Under the pieces are notes generated by a model. That model was not told the origin of the DNA, did not search any database, and saw only the letters and a program-made list of their open reading frames with translations. 59,335 nt of DNA from a virus. Shown one piece after another: positions 1 through 59,335 of this stretch. Both the position numbers and the translations under genes were made by a program. Within the stretch, counting starts at the first letter, position 1. Every line of letters starts with the position of its first letter. The DNA is taken from IMG/VR virus record IMGVR_UViG_3300029268_000019, positions 1 through 59,335 of that record, one strand, 5' to 3'.

Positions 1-32
1 GAACTCGGTTTTTTCTGTTAAATCGTAAATGA

Positions 33-278
33 TTAAGCGATGGTCCTCCTAACTTCATTTCTCCAACGAATAGCAGCCGTCTTTGATGTGAAATTCCTAG
101 AATTACAAACACCACCTACGGTGATACGGGTACGATAACTACGGCCATCGAAATAAACATTCTTTGCAACCGGACTATAAGTAGTCTTTGTTGTCTTTGT
201 TACAACGTTTGAAGTTTTTACAGCCTTTGTTGCCTTAACAGCCTTAACAGCCTTCTGATTTTTTGTGTTTTTTCTCAT
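33..278 (-). CDS. Small basic DNA-binding protein (AP2-like)
   Basis: The 81-residue protein has two parts. Residues 5-35 are a Lys/Ala/Val/Thr-rich tail with KAVKA-type repeats that resembles histone H1 or bacterial HU tails. Residues 40-81 (YFDGRSYRTRITVGG, then FTSKTAAIRWRNEVRR) look like the three-stranded AP2-type or integrase-arm DNA-binding fold found in phage and homing-endonuclease proteins. I infer a nucleoid-like or regulatory DNA-binding role. No catalytic domain is present. It is the only gene at this edge, and the 32 bases beyond it are too short to interpret. Confidence 0.6.
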   Translation of the reverse strand: MRKNTKNQKAVKAVKATKAVKTSNVVTKTTKTTYSPVAKNVYFDGRSYRTRITVGGVCNSRNFTSKTAAIRWRNEVRRTIA

Positions 279-366
279 ATTAAAATTTGTTTTTATTTTT
301 TAATTACTAATATTTATAGTTACCAAAAAACAAAAAGTTTTAAAATTGTCATGTTATTGTCGAAAA

Positions 367-1422
367 TTATATACCAATACCTTCACCTATTACTTTAACA
401 CTCAATATACTGTCACCGAATTTTTCATAAATCTTTGCCGGATTATCAGTTGTGATGATTAATGGTTCTATAACATGAAATTTCACTTTGTATACCTTTT
501 TAATAATAGAAAAACTTTCCATTTTTTGAATATTATCAATTTCTTTCTTAATATCTTTCTTTACTTCTTTCTTCACTTCTTCTTTGATAACATCATCCTT
601 TATTGTTTCAGTTTTATCATCCTTTTTCTTCTTTTCTATAATTTCAACAATTAAATCATCAAATTTTATTTGTCTTTCGGTTGAAAGGGTATATCTGGTG
701 TGTCCACCAAAGGAACATTTATTTTCTTTAATATATTCTTTTAATTTAACGACATCATTATTAAAGAAAAACATAAAACTTTTTCTATTGAAACTGAAAA
801 TAGGATTGTGATCAGAGTCAAAATATTCAAAAAAGAAATCATAATCACCTATATCAATGTATATTGGTCTTCTTCTTTCACTTGTTGATAATAACATTTC
901 TTTGAATAATATTCTATCTCTTTCACCAAATGGTATCAATTTAATAAATATTGTCGGTGAATCTTCATCATCTTCCCATTCTTCTGCTTTTTTAGTTGCT
1001 TCTAAAAAATCTTTAGCTTCTTCATTTATCATAGAATTAAATTTTGACATAACATCATTTACAAATCCCCAATTTAATAATGTTTCTCTCAATTCTTCTT
1101 CACTAAAAGTTTTTGGACTTTCTTTTTTCTTTTTCAAATCATTTAATATTGATTCTTCTTTCGTTAAATCTCTGACTGTTGTTTTTGTATCTTCATCATT
1201 ATTCAAAAAATCCGAAAGTGGTTGACTTTCATATTTTTTCCCTTCCCTATGTACTGGTTCTGGTTCAGGTTGATTTTCCGAATTGTTTTTCATCTCATTA
1301 ACTTTTTCATAAGCTTTTTCAAATTCTTCTGTTGTGGGTGTTTGAGCATCGGGTCCGATGGTGGTTGTTTCAAAACCATTGGTTAATTGTTTGTCGAATA
1401 CATTTTCATTTTCATTTTCCAT
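367..1422 (-). CDS. Acidic hypothetical protein, 351 aa
   Basis: I do not recognise the family. The N-terminal 100 residues are highly charged and poor in hydrophobics (runs of E, N, T and P), so they are probably disordered. The middle (about 110-240) is a mixed alpha/beta region, and residues 265-295 are a Lys/Glu-rich probable coiled coil. The last 50 residues return to a beta-rich pattern ending GEGIGI. The gene is preceded on its strand by an AT-rich ATTATATATTTTATG sequence. Antisense reading frames inside it are shadows caused by its K/E-rich codons. A virion or scaffold-like role is possible but unsupported. Confidence 0.7.
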   Translation of the reverse strand: MENENENVFDKQLTNGFETTTIGPDAQTPTTEEFEKAYEKVNEMKNNSENQPEPEPVHREGKKYESQPLSDFLNNDEDTKTTVRDLTKEESILNDLKKKKESPKTFSEEELRETLLNWGFVNDVMSKFNSMINEEAKDFLEATKKAEEWEDDEDSPTIFIKLIPFGERDRILFKEMLLSTSERRRPIYIDIGDYDFFFEYFDSDHNPIFSFNRKSFMFFFNNDVVKLKEYIKENKCSFGGHTRYTLSTERQIKFDDLIVEIIEKKKKDDKTETIKDDVIKEEVKKEVKKDIKKEIDNIQKMESFSIIKKVYKVKFHVIEPLIITTDNPAKIYEKFGDSILSVKVIGEGIGI

Positions 1423-1529
1423 AAAATATATAATTATTTTTTAAGTTCCACTATTGATGTGGATTATTATATATTTGGAAGTAATGGGTCAATTAATTAT
1501 ATATTATGGAAAAAATTGATTAAAAAATA

Positions 1530-1540
1530 TTAATATATAA
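1530..1540 (+). promoter_or_regulatory. Late-type promoter box TTAATATATAA
   Basis: The box lies 18 bases before the ATG of the RHH gene and is followed by an A-rich CAATAAATAAC stretch. The same box recurs before many structural, leader-peptide and homing-endonuclease genes in this window. Confidence 0.55.
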
Positions 1541-1558
1541 CAATAAATAACAATACAC

Positions 1559-1723
1559 ATGAAAAAAACGAGAACATTCACCATCGAAAAGGAAATTCTA
1601 ATTGAATTTGATAAAATATCCAAAAAAATGTCATTAAATAAATCTCTTTTTGTTGAAAATTGTATCAAAGATTTAATTAATAAAAATAAAAATAAAATAA
1701 ATGATATTAACGAAAGAAGTTGA
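1559..1723 (+). CDS. Ribbon-helix-helix (CopG/Arc-type) regulator, 54 aa
   Basis: This short frame begins MKKTRTFTIEKEILIEFDKI and continues through SLNKSLFVENCIKDLI. A short beta strand (RTFTI) is followed by two amphipathic helices with the N-K-S-x-F-V-E turn typical of RHH DNA-binding dimers. A TTAATATATAA box lies just upstream. Its 3' end overlaps the start of the following homing-endonuclease-like gene by 23 bases, so the two are probably co-translated and the RHH protein may repress its own operon. The assignment is by pattern only, but the length and residue pattern fit the family well. Confidence 0.7.
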   Translation: MKKTRTFTIEKEILIEFDKISKKMSLNKSLFVENCIKDLINKNKNKINDINERS

Positions 1724-2603
1724 AATAATTATAACAAAAAAGAATTTAGATTTTTATAAAAATCTTGGTTATAATATAAAATTAAAAGATATTATTAAAG
1801 TTCCTCCTGAACATTTATCAAAAAGTAGTCACAAAAAAATTAAAGTGAAATGTGATATTTGTGAATATGAAAAAGAAATGGATTATAGAGAATATATGGA
1901 ATCTTATAAAAATTATAATATCTATACTTGTAGCACAACTTGTTCTAGATTTAAAAACAAATTAACCAGTAAAGAAAAATACGGTGATGAAAATTATAAT
2001 AATAGAGAATTATTTAAAAAAACATATATTGATAATAACAGTTGTATAAAATCTAAAGAAAATTACATAAAAACGTGTTTAGAAAAATATAATGTTGATA
2101 ATGTTTCTAAATTAAATTGGGTTAAAAATAAAAGAGAAAACACAATGTTAAAAAAACATGAAGTAAAATATTATGTTTTGTCAAAAGATTTTTATAATAA
2201 GAGTCAAATAACAAGTATGTTAAATTATGGAACACCACATCCAATGATGTCAGATGAAATGAAAAAAATTAAAATTGAATATTATTTAAAAATGGGATTC
2301 AATGTATTAACAAAAGATTATGATATTTATAAAAGAAAGGTATATAGATTAACAAGAAAAATAAAAAATAAACTTATTGATTTATGGGATGGTAATGATT
2401 ATTATGATAATGAATATATTAAAAATAATTTTGATCTTCCTTATCATCATAAAAATTATCCAACCATAGATCATAAAATATCTATATTCGAGGGTTTTAA
2501 AAATAATATTCCGGCTGAAAAAATATCTGATATATCCAATTTATGTTTTACTAAAAGATATATAAATTCACAAAAATATATAAAATTATATTTTACTATT
2601 TAA
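1701..2603 (+). CDS. Homing endonuclease-like protein (zinc domain plus HNH-like C-terminus)
   Basis: The N-terminal domain (residues 1-85) carries a treble-clef-like zinc motif, KCDIC at about 50 and CSTTC at about 75. The 424-residue protein at 53816 has the same domain. The middle holds short repeated YG-D/T-N and K-ENT units like the DNA-recognition repeats of phage mobile endonucleases. The C-terminus (TIDHKISIFEGFKNN, then ISDISNLCFTKRYINSQK) resembles an HNH core with D-H and N as candidate catalytic residues. I infer a free-standing mobile endonuclease. It ends four bases into the convergent isochorismatase-like gene. Confidence 0.65.
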   Translation: MILTKEVEIIITKKNLDFYKNLGYNIKLKDIIKVPPEHLSKSSHKKIKVKCDICEYEKEMDYREYMESYKNYNIYTCSTTCSRFKNKLTSKEKYGDENYNNRELFKKTYIDNNSCIKSKENYIKTCLEKYNVDNVSKLNWVKNKRENTMLKKHEVKYYVLSKDFYNKSQITSMLNYGTPHPMMSDEMKKIKIEYYLKMGFNVLTKDYDIYKRKVYRLTRKIKNKLIDLWDGNDYYDNEYIKNNFDLPYHHKNYPTIDHKISIFEGFKNNIPAEKISDISNLCFTKRYINSQKYIKLYFTI

Positions 2604-3232
2604 ATATTTTGTTTATCGGTTGCTACCATATCATCATTCATTGATGCATTATAAATATAATTGTGATTGTATACTGGAATAACACCAAAGGATTTCATCG
2701 AAACATATACATCACTTAAACATTCTGTGTCAGCGCCGCCGATAACAATAACTTTCTTACCCTTTAATTTTTGGTATAAATTATATAAATCTTCATTTAC
2801 ATAAAACCATTTATGATTGTTATTCACTTTTACAATATATTTATTTACATTTTTGAATTTGAATAATTTACCTTCTTTAGCATCTTGTGGTAATTTATCC
2901 GTTATCTGTTTAAGATTTGGATTGAATTTTGTACCATAATTCTTTTTAACATCTAAAACTTGGTTTGGAAATGTATATGTAAACCCGGTAGCTTTATTAG
3001 CATCCCAAATCTGATAAACACCCTTGATATCATCTTTTGGAAATTCTTCACAATATTTCATTATATTTTGTTCAAAACCTTTTGGTGTGTATTCATCGAA
3101 TTCACCTTGAACATCAACAATAACTAAAATACCTTCGTTCTCAAGATCTTGTGTTTTTTGAGTAGATTGATTTTCTTCATTCAACTTTTTCTTCTTTACA
3201 TATTCATAAAACTTGAGTATACCGAATTCCAT
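2600..3232 (-). CDS. Isochorismatase-like cysteine hydrolase (nicotinamidase family)
   Basis: Residues 35-195 form an isochorismatase-like alpha/beta fold. The core strand ILVIVDVQGEF carries the catalytic Asp (D40), and GGADTECLSDVYVSMKSFGV holds the nucleophile Cys (C171) in the usual small-residue setting. A Lys around 135 could complete the triad. The family cleaves C-N or ether bonds, as in nicotinamidases, so nicotinamide or a related compound is a possible substrate, but the substrate cannot be read from sequence. The first 25 residues (FYEYVKKKKLNEEN) are extra to the family and weakly resemble the leader peptide on other proteins here. A TTAATATATAA box lies upstream. Confidence 0.75.
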   Translation of the reverse strand: MEFGILKFYEYVKKKKLNEENQSTQKTQDLENEGILVIVDVQGEFDEYTPKGFEQNIMKYCEEFPKDDIKGVYQIWDANKATGFTYTFPNQVLDVKKNYGTKFNPNLKQITDKLPQDAKEGKLFKFKNVNKYIVKVNNNHKWFYVNEDLYNLYQKLKGKKVIVIGGADTECLSDVYVSMKSFGVIPVYNHNYIYNASMNDDMVATDKQNI

Positions 3233-3255
3233 AAGATAGGTGTTTTTTATTTCTT

Positions 3256-3266
3256 TTATATATTAA
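3256..3266 (-). promoter_or_regulatory. Late-type promoter box for the isochorismatase-like gene
   Basis: Read on the minus strand this is TTAATATATAA, 24 bases before the start codon and followed by an A-rich tract. It lies back to back with the box at 3283, making a divergent late promoter pair. Confidence 0.5.
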
Positions 3267-3282
3267 ATTGGTAATCCAAAAA

Positions 3283-3293
3283 TTAATATATAA
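3283..3293 (+). promoter_or_regulatory. Late-type promoter box for the neck-like gene
   Basis: An exact TTAATATATAA followed by ACAAAAACAA, 21 bases before the ATG of the structural gene at 3314. Confidence 0.55.
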
Positions 3294-3313
3294 ACAAAAA
3301 CAATCATAAGTTT

Positions 3314-4081
3314 ATGTCAATCACATTAGAACAATTAATAGATATAATTCAAGCGGATTTAACATTTTCTGGTGCTTTACCTAAAGTATTAAATGACAAA
3401 GAAGTAAAACGTGTTGTCAAAGAATTAGCATTGGAATATTTTTATAAAAATTATCAATTTTCTATTCAGAAGTTTTATTATTTTATGAAAAAAGATATGT
3501 TATTGTTCGAAACCTATTCGAGATTCAAATATCTTATAATGCCAGAAGAAGTTGAATCTATTTCTAGAATTATGAAAATCAACGACTTGTCTTTATTTAG
3601 AATTGGTATTCAAGCTCCAAACCTTTCCATAAACTTGGGTGTTACGAATCAACCATTCCTTACATCATTTGTAACAACCGCTGGTGAATTAGCTCTTTAT
3701 CGTTCTGTAATCAGTTATTTTTCTGATGAAATAAACAAATTAACAAAGGATACTGTAAAATTCAATTTTAACCCTATCAATAAACAACTTAATTTTTTGG
3801 GTAGTTTAAATTCTTATCCCGGTGAATCAAATCACATTTTAGAATGTGGTGTTAGGATTCAAGAAGAAGAATTGTTTGATTTTGAAATGTTTAAAAGATA
3901 TTGTATCGGAATGTGTAGAGTTAGAATGGGTGAACAAATTGGTCGTTTTAATTTCAATATGCCGGGTAACTTCAATTATAACGCACAAGACATAATTAGT
4001 GGTGGTCAAGCTATGATTGATAAAGTTGTCGAAGAAATAAAGGGTCAAACTACTGTTTCTTGGTTTAGAATGGCGAGATAA
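3314..4081 (+). CDS. Virion neck/head-completion-like protein
   Basis: The 255-residue protein has an all-helical start (EVKRVVKELALEYFYKNYQFS), then an I-MPEEVESISRIM segment. A central region with NFNPINKQLNFLGSL follows, and a C-terminal helix after GRFNFNMPGNFNYNAQDIISGGQAM. This order, with a predicted glycine-rich NMPG turn before the last helix, is reminiscent of T4 gp13-type neck proteins of contractile-tailed phages. The resemblance is from pattern memory and not from an alignment. A late-type promoter precedes it. A Bacteroidota-type promoter starts right after its stop codon. Confidence 0.5.
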   Translation: MSITLEQLIDIIQADLTFSGALPKVLNDKEVKRVVKELALEYFYKNYQFSIQKFYYFMKKDMLLFETYSRFKYLIMPEEVESISRIMKINDLSLFRIGIQAPNLSINLGVTNQPFLTSFVTTAGELALYRSVISYFSDEINKLTKDTVKFNFNPINKQLNFLGSLNSYPGESNHILECGVRIQEEELFDFEMFKRYCIGMCRVRMGEQIGRFNFNMPGNFNYNAQDIISGGQAMIDKVVEEIKGQTTVSWFRMAR

Positions 4082-4083
4082 AT

Positions 4084-4118
4084 ATTTTTTTATTGTATTA
4101 AACATTCGTATCTTTGTA
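4084..4118 (+). promoter_or_regulatory. Bacteroidota-type promoter
   Basis: A T-rich -33 element (TTTTTTTATTG) is followed after a short spacer by TATCTTTGTA (4109-4118), the -7 element TANNTTTG of Bacteroidota housekeeping promoters. It drives the small gene at 4135. Confidence 0.7.
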
Positions 4119-4134
4119 ATCTAATTCGAAAGAT

Positions 4135-4275
4135 ATGAAACCAAATAGAAAAGAGAAAATTGATTCAACTGAATTTTCTAGATTGTGTGAAATCGGTCAC
4201 AATTATCATAAATTTCTTTGGACCAAATTCAAAAGAAGAATTAGAACTAAAAGGCTTAATAAAAATGTTCATTGA
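4135..4275 (+). CDS. Small basic hypothetical protein, 46 aa
   Basis: The frame begins MKPNRKEKIDSTEFSRLCEI and ends in a strongly basic tail (KFKRRIRTKRLNKNVH). It starts 17 bases after a clear Bacteroidota-type promoter, which is the main argument that it is real. The basic tail suggests nucleic-acid or host-protein binding. No family is recognised. Confidence 0.55.
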   Translation: MKPNRKEKIDSTEFSRLCEIGHNYHKFLWTKFKRRIRTKRLNKNVH

Positions 4276-4276
4276 C

Positions 4277-5092
4277 TTATGATTCTAAAATTTGATTGAA
4301 TTTTTTATATTTTCTATCAAATCCTATTTTATCATCATTGAAATTATTATAGATATAATTTCCAATCTTTACTATATCTCTTTTATTAGTTATTCTAAAT
4401 TGAGATGATTTACTTTTCTTTTTTTCGTTAATTGTGGTTTTTATTCCGTATTTACTTATCTGTAAAAATTTACATAAATTTATTAAATAAGACCAATCTT
4501 GTTCATATGTTGAAGAAATAGAAAATTGATAATTTCCATTTTTTTTATTTATATAAAAACAACCATCACCATCAGATATACCTCTAAAAAAATAAAATTT
4601 TAAATTTTCCGGTATAATATTTAAAATTTTAAATGGTGATGAATTTGATTTGTAATGAAAATCATAACTTTTGAAAATATCATGTAATTTTTTAAAACCA
4701 ATATGATATATAACAGATTTTTTACATTTTTTCCCTTTTCGTGTTCTTTGTCTGATATATTTTTTCCAATTACCCGTTTCGTAAATAATTTTTTCTATTG
4801 AAATCATATCATCCATATTACCTTCTAATCTTATATAATAACTTGTTTCTGAATCTTTCGACATACAACCATCTGCCCATAATAATCCCATAATATATGA
4901 CATTTTGTTTGTATCGATATTTTTAAAAAGTTCAATATTTACTTTATCGTTCAAATTTAATTTCAAAATTCTTACTTTATTTTGAATTTGTATTCTATTT
5001 AAATTCAGTTTATCCATACAATATATCATACCCATTGTTGGATAACTTTCTTTTAAAAATTTTTCTTCATCATCATTCCAAATATGTTTCAT
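4277..5092 (-). CDS. LAGLIDADG homing endonuclease, free-standing
   Basis: Two LAGLIDADG helices are visible, MGLLWADG at residues 68-75 and RGISDGDG at 170-177, each ending in the metal-binding acidic residue. The protein is therefore a two-motif monomer. Residues 1-48 (WNDDEEKFLKESYPT, then QIQNKVRILKL) form an added Myb/SANT-like helix-turn-helix that may widen target recognition. No intein or intron flanks were found, so it behaves as a free-standing mobile gene between two virion or metabolic units. A TTAATATATAA box precedes it. Confidence 0.85.
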   Translation of the reverse strand: MKHIWNDDEEKFLKESYPTMGMIYCMDKLNLNRIQIQNKVRILKLNLNDKVNIELFKNIDTNKMSYIMGLLWADGCMSKDSETSYYIRLEGNMDDMISIEKIIYETGNWKKYIRQRTRKGKKCKKSVIYHIGFKKLHDIFKSYDFHYKSNSSPFKILNIIPENLKFYFFRGISDGDGCFYINKKNGNYQFSISSTYEQDWSYLINLCKFLQISKYGIKTTINEKKKSKSSQFRITNKRDIVKIGNYIYNNFNDDKIGFDRKYKKFNQILES

Positions 5093-5106
5093 ATTGATTT
5101 TTATTT

Positions 5107-5117
5107 TTATATATTAA
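5107..5117 (-). promoter_or_regulatory. Late-type promoter box for the LAGLIDADG gene
   Basis: TTAATATATAA on the minus strand followed by AAAATAAAAATC, 15 bases before the ATG. Confidence 0.5.
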
Positions 5118-5130
5118 AAATTGAAAGTGG

Positions 5131-5163
5131 TTTTTTTATTCACGGAAATTGTTTTACCTTTGT
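5131..5163 (+). promoter_or_regulatory. Bacteroidota-type promoter
   Basis: TTTTTTTATT at 5131-5140 and TACCTTTG at 5155-5162, just before the phosphatase operon that starts at 5177. Confidence 0.7.
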
Positions 5164-5176
5164 CAAAATTTAAATT

Positions 5177-5956
5177 ATGAAAAAATTTGTTTCGGTTGGT
5201 GATATTCACGGTTCAGACCGTTGGAAACTTCTTTTATTTGGTACAGTAACACCAACAAAAGATTATATCCAAAAGATTATGGATTTAATTGATAAAGTTG
5301 TTTTTGTTGGTGATTATACTGATTCATTTGATAAACATGCTCCGATTGTTGAAAATCTGAAAGAAATTATTGATTTCAAGAAAGAATACGGAGATAAGGT
5401 TGTTTTGTTGTGGGGTAATCATGACGTTTACTATTATACAATGAATTATGGTAGGGATAATGTCACTGGTTCAAGGGATGAAATGTTACATGATTTAAAT
5501 CAGATTTTCAGAAGTAATTACAGATATTTCCAATTTTCCTATCAGTATGAAAATTATATTTGGACACACGCTGGAATTCATCGTGGGTGGTGGGAACACT
5601 ATGTAATGCCCAAAATTAAAGGAAACAAAGAAAGTAGATTTCGTGAATACCTTAATGGTAGTGAAAGTATTTCCGATATCCTAAATATCATGTGGGAATT
5701 ACAAGATGATTCAGTTTTCATGTGTTCCGCAAACAGAACAAAGGGTGGTTGGGGTAAGAAAGTTGGTGGACCTCTTTGGGCTGGTAAAGAAGAAATATCC
5801 AAGAAACCAATTTTCGGATTTCACCAAATTGTTGGTCACACAGGAATTCCTGAAATAAGAACCTTTAAAACATTTGGTTACAAAGAAGATGATACTAGTG
5901 TAACATTTATTGATACATTACCCGTTGATGATGAATTATATACAATAGATATATGA
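5177..5956 (+). CDS. Calcineurin-like metallophosphoesterase (PPP-type)
   Basis: All signature blocks of the binuclear-metal phosphoesterases are present in order: GDIHG (8-12), GDYTDSFD, GNHD, WTHAGIH and VGHT. The HAG block and the overall order fit the PPP serine/threonine phosphatase branch, as in lambda phosphatase. Substrates could be phosphoproteins or nucleotides. It is the first gene of a plus-strand operon under a Bacteroidota-type promoter and overlaps the next gene by four bases (ATGA). Confidence 0.88.
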   Translation: MKKFVSVGDIHGSDRWKLLLFGTVTPTKDYIQKIMDLIDKVVFVGDYTDSFDKHAPIVENLKEIIDFKKEYGDKVVLLWGNHDVYYYTMNYGRDNVTGSRDEMLHDLNQIFRSNYRYFQFSYQYENYIWTHAGIHRGWWEHYVMPKIKGNKESRFREYLNGSESISDILNIMWELQDDSVFMCSANRTKGGWGKKVGGPLWAGKEEISKKPIFGFHQIVGHTGIPEIRTFKTFGYKEDDTSVTFIDTLPVDDELYTIDI

Positions 5957-6204
5957 AAAAATGTGTAAGGTGTGGTCTCTGTTGTTTTCAAGGTCCGTGT
6001 AATCATGGTGATGAAAAAGGTGAATTTGGTTGTAGTAAACTTATTATCAATGAAGATAAAACAACATCTTGTGAACTCCTTATTAAAGGTAAAGTAAAAC
6101 CAGAAGATATAGGAATTAAAAGGGGATGTATTTTGCAAACTGTTGTAGTAGAATATTATCAAGAAAATTTACAATACTTAAATCAATTGAAAAATGTCAA
6201 TTGA
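5953..6204 (+). CDS. YkgJ-like cysteine-cluster protein, 83 aa
   Basis: The start KKCVRCGLCC, with further cysteines at CNHGDEKGEFGC, C-E-L-L and GC, matches the YkgJ/CxxCxxCC family, which binds a zinc ion or an iron-sulfur cluster. The biochemical role of the family is not settled. It is translationally coupled to the phosphatase and overlaps the next zinc protein. Confidence 0.65.
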   Translation: MKKCVRCGLCCFQGPCNHGDEKGEFGCSKLIINEDKTTSCELLIKGKVKPEDIGIKRGCILQTVVVEYYQENLQYLNQLKNVN

Positions 6205-6412
6205 ATTATACGATTATAGGGAACAGACAATGCCTTATGAATGTCCTTATTGTTACAAAGAATTAGAAGATAATGATATAATAGGTGAAACCGTTTATGA
6301 TGTTGTTAGAATTGGTCATAATATTGGTGGAACTGCATCTGTTTTTGAATGTCCGAAATGTTTCGAAAAGTCATTTATTCATAAAGAAAGTTTAAAATGG
6401 AAAATAAAATAA
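6194..6412 (+). CDS. Zinc-ribbon protein, 72 aa
   Basis: Two CPxC knuckles (CPYC at residues 17-20 and CPKC at about 53-56) form a classic zinc ribbon around a short beta segment. No other domain is present. It overlaps the genes on both sides and is one of several single-ribbon proteins in this operon. Confidence 0.65.
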   Translation: MSIELYDYREQTMPYECPYCYKELEDNDIIGETVYDVVRIGHNIGGTASVFECPKCFEKSFIHKESLKWKIK

Positions 6413-6705
6413 AACAGAACAAAATAACTTTCGAAGGTAAAGAAATAATTTGGGATTATGAAATTGCACCCTGTCTCAAATGTCCAATTTATCCATTAAA
6501 AAAGGAATCTAAAGAAGATTCAGATAAAAGAAAAGATAAATGTTGGACCAGTGGTTGTCTTTACGATAAGGAAAACGCAAGAATGGTGGCAAATGGTATT
6601 TATGTTATGATGCATTATCATTATTGTGAGGAATGTGATGAATATTTCAGTAAAGAAGAAATAATAGAATATAAAACCTGTCCTAATTGTCATTCTTCTT
6701 TTTAA
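6397..6705 (+). CDS. Cysteine-rich zinc-binding protein, 102 aa
   Basis: The protein has CLKCPIYPL near residue 24, a CW-x3-C pair, and a C-terminal ribbon with CEEC and CPNC. The histidine stretch MMHYHYC may supply further ligands. The function is unknown. It is the last gene of the operon beginning at 5177, and the next promoter starts within a few bases of its stop. Confidence 0.6.
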   Translation: MENKIKQNKITFEGKEIIWDYEIAPCLKCPIYPLKKESKEDSDKRKDKCWTSGCLYDKENARMVANGIYVMMHYHYCEECDEYFSKEEIIEYKTCPNCHSSF

Positions 6706-6739
6706 TTTTTTTAATTCATATAGCTTTCGTATCTTTGTA
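6705..6739 (+). promoter_or_regulatory. Bacteroidota-type promoter
   Basis: TTTTTTTAATTC followed by TATCTTTGTA (6730-6739), before the gene at 6763. Confidence 0.7.
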
Positions 6740-6762
6740 TTATCAAATTAAAACAATATTTT

Positions 6763-7194
6763 ATGTCACTTGAAGAAATCGAAAAAAGAATTGAAGAACT
6801 CGATGTAATCCTTGAAAAAAAGGAAAATGAATGGTGGGATAAGAAGAAAAAAGAAATGTCGGATAGTGTTTTCGGTATTTTTGGTGGTGATTGGGATGAA
6901 TATTGTGAATTTCGTAAACCAGAAATTGATGAAGTTCGTAAATTAAACAGGAAAAGAAGGATGTTGATGATTCCAGAATTTTCAGAACCATTGGAATTTG
7001 GTGATTTATTTACAATCGAAAATTTCATTGGAAATTGTAAATGTGGTGGATTTATTGATTATGATGGATCTGGAAATTACGCTAAAGAAATTGATGGTAA
7101 ATTAATGGAAAGTAATATTGACATTTATCCATCTGATATTAAACATAAAAGTGTACGTAAAGATTTCACTCACGTTATTTGGTATAACAAGTAA
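6763..7194 (+). CDS. Hypothetical protein with N-terminal coiled coil, 143 aa
   Basis: Residues 1-65 are a charged coiled coil (SLEEIEKRIEELDVILEKKE) containing tryptophans. The C-terminal half holds CKCGGFIDYDGSGNYA, a small glycine-rich beta motif with two cysteines. No family is recognised. It is the first gene after a Bacteroidota-type promoter and is followed after four bases by the next gene. Confidence 0.65.
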   Translation: MSLEEIEKRIEELDVILEKKENEWWDKKKKEMSDSVFGIFGGDWDEYCEFRKPEIDEVRKLNRKRRMLMIPEFSEPLEFGDLFTIENFIGNCKCGGFIDYDGSGNYAKEIDGKLMESNIDIYPSDIKHKSVRKDFTHVIWYNK

Positions 7195-7198
7195 GACA

Positions 7199-7471
7199 AT
7201 GGAAACTACCTTATCAGTTGAACAACAGATGGAATTGAATGTCAATAGGTATGATGTTGATACCGTTGCCAAAATGTTCACAAGAAAGGAATTGGCACAA
7301 ACTATTGTAACCACAACATGTTGGGATGAAACAATTAGTAAACAGTACAAAGAATTCAAAACAAAGGAAAATATGATTGATTATATCATATACTGGTTGG
7401 ATGATTGTTTTGAAGATATGGGATATGTAGAAGATTTAATCAAATTTATCAATAATAATAAAAATAAATAA
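7199..7471 (+). CDS. Hypothetical protein, 90 aa
   Basis: The start METTLSVEQQMELNVNRYDV was chosen because the frame can only be extended upstream from a TTG inside the preceding gene. The protein is acidic and helical (YDVDTVAKMFTRKELAQTIV, then ENMIDYIIYWLDDCFEDMGY). Its stop directly abuts the ATG of the radical SAM gene, which suggests joint expression. The function is unknown. Confidence 0.6.
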   Translation: METTLSVEQQMELNVNRYDVDTVAKMFTRKELAQTIVTTTCWDETISKQYKEFKTKENMIDYIIYWLDDCFEDMGYVEDLIKFINNNKNK

Positions 7472-8401
7472 ATGAAACCACAAAGTCTTTCAATTTTAGT
7501 TCCCGGTGGATGTCCTAATGATTGTTCGTGTTGTGTATCGAAACTTCATGATAGTCCATACGAAAATCAGTTAGAAAAGAATTTCCAATTTGAAGATTTA
7601 TATCGTGACGATTATCGTGACGCTATGAGATACGCAAGGGATAATGATTGTAATGACCTTATTTTCACTGGTGAAAATGGTGAATGTTTGGTCAATAAAC
7701 ATTTTATGAGAACTGTGGTTGAAGTGAATAAATCATTACCCAGTCCTTTTGTCAAATGTGAATTGCAAACAAGTGGTTGTTTCTTAACCGAAAGGGCTGA
7801 AAATGGTGGTGAATCAAATCTTCGTTGGTTGAGGGATTTTGTTAGAATTAAAATCATTTCCCTAAGTCTTTTTGATCTTTTCGATTCGGAAAATAATGCT
7901 CTTTATTCGAAACCTAAAAGTCAGAAAGCTTTTGTGGATATTGAAGAAACTTGTAAAGCTATCAAGAAATACAATTTCACTTTAAGGTTGTCTATTAATA
8001 TGACAAACCTTTATGAGAAGAATGGTATTACACCAGAACAGATTTTCAAAGAAGCTAAAGAATTGGGTGCAAATCAAATAACTTTCAGGGTTCTTTATTT
8101 TGTCAACAATCCAAAAACCGAAAAGGAAAAAGAGATAAACAACTGGATTCTTGAAAACAGGTGTTCCGATGAATATATGAACAAAATCAAAGAGTATATT
8201 AAAGAAAACGGAAATCCTCTTGAAAAACTTTCGTTTGGTGCTATTCGTTATTCTGTAAATGGAACTTCTGTTGTTATCGATGATAATTGTATGGGAGAAA
8301 CAAATGTTTCTGATGTAAAAGAGGATATTAAATATTTAATACTTAGACCAGATTGTAAATTGTATACAAGATGGAATGATGAAGCCAGTTTATTGTTTTA
8401 A
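7472..8401 (+). CDS. Radical SAM enzyme
   Basis: The cluster motif CPNDCSCC gives C14-x3-C18-x2-C21, the [4Fe-4S] ligands of radical SAM proteins. It is followed by an alpha/beta barrel pattern (LIFTGENGECL, LQTSG, LRLSINMTNLYEKNG, ITFRVLYF). Length (309 aa) is that of a single-domain enzyme without extra cluster domains. The substrate is unknown. Two more radical SAM genes lie at 37258 and 38104. The 3' end overlaps a convergent homing endonuclease by 12 bases. Confidence 0.85.
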   Translation: MKPQSLSILVPGGCPNDCSCCVSKLHDSPYENQLEKNFQFEDLYRDDYRDAMRYARDNDCNDLIFTGENGECLVNKHFMRTVVEVNKSLPSPFVKCELQTSGCFLTERAENGGESNLRWLRDFVRIKIISLSLFDLFDSENNALYSKPKSQKAFVDIEETCKAIKKYNFTLRLSINMTNLYEKNGITPEQIFKEAKELGANQITFRVLYFVNNPKTEKEKEINNWILENRCSDEYMNKIKEYIKENGNPLEKLSFGAIRYSVNGTSVVIDDNCMGETNVSDVKEDIKYLILRPDCKLYTRWNDEASLLF

Positions 8402-9340
8402 CCATTCTGAAATTATTTCATCTATATTTTTCCTTTTTGTATAAGGTATTCTTAATAATTTAATATTGTTATCTTCACAATATTTATTTTTAATATTATC
8501 CTTTTTCTTTGTTTCTAATAATTTATCATCACCACCAAAGTATTTAACTGATTTAAAATGTTGAAAACCATCATATTCTATCAATCCAAATAATTCATTA
8601 TCCTTAAAAACAGCAAAATCAAAATGTAAAATATATTTATCTTTACAATCATTTTTATACTGATAAATATATTTTATTTTATTTTCATCTAAATATTTTT
8701 TAACTTTTTCTTCTCCTTTTGATTGTTTACAAAAAGGACATCCATTCCCATTTAATAACGAATTTGGAATTGATTTCCATGTAAGATCACATTTATTACA
8801 TTTTATTTCTATTGGTGTTTTTACATTAATATATGTTCCAATTATACTATATTGTGTATGTACCTTATTAAAATCTAATAAAAATTGATCATTCGATTTT
8901 CTTTGTCTTAAAGAACTTTCTTTATTATTGCATTTTGGGCATCCGGATTTTGAACTTATTAAATGTGTGGGTTTAACATCCCATTCATTTTCACAAATTT
9001 TACATTTTATTTTTGTTTTTGTTTTTGCATTAATATAATCACCTATTAATTCATATTTATTATCGTTAATATTCATTAATTCGTTTTTAAATTCTTCTTT
9101 TGTTTTTGTTCTTTTTATTATTCCACATTTAGGACACCCTCTTCCATATAATAAATGTTTACAACTAATTTTCCATATATTATTACAAACATTACATTTT
9201 ATTTTAATTTTTTGATTGTAATTTATATATTTTTCTAAAGTTGTATATTTATTACCGTGAACATTTTTTAATTTTAATTGAAATGTTTCATCTGTTAACA
9301 TAATTCTATATATTAAATAAAATAACTCATTTTTTCCCAA
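8390..9340 (-). CDS. Vsr-like (EDxHD-type) homing endonuclease with zinc repeats
   Basis: Three tandem zinc repeats of about 60 residues are seen, each with K/I-K-C-x2-C, then W, then GCPKC or GCPFC. The C-terminal nuclease domain (residues 205-316) has GEEKVKKYLDENKI, FDFAVFKDNELFGLIEYDGFQHF and LLRIPY. This is the Vsr-related fold of phage homing endonucleases such as I-Bth0305I, with D and E-Y-D-x3-H as candidate metal and catalytic residues. It is free-standing and convergent with the radical SAM gene. A CTATATATTAA box (minus strand TTAATATATAG) precedes it at 9306-9316. Confidence 0.8.
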   Translation of the reverse strand: MGKNELFYLIYRIMLTDETFQLKLKNVHGNKYTTLEKYINYNQKIKIKCNVCNNIWKISCKHLLYGRGCPKCGIIKRTKTKEEFKNELMNINDNKYELIGDYINAKTKTKIKCKICENEWDVKPTHLISSKSGCPKCNNKESSLRQRKSNDQFLLDFNKVHTQYSIIGTYINVKTPIEIKCNKCDLTWKSIPNSLLNGNGCPFCKQSKGEEKVKKYLDENKIKYIYQYKNDCKDKYILHFDFAVFKDNELFGLIEYDGFQHFKSVKYFGGDDKLLETKKKDNIKNKYCEDNNIKLLRIPYTKRKNIDEIISEWLKQ

Positions 9341-9363
9341 ATGGTATATTTAAACCAAAGATA

Positions 9364-11175
9364 TTAAGAAACTATTAAAGGTGGATCCGCGGATACCGTT
9401 ATTTGACTTCCCCTAACAAAGATATAAGGATAAGCATTACTCAAAGTTATCTTACCACTAGTTTGTTGTGATTGGAATGCATTTGATAAGTATTGATATA
9501 AAATATCAAGTGTCCACGAACTAGCTGTTAAAATTTGGGTTTCTGAATTTATTGTAACTTTCAAATTACCACTATAACCTTGTTGTTGAAGTGAAATTTT
9601 GAATTCATTAGACGGACCAGTATTTCCACCTTGAGTTCCTGATGTACCATTCGTTCCACCCCCACCATTATTTCCACCCTGTGTCCCGGATGTTCCGTTT
9701 GTTCCAGATGTTCCTGAAGTACCAGCGGCGGCAGCTGCAGCTTGTTCAGCAACGGCTTGGGTTGCTTGTCCTATCAATCCTGTTATTATTTGTTGAAAAG
9801 TTAAAATTTGTTTAAATCCACCCAAAGTTGCATTAAGAGCTTTTATGGGTGTTAAAATTAGACCAAATATTGTTGTTACCATCCCTAAAGATGGTAATAC
9901 AAATGCAAAATTTTGTAATGGTGCTAAAAATGGTGTTATTTGAGATATTATCGAAACTAATTTACTTATATCTGACATCATACTCTGAAGAATTGCCAAA
10001 GCAGTAGTTGGTGTTGGTTTTGGTGGTAAAAGAGCTTCTACCATAGCTGGTGCAGCTAAAGCTAACTTTACAATTAAATCTTTCATTTCTTTTGTTATTT
10101 CAGCAGCTCTATAACAAACCTGCATAAAAGCATCTTTTAGTTCTTTTTTCATCTCTTTTATTTTATCTTTCATTGGATGAGTGTCCGGAATTCCTCTTTC
10201 TTTGTTTACACATTCTGGATTTGTAACTTCATTATCAATAATTTTTCCATTTGCATCGTACATTGGTTCCTTACCATAAATTATTAAATGTGCTGTTTTT
10301 TCATCAACTTTGGATACAGATCCAAGTGGACCGGGCATCATCCCAGATCCCATCACCATCATTTTCTTCATTATTTGATTTTCGGTCATAAAAGCATATA
10401 ATCCACCCGGTTCGAAATCTTCCAATTTTACAGGTGGTGGTGGCATAACAACCCCATTTTTAATTTCCACAATAGTTTTTGTTAATGTTACTGTTTCCGC
10501 ATTTAAACTTTCCATGTGTTTTATTAATTCTTCATTCTCCTTTTGTTTATCTTGATCTTTCTGTATAGATAATGGTTCTATCTTTACATCAGCCATTAGA
10601 ACACCAGTATCAACAGCATCAATATATCTTACATTCATTTTTGCTATTTCTTCTTTAGTTGGTTCATCGTCAGCTGGATCAATCCATTGATATGTTTTTA
10701 TGTCATAATACACCGATAATGCTTTATCAACATTATCATAAGATGATGCATCAAAAGGATTATCTGGTTCAAAACCACTCTGAATTTTCAATGTGCCATC
10801 TGGATTTCTTGGAGATTCAAATGTTTCTTTATATGTTATATTTCTTGTTGTAATTTTAGGTAATTTATTACCCTTTAAATCTATTCTATCTTCGGGATAA
10901 TCATATTCATAATATTCTTTAATTGAAGCTTTTAACATTTTTTCATCGGAAAGAAACATTCTATCAGGATCCAATGATGTCATATCTGCGTTTTCGAAAA
11001 AATGATACCAACTACCAATATATATCACGACAGTTGGTGCATCTTCTGGATAAGTATAGAAAAATATTAATCTTTTTTGTAATCCATCTTTTCTCCACCC
11101 ATTATCTACACTTTTATCTTTTGACCAATAACCTGCTTTTTTGTCTATTTCTATTGAATAACTATATGTTGTCAT
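9364..11175 (-). CDS. Large virion protein with GTSG collagen-like linker, 603 aa
   Basis: Residues 1-200 are a beta-rich domain with many aromatics. Residues 210-260 form a K/E-rich coiled coil ending in a PPPP stretch. Residues 350-475 are helical and hydrophobic, like tape-measure or membrane-active segments. A run of GTSGT/GTNGT/GGNNGGGG repeats spans about 485-520 and joins a small C-terminal beta domain of 79 residues. Such flexible glycine-rich linkers are common in phage tail proteins. A late-type promoter (11196-11206) precedes it. A baseplate or tail role is inferred, and the exact component is not recognised. Confidence 0.6.
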   Translation of the reverse strand: MTTYSYSIEIDKKAGYWSKDKSVDNGWRKDGLQKRLIFFYTYPEDAPTVVIYIGSWYHFFENADMTSLDPDRMFLSDEKMLKASIKEYYEYDYPEDRIDLKGNKLPKITTRNITYKETFESPRNPDGTLKIQSGFEPDNPFDASSYDNVDKALSVYYDIKTYQWIDPADDEPTKEEIAKMNVRYIDAVDTGVLMADVKIEPLSIQKDQDKQKENEELIKHMESLNAETVTLTKTIVEIKNGVVMPPPPVKLEDFEPGGLYAFMTENQIMKKMMVMGSGMMPGPLGSVSKVDEKTAHLIIYGKEPMYDANGKIIDNEVTNPECVNKERGIPDTHPMKDKIKEMKKELKDAFMQVCYRAAEITKEMKDLIVKLALAAPAMVEALLPPKPTPTTALAILQSMMSDISKLVSIISQITPFLAPLQNFAFVLPSLGMVTTIFGLILTPIKALNATLGGFKQILTFQQIITGLIGQATQAVAEQAAAAAAGTSGTSGTNGTSGTQGGNNGGGGTNGTSGTQGGNTGPSNEFKISLQQQGYSGNLKVTINSETQILTASSWTLDILYQYLSNAFQSQQTSGKITLSNAYPYIFVRGSQITVSADPPLIVS

Positions 11176-11195
11176 TACCTAAAATACTTTTTATT

Positions 11196-11206
11196 TTATA
11201 TATTAA
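11196..11206 (-). promoter_or_regulatory. Late-type promoter box for the 603-aa virion gene
   Basis: TTAATATATAA on the minus strand, 21 bases before the ATG, followed by AATAAAAAG. Confidence 0.55.
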
Positions 11207-11225
11207 AGGAACGTCGGTATATAAA

Positions 11226-11258
11226 TTTTTTTATTCCACAATTTTGATTAATTTTGTA
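11226..11258 (+). promoter_or_regulatory. Bacteroidota-type promoter
   Basis: TTTTTTTATT at 11226-11235 and TAATTTTG at 11249-11256, immediately upstream of the coaE-prs gene group. Confidence 0.65.
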
Positions 11259-11262
11259 ATAT

Positions 11263-11865
11263 ATGAAAAAAGTGGGCATAACAGGTGGAATAGGATCGGG
11301 TAAAAGTTACATTTGCCGTCAATTTGGATTAAATTTTGGTATTATCACCTATTATAGTGATGTAAGAGGTAAAATCTTGATGGAAACGAATTCTGAATTA
11401 AGAAATTTAATTACTAATGAATTCGGTCAAGATTCTTATATTTTTGAAAATAAACATTTTAATCTTAATCGAGATAAATTTATAAAATTACTTTTTGATA
11501 ATGAATCTGCTAGAAAGAAGATGAATTTTTTTGTACACCCATTTGTTAGAAAAGAATTTTTTGAATGGTGTGATTTTTTAATAGATGATTATTATACCTT
11601 ATTTGAATCAGCTATTTTATTTGATAGTGAAGATAAACTGAAAACCGATTTAAATATTTTAGTAATATCTGATATGGATATTCGTATTCAAAGGATAAAA
11701 GAAAGAAACTCGATTTCAGAAGAAGAAATAATGAAACGAATATCAGCACAAACAAGTGATGAATATAAAAAACAATTTGCTGATTTCATTATAGAAAACA
11801 ATGGTGACAACAACCAATTGGAAAAAGATTTGAATACCATCCACAATAAAATAATATCATTATGA
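11263..11865 (+). CDS. coaE: Dephospho-CoA kinase
   Basis: The start KKVGITGGIGSGKS is the P-loop of dephospho-CoA kinases. It is followed by YYSDVRGKIL (substrate Asp), a FFVHPFVRKEFF segment and the TLFESAILFDS strand, all in the usual order for CoaE. Length (200 aa) is normal. The enzyme would phosphorylate the 3'-hydroxyl of dephospho-CoA, the last step of CoA synthesis. A CoaD-like domain that could make its substrate is encoded at 25435. It is the first gene of a plus-strand group and overlaps the next gene by four bases. Confidence 0.85.
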   Translation: MKKVGITGGIGSGKSYICRQFGLNFGIITYYSDVRGKILMETNSELRNLITNEFGQDSYIFENKHFNLNRDKFIKLLFDNESARKKMNFFVHPFVRKEFFEWCDFLIDDYYTLFESAILFDSEDKLKTDLNILVISDMDIRIQRIKERNSISEEEIMKRISAQTSDEYKKQFADFIIENNGDNNQLEKDLNTIHNKIISL

Positions 11866-12059
11866 AAAAATTCAAAAAATGGTGGTTTAATTTAACACAT
11901 GTTAAATGTAATTACTGTAATGAACATATTGAACAATATTATGACGCTTGTCTTTTCCCAATAGAGAATTGGAAAGGAAATATAATTTGTAAAGATTGTA
12001 TAAAGAAAGAATCCAAATTGTCAAAAAACGAAACCATCATTATATATGAGAAAAATTAA
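11862..12059 (+). CDS. Small zinc-finger protein, 65 aa
   Basis: CNYCNEHI and CKDC pairs form a single zinc finger after a basic, tryptophan-containing start (KKFKKWWFN). It overlaps both coaE and prs by a few bases, so the three genes are translationally coupled. The function is unknown. Confidence 0.6.
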   Translation: MKKFKKWWFNLTHVKCNYCNEHIEQYYDACLFPIENWKGNIICKDCIKKESKLSKNETIIIYEKN

Positions 12060-12987
12060 AGTATTTTCCGGATCAGCTTCAAAAGATCTCACAGAAAAAG
12101 TTTGTTTCAATTTAGGAACAACTATGGGAAAAGTTAAATTAGAAAAATTTTCAGATGGTGAATTTCAACCAGTTTTTGAAGAAAATTTAAGAGGTAGAGA
12201 TGTTTATATTATTCAATCTTGTTATCCTCCATTTGATAACTATTGGGAACTCTTTCAGATGATACAGGCGGCAAAATTAGCTTCCGCCAGTAAAATTATT
12301 GTAATCCTACCCTATTATGGTTACGCTAGACAAGACAGAAAGGATAGACCTAGGGTTGGTATAGCTTCAAAACTTATTGCCAAATTTTTAGAATCAGCGG
12401 GTGCAACAAGAGTTGTTACTATTGATTTACACGCAGACCAAATACAGGGATTCTTTGATATTCCTTTTGATCAACTTTTCGGTACTTATGTTTTTTGGCC
12501 ACACATTGAAAAAATGGTGAAAAGTGGTGAAATTGAAAATCTTCAATTCGCATCACCCGATAATGGTGGTGTGAAAAGAATGTCAAGATACGCTGAAAAG
12601 TTTGATGTTGATTATGTTATTTGTTCAAAAACTCGTAAGAAGAAAAATGAAGTAGCTAAAATGATTCTTATCGGTGATGTAACAGGTAAAGATGTTATCA
12701 TTATTGATGATATGGCAGATACCGCTGGAACAATGTGTAAAGCCGCTGATTTAATGATTGATAAAGGGGCTAAAACGGTTCGTGGTTTAGTTACTCATCC
12801 AATTTTATCAGGAAAAGCTTTCGAAAACCTTGAAAATTCAAAAATAACCGAAATTTTTGTTCTTGATACTATTCCATTAAATAACGAACATCCCAAAGTT
12901 AAGGTTTTATCTTGTTCAGATATGTTAGCAAAAGCTATCAAGAAGATAGACACGAATAAATCTTTAAGTCAATTATTCCTAAAATAA
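12046..12987 (+). CDS. prs: Ribose-phosphate pyrophosphokinase (PRPP synthetase)
   Basis: The 313-residue protein is full length for the family. It contains FSDGEFQP, the ATP-binding PYYGYARQDRK loop, the metal-binding DLHADQIQGFF motif and the PRPP loop IIIDDMADTAGTM, all with canonical residues. It should make PRPP from ribose 5-phosphate and ATP for nucleotide and NAD synthesis. Some phage Prs homologues act instead in NAD restoration by making ADP-ribose pyrophosphate, and sequence alone does not exclude this. It is coupled to a zinc protein and to coaE. Confidence 0.9.
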   Translation: MRKIKVFSGSASKDLTEKVCFNLGTTMGKVKLEKFSDGEFQPVFEENLRGRDVYIIQSCYPPFDNYWELFQMIQAAKLASASKIIVILPYYGYARQDRKDRPRVGIASKLIAKFLESAGATRVVTIDLHADQIQGFFDIPFDQLFGTYVFWPHIEKMVKSGEIENLQFASPDNGGVKRMSRYAEKFDVDYVICSKTRKKKNEVAKMILIGDVTGKDVIIIDDMADTAGTMCKAADLMIDKGAKTVRGLVTHPILSGKAFENLENSKITEIFVLDTIPLNNEHPKVKVLSCSDMLAKAIKKIDTNKSLSQLFLK

Positions 12988-12992
12988 GATAT

Positions 12993-13436
12993 ATGAATAT
13001 AAAACAATTGGAAATTATTCAAAGACAACCAAAGTTAAAAGTATCTGATTTACAAGACGTTACAGATAGAACTCTACTTTACGGTTCTCACGCTGATATT
13101 TGTATTGGTGGTTGTACCTTTATATATCATCTTTATATTCAAGGTGAAATGTTTCATTTCACTCAATATCAATACAAAACAAAGATGGGTCATAAAAAGG
13201 GTGATATTAAATCATTCAAATTTAGAGAAGAAATAACACCAAATATGTTTCTTCATACAAATTTAGTCACCACACAGAAGTTTGATTCGGAGTGTTGTGA
13301 TTATGAATTCTGTAACTACTTGAAATCTAAAGGTATTGTATTAAATTTCACTTCATTTGATGATGAAAGACCAAATAAGGTATATTATGGTATGATGTAT
13401 GAAGATTTAAAATTCGAAAAAATTGTAACAATATAG
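12993..13436 (+). CDS. Hypothetical protein, 147 aa
   Basis: No family is recognised. The protein is beta-rich in the middle (GGCTFIYHLYIQGEMFHFTQYQY) and has two adjacent cysteines (SECCDYEFC) and a YYGMMYEDL segment near the end. It starts five bases after prs and is probably part of the same transcript. Confidence 0.6.
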   Translation: MNIKQLEIIQRQPKLKVSDLQDVTDRTLLYGSHADICIGGCTFIYHLYIQGEMFHFTQYQYKTKMGHKKGDIKSFKFREEITPNMFLHTNLVTTQKFDSECCDYEFCNYLKSKGIVLNFTSFDDERPNKVYYGMMYEDLKFEKIVTI

Positions 13437-13443
13437 CATATAA

Positions 13444-13477
13444 TTTTTTTTATTCGGCTAAACGCCGTATCTTTGTA
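13444..13477 (+). promoter_or_regulatory. Strong Bacteroidota-type promoter
   Basis: TTTTTTTATT (13445-13454) and TATCTTTGTA (13468-13477), with a GGCTAAACGCC inverted repeat in the spacer. It drives the gene at 13520, whose codon usage points to high expression. Confidence 0.75.
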
Positions 13478-13519
13478 TCATCAAATTCAAACAACGTTAA
13501 ACCCTAAAAACCCAAAATT

Positions 13520-14128
13520 ATGAATCTCTTCGAAAAAGCCAAAGCAAACGCAACCACAGGTTCAAAGAAAAAGACTGAAAAAGTAATCGTAAAGGTAGAA
13601 GATACCCAGTTTGATAAGGATCTCAAAAGATACGCCGAACTGAAAGCCGAACTCGACGCCATTCAGGCAAAACTTGATATGGTTGAAGCAGACTTCAAAC
13701 CCGCCTGTATCGGTGTATTCAACGAACAGTATAAGAAAAACGGAGCATATCCCGAATCTTTCATCGCCACATCAGTTTCCGGTCATCAGGTAATGGTGGT
13801 TCCCACCGACAGGTATATCAAACCGACCGATGAATCTTTCGCCGAACTCAATGAAAAATACAATGGTGAAATCACCGAAACCGTTGACGAATACACACTC
13901 GACAAGGATCTGGTAAACGAATACGGAAACAAAATCGCCGCCGCTATCGAAAAGGCAAAGGATATCCCACAGGAAGTAAAGGATAATCTTATCAAGGTAA
14001 AGAGTACCATCACCGTTAAGAAAGGTAGTATCACAAAGGCCTTCACCGTTGGTAAGGGAAACATTGCCGAATACATCACCGATATTCGTCCGGTATTTCA
14101 GTTGAAGAATCCGAAAGTTTCTGAATAA
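13520..14128 (+). CDS. Probably highly expressed protein of unknown function, 202 aa
   Basis: Codon choice is unlike the neighbours. It favours C-ending codons (ACC, GCC, ATC, TTC, GAC) and GAA/AAG, giving a clearly higher GC content than the surrounding genes. With its own strong promoter and terminator this points to very high expression. The protein has a basic start, a coiled coil (RYAELKAELDAIQAKLDMVEADF), a central beta region and a C-terminal acidic/basic mix. The size and layout recall phage single-stranded DNA or nucleoid proteins, but I do not recognise a family. Confidence 0.75.
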   Translation: MNLFEKAKANATTGSKKKTEKVIVKVEDTQFDKDLKRYAELKAELDAIQAKLDMVEADFKPACIGVFNEQYKKNGAYPESFIATSVSGHQVMVVPTDRYIKPTDESFAELNEKYNGEITETVDEYTLDKDLVNEYGNKIAAAIEKAKDIPQEVKDNLIKVKSTITVKKGSITKAFTVGKGNIAEYITDIRPVFQLKNPKVSE

Positions 14129-14145
14129 TCAATCGAAACAAAAAG

Positions 14146-14171
14146 AAAAGGTGGTATTCCCACCTTTTTTT
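14146..14171 (+). terminator. Rho-independent terminator (bidirectional)
   Basis: A stem AAAAGGTGG / CCACCTTTT with a five-base loop runs into a T tract. It can serve both the plus-strand gene ending at 14128 and the minus-strand gene ending at 14170. Confidence 0.8.
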
Positions 14172-15111
14172 ATGCCTTTACCCAAAAAGGTTCATCGAAA
14201 GTTAATTTTGTCATGTTTCTGTGTTTTCCATTCAAATGTTGCATAACCTTATCCAAGGGTAAATTGAATAATTTGGATATTCTTTGTCTTTCTTCAACAT
14301 CATCATTTAAATCATCGTAGGAACTTTCCATATAAACATTGGTTAATTGAATTGGGGTTTCTGAATATAATCTAATTTCTCTTTCTTCTTTCAATCCATA
14401 TAATGAAGCGTAAACCGTTTGTCTCCAATCTATTCCTTCAGTATATACCCATCCTTCCAATATGAAATCTCTATGATATCTCGACCAATAAGCTTCTGAT
14501 TTATCCATATCATAAGTCCAATATATCCCTATTCCATCATAATTATCCAATTCTTCTATATTTGATGGTAATGTAATTGCTCTAAAAATTTGTAATCTTT
14601 TGGGATCTTCTGAATTATAAATTGCATTTTCCAATTCATAGAAGTATTGGGAATCACATTTTTCAAATAAATTATTTAAAGATTTGACAAAAGGTGTTTT
14701 AAATTCGTCTAAATCTTCTATGTATTTATCTATATTCAAATACCAATCATCATCATCTTCAATATCTTGTAGTAATTTCGTAATTCCTTTCCTTTTATTT
14801 TCTTCCTTCCATTGTTTTGAAATATTTTTTGGATACTTTTTGATATAATCAAAGACTTCATCTTTACTATTATATAATAAATCGGAAAAATCTGGTGAAT
14901 CTAAATCAATATCGTTTATATAAAAATCATATAAAAGTTCATGTGTTTTATCAGACCATACATTAAACTCATCTTTTAAATTCTTATGACTAATATTGTT
15001 TTTTGGTGATGTTATGTGTTTTGTAATAACATGTTTAACAATATCGGTATCTGTTGATGGTAAATCAAATAACTGAAGTTGTTTTTCAAAAAGATTGAAT
15101 TTTGTTATCAT
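14170..15111 (-). CDS. ADP-ribosyltransferase-like protein with head-targeting-type leader
   Basis: The C-terminal 140 residues fit the R-S-E class of ADP-ribosyltransferases: IFRAI (R177), GIYWTYD (197-199, in the place of the S-T-S motif) and EREIRLYS (E243-R-E245, the catalytic E-x-E). The enzyme would move ADP-ribose from NAD to a host target, as T4 Alt does. The first nine residues, MITKFNLFE, end in the L-x-E-like motif that a T4-type prohead protease cleaves, so I infer a packaged and injected effector. Residues 20-150 are helical and acidic. A late-type promoter precedes it. Confidence 0.65.
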   Translation of the reverse strand: MITKFNLFEKQLQLFDLPSTDTDIVKHVITKHITSPKNNISHKNLKDEFNVWSDKTHELLYDFYINDIDLDSPDFSDLLYNSKDEVFDYIKKYPKNISKQWKEENKRKGITKLLQDIEDDDDWYLNIDKYIEDLDEFKTPFVKSLNNLFEKCDSQYFYELENAIYNSEDPKRLQIFRAITLPSNIEELDNYDGIGIYWTYDMDKSEAYWSRYHRDFILEGWVYTEGIDWRQTVYASLYGLKEEREIRLYSETPIQLTNVYMESSYDDLNDDVEERQRISKLFNLPLDKVMQHLNGKHRNMTKLTFDEPFWVKA

Positions 15112-15115
15112 ATTT

Positions 15116-15126
15116 GTATATATTAA
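15116..15126 (-). promoter_or_regulatory. Late-type promoter box for the ADP-ribosyltransferase gene
   Basis: TTAATATATAC on the minus strand, only a few bases before the ATG. Confidence 0.45.
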
Positions 15127-15128
15127 AA

Positions 15129-15161
15129 TTTTTTTCTATCTAAAAATGTTGTAAATTTGTA
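15129..15161 (+). promoter_or_regulatory. Bacteroidota-type promoter
   Basis: A T-rich -33 element and TAAATTTGTA (15152-15161), before the ligase-like gene at 15177. Confidence 0.6.
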
Positions 15162-15176
15162 TTAAATATATCTATT

Positions 15177-15824
15177 ATGATTTACTCAAATTATCGTTAC
15201 ATTTATCCACCAAGACCGGAAAGAAAAATCCCAAAATCCGAATTAAAGGAATATGATAAGGGTGGATTCTTTGATGGTGAATTTCTTGCCGAACCAAAAT
15301 TCAATGGTAGTTGTGGACCTTTATTTTTTAGTAAAGATGAATTTATTCCAATGAATAGACATAAAGATAAACTCACCACATTTAAATTACAACCATCAGA
15401 ATTTCGTAACTTATTCCCAAACGAAAAATGGAACGTAATTGTCGGTGAATATATGAATAAGTCAAAGAAAGATGATTCTAATAAGGTATTCAATCATAAA
15501 TTTGTAATATTTGATATTCTCGTCATTAATGGTGATTATATGTTAGGAAAAACATTCGAACAACGTTGGAATATGTTGTACGATATGTTTAAGGATCAAA
15601 TCATTGGTGAGAATGAATATAGTTATCAAATAACTGAAAACATTTGGTTAGTTAAAGTTTTCTATACTGATTTTGAATCTATTTGGGAAAAACTCACAAA
15701 AATTGATATGATTGAGGGGTTAGTTCTGAAAAAAAGAAACTTTGGTCTTGAACCGGGAATTTCCGAAAAGAATAATACCGCACAAGTTAAAATAAGAAAG
15801 CCGACCCTTAATTACCAATACTGA
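15177..15824 (+). CDS. ATP-dependent DNA/RNA ligase-like nucleotidyltransferase
   Basis: The covalent nucleotidyltransferase motifs appear in order. K41-F-N-G is the adenylated lysine motif I inside FLAEPKFNGS, followed by VIVGEYM (III), FVIFDILVINGDYML (IIIa), IEGLVLKKRNFGL (IV) and AQVKIRKP (V). The protein ends soon after motif V (215 aa), so it is an adenylation domain with no OB-fold. This resembles small phage RNA or DNA ligases, and the substrate is undecided. It has its own Bacteroidota-type promoter. Confidence 0.8.
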   Translation: MIYSNYRYIYPPRPERKIPKSELKEYDKGGFFDGEFLAEPKFNGSCGPLFFSKDEFIPMNRHKDKLTTFKLQPSEFRNLFPNEKWNVIVGEYMNKSKKDDSNKVFNHKFVIFDILVINGDYMLGKTFEQRWNMLYDMFKDQIIGENEYSYQITENIWLVKVFYTDFESIWEKLTKIDMIEGLVLKKRNFGLEPGISEKNNTAQVKIRKPTLNYQY

Positions 15825-15889
15825 TGTTTTTTGACTTTAATAAATGTTGTAAAAATAAATGGATTAATGAATTCTTTCCAAAAAATTAA

Positions 15890-16080
15890 TTTATATATAC
15901 TATTGTACTAATAAACTGATTTTATATCAGTAACTCAATAGTGTGTAATTGAACATTTCCAAAATGTGTCAAGAAACTAACCCTAACAAGGGATTCAATT
16001 AAAGTAGAATCGATACTCACCCGTCCGAAATAGGACACTTAACGGATGATAAAAATACCTGTTAAGAGATAAACTAACAA
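15890..16080 (+). ncRNA. Candidate structured RNA or structured leader
   Basis: The 322 bases between the ligase-like gene and the Fn3 gene contain no credible frame but several nested inverted repeats. A hairpin ACTGAT/ATCAGT sits at 15915-15931. AATTGAA (15947-15953) pairs with TTCAATT (15994-16000) around two inner hairpins, ACATTT/AAATGT and CCCT/AGGG. GTCC/GGAC lies at 16023-16036, and CTTAAC (16038-16043) pairs with GTTAAG (16061-16066). A late-type box TTTATATATAC (15890-15900) lies at its start. It may be a small RNA or a long structured leader of the 16147 gene. It matches no RNA family I know. Confidence 0.4.
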
Positions 16081-16146
16081 ATCACTTCTTTAATAATTTT
16101 TTATGCCTATCCATGTATAAAAAATTTAAAAAACAATCCCTTTAAA

Positions 16147-16797
16147 ATGGAAAATTTAAATTTAAAATGTTGGGGGCAAGTTTTCCCCGTATCCGCGTAT
16201 GGAAAAGCTGATGGTGTGATAAAAATACATATTCAAGATGGTATAGCACCTTTCAGACTTGATCTGAAAATAAATGGTAATTTTTATCGTTCTGTTGAAA
16301 ATATTCCTTATGCCGAATTTAATTATGCTACTTATGAACCACCAGACAACATTAATGATTGTAATTGTATAATTGAAGATTTACCACCGGGTAACTATAC
16401 AGCTCGAATATATGATAGTACCCCACCACCGGAAGGTCCACAGGAAGTTAGAGTAATTGCTGACTGGAATTCTGTGTCACCACCATTTGCAACTCTTAAT
16501 GGTAGTGTTAATCCATTGGGAACACCAACAACAGTTTCATTTGAATATGGAACCGGAACCACATATGACTATTCTGCAGCTTTTGGAATAGTAAATGGAA
16601 ATGATACTGTTTTTTGTTCACTACAATTAAGTTCTGGTCAGTATAATAATACATCAGTTCTTGTTCCGGGTACTCTTTATCATTTCAGAATCAAAGCGTT
16701 AAATACCGTTGGAACTTCTTATGGTGATGATTTAACTTTTGAAACACCATCCGCTTTACCTATTGCTATAACATTACCAGCAACAAATATTGGATGA
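16147..16797 (+). CDS. SprB-like/Fn3 surface or tail protein
   Basis: Residues 1-98 resemble a SprB-type repeat of Bacteroidota adhesins (LKCWGQVFPVSAYGKADG, then LPPGNYTARIYDS). Residues 100-205 are an Fn3-like repeat (ATLNGSVNPLGTPTTVSFEYG, then LVPGTLYHFRIKALNTVGTSYG). The last residues, TLPATNIG, are the normal linker into another Fn3 repeat, yet the gene stops there. A phage appendage or adhesin that binds the host surface is likely. Confidence 0.65.
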   Translation: MENLNLKCWGQVFPVSAYGKADGVIKIHIQDGIAPFRLDLKINGNFYRSVENIPYAEFNYATYEPPDNINDCNCIIEDLPPGNYTARIYDSTPPPEGPQEVRVIADWNSVSPPFATLNGSVNPLGTPTTVSFEYGTGTTYDYSAAFGIVNGNDTVFCSLQLSSGQYNNTSVLVPGTLYHFRIKALNTVGTSYGDDLTFETPSALPIAITLPATNIG

Positions 16798-16832
16798 ATG
16801 CCTATTGTGAAAACGTTACCAGCAACAAATAT
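16759..16832 (+). repeat. Imperfect 32-base tandem repeat at the end of the Fn3 gene
   Basis: The copies at 16759-16790 and 16801-16832 both encode P-I-x-x-T-L-P-A-T-N-I and are offset by 42 bases, which keeps the frame. A stop codon (16795-16797) separates them. This looks like the remains of a longer Fn3 repeat array. Confidence 0.7.
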
Positions 16833-16856
16833 AAAGGGGATTTAATTCCCCTTTAT
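16833..16856 (+). terminator. Rho-independent terminator (bidirectional)
   Basis: A stem AAAGGGGA / TTCCCCTTT with a short AT loop lies between the convergent genes ending at 16797 and 16842. The minus-strand stop codon lies in the loop. Confidence 0.75.
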
Positions 16857-17300
16857 TGTTTCAAAAAATTCCATAGAAAATACAAGTTTAAACGATTCTT
16901 CTGTATCTTCAAAATCTATTGGTTGTGAATTATGACAAATATATTTTTCACAAATATAACCTTCCTTTGTAAAAAAGTTAATTATTATTTCACCAAACAA
17001 ACTCCTCACATAATTTAATTGTCCAGTTTCATTATTCCAATTCAAATCATACCAATCTTTTAAACATCTAAAAACAAATTTATTGTTATCATCATATTCA
17101 TTTTTTAGAATTGTAAATATTAGATCTGTTATTTTGGGTTGTGGTGGAATTGAACCCCTAACCGTAAACTTATATCTAGGTTTTGGTTGGACATAAGTTG
17201 GTTTTTCTATTTGAAAAACATTTTCAATTAATAAATTTTCAACATTATTTAAGGATTTAAAAACGACAGGTAATTTGATTTCAATTTCACAATTTTCCAT
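16842..17300 (-). CDS. Possible tail tube-like structural protein, 152 aa
   Basis: The second half (KFVFRCLKDWYDLNWNNETG, GEIIINFFTKEG, FKLVFSMEFFET) has the order of strands seen in contractile-phage tube proteins of the T4 gp19 type, including a K-x-W-x-D-L segment and a C-terminal strand of alternating hydrophobics. The resemblance is weak. A TTATATATTT box about 13 bases before the ATG fits a late virion gene. Confidence 0.4.
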   Translation of the reverse strand: MENCEIEIKLPVVFKSLNNVENLLIENVFQIEKPTYVQPKPRYKFTVRGSIPPQPKITDLIFTILKNEYDDNNKFVFRCLKDWYDLNWNNETGQLNYVRSLFGEIIINFFTKEGYICEKYICHNSQPIDFEDTEESFKLVFSMEFFETIKGN

Positions 17301-17395
17301 AGGTTTTTATTTTTATATATTTGAGTAGGCTAGTTTCCACATTTTATAAAAACATTCAATGTTATTTCAACTATAACTGAAAACTAATATAAAAT

Positions 17396-18529
17396 ATGAA
17401 AACACTAAGTTCAGTATTTCTAGATGAGAATTTCAAGGCAGAACAATTATATCAACAAAACAGAACAAATTATCCGGATGGTATATTCTTTTTTGTAGAA
17501 ATGAATAAAGTATTTCCTTCTAACAGTTATCTGGGATCTATCAAGATGCCTAATATTGTTAATGTTTTTACGGAAAAATATAAATTAATTCCTGAAAATA
17601 TTATAGTAGCTGATTATCACGATAAAAAAGATGAAAAATCTTTAATGATTCTAAACTCTTTTACTTTTGTAATTGATAAGGATTTATTAGTTACCAGTCT
17701 TAGTGATGGTAATGAAGATATGTATAGTTTTAGATTATATTACTGTCATACAACAAATAAAGAAAGACTTAATGAAGTTACTAGTTTCATTCAGAATCAT
17801 TATGAACAAACTAAAAATTCTGAAATTGGAATAATTGGTGAAGGTCAGAATGGACTTTTTATTAGATTTTTTAAGGTTAATGTTCCAGATATAAATATCA
17901 ATGGTTATTACAATGATGATTTCTCTGATATTCATCAGAAAATAATGAGTAAATTAAACGGGAATTCCCATAGTAAAGGTGTTGTTTTATTTCATGGAAA
18001 ACCCGGAACAGGAAAAACAACATATATTAGATATATTTCATCTTTATTAAATAAAAGAATGATTTTTATTCCACAGGAATTAGCTTATCAAATAGCTAGT
18101 CCAAGTTTCTTATCACTTTTAATGGATTTTCCAAATTCAATTCTTATAATGGAAGATGCAGAAAACGTTATAAAGGATAGGTTGGGTGATCAAAACTCAC
18201 CAGTAGCAAATATATTGAATATTTCGGATGGTTTATTATCAGATTGTTTGAATCTTCAATTAATATGTACATTCAATACTGATATTGGAAAAATCGATAA
18301 AGCTTTATTAAGAAAAGGTAGAATTATCACCAAATACGAATTTAAAGAATTAAGACTCGATAAGGCTAACAAACTAGCTAAAGACAAGGGTTTGAAAACT
18401 ATATTTAAAAAAAGTGTAACACTTGCAGAAATATTCAATTCAGATGAAGATGATTATTTGAACCAATCATCCCCAATAGGATTTAAAATAAAAGACGAAA
18501 GATTGGATTCAATGCCTGCCAGTAATTAA
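17396..18529 (+). CDS. BCS1-like AAA+ ATPase
   Basis: The Walker A motif GKPGTGKTT is at about residues 201-209. Walker B (ILIMEDAE) is at about 249-256, and the second-region sensor (QLICTFNTD) and arginine-finger helix (KIDKALLRKGRI) follow. The N-terminal 190 residues are a beta-rich domain like the BCS1 N-terminal region. Phage BCS1-like ATPases are thought to act as unfoldases or translocases, and the partner here is unknown. The sequence ACTAATATAAAATATG lies at the start. Confidence 0.85.
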   Translation: MKTLSSVFLDENFKAEQLYQQNRTNYPDGIFFFVEMNKVFPSNSYLGSIKMPNIVNVFTEKYKLIPENIIVADYHDKKDEKSLMILNSFTFVIDKDLLVTSLSDGNEDMYSFRLYYCHTTNKERLNEVTSFIQNHYEQTKNSEIGIIGEGQNGLFIRFFKVNVPDININGYYNDDFSDIHQKIMSKLNGNSHSKGVVLFHGKPGTGKTTYIRYISSLLNKRMIFIPQELAYQIASPSFLSLLMDFPNSILIMEDAENVIKDRLGDQNSPVANILNISDGLLSDCLNLQLICTFNTDIGKIDKALLRKGRIITKYEFKELRLDKANKLAKDKGLKTIFKKSVTLAEIFNSDEDDYLNQSSPIGFKIKDERLDSMPASN

Positions 18530-18545
18530 ATACAACCCGACATTG

Positions 18546-18556
18546 ATAATATATAA
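18546..18556 (+). promoter_or_regulatory. Late-type promoter box
   Basis: ATAATATATAA followed by AAAATAAAAAC, 18 bases before the ATG at 18575. Confidence 0.5.
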
Positions 18557-18574
18557 AAAATAAAAACAAATACG

Positions 18575-19036
18575 ATGAAAAAATTTGAATTATTAAGAAT
18601 TAACGATGTTTTGATGAAATCAGTCAATTATAAAAGTCACGAATTTGCTTACGCAATCTATAAGAATAAACAAAAAGTAGATGAAATTTTAATAGAAGTT
18701 GATTTTATGAATGATATTGATCCTGAATATGTTGAATATGAAAATAAAAGAATAGAATTGTGTAAAACCACATCTAAAAAGGATCCAACTGGTAGAGAAA
18801 TTGTTAAAGATGGTCGTTTTGAAATTGGTGATGTAGAAATATTCAAGAATGGAATGGATGAGTTGAGAAAACAATACGAACCATTTATTCAAAAAAGGGA
18901 TGAACAAATAAATCGTTTCAATATTATTATGCAACAAGAAGTTGAGATGGATTTCGTGAAAGTAGATAAGAAGGATTTACCTGTTGAAATAACAACAGCT
19001 ACTGAAATGTTTGAATACGGATTTATGATTTCCTAA
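18575..19036 (+). CDS. Hypothetical protein, 153 aa
   Basis: No family is recognised. The protein is acidic. Its N-terminal half is beta-rich with a KKDPTGREIVKDGRFEIGDV segment, and a helix follows (EIFKNGMDELRKQYEPFIQKRDEQINRF). A late-type promoter suggests virion assembly. The convergent gene starts within its stop codon. Confidence 0.65.
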   Translation: MKKFELLRINDVLMKSVNYKSHEFAYAIYKNKQKVDEILIEVDFMNDIDPEYVEYENKRIELCKTTSKKDPTGREIVKDGRFEIGDVEIFKNGMDELRKQYEPFIQKRDEQINRFNIIMQQEVEMDFVKVDKKDLPVEITTATEMFEYGFMIS

Positions 19037-19599
19037 TCAATTTCTTCAATTGATGGATTTAAATCTTTAAGAACTTTATTTATTTCTTCACTTCTCATTA
19101 TTTTCTTAAATGAGTTGTCTTGATTTTGTAGATTTTGTAGAGTCCAGTCGTTTCCACCGTTAGTTGTATTATAAATATAATTCTTATTTTTATATTTTAT
19201 TTCTATTTTTTTATTGGTTAATAAATCATAAAAATTTTTCATATCAGAATTAACACTATATAATTCAATTGGTTTCCATTTATCGTTTTCTCTTAATTGA
19301 ATGAAAACATATTTGGGTTTTTCCAATTCACTTTGTTTATCTTTAAATATAAGGAAATACCTGACATTTAATGAATTCTTCAAAAATGTTTCATATTCTT
19401 TTGTACTTTCCAATTCTCCTTTTTTGAATTCTTTTAATTTGTCATTAAAAGTCTTATCATCATATAAATCTTCAATATATTTGAAATCATCGGTATTTAC
19501 ACCAAAGATATTAGATTCCTTCTTTTTTGCACCGATACTGTCCAATAATGTTTTATCGTTGATAATTTTTTCAAATAAGAATTGGCTGTAATTATTCAT
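19033..19599 (-). CDS. Leader-peptide protein, 188 aa, unknown cargo
   Basis: The start MNNYSQFLFEKIIND matches the common leader seen on many proteins here (hydrophobic-x-E after an aromatic pair). The rest shows a mixed alpha/beta pattern (YVFIQLRENDKWKPIELYSVN) with no family that I recognise. It overlaps the upstream leader-bearing gene by eight bases, so both are co-expressed. A packaged head protein is inferred. Confidence 0.6.
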   Translation of the reverse strand: MNNYSQFLFEKIINDKTLLDSIGAKKKESNIFGVNTDDFKYIEDLYDDKTFNDKLKEFKKGELESTKEYETFLKNSLNVRYFLIFKDKQSELEKPKYVFIQLRENDKWKPIELYSVNSDMKNFYDLLTNKKIEIKYKNKNYIYNTTNGGNDWTLQNLQNQDNSFKKIMRSEEINKVLKDLNPSIEEID

Positions 19600-19942
19600 T
19601 ATTTAAATTCAATATTTTTTCAACTTCTTCTAATGCCTCTATTAGACCTGCAACACTCCAATTTTGTCCAAAATCAATAGAAATCTCATCAGACATTCTA
19701 CCATTGCCACCAAAACCTTCTTTACCTAAAAGAGTACCAACATACCATTGTCCCGGTGTTCCACGCCATTCAGAAAGTAATTGTTCTACTTTCAATACAG
19801 ATTTTAATGGATTTTCAGTATTAACTTTTAAAACCCATCTGTAATCGTATTTTGAATTTTCCGCATAACAAATTGAATCTAAAACAATTTTTTGAGTTTC
19901 ATTTTCATTTAAGAAATCGTTATAATTTGATATATGTTTCAT
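19592..19942 (-). CDS. Leader-peptide protein, 116 aa, unknown cargo
   Basis: The start MKHISNYNDFLNEN closely resembles the T4 head-targeting decapeptide, ending F-L-N-E. The body has a beta-rich core (DYRWVLKVNTENP) and a loop GTPGQWYVGTLLGKEGFGG, then a helix (AGLIEALEEVEKIL). It is the first gene of a two-gene unit preceded by an AATTATATATAGG box. The function is unknown. Confidence 0.6.
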   Translation of the reverse strand: MKHISNYNDFLNENETQKIVLDSICYAENSKYDYRWVLKVNTENPLKSVLKVEQLLSEWRGTPGQWYVGTLLGKEGFGGNGRMSDEISIDFGQNWSVAGLIEALEEVEKILNLNNE

Positions 19943-19971
19943 TTTAGTAACTTTATTTTATCCTATATATA

Positions 19972-20006
19972 ATTTTTTTGTTTTAAGAAATATTCATACC
20001 TTTGTA
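19972..20006 (+). promoter_or_regulatory. Bacteroidota-type promoter
   Basis: A T-rich -33 tract and TACCTTTGTA (19997-20006), before the gene at 20029. Confidence 0.7.
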
Positions 20007-20028
20007 TTGTCAAACTAAAAAAACCAAA

Positions 20029-20448
20029 ATGGAAAAATTAACATTGAATTGTCAGCACGATTACATCACCCTTAAAACCCCGAATGGTAACTATACAACA
20101 AGTTGGAATGGTGCCAAAGCAAGTGGTAAAATGGGTTATCATCCTACAGCTTTCCGTAATATTGACAGGTATGTAGAAACGGAAAGGAAAACAAGGAAAC
20201 TTATTGATGTAATGACATCGTTAACAGATCCCAAAATTCTTTCAACCCTTTGGGCTGAATGGGATGAAAAAGTTGAACAGAATATGTTTCTTCCGACTGA
20301 TAAGGTTGTTTTCACTCAACCTTTCTTTATCAAAAGATACCCCAAAGGTGGTGTTGTAACAAAAGTTGCAAGGAAAAACGTTTACATTCGTCTTTCTGAT
20401 ACGAATGAAGTAATTGGTTTTGATTTTCAGGTTTTAAAAAAGATTTAA
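20029..20448 (+). CDS. Hypothetical protein, 139 aa
   Basis: The ATG at 20029 (MEKLTLNCQHDYITLKTPNG) was chosen because any upstream extension runs through the promoter. The C-terminus (PFFIKRYPKGGVVTKVARKNVYIRL) is a small beta barrel-like segment of the SH3/KOW kind. The function is unknown. It overlaps the next small gene by one base (TAATG). Confidence 0.6.
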   Translation: MEKLTLNCQHDYITLKTPNGNYTTSWNGAKASGKMGYHPTAFRNIDRYVETERKTRKLIDVMTSLTDPKILSTLWAEWDEKVEQNMFLPTDKVVFTQPFFIKRYPKGGVVTKVARKNVYIRLSDTNEVIGFDFQVLKKI

Positions 20449-20615
20449 TGGAAGATGTAAGAGAATTAATCGAAATAAGAAATAGATTGGAAAACAAAAT
20501 TAACAACTATTTCAAAGGTGGACAAGTGTATACTGGTGATGAAGGATATCAGGATTTACTTGTTAGAGTTGAAGAATTGAATGAAGAAATTGAAGAATTA
20601 GCCAATAAGAAGTAA
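20448..20615 (+). CDS. Small acidic coiled-coil protein, 55 aa
   Basis: The frame begins MEDVRELIEIRNRLENKINN and ends in a coiled coil (LVRVEELNEEIEELANKK). It starts on the last base of the preceding stop codon, which indicates translational coupling. A short YFKGGQVYTGDEGYQ loop joins the two helices. The function is unknown. Confidence 0.6.
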   Translation: MEDVRELIEIRNRLENKINNYFKGGQVYTGDEGYQDLLVRVEELNEEIEELANKK

Positions 20616-21392
20616 TTCTATTTCTTGGTGACAACTGTGGTTGTCTATTCCCCTAATGTTATCCATTGATATTAATTTCCCAGCTAAGAATTGTTCATTC
20701 AAATAATTAGCTGGGATATTTCCATGAACATTATTATTGTAATTCTGAACCTTGTTCACCGGAATATTAATTATTCGTGACTTTTCATAACAAATCATAT
20801 TTGGAATCGGGATGGGTTGCATCGCCATCTGACTTTCCAAATCATTTGGTCCGTTATATCTATGGTTTAAAAAATAGTATTGGATGTTTCTGGTTTCAAA
20901 TATGTGACCATCTAATGACATTGGGTAGCCAAAGTCACCGGGTTTGCCAAACCAATTAAAAACAACATCCTTATCCATTGGTGGTGATACTTGTTTTAAT
21001 CTCGCAGGATAACAATAATTCAATCTTGGATGTAATCTCAAAGATAAAGCTAAAATATCTTTTCTTTCGGTAAATATTTTGAATTGTTTATCTTCCAATG
21101 AAAAAGGTTCTTTAAAAACATTATCATCAACAAAGAAAACGCTATATTTATCTTTAAAATCAATTATACTAATCAATGATTTTTGGAAATTTTGAACTTC
21201 CTGTATCCATTGAATATTTGAATCATTATGAATTGAAATTACTTTTCTGTATCCTTTTTCAAATTCATAATTGGAACTTTTGTATAATATTTTAATTTGA
21301 TGATCATTAAATTCCTTGAAAAATTCTTTCATTGAACGAATGAATAATTCCAACTGACAAGCTCTATCTTTACTAAAAACAATTATATTCAT
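20598..21392 (-). CDS. Glycosyltransferase (GT-A type)
   Basis: The start NIIVFSKDRACQLELFIRSM and the DXD-like VFFVDDNVF segment at about residue 94 fit GT-A fold glycosyltransferases. The later GKPGDFGYPMSLDGHIF and RYNGPNDLE are consistent with an acceptor region. It may modify phage DNA, virion proteins or host glycans. A second glycosyltransferase-like gene lies at 34607. Confidence 0.7.
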   Translation of the reverse strand: MNIIVFSKDRACQLELFIRSMKEFFKEFNDHQIKILYKSSNYEFEKGYRKVISIHNDSNIQWIQEVQNFQKSLISIIDFKDKYSVFFVDDNVFKEPFSLEDKQFKIFTERKDILALSLRLHPRLNYCYPARLKQVSPPMDKDVVFNWFGKPGDFGYPMSLDGHIFETRNIQYYFLNHRYNGPNDLESQMAMQPIPIPNMICYEKSRIINIPVNKVQNYNNNVHGNIPANYLNEQFLAGKLISMDNIRGIDNHSCHQEIELLLIG

Positions 21393-21395
21393 AAC

Positions 21396-21821
21396 TTATG
21401 GGGTTCCGTCTAAAATTCCAGTAAAACAATTTTTTCCTGATGTTCCAGAAGTAACCAGAACATTCCAATCTTCAGTTATTTTACGATTATAGAAATCGTG
21501 AATCCAAAATTCAAAATCTGATTTTTCATCAGTTAAAAATCTGATTTTCTTACCTTTTGAATCTGCGTATTCGATTTCACTTCTGGTGGAACTACCTATA
21601 TATCCACCCACATTAATAACAAATATTTCATCAGCTAAATCAATTTTAGCTTTATGAATTTCATCTAATAAAATCTTATCTTCTGGTAAAATAGGTTCAT
21701 TATCAACTTGACCAAACAAACCAACTGATATTACAACATTTCCTTGAAGTGTCAACCATTTATTAACATTCAAAAAAAATTCTTTAAACTTTGTGCTTCC
21801 ACATAATGTAATTACTTTCAA
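21396..21821 (-). CDS. Nucleoside 2-deoxyribosyltransferase-like protein
   Basis: The KVITLCGSTKF start, the LDEIHKAKIDLADEIFVINVGGYIGSST core and RSEIEYADSKGKKI match the nucleoside 2-deoxyribosyltransferase-like fold, with a candidate nucleophile Glu in SEIEYA. The likely role is nucleotide salvage or cleavage of N-glycosidic bonds. The only usable start next to the conserved beginning is a TTG directly after the stop codon of the upstream gene. The C-terminus carries a short SGTSG tail. Confidence 0.7.
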   Translation of the reverse strand: MKVITLCGSTKFKEFFLNVNKWLTLQGNVVISVGLFGQVDNEPILPEDKILLDEIHKAKIDLADEIFVINVGGYIGSSTRSEIEYADSKGKKIRFLTDEKSDFEFWIHDFYNRKITEDWNVLVTSGTSGKNCFTGILDGTP

Positions 21822-22163
21822 TCATTCCGGATTATTTTTTAATAATTCATAAGGTGTATTAAAATCGGAATTCATCAATTTATCGGTTATGTAAAATTCT
21901 ATTGTATTAATCATCATACCAACACAAAAAGGACCATCAACAAATTCAGAATAAAAAGTACCCTTAATTTCACTTTTTTCATTTACATCATGAAATTTTT
22001 TATACGATTCTCCAGATTCTTCTTTATCACAAATAAATGTTCTGATTAAAATTAAAGGATATCCTGTTTTAATAATACTTTCTTTATTCTTTTTATTAAA
22101 ACCAATCCAAAACCAATGTCCCAGTTCTTTGAAATTATCTCTTTCGTATATTTTCATTTCCAT
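21822..22163 (-). CDS. Hypothetical protein, 113 aa
   Basis: No family is recognised. A hydrophobic strand (YPLILIRTFICD) and an FVDGPFCVGMMINTIEF segment suggest a compact alpha/beta fold. It sits in a long minus-strand operon of small genes, directly before the deoxyribosyltransferase-like gene. Confidence 0.55.
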   Translation of the reverse strand: MEMKIYERDNFKELGHWFWIGFNKKNKESIIKTGYPLILIRTFICDKEESGESYKKFHDVNEKSEIKGTFYSEFVDGPFCVGMMINTIEFYITDKLMNSDFNTPYELLKNNPE

Positions 22164-22175
22164 AACACTTTTATA

Positions 22176-22649
22176 TTAAAAATCGAGTAAAGTTTTATAT
22201 TCTTCTTCTGTTAAAAACCCATCATTAAACCCATCTTTTAATGTCTTTTCGTATTCCACCAAAATTTCATCTGTATTCATTTCTTTTAAAATTTTACCAC
22301 AATTTTTTGATAAAAATATTCTCTTATCCCAATATATTGATGGTTTTATTTTATTAATACCCAAAGATAATAAGATTCTTGAACGTAATGTAACATTATA
22401 AACTGTCAATTCTTTTCCGAATTCTATTTTATCCTTACTTCTTATTACAATTTGAAATGTTACACTTTTAATTTTTCCATTATTGTCATGGGTATTTAAA
22501 ATCCAGTATTCATTTAGTTCCCTATCATAGAAAACATCATCCATATAAGATGAATCATAAATATCTTTATATGATATGAAATTATTTTTCATATACATCA
22601 ATATTACCACAAACAGGACGTTTCCAATTGTGTTTTTTACAAATTTCAT
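22176..22649 (-). CDS. Hypothetical protein with N-terminal hydrophobic segment, 157 aa
   Basis: The start MKFVKNTIGNVLFVVILMYM reads as a short basic stretch and a hydrophobic segment, which could be a membrane anchor or signal sequence. The rest is soluble and acidic (EILVEYEKTLKDGFNDGFLTEEEY). The start directly follows the stop of the upstream gene. The function is unknown. Confidence 0.5.
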   Translation of the reverse strand: MKFVKNTIGNVLFVVILMYMKNNFISYKDIYDSSYMDDVFYDRELNEYWILNTHDNNGKIKSVTFQIVIRSKDKIEFGKELTVYNVTLRSRILLSLGINKIKPSIYWDKRIFLSKNCGKILKEMNTDEILVEYEKTLKDGFNDGFLTEEEYKTLLDF

Positions 22650-22652
22650 TTT

Positions 22653-22901
22653 TCATTCTACCATTAATTTATATTCATCGAACCAATATTTCAAAAATTT
22701 AACATCTAATTCTCTATATCCCTTAAAACCATCCACACTGGTTTTCACTTTACCTCTTTTAACTTTAACGATTTTATATTTGTTACCCATCGTATTTATG
22801 AACATTTTTACATCATCGAATTCAGCTCTAAATATTATGTATTTAGATTTTTTCAATGTATCCGTAAATTCTTCAAATGTCACTCTTTCTTTACTTATCA
22901 T
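22653..22901 (-). CDS. Hypothetical protein, 82 aa
   Basis: The ATG at 22901 (MISKERVTFEEF) is preferred over a TTG nine bases upstream. The body is alpha/beta (KYIIFRAEFDDVKMFINTMG, then YRELDVKFLKYWFDEY). It overlaps the upstream gene by 11 bases. No family is recognised. Confidence 0.55.
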   Translation of the reverse strand: MISKERVTFEEFTDTLKKSKYIIFRAEFDDVKMFINTMGNKYKIVKVKRGKVKTSVDGFKGYRELDVKFLKYWFDEYKLMVE

Positions 22902-23181
22902 TAAAATCAAACTCCAATAATCCCATTATTTTTTCCAGATCCTCGTTATTTTTCAAAATACCTCTAAATATACATTGTCTGTCTTGATTATCTTCCTCAA
23001 ATATTTCAACATCTTCACCACGAACACTCATTTCGATATAAAAACTATCATCTGTCAAATTAAATTTTTTGTGAATATAATTTATATTGTGTTCACCATA
23101 CCAAGTAGATTTGACCCAACCTTTCGATGTGATAAATTTTTCACTCAAAGGCATATATTTTTCATAATTTATTTCGTTCAT
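22891..23181 (-). CDS. Hypothetical protein, 96 aa
   Basis: A small acidic protein with EINYEKYMPLSEKF and VEIFEEDNQDRQCIFRG segments. No family is recognised. It is coupled to the genes on both sides of the operon. Confidence 0.5.
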   Translation of the reverse strand: MNEINYEKYMPLSEKFITSKGWVKSTWYGEHNINYIHKKFNLTDDSFYIEMSVRGEDVEIFEEDNQDRQCIFRGILKNNEDLEKIMGLLEFDFNDK

Positions 23182-23182
23182 A

Positions 23183-23449
23183 TCAATCTGTATAAGCTTC
23201 TGTTACATCATATTCCCAAGTCCTGTCTGCAATTTTTTTAAATGTTTTACATATCGGACTAGCCCAATTCGGTGGATCTTTTCTATAAGATTTGTGTAAA
23301 AATTGACAAAAATCCCATATAACATTTTCCGCCCAATCGTTTTCACAATTGTTTTTAATTATATAGTGATATCTGGAATCACCATATCTACCTTGTTGTC
23401 CCACATGAAGTGTTTCCACTTCAAAGTTATATATTTTCTTATTTTCCAT
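23183..23449 (-). CDS. Hypothetical protein, 88 aa
   Basis: A small protein with GQQGRYGDSRYHYIIKNNCEN and WAENVIWDFCQFLHKSYRK. The tryptophan-rich alpha/beta pattern is probably a folded unit, but no family is recognised. It belongs to the operon at 21396-27363. Confidence 0.5.
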   Translation of the reverse strand: MENKKIYNFEVETLHVGQQGRYGDSRYHYIIKNNCENDWAENVIWDFCQFLHKSYRKDPPNWASPICKTFKKIADRTWEYDVTEAYTD

Positions 23450-23452
23450 AAT

Positions 23453-23767
23453 TTAATCCCACCATATTCTTAAAAGGTTTCTATCGACTTCTGTAAATTC
23501 ATCTGGTTTAGATTGTGCAATAAACAAGAATATTTCTATCAAATTTCTTTTGTTTACCCCATTTATATCTATCCAAACTTCACATCTATCATCAGTATCT
23601 TCTTCAACAAATACCTTTGCACCCATATCGATTAATTTGTGTAACCATTCCAATGCATCTATGTTAGATAAATAATTACTACGAAATTCAACACCGTAAC
23701 CGTATTCATCTTCTATTTTTTCTAATTCTTCAATTAGAATCAAGTTACTTCTATCAAATTTTTTCAT
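23453..23767 (-). CDS. Hypothetical protein, 104 aa
   Basis: An acidic protein with a mainly helical pattern (LILIEELEKIEDEYG, DALEWLHKLIDMGAKVFVEED). It overlaps the upstream gene by four bases. No family is recognised. Confidence 0.5.
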   Translation of the reverse strand: MKKFDRSNLILIEELEKIEDEYGYGVEFRSNYLSNIDALEWLHKLIDMGAKVFVEEDTDDRCEVWIDINGVNKRNLIEIFLFIAQSKPDEFTEVDRNLLRIWWD

Positions 23768-24150
23768 ATATTATGCATATTATCAAAATCGGAAAATATA
23801 TAACTTTTTGGAATATCCGGCGTTATTAGGAAAATTTCATCAGCTAACCAAACATTATACGGACTATGTTCCTTTTTTCTCAAACCACGAACATAACAAG
23901 GTAGAATGTGTTTATTTTTCACATTTTTGAATTTCTTCAAATATTCCACACTTTCTTTATGACTTGGGATAACATGAAATCCAGAAAGGTATTTTGTACT
24001 TCTTTCTGTTGTCCCATCAGTAACCATTTTCTTTTCAGCGACATACCAATTACCAAAATGTAATTCACGAGATCCATTCAACCCATGAAAAAGGGTTTTT
24101 ATTTTGTATTTCTCTATGTCAACTATTTTAAACCAAACTACTTCTTTCAT
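23764..24150 (-). CDS. Hypothetical protein, 128 aa
   Basis: A beta-rich protein with LHFGNWYVAEKKMVTDG and YLSGFHVIPSHKESVEYL. The FHVIPS-x6-L arrangement is reminiscent of a small phage domain that reads as a beta barrel. No confident family. It overlaps its neighbours by four bases on each side. Confidence 0.5.
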   Translation of the reverse strand: MKEVVWFKIVDIEKYKIKTLFHGLNGSRELHFGNWYVAEKKMVTDGTTERSTKYLSGFHVIPSHKESVEYLKKFKNVKNKHILPCYVRGLRKKEHSPYNVWLADEIFLITPDIPKSYIFSDFDNMHNI

Positions 24151-24665
24151 TGTGAAATAACATTATATGTATTAATAAAAATTTTCCTTTTTACGATCCA
24201 AACATCAGACTTATCATCTCTATTTTGACAAATAAAATCACCAATATCAGCTCTTTGAATCTGTCCTTCGGATGTTTGTTCACCCCACTGTCCAATGATA
24301 TAAAATTCATTATCGGATTCTACAAATGTATGAACATCATTCATTTCAATCAGTCTGGTTATTTCAATACAATTTACAGAATTATCTGGTCTTGGTTCAA
24401 ACACCATCCAACCATCTTTATCGATTTCGATCAACTGATATTTAGCTAAAAGTTTCTTTGGCATTTGTTGCCAAACATCATTACTTTCCCCGATACAGAG
24501 GACAGCACCATCACCCAATGGTTCTTTACCCTCTAATGTATCAATAAGGAATTTACTGGTTACAGATCTATCAACCATTACAGAAAACAATGGTTTTGCT
24601 TTAATATTTTTTGTTTTCTTTGCAACTTTCCAGTTGGTAATTTCTTCTACCTTTATTCTTTTCAT
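24147..24665 (-). CDS. PGDYG-type domain protein, 172 aa
   Basis: The C-terminal half (GQWGEQTSEGQIQRADIGDFICQNRDD, then WIVKRKIFINTYNVIS) matches the phage PGDYG domain, a small beta structure of unknown function. The central part (GDGAVLCIGESNDVWQQMP and GWMVFEPRPDN) looks like a second related repeat. It is part of the dense minus-strand operon. Confidence 0.6.
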   Translation of the reverse strand: MKRIKVEEITNWKVAKKTKNIKAKPLFSVMVDRSVTSKFLIDTLEGKEPLGDGAVLCIGESNDVWQQMPKKLLAKYQLIEIDKDGWMVFEPRPDNSVNCIEITRLIEMNDVHTFVESDNEFYIIGQWGEQTSEGQIQRADIGDFICQNRDDKSDVWIVKRKIFINTYNVISQ

Positions 24666-24913
24666 AATATTGTTAAATTATTTTGTTTAATTACTCTTTT
24701 AATTTCTTCATTATTAAGAAGTTCCCACCTGTCAATAACAACAGGTAAATCTTTAAGGGTTTCTAAAATGGTTAACATTTTTTCTTGATCTTTAGCTCTG
24801 AACAAAGTAACTTTAGATTTGTCAAATTTATATTCAACAAACATTGAATCAATGACAACTATCATCGGGACTTTTAAATGTTCGATTAAAAATTGAACTT
24901 TTTCACTTTTCAT
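24662..24913 (-). CDS. Hypothetical protein, 83 aa
   Basis: The ATG at 24913 (MKSEKVQFLIEHL) is preferred to a TTG 24 bases upstream. The fold pattern is alpha/beta (VPMIVVIDSMFVEYKF, KVTLFRAKDQEKML, LPVVIDRWELL). No family is recognised. Confidence 0.5.
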   Translation of the reverse strand: MKSEKVQFLIEHLKVPMIVVIDSMFVEYKFDKSKVTLFRAKDQEKMLTILETLKDLPVVIDRWELLNNEEIKRVIKQNNLTIL

Positions 24914-24920
24914 AATATGT

Positions 24921-25157
24921 TTATTTGGTTGTTTCAATTCTATTGTTACATCCTTTTTTCATATCCTTTGGTAAATCTTTCATTTGCCATTCATCCAACC
25001 ATAAAACTTTACCACATTTTTTACACACCCAACCAGTTAAGTGTTGTTTCTTAATAATTGTTTCGTTATTTAACGAATGTTTTTCTGTAATTTCAACATC
25101 ATCGATTACTGGTTTTTCCATATCGAAATCGTGATTGTTACTTCCGAATAAATTCAT
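24921..25157 (-). CDS. Zinc-finger-like small protein, 78 aa
   Basis: A CKKCGKVLW knuckle and a later cysteine (KKGCNNR) suggest a half zinc ribbon behind an acidic N-terminus. The function is unknown. It is part of the 21396-27363 operon. Confidence 0.5.
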   Translation of the reverse strand: MNLFGSNNHDFDMEKPVIDDVEITEKHSLNNETIIKKQHLTGWVCKKCGKVLWLDEWQMKDLPKDMKKGCNNRIETTK

Positions 25158-25168
25158 AATATTAATTT

Positions 25169-25438
25169 TTAAATTGTGTAATTCTTACGTGTTTCTTTTA
25201 TTTGTTTTTTAGTTAGATCAGAAACTATTTCAAAATAATTTGAAAATTCATTAAAATTCATAAAAGTTTTATAACTATAATTCCTTTCATCCATAACAAA
25301 TATCCAAGAATGATATTCATCCGGTTTTACAAAATATTCAACTCTATAAAAATTATTTAATTTCCAATCTCTATTGTTTGAACTAAATTTATCATCAATA
25401 CATTTACAATAAAATTCTTTTTTCTTTCCTGTTATCAT
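25169..25438 (-). CDS. Hypothetical protein, 89 aa
   Basis: A beta-rich small protein (FYRVEYFVKPDEYHSWIFVMDER) with two cysteines near the start (CKCIDDKF). It overlaps the next gene upstream by four bases. No family is recognised. Confidence 0.5.
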   Translation of the reverse strand: MITGKKKEFYCKCIDDKFSSNNRDWKLNNFYRVEYFVKPDEYHSWIFVMDERNYSYKTFMNFNEFSNYFEIVSDLTKKQIKETRKNYTI

Positions 25439-26433
25439 AATAAATATTTTTTAACTGTATCTGGATCTAATTTCATTAAATTTCTAATAGCTGAACTACT
25501 GATGTGCTCATATTGTTTATCACAAAATATGTTTATTATTTTAATATCTGGTTTCATATCCTGTAAATATTGAAATTGTGTCATTTCATATTGTAAATCT
25601 GTTGAATTACGGAGTCCTCTAATAAGAGTGGTGTCGTAACCCAATTTTTCCATGAACGTTGTAAGGAACCCATCAAAATGTTCAATTTGATGATATTTTA
25701 ATATTCTTGGTAATTCGTATTCGTTTTTGGATTTTTCGGGATTTGTTCCTCTAGCAATAATAACTTTGTCGAATATTTTTTCGGCTTTTTCAAGAATATT
25801 ATAGTGACCTTTGTGAAAAGGTCCAAAAGTTCCGGCATAAACACCGATATTTGGTGTCCAATTCAAAATGTATTCAATAACATATTTTACATTTTTATTT
25901 ATATCAATGTATTGATTAAGAAATTCTATTATCTTAACTTTCCATTTTAAAACATCTGTGAATTGTTGTTCTTTAAATAACAATTTTGTATTTCTTAATA
26001 TTTCGGTAAAACTACCATAATACAAATTATATCTGTCATATTCCTTAATAAATTTTCCAGAAAGGGGTGATTGTGGTCCATTTTGGGTATCCATAATACA
26101 ACAACAAACATCTTCAAAACAATTTCTAACCATTTTATTCATGTAATAACCAACGGAATTACTTTCATTGGTGTTAAAATATGGTCTTTCTGGATTATAA
26201 ATTAAATTAGGTTCGTAAATTATATCATGGAATATAATAGTAAGAAATAATTTATCATCATCCCATTCATCATTTTGTATTAATCTTTCGATAAGTTCGT
26301 TTAAATGATTCATTCCATGATAAAAACGATGGGGTTCACTCCATCTTTTGAAAATATCATCAACATCATCATTCGAATTAATTCCTAAACTTATAAGTCT
26401 ATTTCTGATTTTATTCTTTACTTCGTCTGTCAT
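25435..26433 (-). CDS. HD-domain/CoaD-like fusion (phosphopantetheine adenylyltransferase)
   Basis: Residues 195-332 carry CoaD hallmarks: GVYAGTFGPFHKGHYNIL (the T/H-x-GH nucleotidyltransferase motif, H207-K-G-H210), RGLRNSTDLQYE and the C-terminal ISSSAIRNL. Residues 30-130 form an HD-type phosphohydrolase domain (RFYHGMNHL, then FHDIIY with H69-D70). The two activities in one chain are unusual. CoaD would make dephospho-CoA for the CoaE at 11263. The nucleotidyltransferase could instead use a related nucleotide such as NMN. Confidence 0.75.
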   Translation of the reverse strand: MTDEVKNKIRNRLISLGINSNDDVDDIFKRWSEPHRFYHGMNHLNELIERLIQNDEWDDDKLFLTIIFHDIIYEPNLIYNPERPYFNTNESNSVGYYMNKMVRNCFEDVCCCIMDTQNGPQSPLSGKFIKEYDRYNLYYGSFTEILRNTKLLFKEQQFTDVLKWKVKIIEFLNQYIDINKNVKYVIEYILNWTPNIGVYAGTFGPFHKGHYNILEKAEKIFDKVIIARGTNPEKSKNEYELPRILKYHQIEHFDGFLTTFMEKLGYDTTLIRGLRNSTDLQYEMTQFQYLQDMKPDIKIINIFCDKQYEHISSSAIRNLMKLDPDTVKKYLL

Positions 26434-26720
26434 AAATTAACGAGTTTATCATCAACAACATCATTTTGTTCACTATCTCTTAATTCTTCAACCAATATAA
26501 CTTTTCTACTTGGGCAATCTGCTGAATGGTGTCTTTCTTGTACTATGTAAGATATTCCTTCGTTGTGAATTACATCACCAACAAATGGAACTGTAAAATC
26601 ATGATACCTAGCTACTTCTTCACCATCATAAATTTCATTTCTGACATCATTTCCATCCTTATCCTTATGTGTCATTTGTTTGATATCAATCAAAATTATT
26701 TCATAATTCCTATTAAACAT
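26430..26720 (-). CDS. Hypothetical protein, 96 aa
   Basis: A beta-rich protein whose FTVPFVGDVIHNEGISYIVQERHHS segment fits a small barrel. It overlaps the HD-CoaD gene by four bases, so it is translationally coupled to it. No family is recognised. Confidence 0.5.
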   Translation of the reverse strand: MFNRNYEIILIDIKQMTHKDKDGNDVRNEIYDGEEVARYHDFTVPFVGDVIHNEGISYIVQERHHSADCPSRKVILVEELRDSEQNDVVDDKLVNL

Positions 26721-26722
26721 AT

Positions 26723-27067
26723 TTACTTTTCATTTTTTTCAAAATCGAATGTTTCAATTCCGTTTTCAATGGATGATTGTTTTATTGACAATAAAAGATT
26801 ATCACCAAAATCATTTGATGAACCAAAAAATCTGGAGATTATTTCTGATTCTTTTTCTGTAATTCTTTCAAAGGATATTTCTTGAAGTAAGTCTTTTCCA
26901 TTTTCGTAATCAACAGTTTCATTAAACCCAATATCAACCGATATAGTATAATTGAATTTTCTCAAAAAACATTTCATATATGTTACAAAATTCTGTTCCA
27001 TTATAACAAAACCATCAACATCTATTTCGTCGTTCCAGTTTCCAGAATATAACATTAATACTTTCAT
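26723..27067 (-). CDS. Hypothetical protein, 114 aa
   Basis: An acidic alpha/beta protein (KVLMLYSGNWNDEIDVDGFVIM, then ITEKESEIISRFFG). It is coupled to the upstream gene by a four-base overlap. No family is recognised. Confidence 0.5.
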   Translation of the reverse strand: MKVLMLYSGNWNDEIDVDGFVIMEQNFVTYMKCFLRKFNYTISVDIGFNETVDYENGKDLLQEISFERITEKESEIISRFFGSSNDFGDNLLLSIKQSSIENGIETFDFEKNEK

Positions 27068-27363
27068 AACGAACTATTAATTTGAGGAAAGTAAAGTTGG
27101 AAAGTGATTGTTTCTCTATCAACAATTTTGTAAAAAACATTTCCCCACCCTTCTTCCAAATATCTACGTTTAACTTCATTCAAAACCACTGGGTTATAAT
27201 CATAATTTCTTATAGATATAATAATAAAGGTAGAACCAGATGTGTGATCGTATTCTTTCAATGAAATTTTTTTCATTAAATCATCTAACAACGTGTTTAA
27301 TTGATTACTATAAAGATCTTCAATCACACTAACTGGTCCTATCGGTTTTCTAACATCATCCAT
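27064..27363 (-). CDS. Hypothetical protein, 99 aa, first gene of the operon
   Basis: The protein has a helical start (PVSVIEDLYSNQLNTLLDDLMKKI) and a beta-rich end. It is the most upstream of the tightly packed minus-strand genes that run to 21396. No clear promoter of either class precedes it, so read-through from the sigma gene is possible. Confidence 0.5.
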   Translation of the reverse strand: MDDVRKPIGPVSVIEDLYSNQLNTLLDDLMKKISLKEYDHTSGSTFIIISIRNYDYNPVVLNEVKRRYLEEGWGNVFYKIVDRETITFQLYFPQINSSL

Positions 27364-27429
27364 ATATCTATATAGTTTTTTCTAAAAGGTATAAAACTTA
27401 ATATAGTAAATGTTTATTAAATAAAAAAA

Positions 27430-28287
27430 TTAATCATTCATCAATTCAAATGGTCTTTTAACTTTTTTCTTTACCAAAGACCTACCTTTTTTGATTTGTG
27501 ACTTGATAGTTGATAGATTTGTGGTTGTTACATAGACAATGTGACAAGAACTACTTGAAATTACATCAAATTCATCCTGTGGCAAACGTTCCCACTTTAT
27601 ATCTTGTCTGACTATGGTTAATTCACAACCCGGTTCCACAACTCTTATAAACTCATCTTTCTTATTTGAAGATACAAATTTAACTTCAACGTTTCCAGAA
27701 CCAATATTTTCAATATACAAAGAGAAAAAGTCTTCGGGTGTTGTCAATTTGGTTTTATCTCCATTCATAAGAGATGATTTCGTAGTTTTACGAATAGAAT
27801 CAGCTATATCCTTGTAATGCATTTTTTCAACTTCCCTCATTAACATTACAGTTCTATATTTGGAAGGTAGAGTATGTATTGTATTTTTAATGATTTCACA
27901 TTTCCTTACATTTTCATCGTGAATCTCATTTTCTTTATCACCAGTATCATATTCAATAATATTTATAATACCCGGTGTGTCATCAATTTCTGCATCAATT
28001 GATACAGAATCAATTCTCATTGAATCCTTATAATCTTTGATTACCAAATTTTTTGCTATTTGTGTTAACCATGTAATTAATTGTGATTTTTCAGAATCGT
28101 ACGTGTCAATTTTTTCTAAACCCTGTATAAAAGCTCTATGTGAATATTCTTCCGCTTTTTCTACATTCTTAGTCATCCTACTAGCTAAATACCAAGTTAA
28201 TTTTGGCATGAATTCTTTATAACATCTGTTAAAATCCATGCCTGTTCTTTCCTTAAATTTAATTTCTAATAGATTTTCGTTCCTCAT
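27430..28287 (-). CDS. Phage sigma-70/ECF-like factor with a domain inserted in region 4
   Basis: Residues 15-90 are sigma region 2 (CYKEFMPKLTWYLASRMTKN, AEEYSHRAFIQGLEKI, QLITWLTQIAKN). Region 4 starts normally at 130-165 (LPSKYRTVMLMREVEKMHYKDIADSI). The recognition helix appears only about 90 residues later (TNLSTIKSQIKKGRSLVKKK, about 256-275). The intervening residues 166-255 look like a compact beta-rich domain placed in the turn of the helix-turn-helix. The reading frame is intact. I infer that it directs RNA polymerase to the TTAATATATAA promoters and that the insert may bind a co-activator. Confidence 0.75.
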   Translation of the reverse strand: MRNENLLEIKFKERTGMDFNRCYKEFMPKLTWYLASRMTKNVEKAEEYSHRAFIQGLEKIDTYDSEKSQLITWLTQIAKNLVIKDYKDSMRIDSVSIDAEIDDTPGIINIIEYDTGDKENEIHDENVRKCEIIKNTIHTLPSKYRTVMLMREVEKMHYKDIADSIRKTTKSSLMNGDKTKLTTPEDFFSLYIENIGSGNVEVKFVSSNKKDEFIRVVEPGCELTIVRQDIKWERLPQDEFDVISSSSCHIVYVTTTNLSTIKSQIKKGRSLVKKKVKRPFELMND

Positions 28288-28305
28288 AAATTTCCCTTTC
28301 TTTTG

Positions 28306-28488
28306 TTATTTTTTATTTTTCTTCACTTCATCTTTATAAGATTCGTAAAGTTCAATTGTATCATTAGCCACCGTTTTATAATCACCCTTTCCCAATTGTA
28401 TCCATTCACCATTTATACATTTCTTATATGAATTATCTGAAACCCAATCAACAAATTTTATCATATTCGGTAATGATATATTTTCCAT
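28306..28488 (-). CDS. Hypothetical protein, 60 aa
   Basis: A small protein (MENISLPNMIKFVDWVSDNS, then a charged C-terminal helix). It starts the minus-strand unit just upstream of the sigma factor and could act with it. No family is recognised. Confidence 0.5.
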   Translation of the reverse strand: MENISLPNMIKFVDWVSDNSYKKCINGEWIQLGKGDYKTVANDTIELYESYKDEVKKNKK

Positions 28489-28565
28489 ATTAATTTATTT
28501 TTTCAATCATTTAATTATAATATAATAAAAATTTTTGACATAACAAAATTTATCTGTAAAGATTT

Positions 28566-28576
28566 TTAATATATAT
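28566..28576 (+). promoter_or_regulatory. Late-type promoter box
   Basis: TTAATATATAT, 23 bases before the ATG at 28600. Confidence 0.45.
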
Positions 28577-28599
28577 CATCAAATATCATCAATCTATAC

Positions 28600-29151
28600 A
28601 TGAATAAAATTGACAAATTCAAAGAATTTAAAAAGAAGTATCAATATATTTCCAAACATAATAAATTTGTAAAAAAATGTGGATTTGATTCAACCATTTT
28701 AGATATTAAAGTGATACCGATTGTAACGATATATAAGTTTTTTAAAAATCTCATCGTTAGAGATAATACACAATTAAGTGATGATAACCTTATTTTATTA
28801 ATCATTTATATTTTAGCTGACAAGTTTAAATTAGACTTTAAAAAGACAAATTTGTTACATGACAATCTGGAACACGAAATTCCAAACTTTAAAATTCTCA
28901 AAAAGAGATTTTCTCTGTCACTTGACAATTTGTTGATTATAAGTAATATAGTATATAAGGATATTGATGTTATTAATAATTTCGATAAATTTTTGAATTT
29001 AGTTGATATATATAAAATCATAGACGGTGTAAATTTATTCTCAACAGAGCACAATATTGGTCTTAAAGAGTTTTCATTTATTATATACAATAAAAAAGAA
29101 AATGTTTTAAAAAATATTATTAAATATTTAAAAATAAATAATTATCAATGA
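28600..29151 (+). CDS. Hypothetical helical protein, 183 aa
   Basis: A lysine-rich, largely helical protein with hydrophobic helices (LILLIIYILADKFKLDF, LLIISNIVYKDIDVI). It lacks the leader motif. It overlaps the downstream ADP-ribosyltransferase-like gene by four bases, so the two may work together, for example as chaperone or immunity partner. That role is inference only. Confidence 0.55.
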   Translation: MNKIDKFKEFKKKYQYISKHNKFVKKCGFDSTILDIKVIPIVTIYKFFKNLIVRDNTQLSDDNLILLIIYILADKFKLDFKKTNLLHDNLEHEIPNFKILKKRFSLSLDNLLIISNIVYKDIDVINNFDKFLNLVDIYKIIDGVNLFSTEHNIGLKEFSFIIYNKKENVLKNIIKYLKINNYQ

Positions 29152-30392
29152 AATATTTAATGACATTTGAAGCATTAATTGGTAATAAATATTTTCTTAA
29201 TTCCAGAAATAATTTAATTGGATTAGATTTCAATGAAATGAGAAAAAATGTTTCTAATAGACATATAATATATGGTGGAGATTGGAATTATGAAAACGGC
29301 TATTTATTTAGAATCTATAATAAATTATCAAGTAGAAAAAGTGGAAAATTAGATATAATTTCCCCTGATACTAATTATATTTATCAAATAACAAAACCTT
29401 TAAATATTTTTAAATTCGATAAATACCATTTTAAAAAGCTATCAGAAAAATGTCCAGATTGGATACAAAAAGTTAAAAAATATTTTGATTTAAAAGATGA
29501 AAATATTGATGATTTAATTGATAATTTGATAAACTATATTTATAAATTAGATAATTATGGTAGTGTGAATCAAAATTCATTTTTTGAATCATTGGTTATG
29601 GATGAAAACGATATGGATATTTTTGCAAAAACATACGATGGAATAGAAATACCTAAATATTATAAAAAAGAAAAATATGATTCGGAAGTTTATGTTTTCT
29701 ATCACGTTTTAAAAGATTTGAAAATAATAGGTGGAACAGAAAAATTATTAGCTAGAAAATCCGATGTTGATATCGAAATACCAAATTATGTTATAGAAGA
29801 ATTGATTAGATATACAAATGATGCTGGTAAGAAAATAAACCCATATGTTAAAAAATGGTTGAAAGAAAATGCACCAAAACCACCAATCGGAACAAGATTA
29901 TATAGATCTTTCAAATTAGATTTAAGTGATTGGGGATCATATGATAAAGATAAAACTTGGGGAAAAGATAAAAAACCAACTGACGCTTTGGTTCATTATC
30001 CTGAAAAATTGAAAAAATATCTATTCCGTTTAACCGGTTTAAAAGAATTAACTGACTTTAAAAGATTCGGTGAAATTATTGTCAAAAGAGGAAAAGAAAG
30101 TAGTTGGACTTACAACGCACAAGTTTCTAAACCTTTCGCAGAATATATGGCATCATCATCAATTAATGTTTTAGTAAAATACGACACGAAACAAGATGAT
30201 GTTGTGATTGATTTTACTCTGATACCGGAAAAATATAAAAAGGATTTTAAATATAAAAATCAAAATGAAGTAATTCTGGAAACTAGTTCATACAAGGGAA
30301 CTATCCAAGAAATATGGTTGGATGATAAATTTATAGAATGGTTAAAAGAAAATGGATATAAATTTAATAATAGAATAGGGATATACAAATGA
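29148..30392 (+). CDS. ADP-ribosyltransferase-like protein with leader, 414 aa
   Basis: The last 180 residues show the R-S-E ordering: TRLYRSFKLD (R253), ESSWTYNAQVSKPFAEYM (S319-W-T) and YKNQNEVILE (Q372-N-E374, a Q-x-E variant). The leader MKYLMTFE is of the type found on other candidate packaged proteins. The region 20-240 is large, lysine-rich and unassigned. It could be a second domain or target-recognition part. The upstream gene is coupled by a four-base overlap. Confidence 0.6.
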   Translation: MKYLMTFEALIGNKYFLNSRNNLIGLDFNEMRKNVSNRHIIYGGDWNYENGYLFRIYNKLSSRKSGKLDIISPDTNYIYQITKPLNIFKFDKYHFKKLSEKCPDWIQKVKKYFDLKDENIDDLIDNLINYIYKLDNYGSVNQNSFFESLVMDENDMDIFAKTYDGIEIPKYYKKEKYDSEVYVFYHVLKDLKIIGGTEKLLARKSDVDIEIPNYVIEELIRYTNDAGKKINPYVKKWLKENAPKPPIGTRLYRSFKLDLSDWGSYDKDKTWGKDKKPTDALVHYPEKLKKYLFRLTGLKELTDFKRFGEIIVKRGKESSWTYNAQVSKPFAEYMASSSINVLVKYDTKQDDVVIDFTLIPEKYKKDFKYKNQNEVILETSSYKGTIQEIWLDDKFIEWLKENGYKFNNRIGIYK

Positions 30393-30487
30393 TAACAAAT
30401 TTCAAAATATTTGAGAATAATAATCAACTTATTCTATTTAGAGGAGTTGGTAATAATATAAATCAAATAGATAAAGAAAAGGGGTGA
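30389..30487 (+). pseudogene. Truncated leader/ADP-ribosyltransferase remnant, 32 aa
   Basis: The frame reads MITNFKIFENNN and then LILFRGVGNN, which is the leader joined directly to the arginine motif strand of an ADP-ribosyltransferase. It ends after 32 residues inside a terminator. It overlaps the stop codon of the full-length ADP-ribosyltransferase gene (ATGA). The catalytic S and E motifs are absent, so it is a deletion remnant or a mini-protein, most likely the former. Confidence 0.5.
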
Positions 30488-30507
30488 CAAGTTGTCACCT
30501 TTTTTTA
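30477..30507 (+). terminator. Rho-independent terminator (bidirectional)
   Basis: A GGTGAC / GTCACC stem with flanking A and T tracts. It overlaps the stop codon of the remnant frame and can also stop the minus-strand gene ending at 30505. Confidence 0.8.
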
Positions 30508-30687
30508 TGCTTCTTTTTTCCCTTCTTTCAATAATGACTTTTGTATTTCTTGTTGGGTCATCCAAGTATCTTCTTTCCAATATTCACAAGTATTTTCGTG
30601 AACATTTTCTATGATTAGTCTAGTTACTGAACATCTGCTGTTTACTAGTCTCAATCTAATGCAGTGGTAACAATCTTTTTTCATCAT
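30505..30687 (-). CDS. Cysteine-containing small protein, 60 aa
   Basis: The protein has CYHCIRLRL, a cysteine in RCSV, and CEYWKEDTW, so four cysteines may bind zinc. A charged helix ends it. No family is recognised. Confidence 0.5.
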   Translation of the reverse strand: MMKKDCYHCIRLRLVNSRCSVTRLIIENVHENTCEYWKEDTWMTQQEIQKSLLKEGKKEA

Positions 30688-30794
30688 GACAAAAGTTATT
30701 ATTTTTTGAATATCTACATAGATAGTATTAATTTATTTTTATTTTACGATGTTATATATTTAGGAAACCAACCCGTTTTTTTCATTTGTAGAAA

Positions 30795-30805
30795 TTAATA
30801 TATAA
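30795..30805 (+). promoter_or_regulatory. Late-type promoter box
   Basis: An exact TTAATATATAA, 21 bases before the ATG of the leader-bearing gene at 30827. Confidence 0.55.
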
Positions 30806-30826
30806 TGAAAAATAACAATAGTTTCT

Positions 30827-31099
30827 ATGTATTTGATAACGGATTTTAAACTATTTGAGAATAAGATGTTTGGTGTTAATGATTTAGATTACATTGATAG
30901 TTTTACCGAAATTTTTAATGTGTTTTCACAAATGAAAGATTTCAAACTCATAGATGAAAATGGTAAATTAATAGTTGACATTGATTCCATAGGTACAAAA
31001 GTACCAGAATTTGATGATATGTTTGATACTGAAGATGAATACTATGAAATGTTATTTATTGTCAAAGACATAATAGATAAATATTACAAAAAAATATAA
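30827..31099 (+). CDS. Leader-peptide protein, 90 aa, unknown cargo
   Basis: The leader MYLITDFKLFENK is followed by a small acidic alpha/beta body (SFTEIFNVFSQMKDFKLIDENG, then DEYYEMLFIVKDIIDKYYKK). No family is recognised. It is the first of a run of small genes, three more of them leader-bearing, after a late-type promoter. Confidence 0.55.
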   Translation: MYLITDFKLFENKMFGVNDLDYIDSFTEIFNVFSQMKDFKLIDENGKLIVDIDSIGTKVPEFDDMFDTEDEYYEMLFIVKDIIDKYYKKI

Positions 31100-31105
31100 A
31101 GTCTG

Positions 31106-31345
31106 ATGAAGTATTTAAAAAATATTGATCAATTTCTGATGGATGAAAATTTTGTAGGAAGAACAATAATAGATATTTTTGAACATGCAGCTGAGATTTT
31201 AAATTATTTCAGGACAAATCAATATCACAAAACGAAAGATGGATTGAAAAACGCTTTATCAGATTGGATGGATAATGAATTCTATACGATGGATGATAGA
31301 TCAAAAATAGAACCTTTTTTAGATAAGTATTTAAAAGTCATTTAA
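31106..31345 (+). CDS. Leader-peptide protein, 79 aa, unknown cargo
   Basis: The leader MKYLKNIDQFLMDEN precedes a small helical body (GRTIIDIFEHAAEILNYF, then KNALSDWMDNEFYTM). It starts six bases after the previous leader gene. No family is recognised. Confidence 0.55.
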   Translation: MKYLKNIDQFLMDENFVGRTIIDIFEHAAEILNYFRTNQYHKTKDGLKNALSDWMDNEFYTMDDRSKIEPFLDKYLKVI

Positions 31346-31348
31346 AAA

Positions 31349-31359
31349 TTAATATATAC
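31349..31359 (+). promoter_or_regulatory. Late-type promoter box
   Basis: TTAATATATAC, 21 bases before the ATG at 31381. Confidence 0.5.
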
Positions 31360-31380
31360 TTAAAAAATAATAAATTAAAT

Positions 31381-31662
31381 ATGCCAGTAATAGATAACCC
31401 AACAGTAAGAGCTTATGATGATCCTCGTCACATTAATTCTGTATATTTTTCCGATTTGCCACTTAGAGCTGATGACGCATCAATTGCACAATATTGTACT
31501 CAAAATAGTATAACATTAGTCAGTTATTTAAGGGATCCGGCGGAAGGTTCAAGATTTTCAAATGATGGTGGTAGATTGTATAACTATTGGGACACCGTAA
31601 CAAGTTTATGGATGAATAAATTTGGTTATGAGCCAGTTGTTGTGGAATTAACATACTCGTAA
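31381..31662 (+). CDS. Hypothetical protein, 93 aa (possible virion component)
   Basis: A beta-rich small protein without the leader (MPVIDNPTVRAYDDPRHINS, then GRLYNYWDTVTSLWMNKFGYE). It has its own late-type promoter and sits among leader-bearing genes. No family is recognised. Confidence 0.5.
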   Translation: MPVIDNPTVRAYDDPRHINSVYFSDLPLRADDASIAQYCTQNSITLVSYLRDPAEGSRFSNDGGRLYNYWDTVTSLWMNKFGYEPVVVELTYS

Positions 31663-31663
31663 T

Positions 31664-32005
31664 ATGATACTTAATTATAACGATTTTCTTAAAGAAGATA
31701 GAAACTTTAATGATCTTCGATATAGTAACATGGAACAAGAATTTGAACCATCTGTTACTGTATTACAAAAATCGTATTATGAAGAATTGGATAAATTATA
31801 TCATTCTAATATTCAAAAATATAGATTGATATTGGATATATTAAAATCAAATAAGGAAGTGAATGATAGAATTGGTAAAAAAACACCTTTTTCTTTTTTC
31901 AAAAGTCTAATAAATCTACCAGAAAATAGATTAAGATTGATTTTAAAGACATGGAAAGAATTGAAAGAAGATGATTGGTATTTACCAGAAGTTAAAAAGA
32001 AATAA
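31664..32005 (+). CDS. Leader-peptide protein, 113 aa, unknown cargo
   Basis: The leader MILNYNDFLKED is followed by a helical, lysine-rich body (KSYYEELDKLYHSNIQKYRL, then FFKSLINLPENRLRLILK). It starts one base after the previous stop codon. No family is recognised. Confidence 0.55.
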   Translation: MILNYNDFLKEDRNFNDLRYSNMEQEFEPSVTVLQKSYYEELDKLYHSNIQKYRLILDILKSNKEVNDRIGKKTPFSFFKSLINLPENRLRLILKTWKELKEDDWYLPEVKKK

Positions 32006-32012
32006 ATTAATT

Positions 32013-32390
32013 ATGAAAAAATTTAAAGATTTTATTTTGGAATCAACCGATACTGATGATAGAGGAGAAATGACAAGTGATCGTTATCTAAAAGTAAGAC
32101 GATTTGAATTTAAATTTAATGGTGTCATTGATAAAAATGGTTTCGTAAAAAATTTATCCGATGATTTATTGAAAATTAAAGAGAAATTAGGAATAGAAAT
32201 AAATTTTAATCCAAATGATGTAGTATATAATTATTTTGATCATCAATATAATACATCACATGGAAAAATAATGAAAGGTTCTAGTGCTGAAGTTAAATTA
32301 GATACAAGAGATCTTAAATTGAAAGATTTATGGGCTGTACAAGAAATACTTGAAAGAGTTCGTTATTTTTCGGTTTCATTTGAAAAATAA
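32013..32390 (+). CDS. Leader-peptide protein, 125 aa, unknown cargo
   Basis: The ATG at 32013 gives the leader MKKFKDFILES, almost the T4 pattern F-I-x-E, and lies seven bases after the previous stop. An in-frame ATG 42 bases upstream would bury the leader. The body is beta-rich then helical (VRRFEFKFNGVIDKNG, LWAVQEILERVRYFSV). The 3' end overlaps a convergent methylase by 28 bases. Confidence 0.55.
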   Translation: MKKFKDFILESTDTDDRGEMTSDRYLKVRRFEFKFNGVIDKNGFVKNLSDDLLKIKEKLGIEINFNPNDVVYNYFDHQYNTSHGKIMKGSSAEVKLDTRDLKLKDLWAVQEILERVRYFSVSFEK

Positions 32391-32938
32391 ATAGATCCAT
32401 CAACTTCATTTCCAAATACATCCCAATTATCTCTTTTATTTCTAGCAAACAATTCAAGTTTGTCACCGTTTGTAACCTTTTCTATAAGATTATAAGTTTC
32501 AATAGGTTTTTTAGAATGTGAATCTCTTCTAGACATTATAATATTTGGGGATCTCAAGTTCGGTGGAATTTTAAATTTTCCTTTTGTTGCAAATAGAATA
32601 TGTTCGGTTGAACCACGAAAATAAAATCCCATTCCATTGTTTATTGGTTTACCAGAATTATCAATTTTAACCCAAGTTATCATTGTTTGGTATTTGAAAC
32701 CCCAAGATTTGACAACTTCAAAACCCAATTGTATTTTTGGATTTGTAACCCATAAAAATAAACATGAATCATCTTTGGATATTTCATTTATAGGTAATGA
32801 ACAAATATCTTCGATACTCATTGTTTGGTAATGACTTTGTGGATTTCCACCACGATGTTCCTTTTTCCTTTCTTTCATTTTGCCATAATCCCAAGGTGGG
32901 TCGGCATAAATAACATCATATTTTTTATTTTGAATCAT
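32363..32938 (-). CDS. MT-A70-type adenine methyltransferase
   Basis: The catalytic motif DPPWDYG near the N-terminus (residues 12-18), LFLWVTNPK and FRGSTEHILFATKGK, plus a late LRSPNIIMS and GDKLELFARNKRDNWDVFGNE, match MT-A70 family N6-adenine methyltransferases of phages. It would methylate adenine in DNA. No cognate restriction enzyme is near. It overlaps the upstream zinc protein by 14 bases. Confidence 0.85.
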   Translation of the reverse strand: MIQNKKYDVIYADPPWDYGKMKERKKEHRGGNPQSHYQTMSIEDICSLPINEISKDDSCLFLWVTNPKIQLGFEVVKSWGFKYQTMITWVKIDNSGKPINNGMGFYFRGSTEHILFATKGKFKIPPNLRSPNIIMSRRDSHSKKPIETYNLIEKVTNGDKLELFARNKRDNWDVFGNEVDGSIYFSNETEK

Positions 32939-33251
32939 TATCCTTTTTCATTTTATTCAAAAAATCACCTAATTGTCCTAATACATTAGTCAGATTTTCA
33001 TGAACACTATCACCAATTTTTCCCCCAGCTGACAACCCATTCTTCTGCATTATTTTCATAAACAAATCAATCTTTTCTTGTGCTGAAGCTTTTTCAAAAT
33101 CGAAATCTGCATATTCTGGGTTTGATTCTTTGAATTTATTATAAAGACAATTATCTTCACAATCCATTCCGAATGAAGAAGTTTTTTTAAGTGGTTTGCC
33201 ACAAATGGGGCATTTTAACCCCAATCCTTTAAAAAGTAAATTATCGAACAT
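32925..33251 (-). CDS. Zinc-ribbon protein upstream of the methylase, 108 aa
   Basis: CPICGKPL with CEDNC gives a compact zinc knuckle at residues 19-41. The C-terminal half is helical and charged. It overlaps the methylase gene, so the pair is co-expressed. The role is unknown. The 111 bases before it contain two short inverted repeats and no gene. Confidence 0.55.
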   Translation of the reverse strand: MFDNLLFKGLGLKCPICGKPLKKTSSFGMDCEDNCLYNKFKESNPEYADFDFEKASAQEKIDLFMKIMQKNGLSAGGKIGDSVHENLTNVLGQLGDFLNKMKKDNDSK

Positions 33252-33362
33252 ATTTTTTTGTTTTTTTAATGTAATTTATTATCAATGGTACGACATATGT
33301 ATAAAACATATACAACCACACAAGGCTGGTTGATATTAAAATAAATATCAATAAAATTACCA

Positions 33363-33560
33363 TCATACCAAATCAACAGAATTTAATGGTAATTCAAAAA
33401 AAGGAGAACCTGTTTCATCACAAAAAGCTTTTCCATTTGGTGAAATACAACCATATGTATAATTAGTATATTCGTATACCATATCACCTTTTTTTAAATC
33501 ATTATCTAACCAATGACATTCTTTGGTTGTTACATCTCTTGTTAATACAAATTTTTTCAT
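33363..33560 (-). CDS. Conserved-type hypothetical protein, 65 aa
   Basis: A small protein with RDVTTKECHWLDNDLKKGDMVYEYTNYTYGCI and GSPFFELP. This sequence pattern resembles a small phage family with a CxxL turn and a beta hairpin, whose function I do not know. It follows another tiny minus-strand gene. Confidence 0.5.
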   Translation of the reverse strand: MKKFVLTRDVTTKECHWLDNDLKKGDMVYEYTNYTYGCISPNGKAFCDETGSPFFELPLNSVDLV

Positions 33561-33568
33561 AATTTTAT

Positions 33569-33748
33569 TTATTTTTTAGCCCAATCTTCATGTAATTTTA
33601 CAGCATTATTACAAATGCAAAATCTTCCTATACATAAAATCCAATAGTCGGGAAACTTTTGATAATCGAAAAATAACCATTTCCCATCCATAAACTTTAC
33701 AATAACAAAATTGGTTCTACCAATTAACCAATATTTTTTTCTTTTCAT
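33569..33748 (-). CDS. Small basic protein, 59 aa
   Basis: The frame begins MKRKKYWLIGRTNFVIVKF and is aromatic and basic (WLFFDYQKFPDYW), with three cysteines near the end (CIGRFCICNN). It lies just before the 65-residue gene on the same strand. It is short and lacks a clear promoter. Confidence 0.45.
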   Translation of the reverse strand: MKRKKYWLIGRTNFVIVKFMDGKWLFFDYQKFPDYWILCIGRFCICNNAVKLHEDWAKK

Positions 33749-33784
33749 TCTGATAATATAAAGTTACACTTTAAATTTACATGT

Positions 33785-34522
33785 TTATTTAAAGTATATT
33801 ATATCCCATTTTCCATCATGTGTTTCAGATAATGCTGAAAAATTCTCAACAAAATCACCACTATTCATATAAGACTTACCTTTAATTGTTTTAATTTCAG
33901 GTAAATGTATATGACCACAAATAACACCATCAACAGTTAAACGTTTACACAATGTTTTAATTTTATTCTTATAACTACTTACTATCTTCAATAAACTTTT
34001 AACGATGGAACGACTAGAATCTGTCAAAGCATAATATTCCAACTCTTTTTTAAGTGGTTTATTTTTCTTAAAAACGTGACCAGTGTGTACCTTTTGTAAG
34101 TGATTACAAAAAGTTATTACTTGTTTAATGAATCTTTCTATAATAGGTGTATCTGAAACAAAATTATTGAAAATAAGTTTATGTCCATGTGATATAAAAT
34201 GTAATTTTTTATTGAAATCAACATAATCATAATTATTTCGTATAATCAAATTATGATTAGTAGGTAAATACTTTTTTAAATCGAAATCGTGATTACCAGT
34301 TATAAATATGACTTTTCCTTTTACTATTTCCAAAATATCAAAAAGACAATCCACATTTATTTCAGAACCAATGGTTTTAAGGTATTTAATATCAATTATA
34401 TCACCATTCAAAATTAAAATATCTGCACTATTCTGTTTAAGAAAGTCGTACAATTTTTCAACATTGGATTCTTCACTACCAATGTGAGTATCTGATACTA
34501 TTAAAGTCCTATATTTATTCAT
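33785..34522 (-). CDS. LpxH-like metallophosphoesterase
   Basis: The ATG at 34522 (MNKYRTLIVSDTHIGS) fits the family start, whereas the longer frame begins at a TTG. Metal-binding blocks are present: SDTHIG, NGDIID, GNHD, SHGH and GHIH. The arrangement resembles UDP-2,3-diacylglucosamine pyrophosphatase LpxH of lipid A synthesis. An alternative is a general phosphoesterase, and the substrate is not proven. Confidence 0.75.
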   Translation of the reverse strand: MNKYRTLIVSDTHIGSEESNVEKLYDFLKQNSADILILNGDIIDIKYLKTIGSEINVDCLFDILEIVKGKVIFITGNHDFDLKKYLPTNHNLIIRNNYDYVDFNKKLHFISHGHKLIFNNFVSDTPIIERFIKQVITFCNHLQKVHTGHVFKKNKPLKKELEYYALTDSSRSIVKSLLKIVSSYKNKIKTLCKRLTVDGVICGHIHLPEIKTIKGKSYMNSGDFVENFSALSETHDGKWDIIYFK

Positions 34523-34606
34523 TTCAATTAAGATAATAAATATTTTCAGAATAAAAAAACTTTCCCTCAATTTTTCTTTAAAAAGGGAAAATTAATCTTA
34601 CTGAAT

Positions 34607-35440
34607 ATGATATGGAATTTTTCAAAAGAAGTTGAGCCAAATTTTTGTGAAAGACAATATTTTAAAAGGGTGGCAGAAAAATTATCACCACATTTTGATG
34701 ATAGTTACAATTTAATTATATCTTGTTGTTACGATGAAACATTAGAACTATACAATAAAGATAAAAAAAATATCGTCATATATTTAAGTGATGAATATGG
34801 TATTTTCAAAAGTTGGTTTAATAAAGTTGATTTGGTATTCAGAACATATCCCAGAAAAGGATTTTTTGATAATCTGAAAATATTCCCTATTCCACTTGGT
34901 TTAGTAATGCCTGATTTTGTAACTTATGAATTGGAAAAACCAAAAAAGAAATTGAGTGAAAGAAAATACGATTACTTTTATAGTGGACAACCATCACCCA
35001 ATAGAACACAATTTGTCAATCAAATAAAAAATGTTGTTAAACAATTACCAGAATTAAATGGTATAATAAGAGAAACAACTAGTTTTAGAACTGGTTATCC
35101 CATAGACGAATATTTTCAAATATTAAATGATACAAAAATATCATTTGTCCCTTTGGGTAAAGTTATACCAGAAAGTTTTCGTTTTATGGAATCGTTTGAA
35201 TCTGAATGTGTTGTAGTAACAGATTTTCCATTAAATATGAATAAAGATATTTGGTATTATAGAGAATGTCCCGCTTATGTAATTAATTTTTATTCACAAA
35301 TCACACCGGATTTAATTAAAAACATATTACAAAATATAGATTCCAATCAAGAAAAAAGTATAAAATATTACAATGATAAATTATCAACAGATGCTACATG
35401 TAAATTCATCATTGATACAATAAATAAGAAATTTGCATGA
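34607..35440 (+). CDS. Exostosin-like glycosyltransferase (GT-B type)
   Basis: The C-terminal half (KYDYFYSGQPSPNRTQFV, then EYFQILNDTKISFVPLGKVIPESFRFMESF and CVVVTD) matches the donor-binding region of exostosin-type glycosyltransferases. The N-terminal half (IVIYLSDEYGIF, IFPIPLGL) is the acceptor half. It probably transfers a sugar to virion or host glycans. It overlaps the next gene by four bases. Confidence 0.7.
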   Translation: MIWNFSKEVEPNFCERQYFKRVAEKLSPHFDDSYNLIISCCYDETLELYNKDKKNIVIYLSDEYGIFKSWFNKVDLVFRTYPRKGFFDNLKIFPIPLGLVMPDFVTYELEKPKKKLSERKYDYFYSGQPSPNRTQFVNQIKNVVKQLPELNGIIRETTSFRTGYPIDEYFQILNDTKISFVPLGKVIPESFRFMESFESECVVVTDFPLNMNKDIWYYRECPAYVINFYSQITPDLIKNILQNIDSNQEKSIKYYNDKLSTDATCKFIIDTINKKFA

Positions 35441-36618
35441 TGAAAAGGGGTGTAGGATTTTTCTGTCCTGAGAATTATCTTTATTTGAGTAATGTTCCTT
35501 TCGTAGAATATAATGGTAAACAATTAAAAGCTTCAAATTTATTAAATATTATAAATGATATTATAATAAAATTTCAGTTAAACACCGATGATGACTACGA
35601 TGTAGATGATTATAAATTTAATTTATACAGTAGAATATTAAGAAGTAGATATGGTAAATTCTATAAATATTACATAGATTATTTGGTTGAAACAAATTTT
35701 ATGAAAATGACATCCAACTATTATGTTGGTAAAAAATCCAAAACTTATGTTTTGAATTGGTTTGATTTGGAGAAGATTAAAAGGGTAAAAGTTTATGATA
35801 ACATAATAAATAAAAGGATAAACAAAGATTATTTAAGAAATATTCTTTATAATGATAGTCCTATTAATATTGATTTAAGAAAAAGATTAGTTGAAGATTT
35901 ATATAGTGTTACTATAAATAGTGAAAAGTCATTAGAACTCATAAAGACATTAAAAGATGATAATCAACTTACAAAAGAGAAATATTTTAAAAATTATTAC
36001 TCTATAAATAATGTTAAAGATTGTCATTTATATTTCATTTTTGATGATTATGGTAGATTTCATACGAATTTTACAGTTTTGAAAAAAGAGATAAGAAAAA
36101 ACTATCTTAAAATAAACGGTGAAAATGTAGAAGAGATAGATTTACCCAATTCACAACCATTCTTCTTATCAAGAATATTAAGAGATGTAATGGATATTTC
36201 GGATCCGGAATTAAAATTATTTACAGAATTAGTAGAGGGTGGAATGTTTTATGACTATATAATATATCACAATCCTGAATATTTTGATGGTAAAAATGAT
36301 AGAGTTAATGCTAAAAAATTAACATATAAAGTTCTTTTTGGTCATAATGGTGTGAAATCGATTCAAAGTTTAATATTTAAAAAATTATTTCCTAAAATAT
36401 TTGACCATATCTTACTTTTTAAGAAAGATAATTATAAGAATTTGTGTTATAAATTAATGAGAATGGAAAGTGATTTTGTTTTTGGAAAAGTTGTTCCGGA
36501 TATTTACAAACAAATAAAAGGTATTAGAATTTTTACAGTTCACGACTCAATATCTTTTCAAGCTAGATATAAAGATAAGATAAAACAAATATTCGATTAT
36601 CATTTTAAAAATAGTTAA
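35437..36618 (+). CDS. Polymerase-A-like palm protein with winged-helix N-terminus
   Basis: Residues 75-115 look like a winged helix (YKYYIDYLVETNFMKMTS then YYVGKKSKTYVLNW). The C-terminal half has a family A polymerase order: EIDLPNSQPFFLSRI (motif A-like Asp), R-x3-K in DRVNAKKLTYKVLFG (motif B), and FTVHDSIS (motif C, H-D-S). The motifs are divergent and there is no exonuclease domain. It may be a compact replication or primer-making enzyme. The assignment is from pattern only. Confidence 0.55.
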   Translation: MMKRGVGFFCPENYLYLSNVPFVEYNGKQLKASNLLNIINDIIIKFQLNTDDDYDVDDYKFNLYSRILRSRYGKFYKYYIDYLVETNFMKMTSNYYVGKKSKTYVLNWFDLEKIKRVKVYDNIINKRINKDYLRNILYNDSPINIDLRKRLVEDLYSVTINSEKSLELIKTLKDDNQLTKEKYFKNYYSINNVKDCHLYFIFDDYGRFHTNFTVLKKEIRKNYLKINGENVEEIDLPNSQPFFLSRILRDVMDISDPELKLFTELVEGGMFYDYIIYHNPEYFDGKNDRVNAKKLTYKVLFGHNGVKSIQSLIFKKLFPKIFDHILLFKKDNYKNLCYKLMRMESDFVFGKVVPDIYKQIKGIRIFTVHDSISFQARYKDKIKQIFDYHFKNS

Positions 36619-36621
36619 AAT

Positions 36622-36653
36622 AAAAAACCCCAGATTACTGGGGTTTTCTTTTT
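36622..36653 (+). terminator. Rho-independent terminator (bidirectional)
   Basis: A ten-pair stem AAAACCCCAG / CTGGGGTTTT with an ATTA loop and T-rich end, between the polymerase-like gene and the minus-strand gene ending at 36653. Confidence 0.85.
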
Positions 36654-37141
36654 TATTCTTCAGCATCTTCATCATCCGGAAATGTAATTGGTATAAAGTA
36701 ATCACCACCACCTATATTTTCAGCAATATAATCACTATAATTAATCCCTGTTCCAGAAGTTCCAGAAGTTCCAGATATACCCGAAGAACCACTATAACTA
36801 TAATTACTATAAACTGACATTTTGAATGATGATTTCCAATTCCATTCATCATTGACAAGTTGATTGAATTCGTGTTGTTCTAATTCTAAAATTTCATCAA
36901 CTGACATTTCAACCATTTTAATTACCAAATCATAATCCTTTTCGTGACATTGTGGTTTGGATAAATCAAAATCCAGATTGAATTTTTTACCACCGACTAT
37001 TTTCTGTAATTCCTTGTTAAGTAAATCGGCCGCTTTAACCCTGTAAGCTTTAATTGATTCTTTGTACTCGTCTTTGTGCTTCTTCCTGTTTTCGACAAGA
37101 ATTCTCAAAAGTTCATCTTTGTTCACTCTTACTGTTTTCAT
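36653..37141 (-). CDS. Hypothetical protein with GTSG tail, 162 aa
   Basis: A helical first half (ELLRILVENRKKHKDEYKES) and a charged middle (DYDLVIKMVEMSVDEILELE then FNQLVNDEWNWKSSF) are followed by SGSSGISGTSGTSGTG and an acidic end. The glycine-serine-threonine run resembles the linker in the 603-residue virion protein. The function is unknown. Confidence 0.6.
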   Translation of the reverse strand: MKTVRVNKDELLRILVENRKKHKDEYKESIKAYRVKAADLLNKELQKIVGGKKFNLDFDLSKPQCHEKDYDLVIKMVEMSVDEILELEQHEFNQLVNDEWNWKSSFKMSVYSNYSYSGSSGISGTSGTSGTGINYSDYIAENIGGGDYFIPITFPDDEDAEE

Positions 37142-37257
37142 AATAAATTGTTATTTTTTTTGTAAAAATGAGCATTTTAAATTCTTTATTAGAGCAATTC
37201 TAATATTATTTTTAACGATGTTCAGAAATTATATATTATAACAATTCGGGTCAAAAC

Positions 37258-37935
37258 TTAATTACACCAATCAAATCTTAATTCACCATTTGGGAATAAA
37301 GTTTGTTTAGTTTCATCATATATTGGTTCTGGTAAATTAAATAGTGGAGATAAGTCTGTATCCCTTTTATCATTATTATCCCTAATTACCCAATAGGATA
37401 CGTTATTTAATCCAATCTCGTCAAGATGACATATCATATCTTTTAATTGATCTGGGGTGTTTATACCATCTTTAAACAAGGGAATATTTATTCTGATGAT
37501 TAGATTAGTAATCTTTTCGATTTCTTTAATTTCTTCCATTGTTGGTGGAAGTTCTTTTGAATGTAAAGTTGATTGAGATATTTTTGGATTTATATTATGA
37601 ACAGTTACATATAAGTGTGTAAGTCCCATATTTTTCCAATCTTTCAATAATTCGATAGAATCTTTTAATAAAATCCCATTCGTATATAATTTTATTTTTC
37701 TTATTTTAAATTCTCTTATTGTATGTAAAGTTCTATATATATTACTTGGTTGTAACAATGGTTCACCCCCACCGGAAATAGATAATTCTTCAATGGTATC
37801 TTTATTATCTTTTACAATTGATTTAAACAAATCAAATTTGAAAGAATTTTGTGTTCTGTGTTGTTTTCCCGCACAGAATGAACAACTGGCATTACAACCT
37901 TTATTACATACCAGTACACCTAACTTTTTTATCAT
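37258..37935 (-). CDS. Radical SAM protein, 225 aa
   Basis: The cluster motif CNASCSFC (C14-x3-C18-x2-C21) lies at the N-terminus, followed by ELSISGGGEPLLQPS (GGEP, SAM-binding) and IKLYTNGIL. The protein is short for the family and ends near FPNGELRFDWC. The sequence around the cluster, with a C-A-G-K-x-H-R pattern, resembles the neighbour at 38104, so the two are likely paralogues. The substrate is unknown. Confidence 0.8.
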   Translation of the reverse strand: MIKKLGVLVCNKGCNASCSFCAGKQHRTQNSFKFDLFKSIVKDNKDTIEELSISGGGEPLLQPSNIYRTLHTIREFKIRKIKLYTNGILLKDSIELLKDWKNMGLTHLYVTVHNINPKISQSTLHSKELPPTMEEIKEIEKITNLIIRINIPLFKDGINTPDQLKDMICHLDEIGLNNVSYWVIRDNNDKRDTDLSPLFNLPEPIYDETKQTLFPNGELRFDWCN

Positions 37936-37979
37936 TTTTATAAATTAGAAAAATATGACTTTTTTACTTTAATACGAAA

Positions 37980-38096
37980 CATGATCGTGATGAAAACGCT
38001 GCCAAAAATATAAAAAATTTTGGGTTGAGTAACCAACCCAGCATCACTCAAAGTGAATGGTTACATTGTGCTTGTGATGTAGAAACTACTAATTAG
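37980..38096 (+). pseudogene. TnpB C-terminal remnant (IS200/IS605 family)
   Basis: In frame from 37980 the plus strand reads HDRDENAAKNIKNFGLSNQP and continues to the stop at 38094-38096. HDRDxNAAxNI is the third RuvC catalytic motif of TnpB. A stop codon at 37956 and the absence of upstream TnpB sequence show that only the tail survives. It lies between two radical SAM genes on the opposite strand. Confidence 0.75.
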
Positions 38097-38103
38097 TAAT
38101 GGT

Positions 38104-38982
38104 TCACCCCAGTTGACATATAGCACCTTCTTTAATCCATGAATAATAAACTCCACCATCTTGTAAAACAACTAATTGCCTTACGAAATCTTTTTTTGGA
38201 TCGTGTTTTGTTACATAATCAGTAAGACGAACAATCTTTCCATTCAAATCATATACACCACCACCCCATTCATGTGAATGACATAATTTTCCATTTTTGT
38301 GTAACCATCTCCATATTTTATATTGATTCAATTTTGATGGTGTAAATTCATTTCTTGTACCATCTGGATTTCCAACTGTCCAAGCTGTAATATTATTATA
38401 TCCATAATCAAATAAAGTATTTAGTGTATGTTGAAATAGAAAAGGGGTATCAATTCCACCTTTTCTCAATAATATAGTAGCCCTTACACCTAGTCCATGT
38501 TTTTTTATATTATTACGAATTGTTTTGAATGATGGGTATTCTCTAATACCATAAATTTTAGCTTGTTCCCATTCAAAATAATGGTGAATAGAAATCACAA
38601 TGTTTGTTAATCCTAATTCTTTCCATATTGGTATCCATTTATCACAAAATGTTTCATCAGCAAAAAGAATACCATTGGTGAACATATTTACGTTAGGAAA
38701 ATATGCACCATCCTTAACACATTTTTGATATACTTTTAGAGCTTCTGTTACAGATTCCGGGTCACAAGTTGGTTCACCAGCGGATGTTAAAGATAAACTC
38801 CAACCACCATATTTTGATGATAATTTGATAGCGAATTCAAGATTTTTTATGTTTGTTTGATGAAGAATATCATCTCTTTTACCTCTTCCGAGGGTTTTTC
38901 CTGAACAGAATGGACAATTACCATTACATGAACCATTACCAATTACTGCGGATACGCTATAGATTTTTTCTATACATGCCAT
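38104..38982 (-). CDS. Radical SAM protein, 292 aa
   Basis: The cluster motif CNGNCPFC (C19-x3-C23-x2-C26) is followed by SLTSAGEPTCDPES (GEP) and NVNMFTNGIL. It is longer than the neighbour at 37258, with an added C-terminal part (RLTDYVTKHDPKKDFVRQLV and a late cysteine) that may bind substrate. The substrate and pathway are unknown. Confidence 0.8.
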   Translation of the reverse strand: MACIEKIYSVSAVIGNGSCNGNCPFCSGKTLGRGKRDDILHQTNIKNLEFAIKLSSKYGGWSLSLTSAGEPTCDPESVTEALKVYQKCVKDGAYFPNVNMFTNGILFADETFCDKWIPIWKELGLTNIVISIHHYFEWEQAKIYGIREYPSFKTIRNNIKKHGLGVRATILLRKGGIDTPFLFQHTLNTLFDYGYNNITAWTVGNPDGTRNEFTPSKLNQYKIWRWLHKNGKLCHSHEWGGGVYDLNGKIVRLTDYVTKHDPKKDFVRQLVVLQDGGVYYSWIKEGAICQLG

Positions 38983-39027
38983 AAATCAATTATTTCTTCT
39001 ATTGTATAAGAAATTAATCAACTTGTT

Positions 39028-39990
39028 TTAGGACTTTGAATAAACTTTTTTATAATATTCATCGGAATTGAATATATCTACTATTTCAACGGTTCTATTT
39101 TTTGGTTGTACTATCACTTCCAATTCCCCCGGAAAAACCAATTCACTATTTAAGAATTTATGATTTTCTACCCAATTTGTATCTAATAATATTTCTGATG
39201 AATCGAACTTGTGTTTTAGAACAATACCTATTTCATTTTCTTTCATTGTTCTCATATCATCCAAACCTTTTTTACCACTAGCAAAAGATCTAGCTACACT
39301 TGGGTCTAAAGACCAACTTGGTTTATTACATTTAATAGTATCACCTATTTTAATTTCACCATTTTTAATTTTAACACAAATATCTTTGTTGAAATAATCT
39401 TCATAATCTGGAGCATAACATTTCAAATTTAAACCTCTATATAAAATTAAAGAATCAACAACGGGCATTAAATCACCCTTTAATCCTAGAAATTTATTCA
39501 TTTTAACCCACCATCCTACAGTTCCTCTTTGATATTTAGACCACCAATTTCTTATATCATAATAATCTGTATTTTGTAATGTATAATGAATATCCTTTTT
39601 TGTTTCTCTTTCAAATCTTCTAGAAAATAATTCTTCTGGTATTCTAGAAATAGGATAATTTTTGGTATCATATTTTTTTAAAGGTTGATTATCATAATTT
39701 AACCATTCATCTCTTGTCTTTGGAACTTTAAAAAAAGAAAATAATTCATTGTAACCATTTTTTGTCATTTTCCATTTTCCATTAACGAATTCAGCGTAAC
39801 CATTTTCATTTAAATATTTAACAGCTTCACCGAAAGTGACACCCATTCGATTATCTTTTATCCAATTTTTTTCATCCATTCCATCATTATCTTCATAAAT
39901 ATATAACATTTCCAACCAAGCCATTATTCTGACAAGTTTTTCATCGTAATCATTATTTTCTTTTATGTATTGAATAAATTTTGTTATCAT
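39028..39990 (-). CDS. ADP-ribosyltransferase with head-targeting-type leader
   Basis: The C-terminal 145 residues are a clear R-S-E ADP-ribosyltransferase: LILYRGLNL (R185), KPSWSLDPSVARSFASG (S225-W-S227) and FPGELEVIV (E289-L-E291). The leader MITKFIQYIKEN ends in I-K-E. The N-terminal half has a winged-helix-like stretch (VTFGEAVKYLNENGYAEF). It is coupled by a four-base overlap to the cupin gene upstream. The likely role is modification of a host protein early in infection. Confidence 0.75.
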   Translation of the reverse strand: MITKFIQYIKENNDYDEKLVRIMAWLEMLYIYEDNDGMDEKNWIKDNRMGVTFGEAVKYLNENGYAEFVNGKWKMTKNGYNELFSFFKVPKTRDEWLNYDNQPLKKYDTKNYPISRIPEELFSRRFERETKKDIHYTLQNTDYYDIRNWWSKYQRGTVGWWVKMNKFLGLKGDLMPVVDSLILYRGLNLKCYAPDYEDYFNKDICVKIKNGEIKIGDTIKCNKPSWSLDPSVARSFASGKKGLDDMRTMKENEIGIVLKHKFDSSEILLDTNWVENHKFLNSELVFPGELEVIVQPKNRTVEIVDIFNSDEYYKKVYSKS

Positions 39991-40436
39991 TCGGTTGTTA
40001 TTCCATCAAATTTTTCTTTACTTTTGGAAGCTTCAGATTTTGTTCCGAATGTTATTCCGTCTTTATGATTGGGTGGTGTATATATTGTATATATCTTTAA
40101 ATCTGATTTTCCTGTATTTATTATATTATGTGTACTACCACATGGGATTATTAAAACATCACCATTACCTACTATGTATTCATTTTCATTAATAATACAT
40201 TTACCTTCTCCAGCTTCAAATCTAAAAAATTGATCAACATTTGCATGTGTTTCTTTACCGATATCTTCACCGGGTTTTAGACTCATCAAAACAAGTTGCA
40301 TATGTTTACTTGTATATAATACTTTTCTAAAGTTATCATTTTTCAAAGTATCATTTTCTATGTTACTTGTGAAACCTTTTTGTTCCTGTTTCTTTACATT
40401 AAAATTTTCAAATGTTTTTAGATTTTTCATTTTCAT
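39987..40436 (-). CDS. Cupin-domain protein with leader
   Basis: The leader MKMKNLKTFENFN is followed by a cupin barrel: LKPGEDIGKETHANVDQFFRF, GEGKCIINENEYIVGNGDVL and IPCGSTHNIINTG, with the histidines and Gln/Glu in metal-binding positions. Cupins bind small molecules or act as dioxygenases or isomerases, so the activity is undefined. A leader on a cupin is unexpected and supports its packaging in the head. Confidence 0.7.
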   Translation of the reverse strand: MKMKNLKTFENFNVKKQEQKGFTSNIENDTLKNDNFRKVLYTSKHMQLVLMSLKPGEDIGKETHANVDQFFRFEAGEGKCIINENEYIVGNGDVLIIPCGSTHNIINTGKSDLKIYTIYTPPNHKDGITFGTKSEASKSKEKFDGITTE

Positions 40437-40455
40437 TATTTGTTTTTTAATTTTT

Positions 40456-41682
40456 TTACTCTGAAATTTTTAGTTTACCATTTCTGATTACATAATCCAA
40501 ATGTATGTGTGCACTATTAGACTGTGTTCCATTATAGAATTGAATTTCATCTGGAAATAAAATATCAGCCTTTTTATGAATCCCCTCACCTTCAGTTTTA
40601 ACCACTTTCCCTTTACCGAATCTGGTATGTGTGACATTAGTATCCGGAATAATCTGATTAATGATATCGAGAATTTCAGAATCGGTATATTCTTTCTGTT
40701 TCTGTTGTGTGTCGTTATTTTTTAATTCATTATCTTTTTTTAATTTTTGTTGTACTTTTTTTCCACTAAAAACATTTGCTACATTTTTTACTCTTTCAAA
40801 ATCATCAAATTTACTGAAAACATTTGTCACAATATCACCCCACAAACTACGAACATAAGATACATCGACATCAGATATATAAGACACCATTTCTGGTGTC
40901 ACTCTTCCACCATTGTATTCTTTTTTCAATTCAAGATATATATCTTTCAAAGAATTTAATAATTCACCGGATTTTTCCGCTTTCTTAATATGATGAGTAG
41001 TTTCATCATTGGTTACATCCAATTTTTGTTTTTTTAAACCTTTTTTTCTTATATTACCATACATATCATAATGAACATTAAGAGTTTCTATCTCACTTAT
41101 AGACTCTTTTGAAATAGTCCCCCTTGGAATTCCAAATATTGTTATTGATACATAATAAGATGGTGATGTTTTAGATTGGGGATAATTTAATCTTCCTTCT
41201 AATTGTATAGTTTCACAATTATTATTTCTCCAAACAAAATTTTTGTACCATTTAGATCCACTACTACATTGAAATAAAGCGATAATTATCATTCCTTTAT
41301 TACCCTCAATTGATGCTTTCTCTATGAATTTTCTTTGTGACCTATCATATGGTGATGCTAACCATCCAAATTTACCATATTTATGCCATTCTTGTTTCAA
41401 ACTATTTTCTCTTAAAGGAGGATCTATCCCAATAGATCCATTTAAAGTGAACCCTTTTGGGAATTTTATATTATTTTCATTACAACACAAGTCTACAGTT
41501 TGACTATCTTCCCATCCTATTTCAGGTCTTAATATATCTTTCAATTTATTTATAAACCATAATGGAGTAGGATAATCGTTAACATCCGATGTTTCTCTTT
41601 TAACTATATTACTTTTTGTTAAAATTTTCCCTTTAGTATATAAACTAGAATCAAAATCTTCAAATAAAATTAAATTATTCAT
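40456..41682 (-). CDS. Dam-like DNA adenine methyltransferase with leader
   Basis: After the leader MNNLILFEDFD the pattern YPTPLWFINKL, SIGIDPPL, FGWLASPYDRSQRKFIEKA and LEGRLNYPQSKTSPSYYV fits the phage Dam N6-adenine methyltransferase family. The usual NPPY is here either DPPL (87-90) or SPY (110-112). The C-terminal 150 residues are extra and include a helical K/Q-rich part and a GKGKVVKTEGEGIHKKADILF module like the UvrD C-terminus. A leader on a DNA methyltransferase recalls phage-injected antirestriction enzymes such as P1 Dar proteins. Confidence 0.65.
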   Translation of the reverse strand: MNNLILFEDFDSSLYTKGKILTKSNIVKRETSDVNDYPTPLWFINKLKDILRPEIGWEDSQTVDLCCNENNIKFPKGFTLNGSIGIDPPLRENSLKQEWHKYGKFGWLASPYDRSQRKFIEKASIEGNKGMIIIALFQCSSGSKWYKNFVWRNNNCETIQLEGRLNYPQSKTSPSYYVSITIFGIPRGTISKESISEIETLNVHYDMYGNIRKKGLKKQKLDVTNDETTHHIKKAEKSGELLNSLKDIYLELKKEYNGGRVTPEMVSYISDVDVSYVRSLWGDIVTNVFSKFDDFERVKNVANVFSGKKVQQKLKKDNELKNNDTQQKQKEYTDSEILDIINQIIPDTNVTHTRFGKGKVVKTEGEGIHKKADILFPDEIQFYNGTQSNSAHIHLDYVIRNGKLKISE

Positions 41683-41703
41683 GAATTACTTTCTTGTTTT
41701 TTA

Positions 41704-41714
41704 TTATATATTAT
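41704..41714 (-). promoter_or_regulatory. Late-type promoter box
   Basis: On the minus strand ATAATATATAA followed by TAAAAAACAAG, 22 bases before the methyltransferase ATG. Confidence 0.5.
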
Positions 41715-41738
41715 TTTTTAAAATAGAGAACAACGTTT

Positions 41739-41749
41739 TTAATATATAA
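41739..41749 (+). promoter_or_regulatory. Late-type promoter box
   Basis: TTAATATATAA followed by AAATAAAAACC, 18 bases before the first structural gene at 41768. It lies 24 bases from the divergent box. Confidence 0.6.
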
Positions 41750-41767
41750 AAATAAAAACCAAGAATA

Positions 41768-43513
41768 ATGGATCAAGTAAATTCATTCGTATCATTAGCC
41801 GAAAAAGTAACCGTTTTGAATAAGAATTATGTGGAAGTTCTTACAAAGATTAACGATTTGGTTGCTTCAGAACAATCAACAGTTAAAATAAATTATGATA
41901 ATAACGGTGTAACCAATTCATATTCACTACCAACCGTAGGAAGTTTAAAAACACAAATTGATGTTTTAAATCAAAATATTAAACGTTTATCATCAATAGA
42001 TGGTTTCACTTTTATAAAGGAAGGTCAGAGTATTAAAAAAATTATGACAAGTGATTTGAATAGAGAACCAGTCCCTATTCAAAATGTAAATAGTGTTTCA
42101 ACTTTTTCACCGATAAATAATAGTTTTTTTGAATCACTAATGAATCCTATGCTTGCTGTTACATTGGATTTAACAAATAAAATAACTCATAATGTTGACA
42201 AAATTTTATCTCGTAGATATATTATTGAATTTGAAAAAAATAATGATGGATCACTAACAGCGAATGGTACTTTATCATACAATGATTTTGTTTCAAATTG
42301 GTTAAATAGAAATGATATTAATATCAATGATTTTGAAGCTTGGTTATATAATCCATCAAATATTGGTATTATGGTAGATGTTGTATCACCATATGATGAA
42401 CAAATATTTGATTTAAAAGTAAAAGAATTAAAATATTATGGAACTTTTACTGTTATAAAAACAGAAATTGATGATATAAATAATAAAATTTGGTATCATC
42501 TTACAGATTTAAAATATTATGGAAAAGATGGAACAATTAACACCTTAACGACTGGTGACGAATTAATTATAAACGCTTTAAATAGTTCAACCAGATACAA
42601 AGTTGTTGAAGTAAATACCGATTATTCCAATAACAAAGTAAGATTGGAATTGATTGAAGGGTATGATCCTATTACTGTTGGTACTAATGTTTTGAAATAT
42701 TACAGTAGTATCGCTGATGATAAAAAAGTTCAGATTACAGTAGGTTTTGATGAATTCAATATAGTATTTGTAAAACCGATAAATACTGATAATAATGTTA
42801 TTGGTTCTTTATGGTCAAAGGGAATGTCTTATTTCACAAATGATTTAGTTTTAGATACGGATAGTAATATAAATCTAGCAAATTATTATATTGAAACTGT
42901 TTATGATTATGGTGAAGTTTTGAAAGATATGGTTTTAAAGAAGATACCAACAAGATACGGTTCAAAACCAAACATACCTTATCTACAAACTGATAATTTT
43001 AAGGTGGTTCAAATAAATAAACATTTAACTGATGGTGTAGATCAAGATTTGGTAAGAAAATTACATGCTGAAAAAACAACCATAAAAACTAAAATTTCTC
43101 AAATACAAAATGCTATACAAGACAGATTGAAAAATCTAAATTCAAGTAATTTATCACAATCGGAAAAGATTTCTATTAACAATGAATTAAACAAATTAAA
43201 ATTGGATTTAGATTTACAAACAAAAAATCTATCTACCGTCATTTCTCAATTAACGACAATAAATAAAACGACAAATGCGGTTGAACCAAAATATCGTGTT
43301 AGAGGTTTTTGGAACATACCAGATCCAATTATATCAAATAAAACAGAACCACAACATGTTGTTCAATTCAGACTTCAATATCGTTACGCTACAAAGGGTG
43401 GTAATTCAAATCCAACAGAGGGATACAAATTTTCACCAACAAAAGCACCAACTGTTAATGTAACAGCATCAAATGCAACAAATACAGCAACAAACACAGC
43501 TAGTCAAGCTTAA
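41768..43513 (+). CDS. Virion structural protein, 581 aa
   Basis: The protein has a helical start, a beta-rich middle (YYGTFTVIKTEIDDINNKIW), a long coiled coil (AEKTTIKTKISQIQNAIQDR through KLKLDLDLQTKN) and a C-terminal half Fn3-like domain (RVRGFWNIPDPI, HVVQFRLQYRY) that ends in a low-complexity T/N/A tail. The partner half of this Fn3-like fold seems to start the next gene. The family is not recognised. It probably belongs to the baseplate or tail. Confidence 0.6.
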   Translation: MDQVNSFVSLAEKVTVLNKNYVEVLTKINDLVASEQSTVKINYDNNGVTNSYSLPTVGSLKTQIDVLNQNIKRLSSIDGFTFIKEGQSIKKIMTSDLNREPVPIQNVNSVSTFSPINNSFFESLMNPMLAVTLDLTNKITHNVDKILSRRYIIEFEKNNDGSLTANGTLSYNDFVSNWLNRNDININDFEAWLYNPSNIGIMVDVVSPYDEQIFDLKVKELKYYGTFTVIKTEIDDINNKIWYHLTDLKYYGKDGTINTLTTGDELIINALNSSTRYKVVEVNTDYSNNKVRLELIEGYDPITVGTNVLKYYSSIADDKKVQITVGFDEFNIVFVKPINTDNNVIGSLWSKGMSYFTNDLVLDTDSNINLANYYIETVYDYGEVLKDMVLKKIPTRYGSKPNIPYLQTDNFKVVQINKHLTDGVDQDLVRKLHAEKTTIKTKISQIQNAIQDRLKNLNSSNLSQSEKISINNELNKLKLDLDLQTKNLSTVISQLTTINKTTNAVEPKYRVRGFWNIPDPIISNKTEPQHVVQFRLQYRYATKGGNSNPTEGYKFSPTKAPTVNVTASNATNTATNTASQA

Positions 43514-43531
43514 AAAATATAAAATTAAAAA

Positions 43532-44983
43532 ATGGCACAACAACAAAATAGTCAAGTCATTCAAAGTACTCAAGTTTCAACAGTAAGTGAAAGTCCAAGT
43601 AACCAAACAATTACTGCTCAATTTTCAAATTGGGTAAGTGTATTAAGTGATGTTCGTAAACGTTACTGGGATGAAAAAGCTGGTGTTTGGTACTGGAAAA
43701 TAGAAGATGTTCAGGATGCTGATACACCAAATATAAATCAACTTGATATTCCTATTCAACCAAATGAAAGAGTTGAAATAAGAGTATCCGCAATATCAGA
43801 AGTTGGTTGGCCTGATTCTATTTTAGAATCAGAATGGAGTAATGTATTAACTGTTGATTTTCCAGATGATATAAACGATGTTTTAAATGAAAATGGATTT
43901 ATTCTTCAGGAAGCATCACAAGATCAAAGTGTTGTTCAAATGGATTCGACATTAAATACAAGGGGTGTTTATAAACATATTGAAGATTCTTTCTATATCA
44001 ACAACACATACTATGGTCATACTGATAAGGACATAGCTGTTAGTTTTAAAGGTGATATGAGTAATACTTTAAATTTATTTGAATATTTAAGTAGTTTAAC
44101 GGATAGAATTAAATCATTGGAAGAAATCATTAATAAGGTTAAAGGTGAACTTCATATTTATTTATATAATAATGAAACTTTGGTTAAGGAAATCTTAAAC
44201 AATACAACAACACAATTAAAAATAGAATGTGAGGATTTTGTAGTCCCAATTACTGGAAAAACAAGAACTTATGTAAATAGTTTATATGTTATAGATGATT
44301 ACACTATATCATTATCAAACGTTGCACAACAAGGTGATTTGGGTTTATTATCAAATAGGAATTTCACTTCTGGTGGAACAAATATTTTTTATACTGATAA
44401 CTTAAATCAAGCATTATTAATAGATTACAATGATGATTTATATACTCAACAAAACAACCAATTTATTTGGTTCATGGATACCGATCAACAAACAAATATA
44501 TATACCGGTATTACTTATGCACCACATCTCGTATTTGGACTGAATACACCAAATTATAATTTAGGAGCTACTGGAAATACAATTGGAATTTACAATTCTT
44601 GGTCAAATATAAATTCTGTTTTTCCAATAACAGCTGTAGCAAATACAAATTTGTTAGCTACAGTTCACCCCTATTTTTCCGATACAACAAATGTTATAGA
44701 AACCGGTCAAGAAAAAGTAAAAAAAGTAGCAGCCAAAAGTAATTTCGTTATTGGAATAAAAATATTTTTCAAATTAAGTGGAAATATTAGTAATGGTGGA
44801 CAATTTTCTGTTGCTGGAAATGGACATGTTAATAAAACAAGAAAAGTTAAAGTATATTTTGAAACTGATGGTGGTCAAACATATCAATTTGCATTGGTAT
44901 TTAATCTATCAAATTTCAGATTATATTTCAAAGGTGGTACATCAACACAATCACAAGTTGTTAATAATACCCCAGCTCTTTAA
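43532..44983 (+). CDS. Virion structural protein, 483 aa
   Basis: The start after a Q/N/S-rich tail reads WVSVLSDVRKRYWDEKAG and then VEIRVSAISEVGWPDSILESEWSN, which is the second half of an Fn3-like domain. A beta-rich C-terminal region follows, with QQTNIYTGITYAPHLVFG and FVIGIKIFFKLSG. It starts 18 bases after the 581-residue gene. Together the two look like one protein that has been split. Confidence 0.6.
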   Translation: MAQQQNSQVIQSTQVSTVSESPSNQTITAQFSNWVSVLSDVRKRYWDEKAGVWYWKIEDVQDADTPNINQLDIPIQPNERVEIRVSAISEVGWPDSILESEWSNVLTVDFPDDINDVLNENGFILQEASQDQSVVQMDSTLNTRGVYKHIEDSFYINNTYYGHTDKDIAVSFKGDMSNTLNLFEYLSSLTDRIKSLEEIINKVKGELHIYLYNNETLVKEILNNTTTQLKIECEDFVVPITGKTRTYVNSLYVIDDYTISLSNVAQQGDLGLLSNRNFTSGGTNIFYTDNLNQALLIDYNDDLYTQQNNQFIWFMDTDQQTNIYTGITYAPHLVFGLNTPNYNLGATGNTIGIYNSWSNINSVFPITAVANTNLLATVHPYFSDTTNVIETGQEKVKKVAAKSNFVIGIKIFFKLSGNISNGGQFSVAGNGHVNKTRKVKVYFETDGGQTYQFALVFNLSNFRLYFKGGTSTQSQVVNNTPAL

Positions 44984-45001
44984 CTAAAAAAATTTTAAGA
45001 A

Positions 45002-48000
45002 ATGATAAGAAAAAGCTTTCAACTAATAAGAACAAATCCATTACTTACCACTAATATGAAATTAGTTGTAACTAGTACTGATTCATTATATCTAGAAAGT
45101 TTCAACAGTTCAAATGAATTGATTAATACTAAATATAAACATTTTCGTTTAAATAAAAATGATTATTTAGAAGATAAAGTTCCAGAATTTTATGATAAAC
45201 TTCCATCCGATCTTGCTTTTTATGTGAGATATGATAATGATGCAAGTTCAACATATAGTGATTATTCATATCAATTTGATACTACATATTTTTCCGGGGC
45301 AGATAAAATAGAAGATACTTGGTATAATGAAGAGTTTGAATATTTAGCTCCATTATACATAAGAAACACTTCAATTCCTTCAAATTTTGTAATTTTAAGA
45401 TGTGACGATCCATCAAATTATAATTTGGATGAATCAAATAATTTTCAATTGTCTGGTTTGAATAAAAATAATTTTTATAGTGAAATTGTTGATAAATGGA
45501 AATGTGTTGAAGTTTTTGATTTGACAACAAAATCAAATATTGGAAAATTTTTGGATAAAAATTATGTAAAAAATTCAAGATTTCCTTCTGAACCTTTTTA
45601 TTTTGATGTCAGAAGAACAGAATTCTCTAAATGGTTCGGTATGGATTATACGAGTGGTATTTATACGGAAAAAGATTTTTATTTGGAAGATACATTAGCA
45701 ACAGAACAATTACATTTTAAAATGGAAAAACTTATAACAGAAGGTTATAAGAATAACAAATTAATATTTCCAAATATTTTAAATTTGAAATTTTTATTTG
45801 ATGATACACCAGCTACACCAGATGGTTTAAAAAAATATTCAATGAATAGATATTATGGTTTTTATACTGAATCAATGGATTTTGTTGGTAGTATAACATC
45901 ATATGTTACACCAGAATTGAAACCCGGTTTTTGGTTAATAAATAATATTATTGTATCTGGAAATACGGGTGTTACTTGGGACAAATGTGATTTAAATTAT
46001 CACTGGTTATATCCATCTGACAATCCGTTTACAGAAGAATGGGATAATACAAAAGATTATTATATCTTTTTAGATAATACAGATGATTATTATCGAGATA
46101 TAACAATATCCGGCCTATATCCAGTTAAAAAAGTTATTCAAAACGGTGTTACGGTTTGGAAAGTGATATCTGATGTGATAATGGACCAAATTTGGGATCC
46201 ATCTGGCAGAACATCAAATAGTCTGAAATATCACCCGGAAAGAGCAAATATGAAAACCTGTAATATTGAATATGATAAATTCAATATTTTAACAGGATAT
46301 ACAAATGATTTTTTCATAGATAAATATTTAGATATTAGTGGTGGAACCCATTTTATGTATGGTGATTTATATCTAATAGATATAGATGGTGTTTTTCATA
46401 TTTTAAAAAATGGTTCAGGGATAACTTATTCGGATTTTGATTTAAATAATAAAAACGATCTAATTGAAAAATATTATATTCAAACGGATTGGGCGATAAA
46501 TAGTAATTCTGATAAATTAGAATACTGGATAAATGGTAAAAATTCAAATTTTTACAGAACAAAAAAGACAGAAGATTTATATAGAAACCCATTACAATTT
46601 AATATTTATAGAGTTAAGTTTTCTGATATCAAAGACTTTGATTTTGATAGAGTTTATAGTGATTATGCTAATTTCGATTATGAACAAACACATTATGTTG
46701 ATACCCCAGAAGAAAAATTATATACTATTGATTACACAGATACCAGTATTCCAAGAGATTACAAATTAGAAAGATACGGTTCTGGATCTCAATATAAAAT
46801 AAGTAATGTTTCATCTGAATATATTTCTGATGATGAATTATTTGAATTGAAACAAATAATAACACCAACAACGACAGTATTATTTCAAGATAATATGCAA
46901 CAAAACGCTGCAAGAATAGGTATTAGAGTACAAAGAGAATTAACTGATTTGTGGAGAAAAAACCAAACTATATGTAAATGGAGTTTTATGGGTTCCAATA
47001 GTCATTCAGATTATGATTATAAGTTAAATAATAGTTTATCTGTAGGTGGAAGATTAAATAGGACAACAGATCCATTTGGATTCTATCCAGATGTTGTGTC
47101 AAAAAACATGGACTATTTTTATAGAATTGGAAATTTTTATAATACACATACCGGAAATACAGCATATTATAAATTTCAATCAACGAATATACAAGGTGAA
47201 TATATTTTTAGTCAATTTGGAAACGGTTTTGATATTGGTACTTATTTTAATACCGATTTCGATTATTTTACATTCTTCTTTAAAAATAAAATGAATTTTT
47301 TGGATAATGGAATATTATACCAAAGAAATTATGATAAATATTCCGTATTTAATGCTGGTAATGATATGAATTCATCTGTTACCTTATTCAAAGGTATAAA
47401 GGTAGATATTAAATCCATATACAATATAGATGTTACAGATTTGGGAAATAATAATGGTTATAAAATTAATAAAATACTTTATGATTTATCTAAAAATTAT
47501 AATGGATATAAATTTAGTATAATATTAAATGATGTTTATGGTTCCAAATCTAACGGAATTGTAAACAATAAAGCTGATATTGTTACATCAACAAATGGAA
47601 TAAATATTATAATGAATGATAAATGGAAAAACATTCTTATTATTATTAATTTTGTTGTTGGTGATTTAACCACAGACAGATTAAACAATCTAAATAAATT
47701 TAAAGAAAAAGATGGTTTATATTACGGATTAAAAAAGGATGGTACTCACCTACCTAATTATCAATCAAATATATTAACAGCTTATAATTTTATCAATTCG
47801 ATAAATACTCCGGAACACGCATTAACAAATTCTTTTGATTCACCTTTTTCATATATAACTTATTGGTATATAACGGAAATAAACGGAAAAACATTTGTTG
47901 GTTCCACCAATAATACAAATACATCAAATATGAATCAAATACCAACTTGGGGAAAAACATTTTCACCATTTCTTATTCATATAGATTATCCGGATTCTAT

Positions 48001-48484
48001 ATTATTAAATCCAAAAAAAGATTATAAAATAGATCCTTATAAGGGTCCAGAAACAAAACCAATTATGGGATTTTCGACAGATGAACCTTTGGCAAGAGTT
48101 GTTATCCCGTTACAAGATGATAGACCACAAATGAGTGGAATTCAAGCAACCCCACCAACCAAAAAACAAATATTTAGATTTTCTGGTCCATATGAACCAG
48201 TATTCAAGGATATAAATGTTTTTAGGGGTGGTTTCTATTATTATACAGATTTATCCGGATCTACAGTTTTTTTAAGTGCTACAACAACAAAAGATGCAAA
48301 TCCTTCATATACATTTAATTATATAGATCCAAATATTGATAACAATACAGATATATCAACACCCCCACCACCAACACCACAACCAACAATATATGAATGG
48401 GAAAATACTAATGCAATGTGTAGAGTTGTTAGTATAGGAATAGAAATACAAGAAGGTGGTGGTGGACCAGCTGCAGAAGAATAA
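45002..48484 (+). CDS. Large virion protein, 1160 aa
   Basis: A very long protein rich in N, D, Y, S and T with many short beta segments and few helices. It contains no catalytic motif that I recognise. The size, the position between structural genes and the composition suggest a baseplate or tail fibre component. The C-terminus has a T-P-P-P-P-T-P-Q-P-T linker and a GGGGP run before a short end. It lies 18 bases after the previous gene. Confidence 0.6.
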   Translation: MIRKSFQLIRTNPLLTTNMKLVVTSTDSLYLESFNSSNELINTKYKHFRLNKNDYLEDKVPEFYDKLPSDLAFYVRYDNDASSTYSDYSYQFDTTYFSGADKIEDTWYNEEFEYLAPLYIRNTSIPSNFVILRCDDPSNYNLDESNNFQLSGLNKNNFYSEIVDKWKCVEVFDLTTKSNIGKFLDKNYVKNSRFPSEPFYFDVRRTEFSKWFGMDYTSGIYTEKDFYLEDTLATEQLHFKMEKLITEGYKNNKLIFPNILNLKFLFDDTPATPDGLKKYSMNRYYGFYTESMDFVGSITSYVTPELKPGFWLINNIIVSGNTGVTWDKCDLNYHWLYPSDNPFTEEWDNTKDYYIFLDNTDDYYRDITISGLYPVKKVIQNGVTVWKVISDVIMDQIWDPSGRTSNSLKYHPERANMKTCNIEYDKFNILTGYTNDFFIDKYLDISGGTHFMYGDLYLIDIDGVFHILKNGSGITYSDFDLNNKNDLIEKYYIQTDWAINSNSDKLEYWINGKNSNFYRTKKTEDLYRNPLQFNIYRVKFSDIKDFDFDRVYSDYANFDYEQTHYVDTPEEKLYTIDYTDTSIPRDYKLERYGSGSQYKISNVSSEYISDDELFELKQIITPTTTVLFQDNMQQNAARIGIRVQRELTDLWRKNQTICKWSFMGSNSHSDYDYKLNNSLSVGGRLNRTTDPFGFYPDVVSKNMDYFYRIGNFYNTHTGNTAYYKFQSTNIQGEYIFSQFGNGFDIGTYFNTDFDYFTFFFKNKMNFLDNGILYQRNYDKYSVFNAGNDMNSSVTLFKGIKVDIKSIYNIDVTDLGNNNGYKINKILYDLSKNYNGYKFSIILNDVYGSKSNGIVNNKADIVTSTNGINIIMNDKWKNILIIINFVVGDLTTDRLNNLNKFKEKDGLYYGLKKDGTHLPNYQSNILTAYNFINSINTPEHALTNSFDSPFSYITYWYITEINGKTFVGSTNNTNTSNMNQIPTWGKTFSPFLIHIDYPDSILLNPKKDYKIDPYKGPETKPIMGFSTDEPLARVVIPLQDDRPQMSGIQATPPTKKQIFRFSGPYEPVFKDINVFRGGFYYYTDLSGSTVFLSATTTKDANPSYTFNYIDPNIDNNTDISTPPPPTPQPTIYEWENTNAMCRVVSIGIEIQEGGGGPAAEE

Positions 48485-48498
48485 AAAAAATAAATAAA

Positions 48499-49362
48499 AT
48501 GGCACAAACACAAAACCAAAATACAATAAATATCATACAACCACCAACATTACAGAGGTCTTATACCCAAATTAATGTTCATCCAACCGGATTAAACGAT
48601 GTAGTAACAAATACATTGTTTGTTGGTGGATTTGATTTTGGCATGATACCATCAAATGCAATAATAACAGGTATAACTGTAACTGTAAGAAGAAGATATA
48701 AAGGGACAAACACACAGGCAGATGATAATCGTTGGGTATATGATAATTCAATTCAATTAACAAAAGATGTTTCGAGTGGTGATCCCAGTGTAATTTCTCC
48801 AAATTTTTCAATTCCAGATAGATGGGATATGTATCCATTAATGAGTAATTCATTTCAAAATGTTACATACCCATCATATAATTCATCACCCAGTCCGTTG
48901 TGGGGATTTTCATCCATTTTAGTGAGTGAATTGGTACCAAATTTCGGAATTTTATATAGTGTAAAAGTTAGAAATAATTCCCCAATATCTGTTGTAATAC
49001 CTCAAATAGAATGTGTAACTATTACATTATCTTATTATTACGAAGATACTCTTTATACATATTTAAGAGCTATGTTTATGGATGGAAATGTTAAATTCGA
49101 TACATCATTATATGATTTTGGACAAATTCGTGAATTCATTTTTTCCAAAGTAAATGAAAATAAAAACATATTGAAAATAAATCAAGAAAGAGATACATCA
49201 ATGTATCCAATTATTGATGAATATGGTTATACATATTCTTCCAGATTTATTTTTAAATCACCTTGGGACAGAGAATATTTTATTAGGACAAATAGTTCTT
49301 TAAGTGCGATGTTGAATTTAAACAACACAACCGCAACAACGACTCAAATGTCTTTAGATTAA
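48499..49362 (+). CDS. Virion protein with jelly-roll-like domain, 287 aa
   Basis: Residues 20-195 alternate strands as in a galactose-binding-like or jelly-roll domain (AIITGITVTVRRRYKG, IECVTITLSYYYE). Residues 200-287 hold a shorter domain (IREFIFSKVNENKNILKINQ). It closes the structural operon started at 41768. A receptor-binding or tail-tip role is possible. Confidence 0.55.
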   Translation: MAQTQNQNTINIIQPPTLQRSYTQINVHPTGLNDVVTNTLFVGGFDFGMIPSNAIITGITVTVRRRYKGTNTQADDNRWVYDNSIQLTKDVSSGDPSVISPNFSIPDRWDMYPLMSNSFQNVTYPSYNSSPSPLWGFSSILVSELVPNFGILYSVKVRNNSPISVVIPQIECVTITLSYYYEDTLYTYLRAMFMDGNVKFDTSLYDFGQIREFIFSKVNENKNILKINQERDTSMYPIIDEYGYTYSSRFIFKSPWDREYFIRTNSSLSAMLNLNNTTATTTQMSLD

Positions 49363-49830
49363 TTATTCCATTTCGGTTAATTCTAAAAGAGTAATCTTAT
49401 TTTTGATACCATAATTCATGTAATCAATATTTTTTTGAGTTTCTCTTAAAAAATTAACATGAACATCAAAAATATCAACTCTATATTGATACAAAGATAA
49501 ATCAGCTTCTATCATTTTTGTTTTTTCACCACCACTCGTTTTAACCTGATAACCAGTCAAATAGAATTCTAATCTTTCTTTTTCATATTCTTTCATCATT
49601 TGTCTGGATTTATAAATCTGATAAGATATACTTTTTATTTCTTCGGATAAAATTTGTCTTAAACTTATTACTTCAGCTTGTAATTGAATAACTTCTTGAA
49701 CAGGTCTTAATAGTTTCTTACTAGTTTCTTCTATTGTTTGATTCCAATAATTTTCAGTTTCTATTAATTGCTTTTTTATTTCCTCATTTTGTTTCTTTAA
49801 ATTTTCCTTCTTATCTTCCTTTTGTTCCAT
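49363..49830 (-). CDS. Coiled-coil protein, 155 aa
   Basis: Almost the whole protein is a charged coiled coil (KEDKKENLKKQNEEIKKQLI, then EVIQLQAEVISLRQILSEE). Its stop codon directly abuts the stop of the convergent structural gene. A late-like AAATATATATAAA box lies before it. It may be a virion assembly or structural protein. No family is recognised. Confidence 0.55.
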   Translation of the reverse strand: MEQKEDKKENLKKQNEEIKKQLIETENYWNQTIEETSKKLLRPVQEVIQLQAEVISLRQILSEEIKSISYQIYKSRQMMKEYEKERLEFYLTGYQVKTSGGEKTKMIEADLSLYQYRVDIFDVHVNFLRETQKNIDYMNYGIKNKITLLELTEME

Positions 49831-49876
49831 TGTATATTGAATATTTTTTATATATATTTCTTATTTACGATTAGGT

Positions 49877-50614
49877 TTATATTTTCTTATAATCTATAAC
49901 GAAATAATAATCAAATGTATATTGAATTGCATTTTTAATCTGATTATAACTCATGTTTACATCACCCAAATTATTTAAATAATCGGTAGTTATAATTCTA
50001 ACATCTTTTACAATATAAGAATCAGAAAAAGCTAACTTTGAAAATGTCGGATTCTTTATTGTATAATTATTATTAAAAACATTACCATCATCAACCACAT
50101 TTTTATACATAACATAAAAACTTATATTTTGAATATTATATCTATCCAATAAATTAAATTCAATATAATCATAAATAAGAGAATTGATGTCGTTTTTTGG
50201 TGTTTCTGTTTTTCTAATAGATTTAAATGTTCTGGATTCTTTAAGTCTTAAAAATAAATATTCCTTTAAAATATTTCTTGCTTTCAAAACAAAATCCCAT
50301 TGTAAATTATCGTGGGTTGTGTAATTTAACTTATATAAGTCGATTGTATGGTTTTCGTATTTAACATCGTCCAGACTCTTTAAAACACCAAATTCCTGAT
50401 AACTAACTAGTGTTGTTGTATCATAATATTGATAATGTAATCCCAAATCATTTTCAACCGGAACATCTGAATATTGAATTGATATATCACCAATTGATAT
50501 TGTATCTTCTATGTCTATTAAATTTGTTCCAAAAAAAGATTTAATTTCTTTTGAAGTTTTAGTACCTATAACGGTTTCTTTTTTATACTGTTGAATTATT
50601 GTTGTGGTTTTCAA
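49877..50614 (-). CDS. Hypothetical structural protein, TTG start proposed, 246 aa
   Basis: A beta-rich protein with TVIGTKTSKEIKSFFG, then IKNAIQYTFDYYFVIDYKK at the end. The only ATG extension (to 50680) would have to be translated across an exact TTAATATATAA box at 50634-50644. The TTG at 50614, followed by LKTTTIIQQYKKE, places the start just downstream of the box. TTG starts do occur here (see 21821). No family is recognised. Confidence 0.5.
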   Translation of the reverse strand: MKTTTIIQQYKKETVIGTKTSKEIKSFFGTNLIDIEDTISIGDISIQYSDVPVENDLGLHYQYYDTTTLVSYQEFGVLKSLDDVKYENHTIDLYKLNYTTHDNLQWDFVLKARNILKEYLFLRLKESRTFKSIRKTETPKNDINSLIYDYIEFNLLDRYNIQNISFYVMYKNVVDDGNVFNNNYTIKNPTFSKLAFSDSYIVKDVRIITTDYLNNLGDVNMSYNQIKNAIQYTFDYYFVIDYKKI

Positions 50615-50633
50615 TTTGAACGTATATTTTTTA

Positions 50634-50644
50634 TTATATATTAA
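50634..50644 (-). promoter_or_regulatory. Late-type promoter box inside the longer reading frame
   Basis: TTAATATATAA on the minus strand, 20 bases before the proposed TTG start. Confidence 0.5.
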
Positions 50645-50685
50645 AATTAGATGGTATGGAAAATAAAAAACAAATAACATTTCGT

Positions 50686-50696
50686 TTAATATATAC
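50686..50696 (+). promoter_or_regulatory. Late-type promoter box for the helicase gene
   Basis: TTAATATATAC, five bases before the ATG at 50702. The very short leader is unusual. Confidence 0.4.
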
Positions 50697-50701
50697 TAAA
50701 T

Positions 50702-51757
50702 ATGAAATTCGTTATAGATGATACTGTTACAAAGATAATACTAAAAGAGTCAACAAGAGAAGAATTCAATCAATTGAAATTATATTTAAACAGACACTTA
50801 AAAAATTATGTGTTTATGGCTAAATATAAATTGACTAAATTCTCAGCTAATCCTTGGGACGGTAAGTATGAACAATTTCATGGTGGTTATATAGATTTCG
50901 GTTTATTACATGAATGTTACAAATGTTGTAAAGAATATGGTTATCCATTCGAAGTTTTAAATAAAGAAAAAATTCCTATTAATAGAGATATTAAAAAGGA
51001 AGATATTGAAAATTTCTGTAAAGAATTTTACAAAGATCACAAAGATGAACATGATATAACCAAATCATTTGTCCCATATGAACATCAAGAAGAATCCATT
51101 TTCAGAATATTGAAACATCAGTACGGTAGAATTGAAGTCGCTACCGCTGGTGGAAAATCTTTAATATTTGGATCCCTAATATTTTATTATTTAACTCATA
51201 TCAATCCTGATGCAAAATTCTTATTGATTGTACCAACTATGGATTTAGTTACACAATTCTATAATGATATCAATAATTATAATTATGGTTATCATAATGA
51301 AAATAAAAATGTTATAAATATCAGAATGGATGAAATTATGAGTGATAAACCAAGAAAATATCATGGTGACGAACCAAATATTTATATTGGAACATATCAG
51401 AGTTTAGTTAAATGGCCAGTTGAATGGTTTCATCAATTTGATGTCGTTTGTTGTGACGAATGTTTACATCCTGATACATTAATAACAATGTCAGATGGTA
51501 AGAAAAAAAAGATTAAAGATATTAAAATTGGTGATAAAATTTTCACTATTAATGAAAAAACATTAAAAAAAGAAATTAGAGAAGTTGATTATGTATATAA
51601 AAATTTAAGCAAAAATCAACAAATGTTTGAACTAGAAATGGAAGATGGAAAAAAATTAAAAATAACAGGAAACCATGAAGTAATTTTATCAAATGGAAAA
51701 AGAAAAAGAATTGATAAATTATCAACAAATGATGAAATTTTCGATTTTAATATTTAA
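50702..51757 (+). CDS. UvsW-like helicase, N-terminal part fused to the N-half of a split intein
   Basis: Residues 1-253 are the N-extein of a T4 UvsW-like superfamily 2 helicase: Walker A in EVATAGGKSLI (147-155) and motif Ia in LLIVPTMDLVTQFY, ending at VVCCDE. At residue 254 an intein starts with Cys1 (CLHPDTLITMSDGK), followed by GDKIFTINEK and the block B motif TGNHEVIL (T322-H325). The frame stops at 351. UvsW unwinds branched DNA and acts in recombination and in late replication. The rest of the gene is at 52808. Confidence 0.85.
   Translation: MKFVIDDTVTKIILKESTREEFNQLKLYLNRHLKNYVFMAKYKLTKFSANPWDGKYEQFHGGYIDFGLLHECYKCCKEYGYPFEVLNKEKIPINRDIKKEDIENFCKEFYKDHKDEHDITKSFVPYEHQEESIFRILKHQYGRIEVATAGGKSLIFGSLIFYYLTHINPDAKFLLIVPTMDLVTQFYNDINNYNYGYHNENKNVINIRMDEIMSDKPRKYHGDEPNIYIGTYQSLVKWPVEWFHQFDVVCCDECLHPDTLITMSDGKKKKIKDIKIGDKIFTINEKTLKKEIREVDYVYKNLSKNQQMFELEMEDGKKLKITGNHEVILSNGKRKRIDKLSTNDEIFDFNI
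51461..51757 (+). other. N-half of a split intein
   Basis: Ninety-nine codons, including the stop, from the catalytic Cys1 through blocks A and B. There is no endonuclease in this half. Confidence 0.85.
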
Positions 51758-51801
51758 TATATAAGGACAGAATGTCATAAAGTAAAAAGAAATTATAATG
51801 A

Positions 51802-52827
51802 ATGTTAACCAAATCTTGTCCTTATTGTAAAAGTATATATTTGAGATATAAATATAAAAATTCTAAAAATAGTTTCGTTTGTTTAAATTGTTTAAAATCA
51901 TTCAAAAACAAAGAAATAATATATTTAGATATTAAAGAAAATGAATTGTTTACTATTTTAAATGAATCATCAAAAGAAGTAGATAAAAAAAGAATTTTCG
52001 ATTTTCTTAAAGCAAATAATTCAAAATTTTTATGTCAAAAAAATTTAGATAAAAGTATTACTGATTTTCTTAATAATTGTTATATCAAAATTGAAATTAA
52101 AAAATCTTTAACATATAAAAATATTTTTGATTTTTTAAATAATACTAAATATAATGATTGTCATTGTCATAATCTTGAATGTAATAGAGATACAAAATTT
52201 TATGGATTTTCAAAAAGACATCCAAGAGGATATTCAATTTGTTGTGATGATAAAAAATGTTTATATCTTTTAAGATCCACAAAACAAAAAGGTGAAAATA
52301 ATACTTGTCACAAAATGACAAAAGAATCTTTAGAATCAATGAAAATAAAGAATTCTATTATAATGAAAGAAAAAATAAAAAATAAAGAATTTATACCAAA
52401 TGCAATTAATTCTTGGAGAAATGAAAAATATAGTTTAATTTTAAATGGTAAAAAAATAAATTTTAGATCATCTTGGGAGGCTTTTTATAATTTAGTTAAT
52501 AAAGATTTAATTTATGAAAATACTGTCATACCTTATGAATATAAAAAAGTCAAACACAATTATATTGTTGACTTTTCAGATCATATTAATAAAATTTTAT
52601 ATGAAATAAAACCAAAATCGGATATAAATAGGCAAAGAACAAAAAATAAAACAAAATCAGCTAAAAAATGGTGTAAAGAAAATAATTACAAATTTATAAT
52701 CATAAACGAAGATTGGTTTTATGAAAATTATAAAAAACATAAACATTTATTAGAAAATATTGATATGATAAATAAAGAAAGATTACAAAAAAATTTAAGA
52801 AGATTCGATGAAAATAAAATCTATTAA
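51802..52827 (+). CDS. Homing endonuclease between split-intein halves
   Basis: A zinc-finger start (CPYCKSIYLRYKYKN, then CLNC) and a middle with a CCDDKKC zinc motif lead to a C-terminal nuclease domain: FRSSWEAFYNLV, EYKKVKHNYIVDFSDH, then KILYEIKPK and FIIINEDWF. The D/E-x-K-like core is Vsr-related. Free-standing endonucleases of this kind sit between split-intein halves in other fractured phage genes. It overlaps the C-terminal half gene by 20 bases. Confidence 0.7.
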   Translation: MLTKSCPYCKSIYLRYKYKNSKNSFVCLNCLKSFKNKEIIYLDIKENELFTILNESSKEVDKKRIFDFLKANNSKFLCQKNLDKSITDFLNNCYIKIEIKKSLTYKNIFDFLNNTKYNDCHCHNLECNRDTKFYGFSKRHPRGYSICCDDKKCLYLLRSTKQKGENNTCHKMTKESLESMKIKNSIIMKEKIKNKEFIPNAINSWRNEKYSLILNGKKINFRSSWEAFYNLVNKDLIYENTVIPYEYKKVKHNYIVDFSDHINKILYEIKPKSDINRQRTKNKTKSAKKWCKENNYKFIIINEDWFYENYKKHKHLLENIDMINKERLQKNLRRFDENKIY

Positions 52828-52933
52828 TAAAATTGAATATAATGGTGATGTTTACAATTTAAGAATTAAAGAAATAAATTCTGATGATATAAATAACCAT
52901 AATTATTTTGCAAATGATTTTTCTGTGTCTAAT
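52808..52933 (+). other. C-half of a split intein
   Basis: Forty-two residues ending V-S-N, with the +1 nucleophile Cys at 52934. The penultimate residue is Ser and not the usual His. Confidence 0.85.
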
Positions 52934-53752
52934 TGTCATAAAGCGAAAGGAAACTCACTAAGAACTATATTGAAAAATACGTTTGGTCATGCCAAAATTC
53001 GTTTTGGTATGAGTGGTACATATCCAAATGATGATACCGCTGAATTACTAATGATAGAAGCTGTTACAGGTCCATTATTATTAAACATCAGAGCTAAAAA
53101 ATTAATGGAATTAGGTATCATCACACCTTGTAAAATTAAGGGAATTATACTAAATCATGGTGATTATAACTTCGCATCGAATATATTTTCAATAAAGAGA
53201 AGTGGTAATGGGAGAAAAGCTTGGGAATTAGAAAAGAAATTCGCACAGAATTCATTACCCAGAAAAATATTTATTGGAAAATTGGTGAATAAATTTAAAA
53301 ACAATTCATTAGTATTATTCCAAAATATTGATTACGGAAAGGATTTATATAATTACATCAGAGATAATATACCAAATAAAGATGTTTATTACATTGATGG
53401 AAATACACCGAAAGAAAAAAGAGGAATTATTAAAAAACAAATGGAAGATACATCTGGAAATGTGAAAATATTAGTTGCTTCCTTCGGAACATCAGCGACT
53501 GGTATAAATATTAAAGCTGTTGTTAATTTAGTTTTTGCTGATTCATTTAAATCAGATTCATTGGTAACACAAGCAATTGGTAGAATATTAAGATTACATA
53601 GTGAAAAAGAATTATCTATTATTTTCGATTTGGTTGATCAATTCCATCAAGATTTTAAGGGAACACTGTATAATCACTTCCAAATTAGGAAAAAAGAAAT
53701 TTATACCAAAAGGGAATATCCTTATGAAGAATTGAAATTTAGTTTAGTATAA
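52808..53752 (+). CDS. UvsW-like helicase, C-terminal part preceded by the C-half of a split intein
   Basis: The first 42 residues are the intein C-half (EYNGDVYNLRIKE and HNYFANDFSVSN, blocks F and G), with splicing before Cys43. The C-extein begins CHKAKG, which completes the DECH box of the N-extein. Later come motif III (FGMSGTYP) and motifs V/VI (TSATGINIKAVVNLVF and QAIGRILRLHSEKE). Protein splicing in trans would rebuild one helicase of about 525 residues. Confidence 0.85.
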   Translation: MKIKSINKIEYNGDVYNLRIKEINSDDINNHNYFANDFSVSNCHKAKGNSLRTILKNTFGHAKIRFGMSGTYPNDDTAELLMIEAVTGPLLLNIRAKKLMELGIITPCKIKGIILNHGDYNFASNIFSIKRSGNGRKAWELEKKFAQNSLPRKIFIGKLVNKFKNNSLVLFQNIDYGKDLYNYIRDNIPNKDVYYIDGNTPKEKRGIIKKQMEDTSGNVKILVASFGTSATGINIKAVVNLVFADSFKSDSLVTQAIGRILRLHSEKELSIIFDLVDQFHQDFKGTLYNHFQIRKKEIYTKREYPYEELKFSLV

Positions 53753-53815
53753 TCCACTCCCAAAAGATTAACTATTTTCGACTTTTAAATATTTATATAT
53801 AAAAATAAAAACATT

Positions 53816-55090
53816 ATGATTATAGATGAATTTGTAAATGTTAAAATCGGAACTAAAAATATCAATCATTTTAAAAAATTAAATTATATTTGTAAAGTTG
53901 GCGAAATTATATTAGTCAAACCAATAGATTTAATGAATTGTAGTAAAAATCCAGTTCATGTTAAATGTGATATTTGTGGTAAAGAAAAAATTATACCATA
54001 TCGTTCATATTTTAAAAATATTAGTAAATTTCCAATATATTGTTGTGGAACTTTATGTTCAAAAATAAAAGAGAACCAAACCAAAAAAGAAAAATATGGT
54101 GATAATTATGAAAAACACAGAGTTAATAAAATGAAAAAAACCAATAAAAAAAGATATGGTAATGAAAACACATCACAAATATTTAGAAATGAAAAAAATA
54201 TAAATGATTTTTTACTTGAATTGAAAAATATTTATACAGATGATAATTTGGATTTTTCAAAAATTAATTACATTAATAATTACACAAAAATTGAAATTAT
54301 TTGTAAAAAACATGGTTTGTTTAAAATTAGACCAAATGAATTATTAAATGGTCAGGGGTGTAAAAAATGTAACAAAGAAATAAGAAAAAATAATAATTTA
54401 GAAAAATATAAAGATAAGGCTAATCAAATTCACAATAATAAATATGATTATTCCAAAGTTATTTTTAATAAAATTCTAAATAATGTAGTTATTGTTTGTC
54501 CAGAACACGGTGATTTCATTCAATCTTTACATAATCATATAAATTCTAAACAAGGTTGTCCAAAATGTTCTCACAATTACAATAAAAAGGATTGGATAAA
54601 ATTATATTCTGATAAACACAATAATAAATATGATTATTCATTAATGGAATATATTAATAGTAATACAAAAATAAAAATAATTTGTCCTGAACACGGTATT
54701 TTTAAACAACTACCATCCACACATCTTAGTGGAATTGGATGTCCTTATTGTGCTAATAAAAAAAGAAGATTATTTAGAATTGAAAAAATCAGTAAGAATA
54801 AATTTAATGGTGAACAAATAATGCCATCTTTTAATGAAAAAGCTTGTAATTTATTTGATGAAATATCCAAAAATAAAAATATTCATATTCAACATGCTAA
54901 AAACGGTGGTGAATTTTATATTAAAGAATTAGGATATTGGGTTGATGGATATGACAAAGAAAACAATGTTGTTTACGAATATGATGAAAAACATCATTTT
55001 AGAAATGGAAAATTAAACAAAAAAGATCAGATACGTCAAAAAGAAATATCCAATCTTCTAAAGTGTAATTTCATAAGAATTAAAATTTAG
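53816..55090 (+). CDS. Homing endonuclease with zinc repeats, 424 aa
   Basis: The N-terminal domain (VKCDICGKEK, then CCGTLC) is shared with the protein at 1701. It is followed by KKYG-D-N/R-x-G-N recognition repeats and then by three zinc repeats (IICKKHG-GCKKC, VCPEHG-GCPKC, ICPEHG-GCPYC) like those at 8390. The end (GYWVDGYDKENNVVYEYDEKHHF) looks like a Vsr-like EDxHD nuclease. The chimeric domain order is notable. It is the second homing endonuclease next to the split helicase gene. Confidence 0.7.
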   Translation: MIIDEFVNVKIGTKNINHFKKLNYICKVGEIILVKPIDLMNCSKNPVHVKCDICGKEKIIPYRSYFKNISKFPIYCCGTLCSKIKENQTKKEKYGDNYEKHRVNKMKKTNKKRYGNENTSQIFRNEKNINDFLLELKNIYTDDNLDFSKINYINNYTKIEIICKKHGLFKIRPNELLNGQGCKKCNKEIRKNNNLEKYKDKANQIHNNKYDYSKVIFNKILNNVVIVCPEHGDFIQSLHNHINSKQGCPKCSHNYNKKDWIKLYSDKHNNKYDYSLMEYINSNTKIKIICPEHGIFKQLPSTHLSGIGCPYCANKKRRLFRIEKISKNKFNGEQIMPSFNEKACNLFDEISKNKNIHIQHAKNGGEFYIKELGYWVDGYDKENNVVYEYDEKHHFRNGKLNKKDQIRQKEISNLLKCNFIRIKI

Positions 55091-55102
55091 TTTAGTTGCA
55101 TA

Positions 55103-55133
55103 AAAAACCGGCTTTCGCCGGCCGGCTATTTTC
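55103..55133 (+). terminator. GC-rich hairpin, probable terminator
   Basis: A CCGGC / GCCGG stem with a TTTC loop, flanked by an A tract and by CTATTTT. The next 85 bases hold a further imperfect inverted repeat (ATATCAT / ATGATAT at about 55164-55200) but no gene. Confidence 0.55.
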
Positions 55134-55217
55134 ATATTTAACTAAAACCCGAAGTCTCAGATAAATATCATCCCAACACACTAAGTACTGGTATGATATG
55201 AAATATAACCAAAAAAT

Positions 55218-55475
55218 CTACATGTCGAACCTTTTTCTTGAAAGGTCACTACTATTTCTCATAAATACAAAATTATTATTTTTTATTCTCAAAAACATTA
55301 TATCACTTAAAGGTCCAACAATCTTTTGTTCAAAACCCCTTGGATCATCTATACATACACACAAACGAAATGGAAAACTTAAATTATCTCTACCCATAAC
55401 TTTTAAATAATATCCAGATGGTGGTGTTAATGATTGATCATCACTTAATTTATAAGCTGAAACTTTATTCTTCAT
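55218..55475 (-). CDS. Hypothetical protein, 85 aa
   Basis: A beta-rich small protein with a basic end (KNKVSAYKLSDDQSLTPPSG, then FRLCVCIDDPRGFEQKIVG). It follows the gene ending at 55486 after ten bases, on the same strand. No family is recognised. Confidence 0.5.
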   Translation of the reverse strand: MKNKVSAYKLSDDQSLTPPSGYYLKVMGRDNLSFPFRLCVCIDDPRGFEQKIVGPLSDIMFLRIKNNNFVFMRNSSDLSRKRFDM

Positions 55476-55485
55476 ATAAAACCAA

Positions 55486-56013
55486 TCATATGGATCTATC
55501 TATATCTATTTGAAATGGTGTATTGTTATTGACATTTATATTGAATTCTGTGTGTACACCCAATGATGTGATTCCTGTCGCTGGACATATTATGGAACCG
55601 TTATAATATTTTTTACCTTCATATCCAACACCATTTAAGTGTGGTGCGTGTGTGTATTTTTTATGAGCAACAAATATTTGATTATCAGTATCTATCTCTT
55701 TTTTATAATTTTTATATCTAAACAACCATATTTTAGGATTATAATCTAGGAATGATAAATTATCATTTGACCAATAACCAAATAATTTTTGACTTTGCCT
55801 TGTCGTTGAACCGGTATAATATGATTTTGTAAACAAAATCAATTCCGGTATTATTACTAAATTATTATTGGTTGACATCTTTTTATTTCCTCCTATATTT
55901 CCTATAATTTTTTCTCTTTGACTTCTAATATATTCTTCATAAATTTGTTCATCCATTTCTCTCAAATAATCTTCATATGTTTTGTAGAGATAAGTGCCAT
56001 TTCTATATATCAT
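55486..56013 (-). CDS. Hypothetical protein, 175 aa
   Basis: A helical, charged start (YEDYLREMDEQIYEEYIRSQREK) is followed by a beta-rich body (NLVIIPELILFTKSYYTGST). A late-like TATATATAC box precedes it. It may be a virion component. The leader motif is not present in clear form. Confidence 0.5.
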   Translation of the reverse strand: MIYRNGTYLYKTYEDYLREMDEQIYEEYIRSQREKIIGNIGGNKKMSTNNNLVIIPELILFTKSYYTGSTTRQSQKLFGYWSNDNLSFLDYNPKIWLFRYKNYKKEIDTDNQIFVAHKKYTHAPHLNGVGYEGKKYYNGSIICPATGITSLGVHTEFNINVNNNTPFQIDIDRSI

Positions 56014-56054
56014 TTTTTATCTATCTTCAATAAATTTATAGTATATATAAAAAT

Positions 56055-56085
56055 AAAAAAACCCATCGATGTGATGGGTTTTATA
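56055..56085 (-). terminator. Rho-independent terminator
   Basis: An AAAACCCATC / GATGGGTTTT stem with a GATGT loop and T tracts, just downstream of the minus-strand gene ending at 56105. It lies between that gene and the promoter region of the gene at 56013. Confidence 0.8.
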
Positions 56086-56104
56086 TATTTTTTCTTGTTG
56101 TTTG

Positions 56105-56593
56105 TTAAACTTCATCCACAACTTCTTCCTCCACATCATCAACAACTGGAATTGGTCTTACACCAATGGATCTCATTTTGGATGGATCTTTTCCCATTTT
56201 GCGAAATATAGCATCCAGTTTCTTCTTTTCTTCTTTATCCTTTTCTTCTTTCTTAATTTCTTCTCGAATTTTAATTCGTTCATTTACGACCACTTTACGA
56301 TCCGTATCAGCGATAATGTCAAGAACGATATTACGAAGTTCTGTTTCGGGTACCGTTTTGAATTCTTCAACAACATCTTTTTGAAGTTTTGAAAAACAAT
56401 TCAAATTACCGTGTGTTTTTCCGAGAACGAAGTTTACGTTGGAAGATTGCATTTTAAGTGAATCGATTGAAGATCCGATAATTGTTTCGGCCAGTTCCTT
56501 TTCATCTTTTACCGGAAGATGTTTGATTCCATGTTTTGTAAAATATAAGGTGATTACAGTATCATCCCTATCCCATTTGTGTTCTCTTTTCAT
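56105..56593 (-). CDS. Helix-turn-helix-like DNA-binding protein, 162 aa
   Basis: Residues 1-75 (HKWDRDDTVITLYFTKHG, then IIGSSIDSLKMQSSNVNFVLGKTHGNLNCFSKLQ) follow the pattern of a small family of helix-turn-helix proteins with a SLKM-x-NF recognition helix. The C-terminal 80 residues are a charged coiled coil (RIKIREEIKKEEKDKEEKKK) and an acidic end. It has a Bacteroidota-type promoter on its own strand. A regulatory role is inferred. Confidence 0.55.
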   Translation of the reverse strand: MKREHKWDRDDTVITLYFTKHGIKHLPVKDEKELAETIIGSSIDSLKMQSSNVNFVLGKTHGNLNCFSKLQKDVVEEFKTVPETELRNIVLDIIADTDRKVVVNERIKIREEIKKEEKDKEEKKKLDAIFRKMGKDPSKMRSIGVRPIPVVDDVEEEVVDEV

Positions 56594-56623
56594 ATTAACT
56601 GTTTTTAAGGTTTATTTAATTCT

Positions 56624-56658
56624 TACAAAGATAAGATAATTTAATTAAAAATAAAAAT
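56624..56658 (-). promoter_or_regulatory. Bacteroidota-type promoter (minus strand)
   Basis: On the minus strand TTTTTATTTTTAATTAA is followed by TATCTTTGTA (CAAAGATA at 56626-56633), about 30 bases before the gene at 56593. Confidence 0.65.
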
Positions 56659-56661
56659 TAA

Positions 56662-56958
56662 TTAGGAAATTTCCATTTTTTGAATTTCTTCCCAATTATC
56701 AATAATATAAGGTCTTAGTACAGGATGTAAAAATCTTAAATATTTAATATCAGGAGTTGTAAATAATTCTTTACTTGTTGGTATTGTTTCCCATCTTTTA
56801 ATTTCATCCAAAGAAGCTGGTGTAATTTTTTCTACAACCATTTTCTTTAGTTCTTTATATCCAGTACATTGTGCATCTTCTGGTAATCTGGGTTCATACA
56901 AACCATCACAACATTTGTGACAAAATTCTTTAAACGTTAACTTTTTCATTTTCATCAA
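56662..56958 (-). CDS. Hypothetical protein, 98 aa
   Basis: The start MMKMKKLTFKEFCHKCCDGL has two cysteine pairs near a basic helix and is followed by EDAQCTGYKELKKMV. The function is unknown. It overlaps the 3' end of the frameshifted gene upstream by 30 bases. Confidence 0.5.
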   Translation of the reverse strand: MMKMKKLTFKEFCHKCCDGLYEPRLPEDAQCTGYKELKKMVVEKITPASLDEIKRWETIPTSKELFTTPDIKYLRFLHPVLRPYIIDNWEEIQKMEIS

Positions 56959-57132
56959 AGTGTTTAGATATTTTTATAATATTTATTCTAGCTTCCATTT
57001 GATCATATCCACCTACTGTATATGGATATCCGGCAATAACATTTATATTTTTGCATCTTCAACACTTTCTATCGTTTTTGATGTAAATTGGTTTGTATCC
57101 AACTTAAATCCTATTAGTTTTTTAAATTCCAT
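56929..57132 (-). pseudogene. Frameshifted small gene (about 67 codons)
   Basis: The minus-strand frame MEFKKLIGFKLDTNQFTSKT runs to a stop at 57043-57045. The next frame continues as a good protein (NINVIAGYPYTVGGYDQMEA, then RINIIKISKHFDENEK) down to the stop at 56929-56931. One base added in the AAAAA run at about 57049-57053 joins the two halves smoothly. This is either a one-base deletion, a sequencing error, or slippage at the A run. Confidence 0.55.
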
Positions 57133-57142
57133 AATTAAATAT

Positions 57143-57355
57143 CTAATTTATTATAAATGTATAACCAAAAATTCCAACCATAATCAATTTATCCATATCT
57201 TCCTTTTCCGAATGTGGATTATCCATTTTCCTGACAACAATTATCGGAAAATTATTTATCATCAGAGAAAAATAATCATGAAACCTATGATGGCCTTCAT
57301 ATTCACAATACCAAGCCTTTGGTGTATTTGTGAAGGAATTATACTTTATCTTCAT
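57143..57355 (-). CDS. Hypothetical protein, 70 aa
   Basis: A small protein (MKIKYNSFTNTPKAWYCEYE, HHRFHDYFSLMINNFPIIVV). A Bacteroidota-type promoter (57380-57415) lies just upstream on the same strand, which supports this frame over the overlapping longer plus-strand frame. No family is recognised. Confidence 0.55.
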   Translation of the reverse strand: MKIKYNSFTNTPKAWYCEYEGHHRFHDYFSLMINNFPIIVVRKMDNPHSEKEDMDKLIMVGIFGYTFIIN

Positions 57356-57379
57356 AATCTTGGTTTTTTAACTTGACAA

Positions 57380-57415
57380 TACAAAATTACGATAATATTT
57401 TGGTATAAAAAAATA
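57380..57415 (-). promoter_or_regulatory. Bacteroidota-type promoter (minus strand)
   Basis: On the minus strand TTATTTTTTTAT is followed by TAATTTTGTA (CAAAATTA at 57382-57389), 27 bases before the ATG at 57355. Confidence 0.65.
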
Positions 57416-57428
57416 AATATATAGTATC

Positions 57429-57818
57429 ATGAAGAAATTTAACGAATTTGTAAACGAAAATTATAAAGAAACCAAAAACAATATTGATGATGTCTTTAAT
57501 GTTCAATCAACATTTATTGATGAAGTCTTTGATCAATTGGTTCAAATAGTGTGTGATGTAAATCATATAAGTGAAAAAGATTTCAAAAATTGGGATCAAA
57601 CCAAAGGTTATGTTGAAAAATATTTTGACAATAATCCAGAAATATTACAAATAATTGATGATTTCAAAGGTAAAAGATATCAATTATGTGCGGAATTTTT
57701 ATATGAAAAATTATTTGGAAAGGATCAAGAATTAAATATTTCATTTAGTAAAGACACCAATAAAATTGATACACGATTACCTGAACCAGAAGATAATGTT
57801 GATTTGATTGTTCAATAA
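57429..57818 (+). CDS. Leader-peptide protein, 129 aa, unknown cargo
   Basis: The leader MKKFNEFVNEN is one of the closest to the T4 head-targeting peptide, ending F-V-N-E. The body is acidic and helical (NVQSTFIDEVFDQLVQIVCD, then FDNNPEILQIIDDFKG). An AAATATATAG box precedes it by a few bases. A terminator follows. No family is recognised. Confidence 0.55.
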   Translation: MKKFNEFVNENYKETKNNIDDVFNVQSTFIDEVFDQLVQIVCDVNHISEKDFKNWDQTKGYVEKYFDNNPEILQIIDDFKGKRYQLCAEFLYEKLFGKDQELNISFSKDTNKIDTRLPEPEDNVDLIVQ

Positions 57819-57822
57819 AACA

Positions 57823-57851
57823 AAAAAGGTTGTCAAATTGACAACCTTTTT
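57823..57851 (+). terminator. Rho-independent terminator (bidirectional)
   Basis: An AAAAAGGTTGTCAA / TTGACAACCTTTTT stem with a very short loop, between the plus-strand leader gene and the minus-strand gene ending at 57862. Confidence 0.85.
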
Positions 57852-57861
57852 CTTTTGTGAG

Positions 57862-58077
57862 TTACATCCATTTACCACGTTTCACATTAAATGTCTTGTG
57901 TAAATCAATTAACCTATAACTCCACATGTCCGGAAAATCTAAAAGTCTGAGATTTAATTTTCCCACAACTTGATGAACTTCCTTCTTTTTAGCTTCTACC
58001 ATTTGGTAGGGAGCATTGTAGCCGTAACGGCAACAAATTTCGACTCTCCAAAGTCGAATAGGATCGTGTGTATCCAT
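57862..58077 (-). CDS. Small basic hypothetical protein, 71 aa
   Basis: The sequence (DTHDPIRLWRVEICCRYGYN, then WSYRLIDLHKTFNVKRGKWM) is basic and tryptophan-rich, which suggests nucleic-acid binding. The 161 bases upstream hold a short TTCG-stem inverted repeat near the start codon and no other gene. No family is recognised. Confidence 0.5.
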   Translation of the reverse strand: MDTHDPIRLWRVEICCRYGYNAPYQMVEAKKKEVHQVVGKLNLRLLDFPDMWSYRLIDLHKTFNVKRGKWM

Positions 58078-58238
58078 AATCTTCGTATCTAAGATCGAAG
58101 AATTATGAAGTGTTTATGTTAATTGATTTCATCATAATAGTATATAGTTATATTTTTTATTAAAGTTTTTCCAAAATTAAATTAATGGTTTTTTTTAACC
58201 ATCACTTATAAATATATAAAGAAAATAAATGTTAAAAC

Positions 58239-58550
58239 ATGCAAGGAATCGTTTATTTAATAGAATCAGTAAGAGATTATGATGTTGTTTATAAAATAGG
58301 ATATACCCGTATATCGTCTAAAAAGAGGTCTAAACAACTTCAAACTGGAAACGATGGTGAATTAAAAGTTATTTATCAACATATAACATATCATGGACAA
58401 ATGTGTGAAAGAGCTATACAAAATTTTTATTCACATCTTAGGATAAAGAACGAATGGTTTAAATTAGATTTAGAAGATATTGTCAAATTTCCAGAAATTT
58501 GTAATAAAATTGAAAATAATCTAAATATAATAAAGAAAGAAATTATTTAA
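58239..58550 (+). CDS. T5orf172/MUG113-type GIY-YIG nuclease-like protein
   Basis: The pattern GIVYLIES, then YKIGYTRISSKKRSKQLQTGN, HITYHGQMCERAIQNFYSHL and NEWFKL matches the T5orf172 branch of the GIY-YIG fold. The Y-L-x2-S and K-I-G-Y-T motifs are equivalent to GIY and YIG, and the conserved catalytic Glu is in CERAIQ. Such proteins are usually mobile endonucleases or part of phage defence. A late-type TAAATATATAA box lies at 58209-58219. Confidence 0.7.
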   Translation: MQGIVYLIESVRDYDVVYKIGYTRISSKKRSKQLQTGNDGELKVIYQHITYHGQMCERAIQNFYSHLRIKNEWFKLDLEDIVKFPEICNKIENNLNIIKKEII

Positions 58551-58559
58551 AAATTCTTT

Positions 58560-59066
58560 TCATAATTCTATCTTTTTATATTTAGTTAAATCAATCTTTG
58601 ACTTTTTTGGTCTAGCTTTAAAATAATTTCCATAATTCTGATCAGAAATCCACATTTTCGGTGAAAATTTATTTGAATCACCATAAACTTCGAAAACTAA
58701 TCCACCCTTACAAACACCGATCACATCATTCCAGTAATCATCTTCATACCATTCTATCTTACTGAATTTCACTCTATTACTCCCAATATGGAAATATGAT
58801 TCTGGATCTCTTGGCACTGGTTTATAAACAGGTTTTTCTTTTTTTTCAGATTCATTCTTTGGTAAAACACCCAAATCTTCAGCTCTCGCGTAAATATCAC
58901 AAGTTGTTATAATTTCACAACTTATTCCTCTCTTTATCAAATCCCTTTTCAAGTCTCTGATAGTCCCCTTTATATCACTACGAACAACTTTTCCATCAGC
59001 AACATACAAATAATCCCAATTAACGGGGTGATCATCTTCCAATGGAGTTTCCTTATATTTAGACAT
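58560..59066 (-). CDS. Hypothetical protein, 168 aa
   Basis: The protein has an alpha/beta N-terminal part (YLYVADGKVVRSDIKGTIRD, then CEIITTCDIYARAE), a proline-rich linker and a beta-rich end (IGVCKGGLVFEVYGDSNKF). No family is recognised. It lies just before the right end of the truncated tnpB element. Confidence 0.5.
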   Translation of the reverse strand: MSKYKETPLEDDHPVNWDYLYVADGKVVRSDIKGTIRDLKRDLIKRGISCEIITTCDIYARAEDLGVLPKNESEKKEKPVYKPVPRDPESYFHIGSNRVKFSKIEWYEDDYWNDVIGVCKGGLVFEVYGDSNKFSPKMWISDQNYGNYFKARPKKSKIDLTKYKKIEL

Positions 59067-59121
59067 ATTTTTTAATTTTTAAATTCTGAAACCAATTTAT
59101 CAACCAATTCTTTAATGAACT

Positions 59122-59146
59122 ACCACTACACTAAAGATGTAGTGGT
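59122..59146 (-). mobile_element. IS200/IS605-type right-end hairpin
   Basis: A nine-pair stem ACCACTACA / TGTAGTGGT with a seven-base loop lies 12 bases past the tnpB stop codon. Its position fits the subterminal right-end hairpin of an IS200/IS605 element. In TnpB systems this region also encodes the 3' end of the guide RNA. Confidence 0.6.
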
Positions 59147-59157
59147 TTCTAGGTCTT

Positions 59158-59335
59158 TCAACCTGTCTTTTTTAACGTTTCACAGACAAGATGCTTCTTA
59201 GGTTTCACCGAAATGAAACGGTCGTCCACAGAGCCGGCCTCCACGTTCAATAACCGATGTTCCATCGGCCAATTTTTTATATTTTTTGCTGCATTTACAT
59301 CACGATCATGTTTCATTCCACAAACCGGACAAATC
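59158..59335 (-). CDS. tnpB: TnpB, C-terminal part (partial, continues beyond the window)
   Basis: The minus-strand frame from 59335 reads ICPVCGMKHDRDVNAAKNIK and continues to the TGA at 59158-59160. CPVCG is the second half of the TnpB zinc ribbon and HDRDVNAAKNI is the third RuvC catalytic motif, so it is a nuclease-competent end. The N-terminal part lies outside the window. GC content is higher than that of neighbouring phage genes, which fits recent transfer. Confidence 0.85.
   Translation of the reverse strand, partial: ICPVCGMKHDRDVNAAKNIKNWPMEHRLLNVEAGSVDDRFISVKPKKHLVCETLKKTG

What the first reader, a model, noticed from the sequence alone, without database searches (positions are those of the whole stretch)
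50702..53752. Split intein interrupts the DECH box of a UvsW-like helicase
The N-extein ends VVCCDE and the C-extein begins CHKAKG, so splicing rebuilds DECHKAKG, the motif II of the helicase. The intein halves carry Cys1, block B (TGNHEVIL) and block G (HNYFANDFSVSN). Each half lies on a separate gene and a homing endonuclease gene sits between them. The arrangement resembles known fractured phage genes, but an intein inside the catalytic DECH box means the helicase cannot work until trans-splicing has occurred.
Basis: partly seen in the sequence, partly recalled or inferred. Interest (0 to 1): 0.9.

Follow-up and report, generated by a model that had tools for sequence, protein, structure and literature searches.

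The report
Mobile split intein in phage helicase
A phage repair-helicase gene is cut in two inside its ATP-cleaving motif by a mobile DNA cassette that encodes both halves of a self-splicing protein with a DNA-cutting enzyme between them, and relatives of this cassette sit at the same motif in several unrelated ATPase genes of many phages.

Summary
The N-half (50702-51757) and C-half (52808-53752) align with T4 UvsW and meet exactly at E233|C234 of its DECH motif. The residues between them form a complete split intein (98 + 42 aa), and a nuclease gene lies between the halves. Joining the exteins gives 525 aa.

The same site is fractured in isolated phages (Salmonella S16, Proteus PM2) and in Lak megaphages. 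Close relatives of the window lack the insert. Lak-B2 and Lak-B1 form a plus/minus pair: a 1654-nt insert at DE|C in otherwise 99-100% identical DNA, flanked by a short divergent tract, which is the signature expected of homing.

The nuclease is TnsA-like PD-(D/E)XK, not the EDxHD/Vsr type of the described fractured genes. Of 80 related nuclease loci, 78 sit inside a gene broken just after a 'DE': uvsW, terL, a Rad3/XPD-type helicase, clamp loader, phoH or a MoxR-type AAA+ ATPase.

Best reading: a mobile IntN-nuclease-IntC cassette specialised for Walker-B motifs, whose host protein is restored by trans-splicing. Splicing and cleavage are inferred, not shown. It is a new variant of the known fractured-gene kind.

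The parts
50702..51460 (+). N-extein of the UvsW-like helicase, 253 aa, motifs I to II, ends VVCCDE
   Evidence: phmmer to T4 UvsW 1RIF/2OCA E 6e-20 up to residue 234; Pfam ResIII/DEAD
51461..51757 (+). IntN, 98 aa (Cys1, block A CLHPDTLITM, block B TGNH) plus stop
   Evidence: Pfam Hint 3.5e-9 and Intein_splicing 4.7e-8; aligns with Ssp DnaB intein 1MI8; GC3 drops from 18.6 to 9.2% exactly at the junction
51802..52827 (+). homing-type endonuclease gene, 341 aa, Cys-rich N-terminus plus TnsA-like PD-(D/E)XK domain (E226, D257, E268-x-K270)
   Evidence: Pfam TnsA-like_N in 8 of 9 relatives; AlphaFold pLDDT 84; best folds TnsA (probability 1.00) and I-Bth0305I (0.75), E-values weak
52808..52933 (+). 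IntC, 42 aa, blocks F and G, ends SVSN; its ATG overlaps the nuclease stop by 20 nt
   Evidence: aligned with 46 uvsW/XPD IntC, terminal Asn invariant; ATG overlaps the nuclease stop in 34 of 35 relatives
52934..53752 (+). C-extein of the helicase, 272 aa, starts +1 CHKAKG, motifs III to VI, plus stop
   Evidence: phmmer to T4 UvsW 2OCA residues 232-458 E 2e-27; Pfam Helicase_C

Best explanation
The locus is a uvsW gene invaded by a mobile split-intein cassette, IntN - endonuclease gene - IntC, inserted exactly between Glu and the next residue of motif II (DE|CH). The two helicase halves are made as separate proteins. The C-half start codon overlaps the nuclease stop codon, so its translation is probably coupled to the nuclease. 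IntN and IntC associate and trans-splice, using Cys1 (codon 51461-51463), the terminal Asn (52931-52933) and the +1 Cys (52934-52936), to give an uninterrupted 525-aa helicase with a DECH motif. The TnsA-like nuclease probably cuts cassette-free alleles at the DNA coding for the Walker-B motif. Repair from the cassette-bearing copy then installs the cassette together with short flanks, including the +1 Cys codon that this lineage's empty alleles lack. Shown here: anatomy, junction, homology, mobility pattern, foreign composition, conservation. Inferred: splicing, coupling, cleavage site.
For: Exact junction at T4 UvsW E233|C234. Cys1, Asn and +1 Cys in all 67 complete inteins; TxNH in all 46 uvsW and XPD-like ones (the junction search itself required DE and the two Cys). 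Near relatives lack the cassette: L007 and L012, 86-88% identical N-exteins with DEAH or DESH. Lak-B2 versus Lak-B1, B3 and B9: 1654-nt insert at DE|C, flanks 99-100% identical except about 21 nt left and 88 nt right of the insert. Recent transfer of whole cassettes: L081 versus L095, exteins pS 0.82-0.86 but IntN 0.018 and nuclease 0.055. The window cassette is 18.7% GC against 27% for the exteins, with GC3 changing within single ORFs at both junctions. dN below dS in nearly all comparisons of cassette parts. Same site in isolates S16, CF-SP2 and PM2.
Against: No protein or cleavage data for any member. The penultimate His of block G is Ser, which can slow Asn cyclisation, although Ser is normal in this family. 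The nuclease fold matches have weak E-values (0.02 at best) with probability 1.00 for TnsA. The nuclease is on a long branch in the tree, so the donor of the window's cassette is not identified. No cassette-free near-isogenic sister of the window itself was found.
Confidence: 0.9

Rival explanations
1. Split gene without splicing: the halves assemble non-covalently, as reported for phage NrdA split by a homing endonuclease, and the intein remnants are inert tails.
For: A split NrdA that keeps its function in pieces is reported (PMC2988022). No splicing data exist here.
Against: Splice residues intact in all 67 complete cases. IntN and IntC evolve with dN below dS. The break lies inside RecA domain 1 between motifs II and III, and the tails would sit in the active site.
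Confidence: 0.05
2. Dead gene: the insertion destroyed the helicase and the halves are decaying.
For: Authors annotated a comparable phoH locus in Campylobacter phage CPt10 as a disrupted pseudogene.
Against: Reading frames of all parts open in many independent phages, purifying selection in exteins and cassette, invariant catalytic residues.
Confidence: 0.02
3. RNA-level joining: the insert is a group I or II intron carrying the nuclease.
For: Phage introns often carry homing endonucleases (established knowledge); nothing in the sequence itself points to it.
Against: No Rfam intron match in the window, nor in the region at relaxed threshold. The insert's ends encode a complete intein in frame with the exteins.
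Confidence: 0.01
4. Assembly chimera in a metagenome.
For: The window is an IMG/VR fragment without annotation or reads.
Against: Same layout in isolate genomes S16, CF-SP2, PM2, and in dozens of contigs from different samples.
Confidence: 0.01

Closest known systems
Fractured genes with split inteins and a free-standing homing endonuclease (Dassa et al. 2009; gp41, NrdA, NrdJ, IMPDH)
   Same: Gene split inside an intein, halves on separate ORFs, homing-type endonuclease gene between them, phage-like source.
   Different: The described endonuclease family is EDxHD/Vsr (PMC12350094 citing Dassa); here it is TnsA-like with an E-D-ExK active site. As far as I recall, the described host genes are others and the insertions are not in Walker B.
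Fractured uvsW of Salmonella phage S16/STP4-a/CF-SP2 and Proteus phage PM2; PHROG 16259 and 9690
   Same: Same gene, same DE|C site, same nuclease family, same gene order.
   Different: Only about 30% identical exteins; annotated as two helicases plus a hypothetical protein; no intein annotated in the records seen.
T4-like terL (gp17) fractured genes (Yersinia TG1, SEA1, PspYZU05), resembling atypical split inteins such as AceL-TerL
   Same: DE|C site and same nuclease family.
   Different: The break point inside the intein differs: IntN 31-37 aa, IntC 106-114 aa.
I-Bth0305I (EDxHD homing endonuclease) and TnsA
   Same: PD-(D/E)XK-type fold; TnsA is the best PDB match and I-Bth0305I the next.
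   Different: ExK active site as in TnsA-like or T7 endonuclease I-like enzymes, not EDxHD; no sequence match to I-Bth0305I.
Phage NrdA split by a homing endonuclease (PMC2988022)
   Same: Phage gene cut in two by a homing endonuclease gene.
   Different: No intein; product works in pieces.

Membership tests
UvsW-type SF2 helicase | Both RecA domains with motifs I-VI, homologous to T4 UvsW | tested here: met
   Halves align to 2OCA 34-234 and 232-458, motif II DECH restored at E233|C234; uninterrupted homologues L007, L012, L005
Class 1 split intein | Cys1, block B TxxH, terminal Asn, +1 Cys/Ser/Thr, halves on separate ORFs | tested here: met
   All present in the window and in all uvsW/XPD relatives
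Class 1 split intein | Penultimate His in block G | tested here: not met
   Ser in the window; 40 of 42 uvsW family members also have Ser; a common but not universal residue, so not counted as defining
Class 1 split intein | Trans-splicing activity | not testable with these tools
   Needs expression
Fractured gene (Dassa et al. 2009) | Gene broken within the intein with a free-standing endonuclease gene between the halves | tested here: met
   63 of 80 related loci show both halves by script
Fractured gene (Dassa et al. 2009) | Endonuclease of the EDxHD/Vsr family | tested here: not met
   TnsA-like_N Pfam match, invariant D257, E268, K270; best PDB fold TnsA, I-Bth0305I second
Homing element | Occupied/empty allele pairs with precise insertion and co-conversion of flanks | tested here: met
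   Lak-B2 versus Lak-B1, B3, B9; for a relative, not for the window itself
Homing element | Nuclease cuts the empty site | not testable with these tools
   Needs biochemistry

The most novel reading that the evidence does not exclude
A single lineage of TnsA-like endonucleases and split inteins is specialised for the Walker-B 'DE|C' position. It has jumped between non-orthologous P-loop ATPase genes (uvsW to an XPD-type helicase at least once, probably also terL, clamp loader, phoH and MoxR-type ATPase), so that the motif rather than the gene is its niche.
Probability: 0.6. Interest if true: 0.75.

Novelty: new variant of a known kind. Interest (0 to 1): 0.62.

Why it matters
Fractured genes were described from metagenomes with an EDxHD/Vsr nuclease. 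Here a different nuclease family repeatedly occupies one motif in unrelated ATPases, including in cultured phages of Salmonella and Proteus and in plus/minus megaphage pairs. That makes two open questions directly testable: how a three-gene split-intein cassette homes as a unit, and how an intein moves between non-homologous genes. It also supplies a new set of candidate natural split inteins with Glu at -1 and Cys at +1, and explains loci annotated as duplicated helicases or pseudogenes.

Tried and rejected
Group I/II intron or other structured RNA in the insert: no Rfam match. RNA hairpin over the nuclease start (10-bp inverted repeat): folding no better than shuffled sequence (z -0.84), not claimed. 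Hairpin at the IntC start: none. Sequence profile of the nuclease against PDB: only chance-level matches, hence the fold search. Local divergence of the window against L007/L012 near the junction: a small dip (73% nt against 81-87%), too weak to claim a co-conversion tract. AU test of one uvsW intein clade: p = 0.039 with long branches in the set, so used only as supporting evidence. Literature: the original fractured-gene paper is not held, and the held papers that mention both uvsW and inteins (two of them searched) report no uvsW intein in the passages shown.

Full report
OBSERVATION. ORF 50702-51757 ends in an intein N-part, ORF 52808-53752 begins with an intein C-part, and ORF 51802-52827 between them encodes a nuclease. 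The N-extein aligns with T4 UvsW (PDB 1RIF, 2OCA) up to residue 234 and the C-extein from residue 232; the junction falls at E233|C234 of the DECH motif with no residue lost or gained. IntN matches Pfam Hint and Intein_splicing and the Ssp DnaB intein 1MI8. The joined exteins are 525 aa. IntN is 98 aa and IntC 42 aa. The penultimate residue is Ser rather than His.

NOT AN ARTEFACT, NOT ALONE. In the public phage collection the same DE|C site of uvsW is broken in the same way in Salmonella phages S16 and CF-SP2 and Proteus phage PM2; STP4-a, SEA1 and NP4 give the same two-part match. It is also broken in Prevotella megaphages Lak-B2, B4, B7 and B8 (read under code 15 for B2). PHROGs already holds the halves as two helicase families, 16259 and 9690. 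In the annotated records seen the halves are called DNA helicase and the nuclease a hypothetical protein; no intein is mentioned.

EMPTY ALLELES. The two closest uninterrupted relatives, L007 and L012 (N-exteins 86-88% identical), read DEAHKAKG and DESHRAKG; more distant empty relatives L005, L009 and L013 read DEGH or DEAH. The window's +1 Cys, which the intein needs, is therefore absent from its empty relatives and probably arrived with the cassette (inference).

HOMING SIGNATURE. Lak-B2 and Lak-B1 are near-isogenic. Upstream DNA is 99.9% identical over 6 kb and downstream DNA 99% over 6.8 kb. B2 carries 1654 extra nt exactly between the Glu and Cys codons. The last 21 or so nt before and the first 88 or so nt after the insert differ strongly. 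Lak-B3 and B9, from baboons in Kenya like B2, show the same empty allele. A precise insert with a short divergent tract on both sides is what double-strand-break repair from a donor predicts.

CASSETTE TRANSFER. Between contigs L081 and L095 the exteins are saturated at synonymous sites (pS 0.82-0.86) while IntN and nuclease differ at 1.8% and 5.5% of synonymous sites; L091 and L102 give exteins 0.67 against 0-0.05. The three cassette parts thus move together between diverged uvsW genes. In the window the cassette is 18.7% GC, lower than all but 0.2% of equal-length stretches of the window, and GC3 falls from 18.6 to 9.2% within the N ORF and rises from 9.5 to 18.8% within the C ORF, at the splice junctions. 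Window and Lak-B2 share 58% (IntN) and 67% (IntC) identity but only 28% and 38% in the exteins.

A FAMILY AT ONE MOTIF. A scan of IMG/VR with the nuclease alignment alone found 169 relatives, of which 80 were examined. In 72 a script finds an upstream ORF that ends in an IntN directly after 'DE'. Six more were read by eye. Only L077 and L078, terL at other sites, depart. Caveat: the script looked for 'DE' followed by Cys, so it would not have reported other sites; the eight loci it missed were inspected separately. After removing near-copies (nuclease below 90% similarity, including window, S16, PM2 and Lak-B2) 39 complete loci remain: 25 uvsW or uvsW-like, 9 terL, 4 Rad3/XPD-type helicase, 1 clamp loader. 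Pfam confirms the XPD-type (Helicase_C_2), gp44 clamp-loader and AAA_5 hosts; phoH is seen in Campylobacter phages CPt10 and CP21. Codon third positions at the junction vary freely, so the shared sequence is that of the motif, not of a fixed DNA word.

JUMP BETWEEN GENES. In the nuclease tree the window sits in a supported group (96/91) of four uvsW and four XPD-type loci. In the intein tree the four XPD-type inteins fall inside a supported group (99/97) of eleven uvsW inteins including the window and Lak-B2; a single uvsW clade is disfavoured (AU p = 0.039, long branches in the set). The terL members share the nuclease family but break the intein at another point (IntN 31-37 aa), so terL may represent a separate association.

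THE NUCLEASE. Pfam TnsA-like_N matches 8 of 9 members. Invariant residues include D257, E268 and K270 with P271; two Tevenvirinae-type members have Arg in place of K270. The AlphaFold model (mean pLDDT 84) has TnsA as best PDB match (probability 1.00, E 0.02) and the homing endonuclease I-Bth0305I next (probability 0.75). It is therefore a PD-(D/E)XK-fold enzyme, distinct in active site from the EDxHD/Vsr family that PMC12350094 attributes to the fractured-gene paper.

EXPRESSION. In 34 of 35 family members the C-half ATG overlaps the nuclease stop codon, in the window by 20 nt. Translational coupling is likely and would make deletion of the nuclease costly to the phage (inference).

MECHANISM AND LIMITS. 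Shown: anatomy, junction, homology, conservation, precise insertion in a plus/minus pair, recent transfer of cassettes, foreign composition. Inferred: trans-splicing, the need for it (the break divides RecA domain 1), coupling, nuclease cleavage and its site. That inteins sit in ATPase motifs, Walker B included, is known for mycobacteriophage TerL (PMC5050341). A phoH intein was noted in Campylobacter phage IBB_35 (PMC3322345). A split intein with an HNH nuclease is known in PolB of phage MIJ3 (PMC6892783). The finding is thus a new variant of the fractured-gene kind, not a new kind.

Noticed in passing
window 53816-55090 (+) and 8390-9340 (-): Proteins with CapR/DUF4379/DUF723 domains; 53816-55090 ends in VVYEYDEKHHF and 8390-9340 carries FGLIEYDGFQHF, EDxHD/Vsr-like motifs like the CapR-EDxHD nuclease group of PMC12350094. 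The first lies directly behind the uvsW C-half.
   Followed up: partly
window 4277-5092 (-), 58239-58550 (+), 1701-2603 (+): Further nuclease-like genes: LAGLIDADG_3, T5orf172/MUG113 (GIY-YIG type) and DUF7487, so this 59-kb stretch holds several putative homing endonucleases.
   Followed up: partly
window 51761-51820: Ten-base inverted repeat ATAAGGACA...TGTCCTTAT encloses the nuclease start codon; fold not better than shuffled sequence.
   Followed up: partly
L077 and L078 (terL): One terL gene appears to carry several inteins: a LAGLIDADG intein near Walker A and split inteins at two further sites.
   Followed up: no
L035, N-half of the XPD-type helicase: The N-half itself begins with an intein C-part just before Walker A (SNHN|SGKSYLA), so this gene looks broken at two motifs.
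   Followed up: no
L016 467-2212 (Shewanella phage Thanatos-2 terL): N-extein, IntN and nuclease are fused in one ORF, with the C-half separate.
   Followed up: no
L017 993-3968 (Campylobacter phage CPt10): phoH annotated as a disrupted pseudogene is a fractured gene with both intein halves and the nuclease.
   Followed up: partly
window 12046-12987 and 25435-26433: Ribose-phosphate pyrophosphokinase and a cytidylyltransferase-like (possibly NadR-type) protein, suggesting NAD salvage genes in this phage.
   Followed up: no
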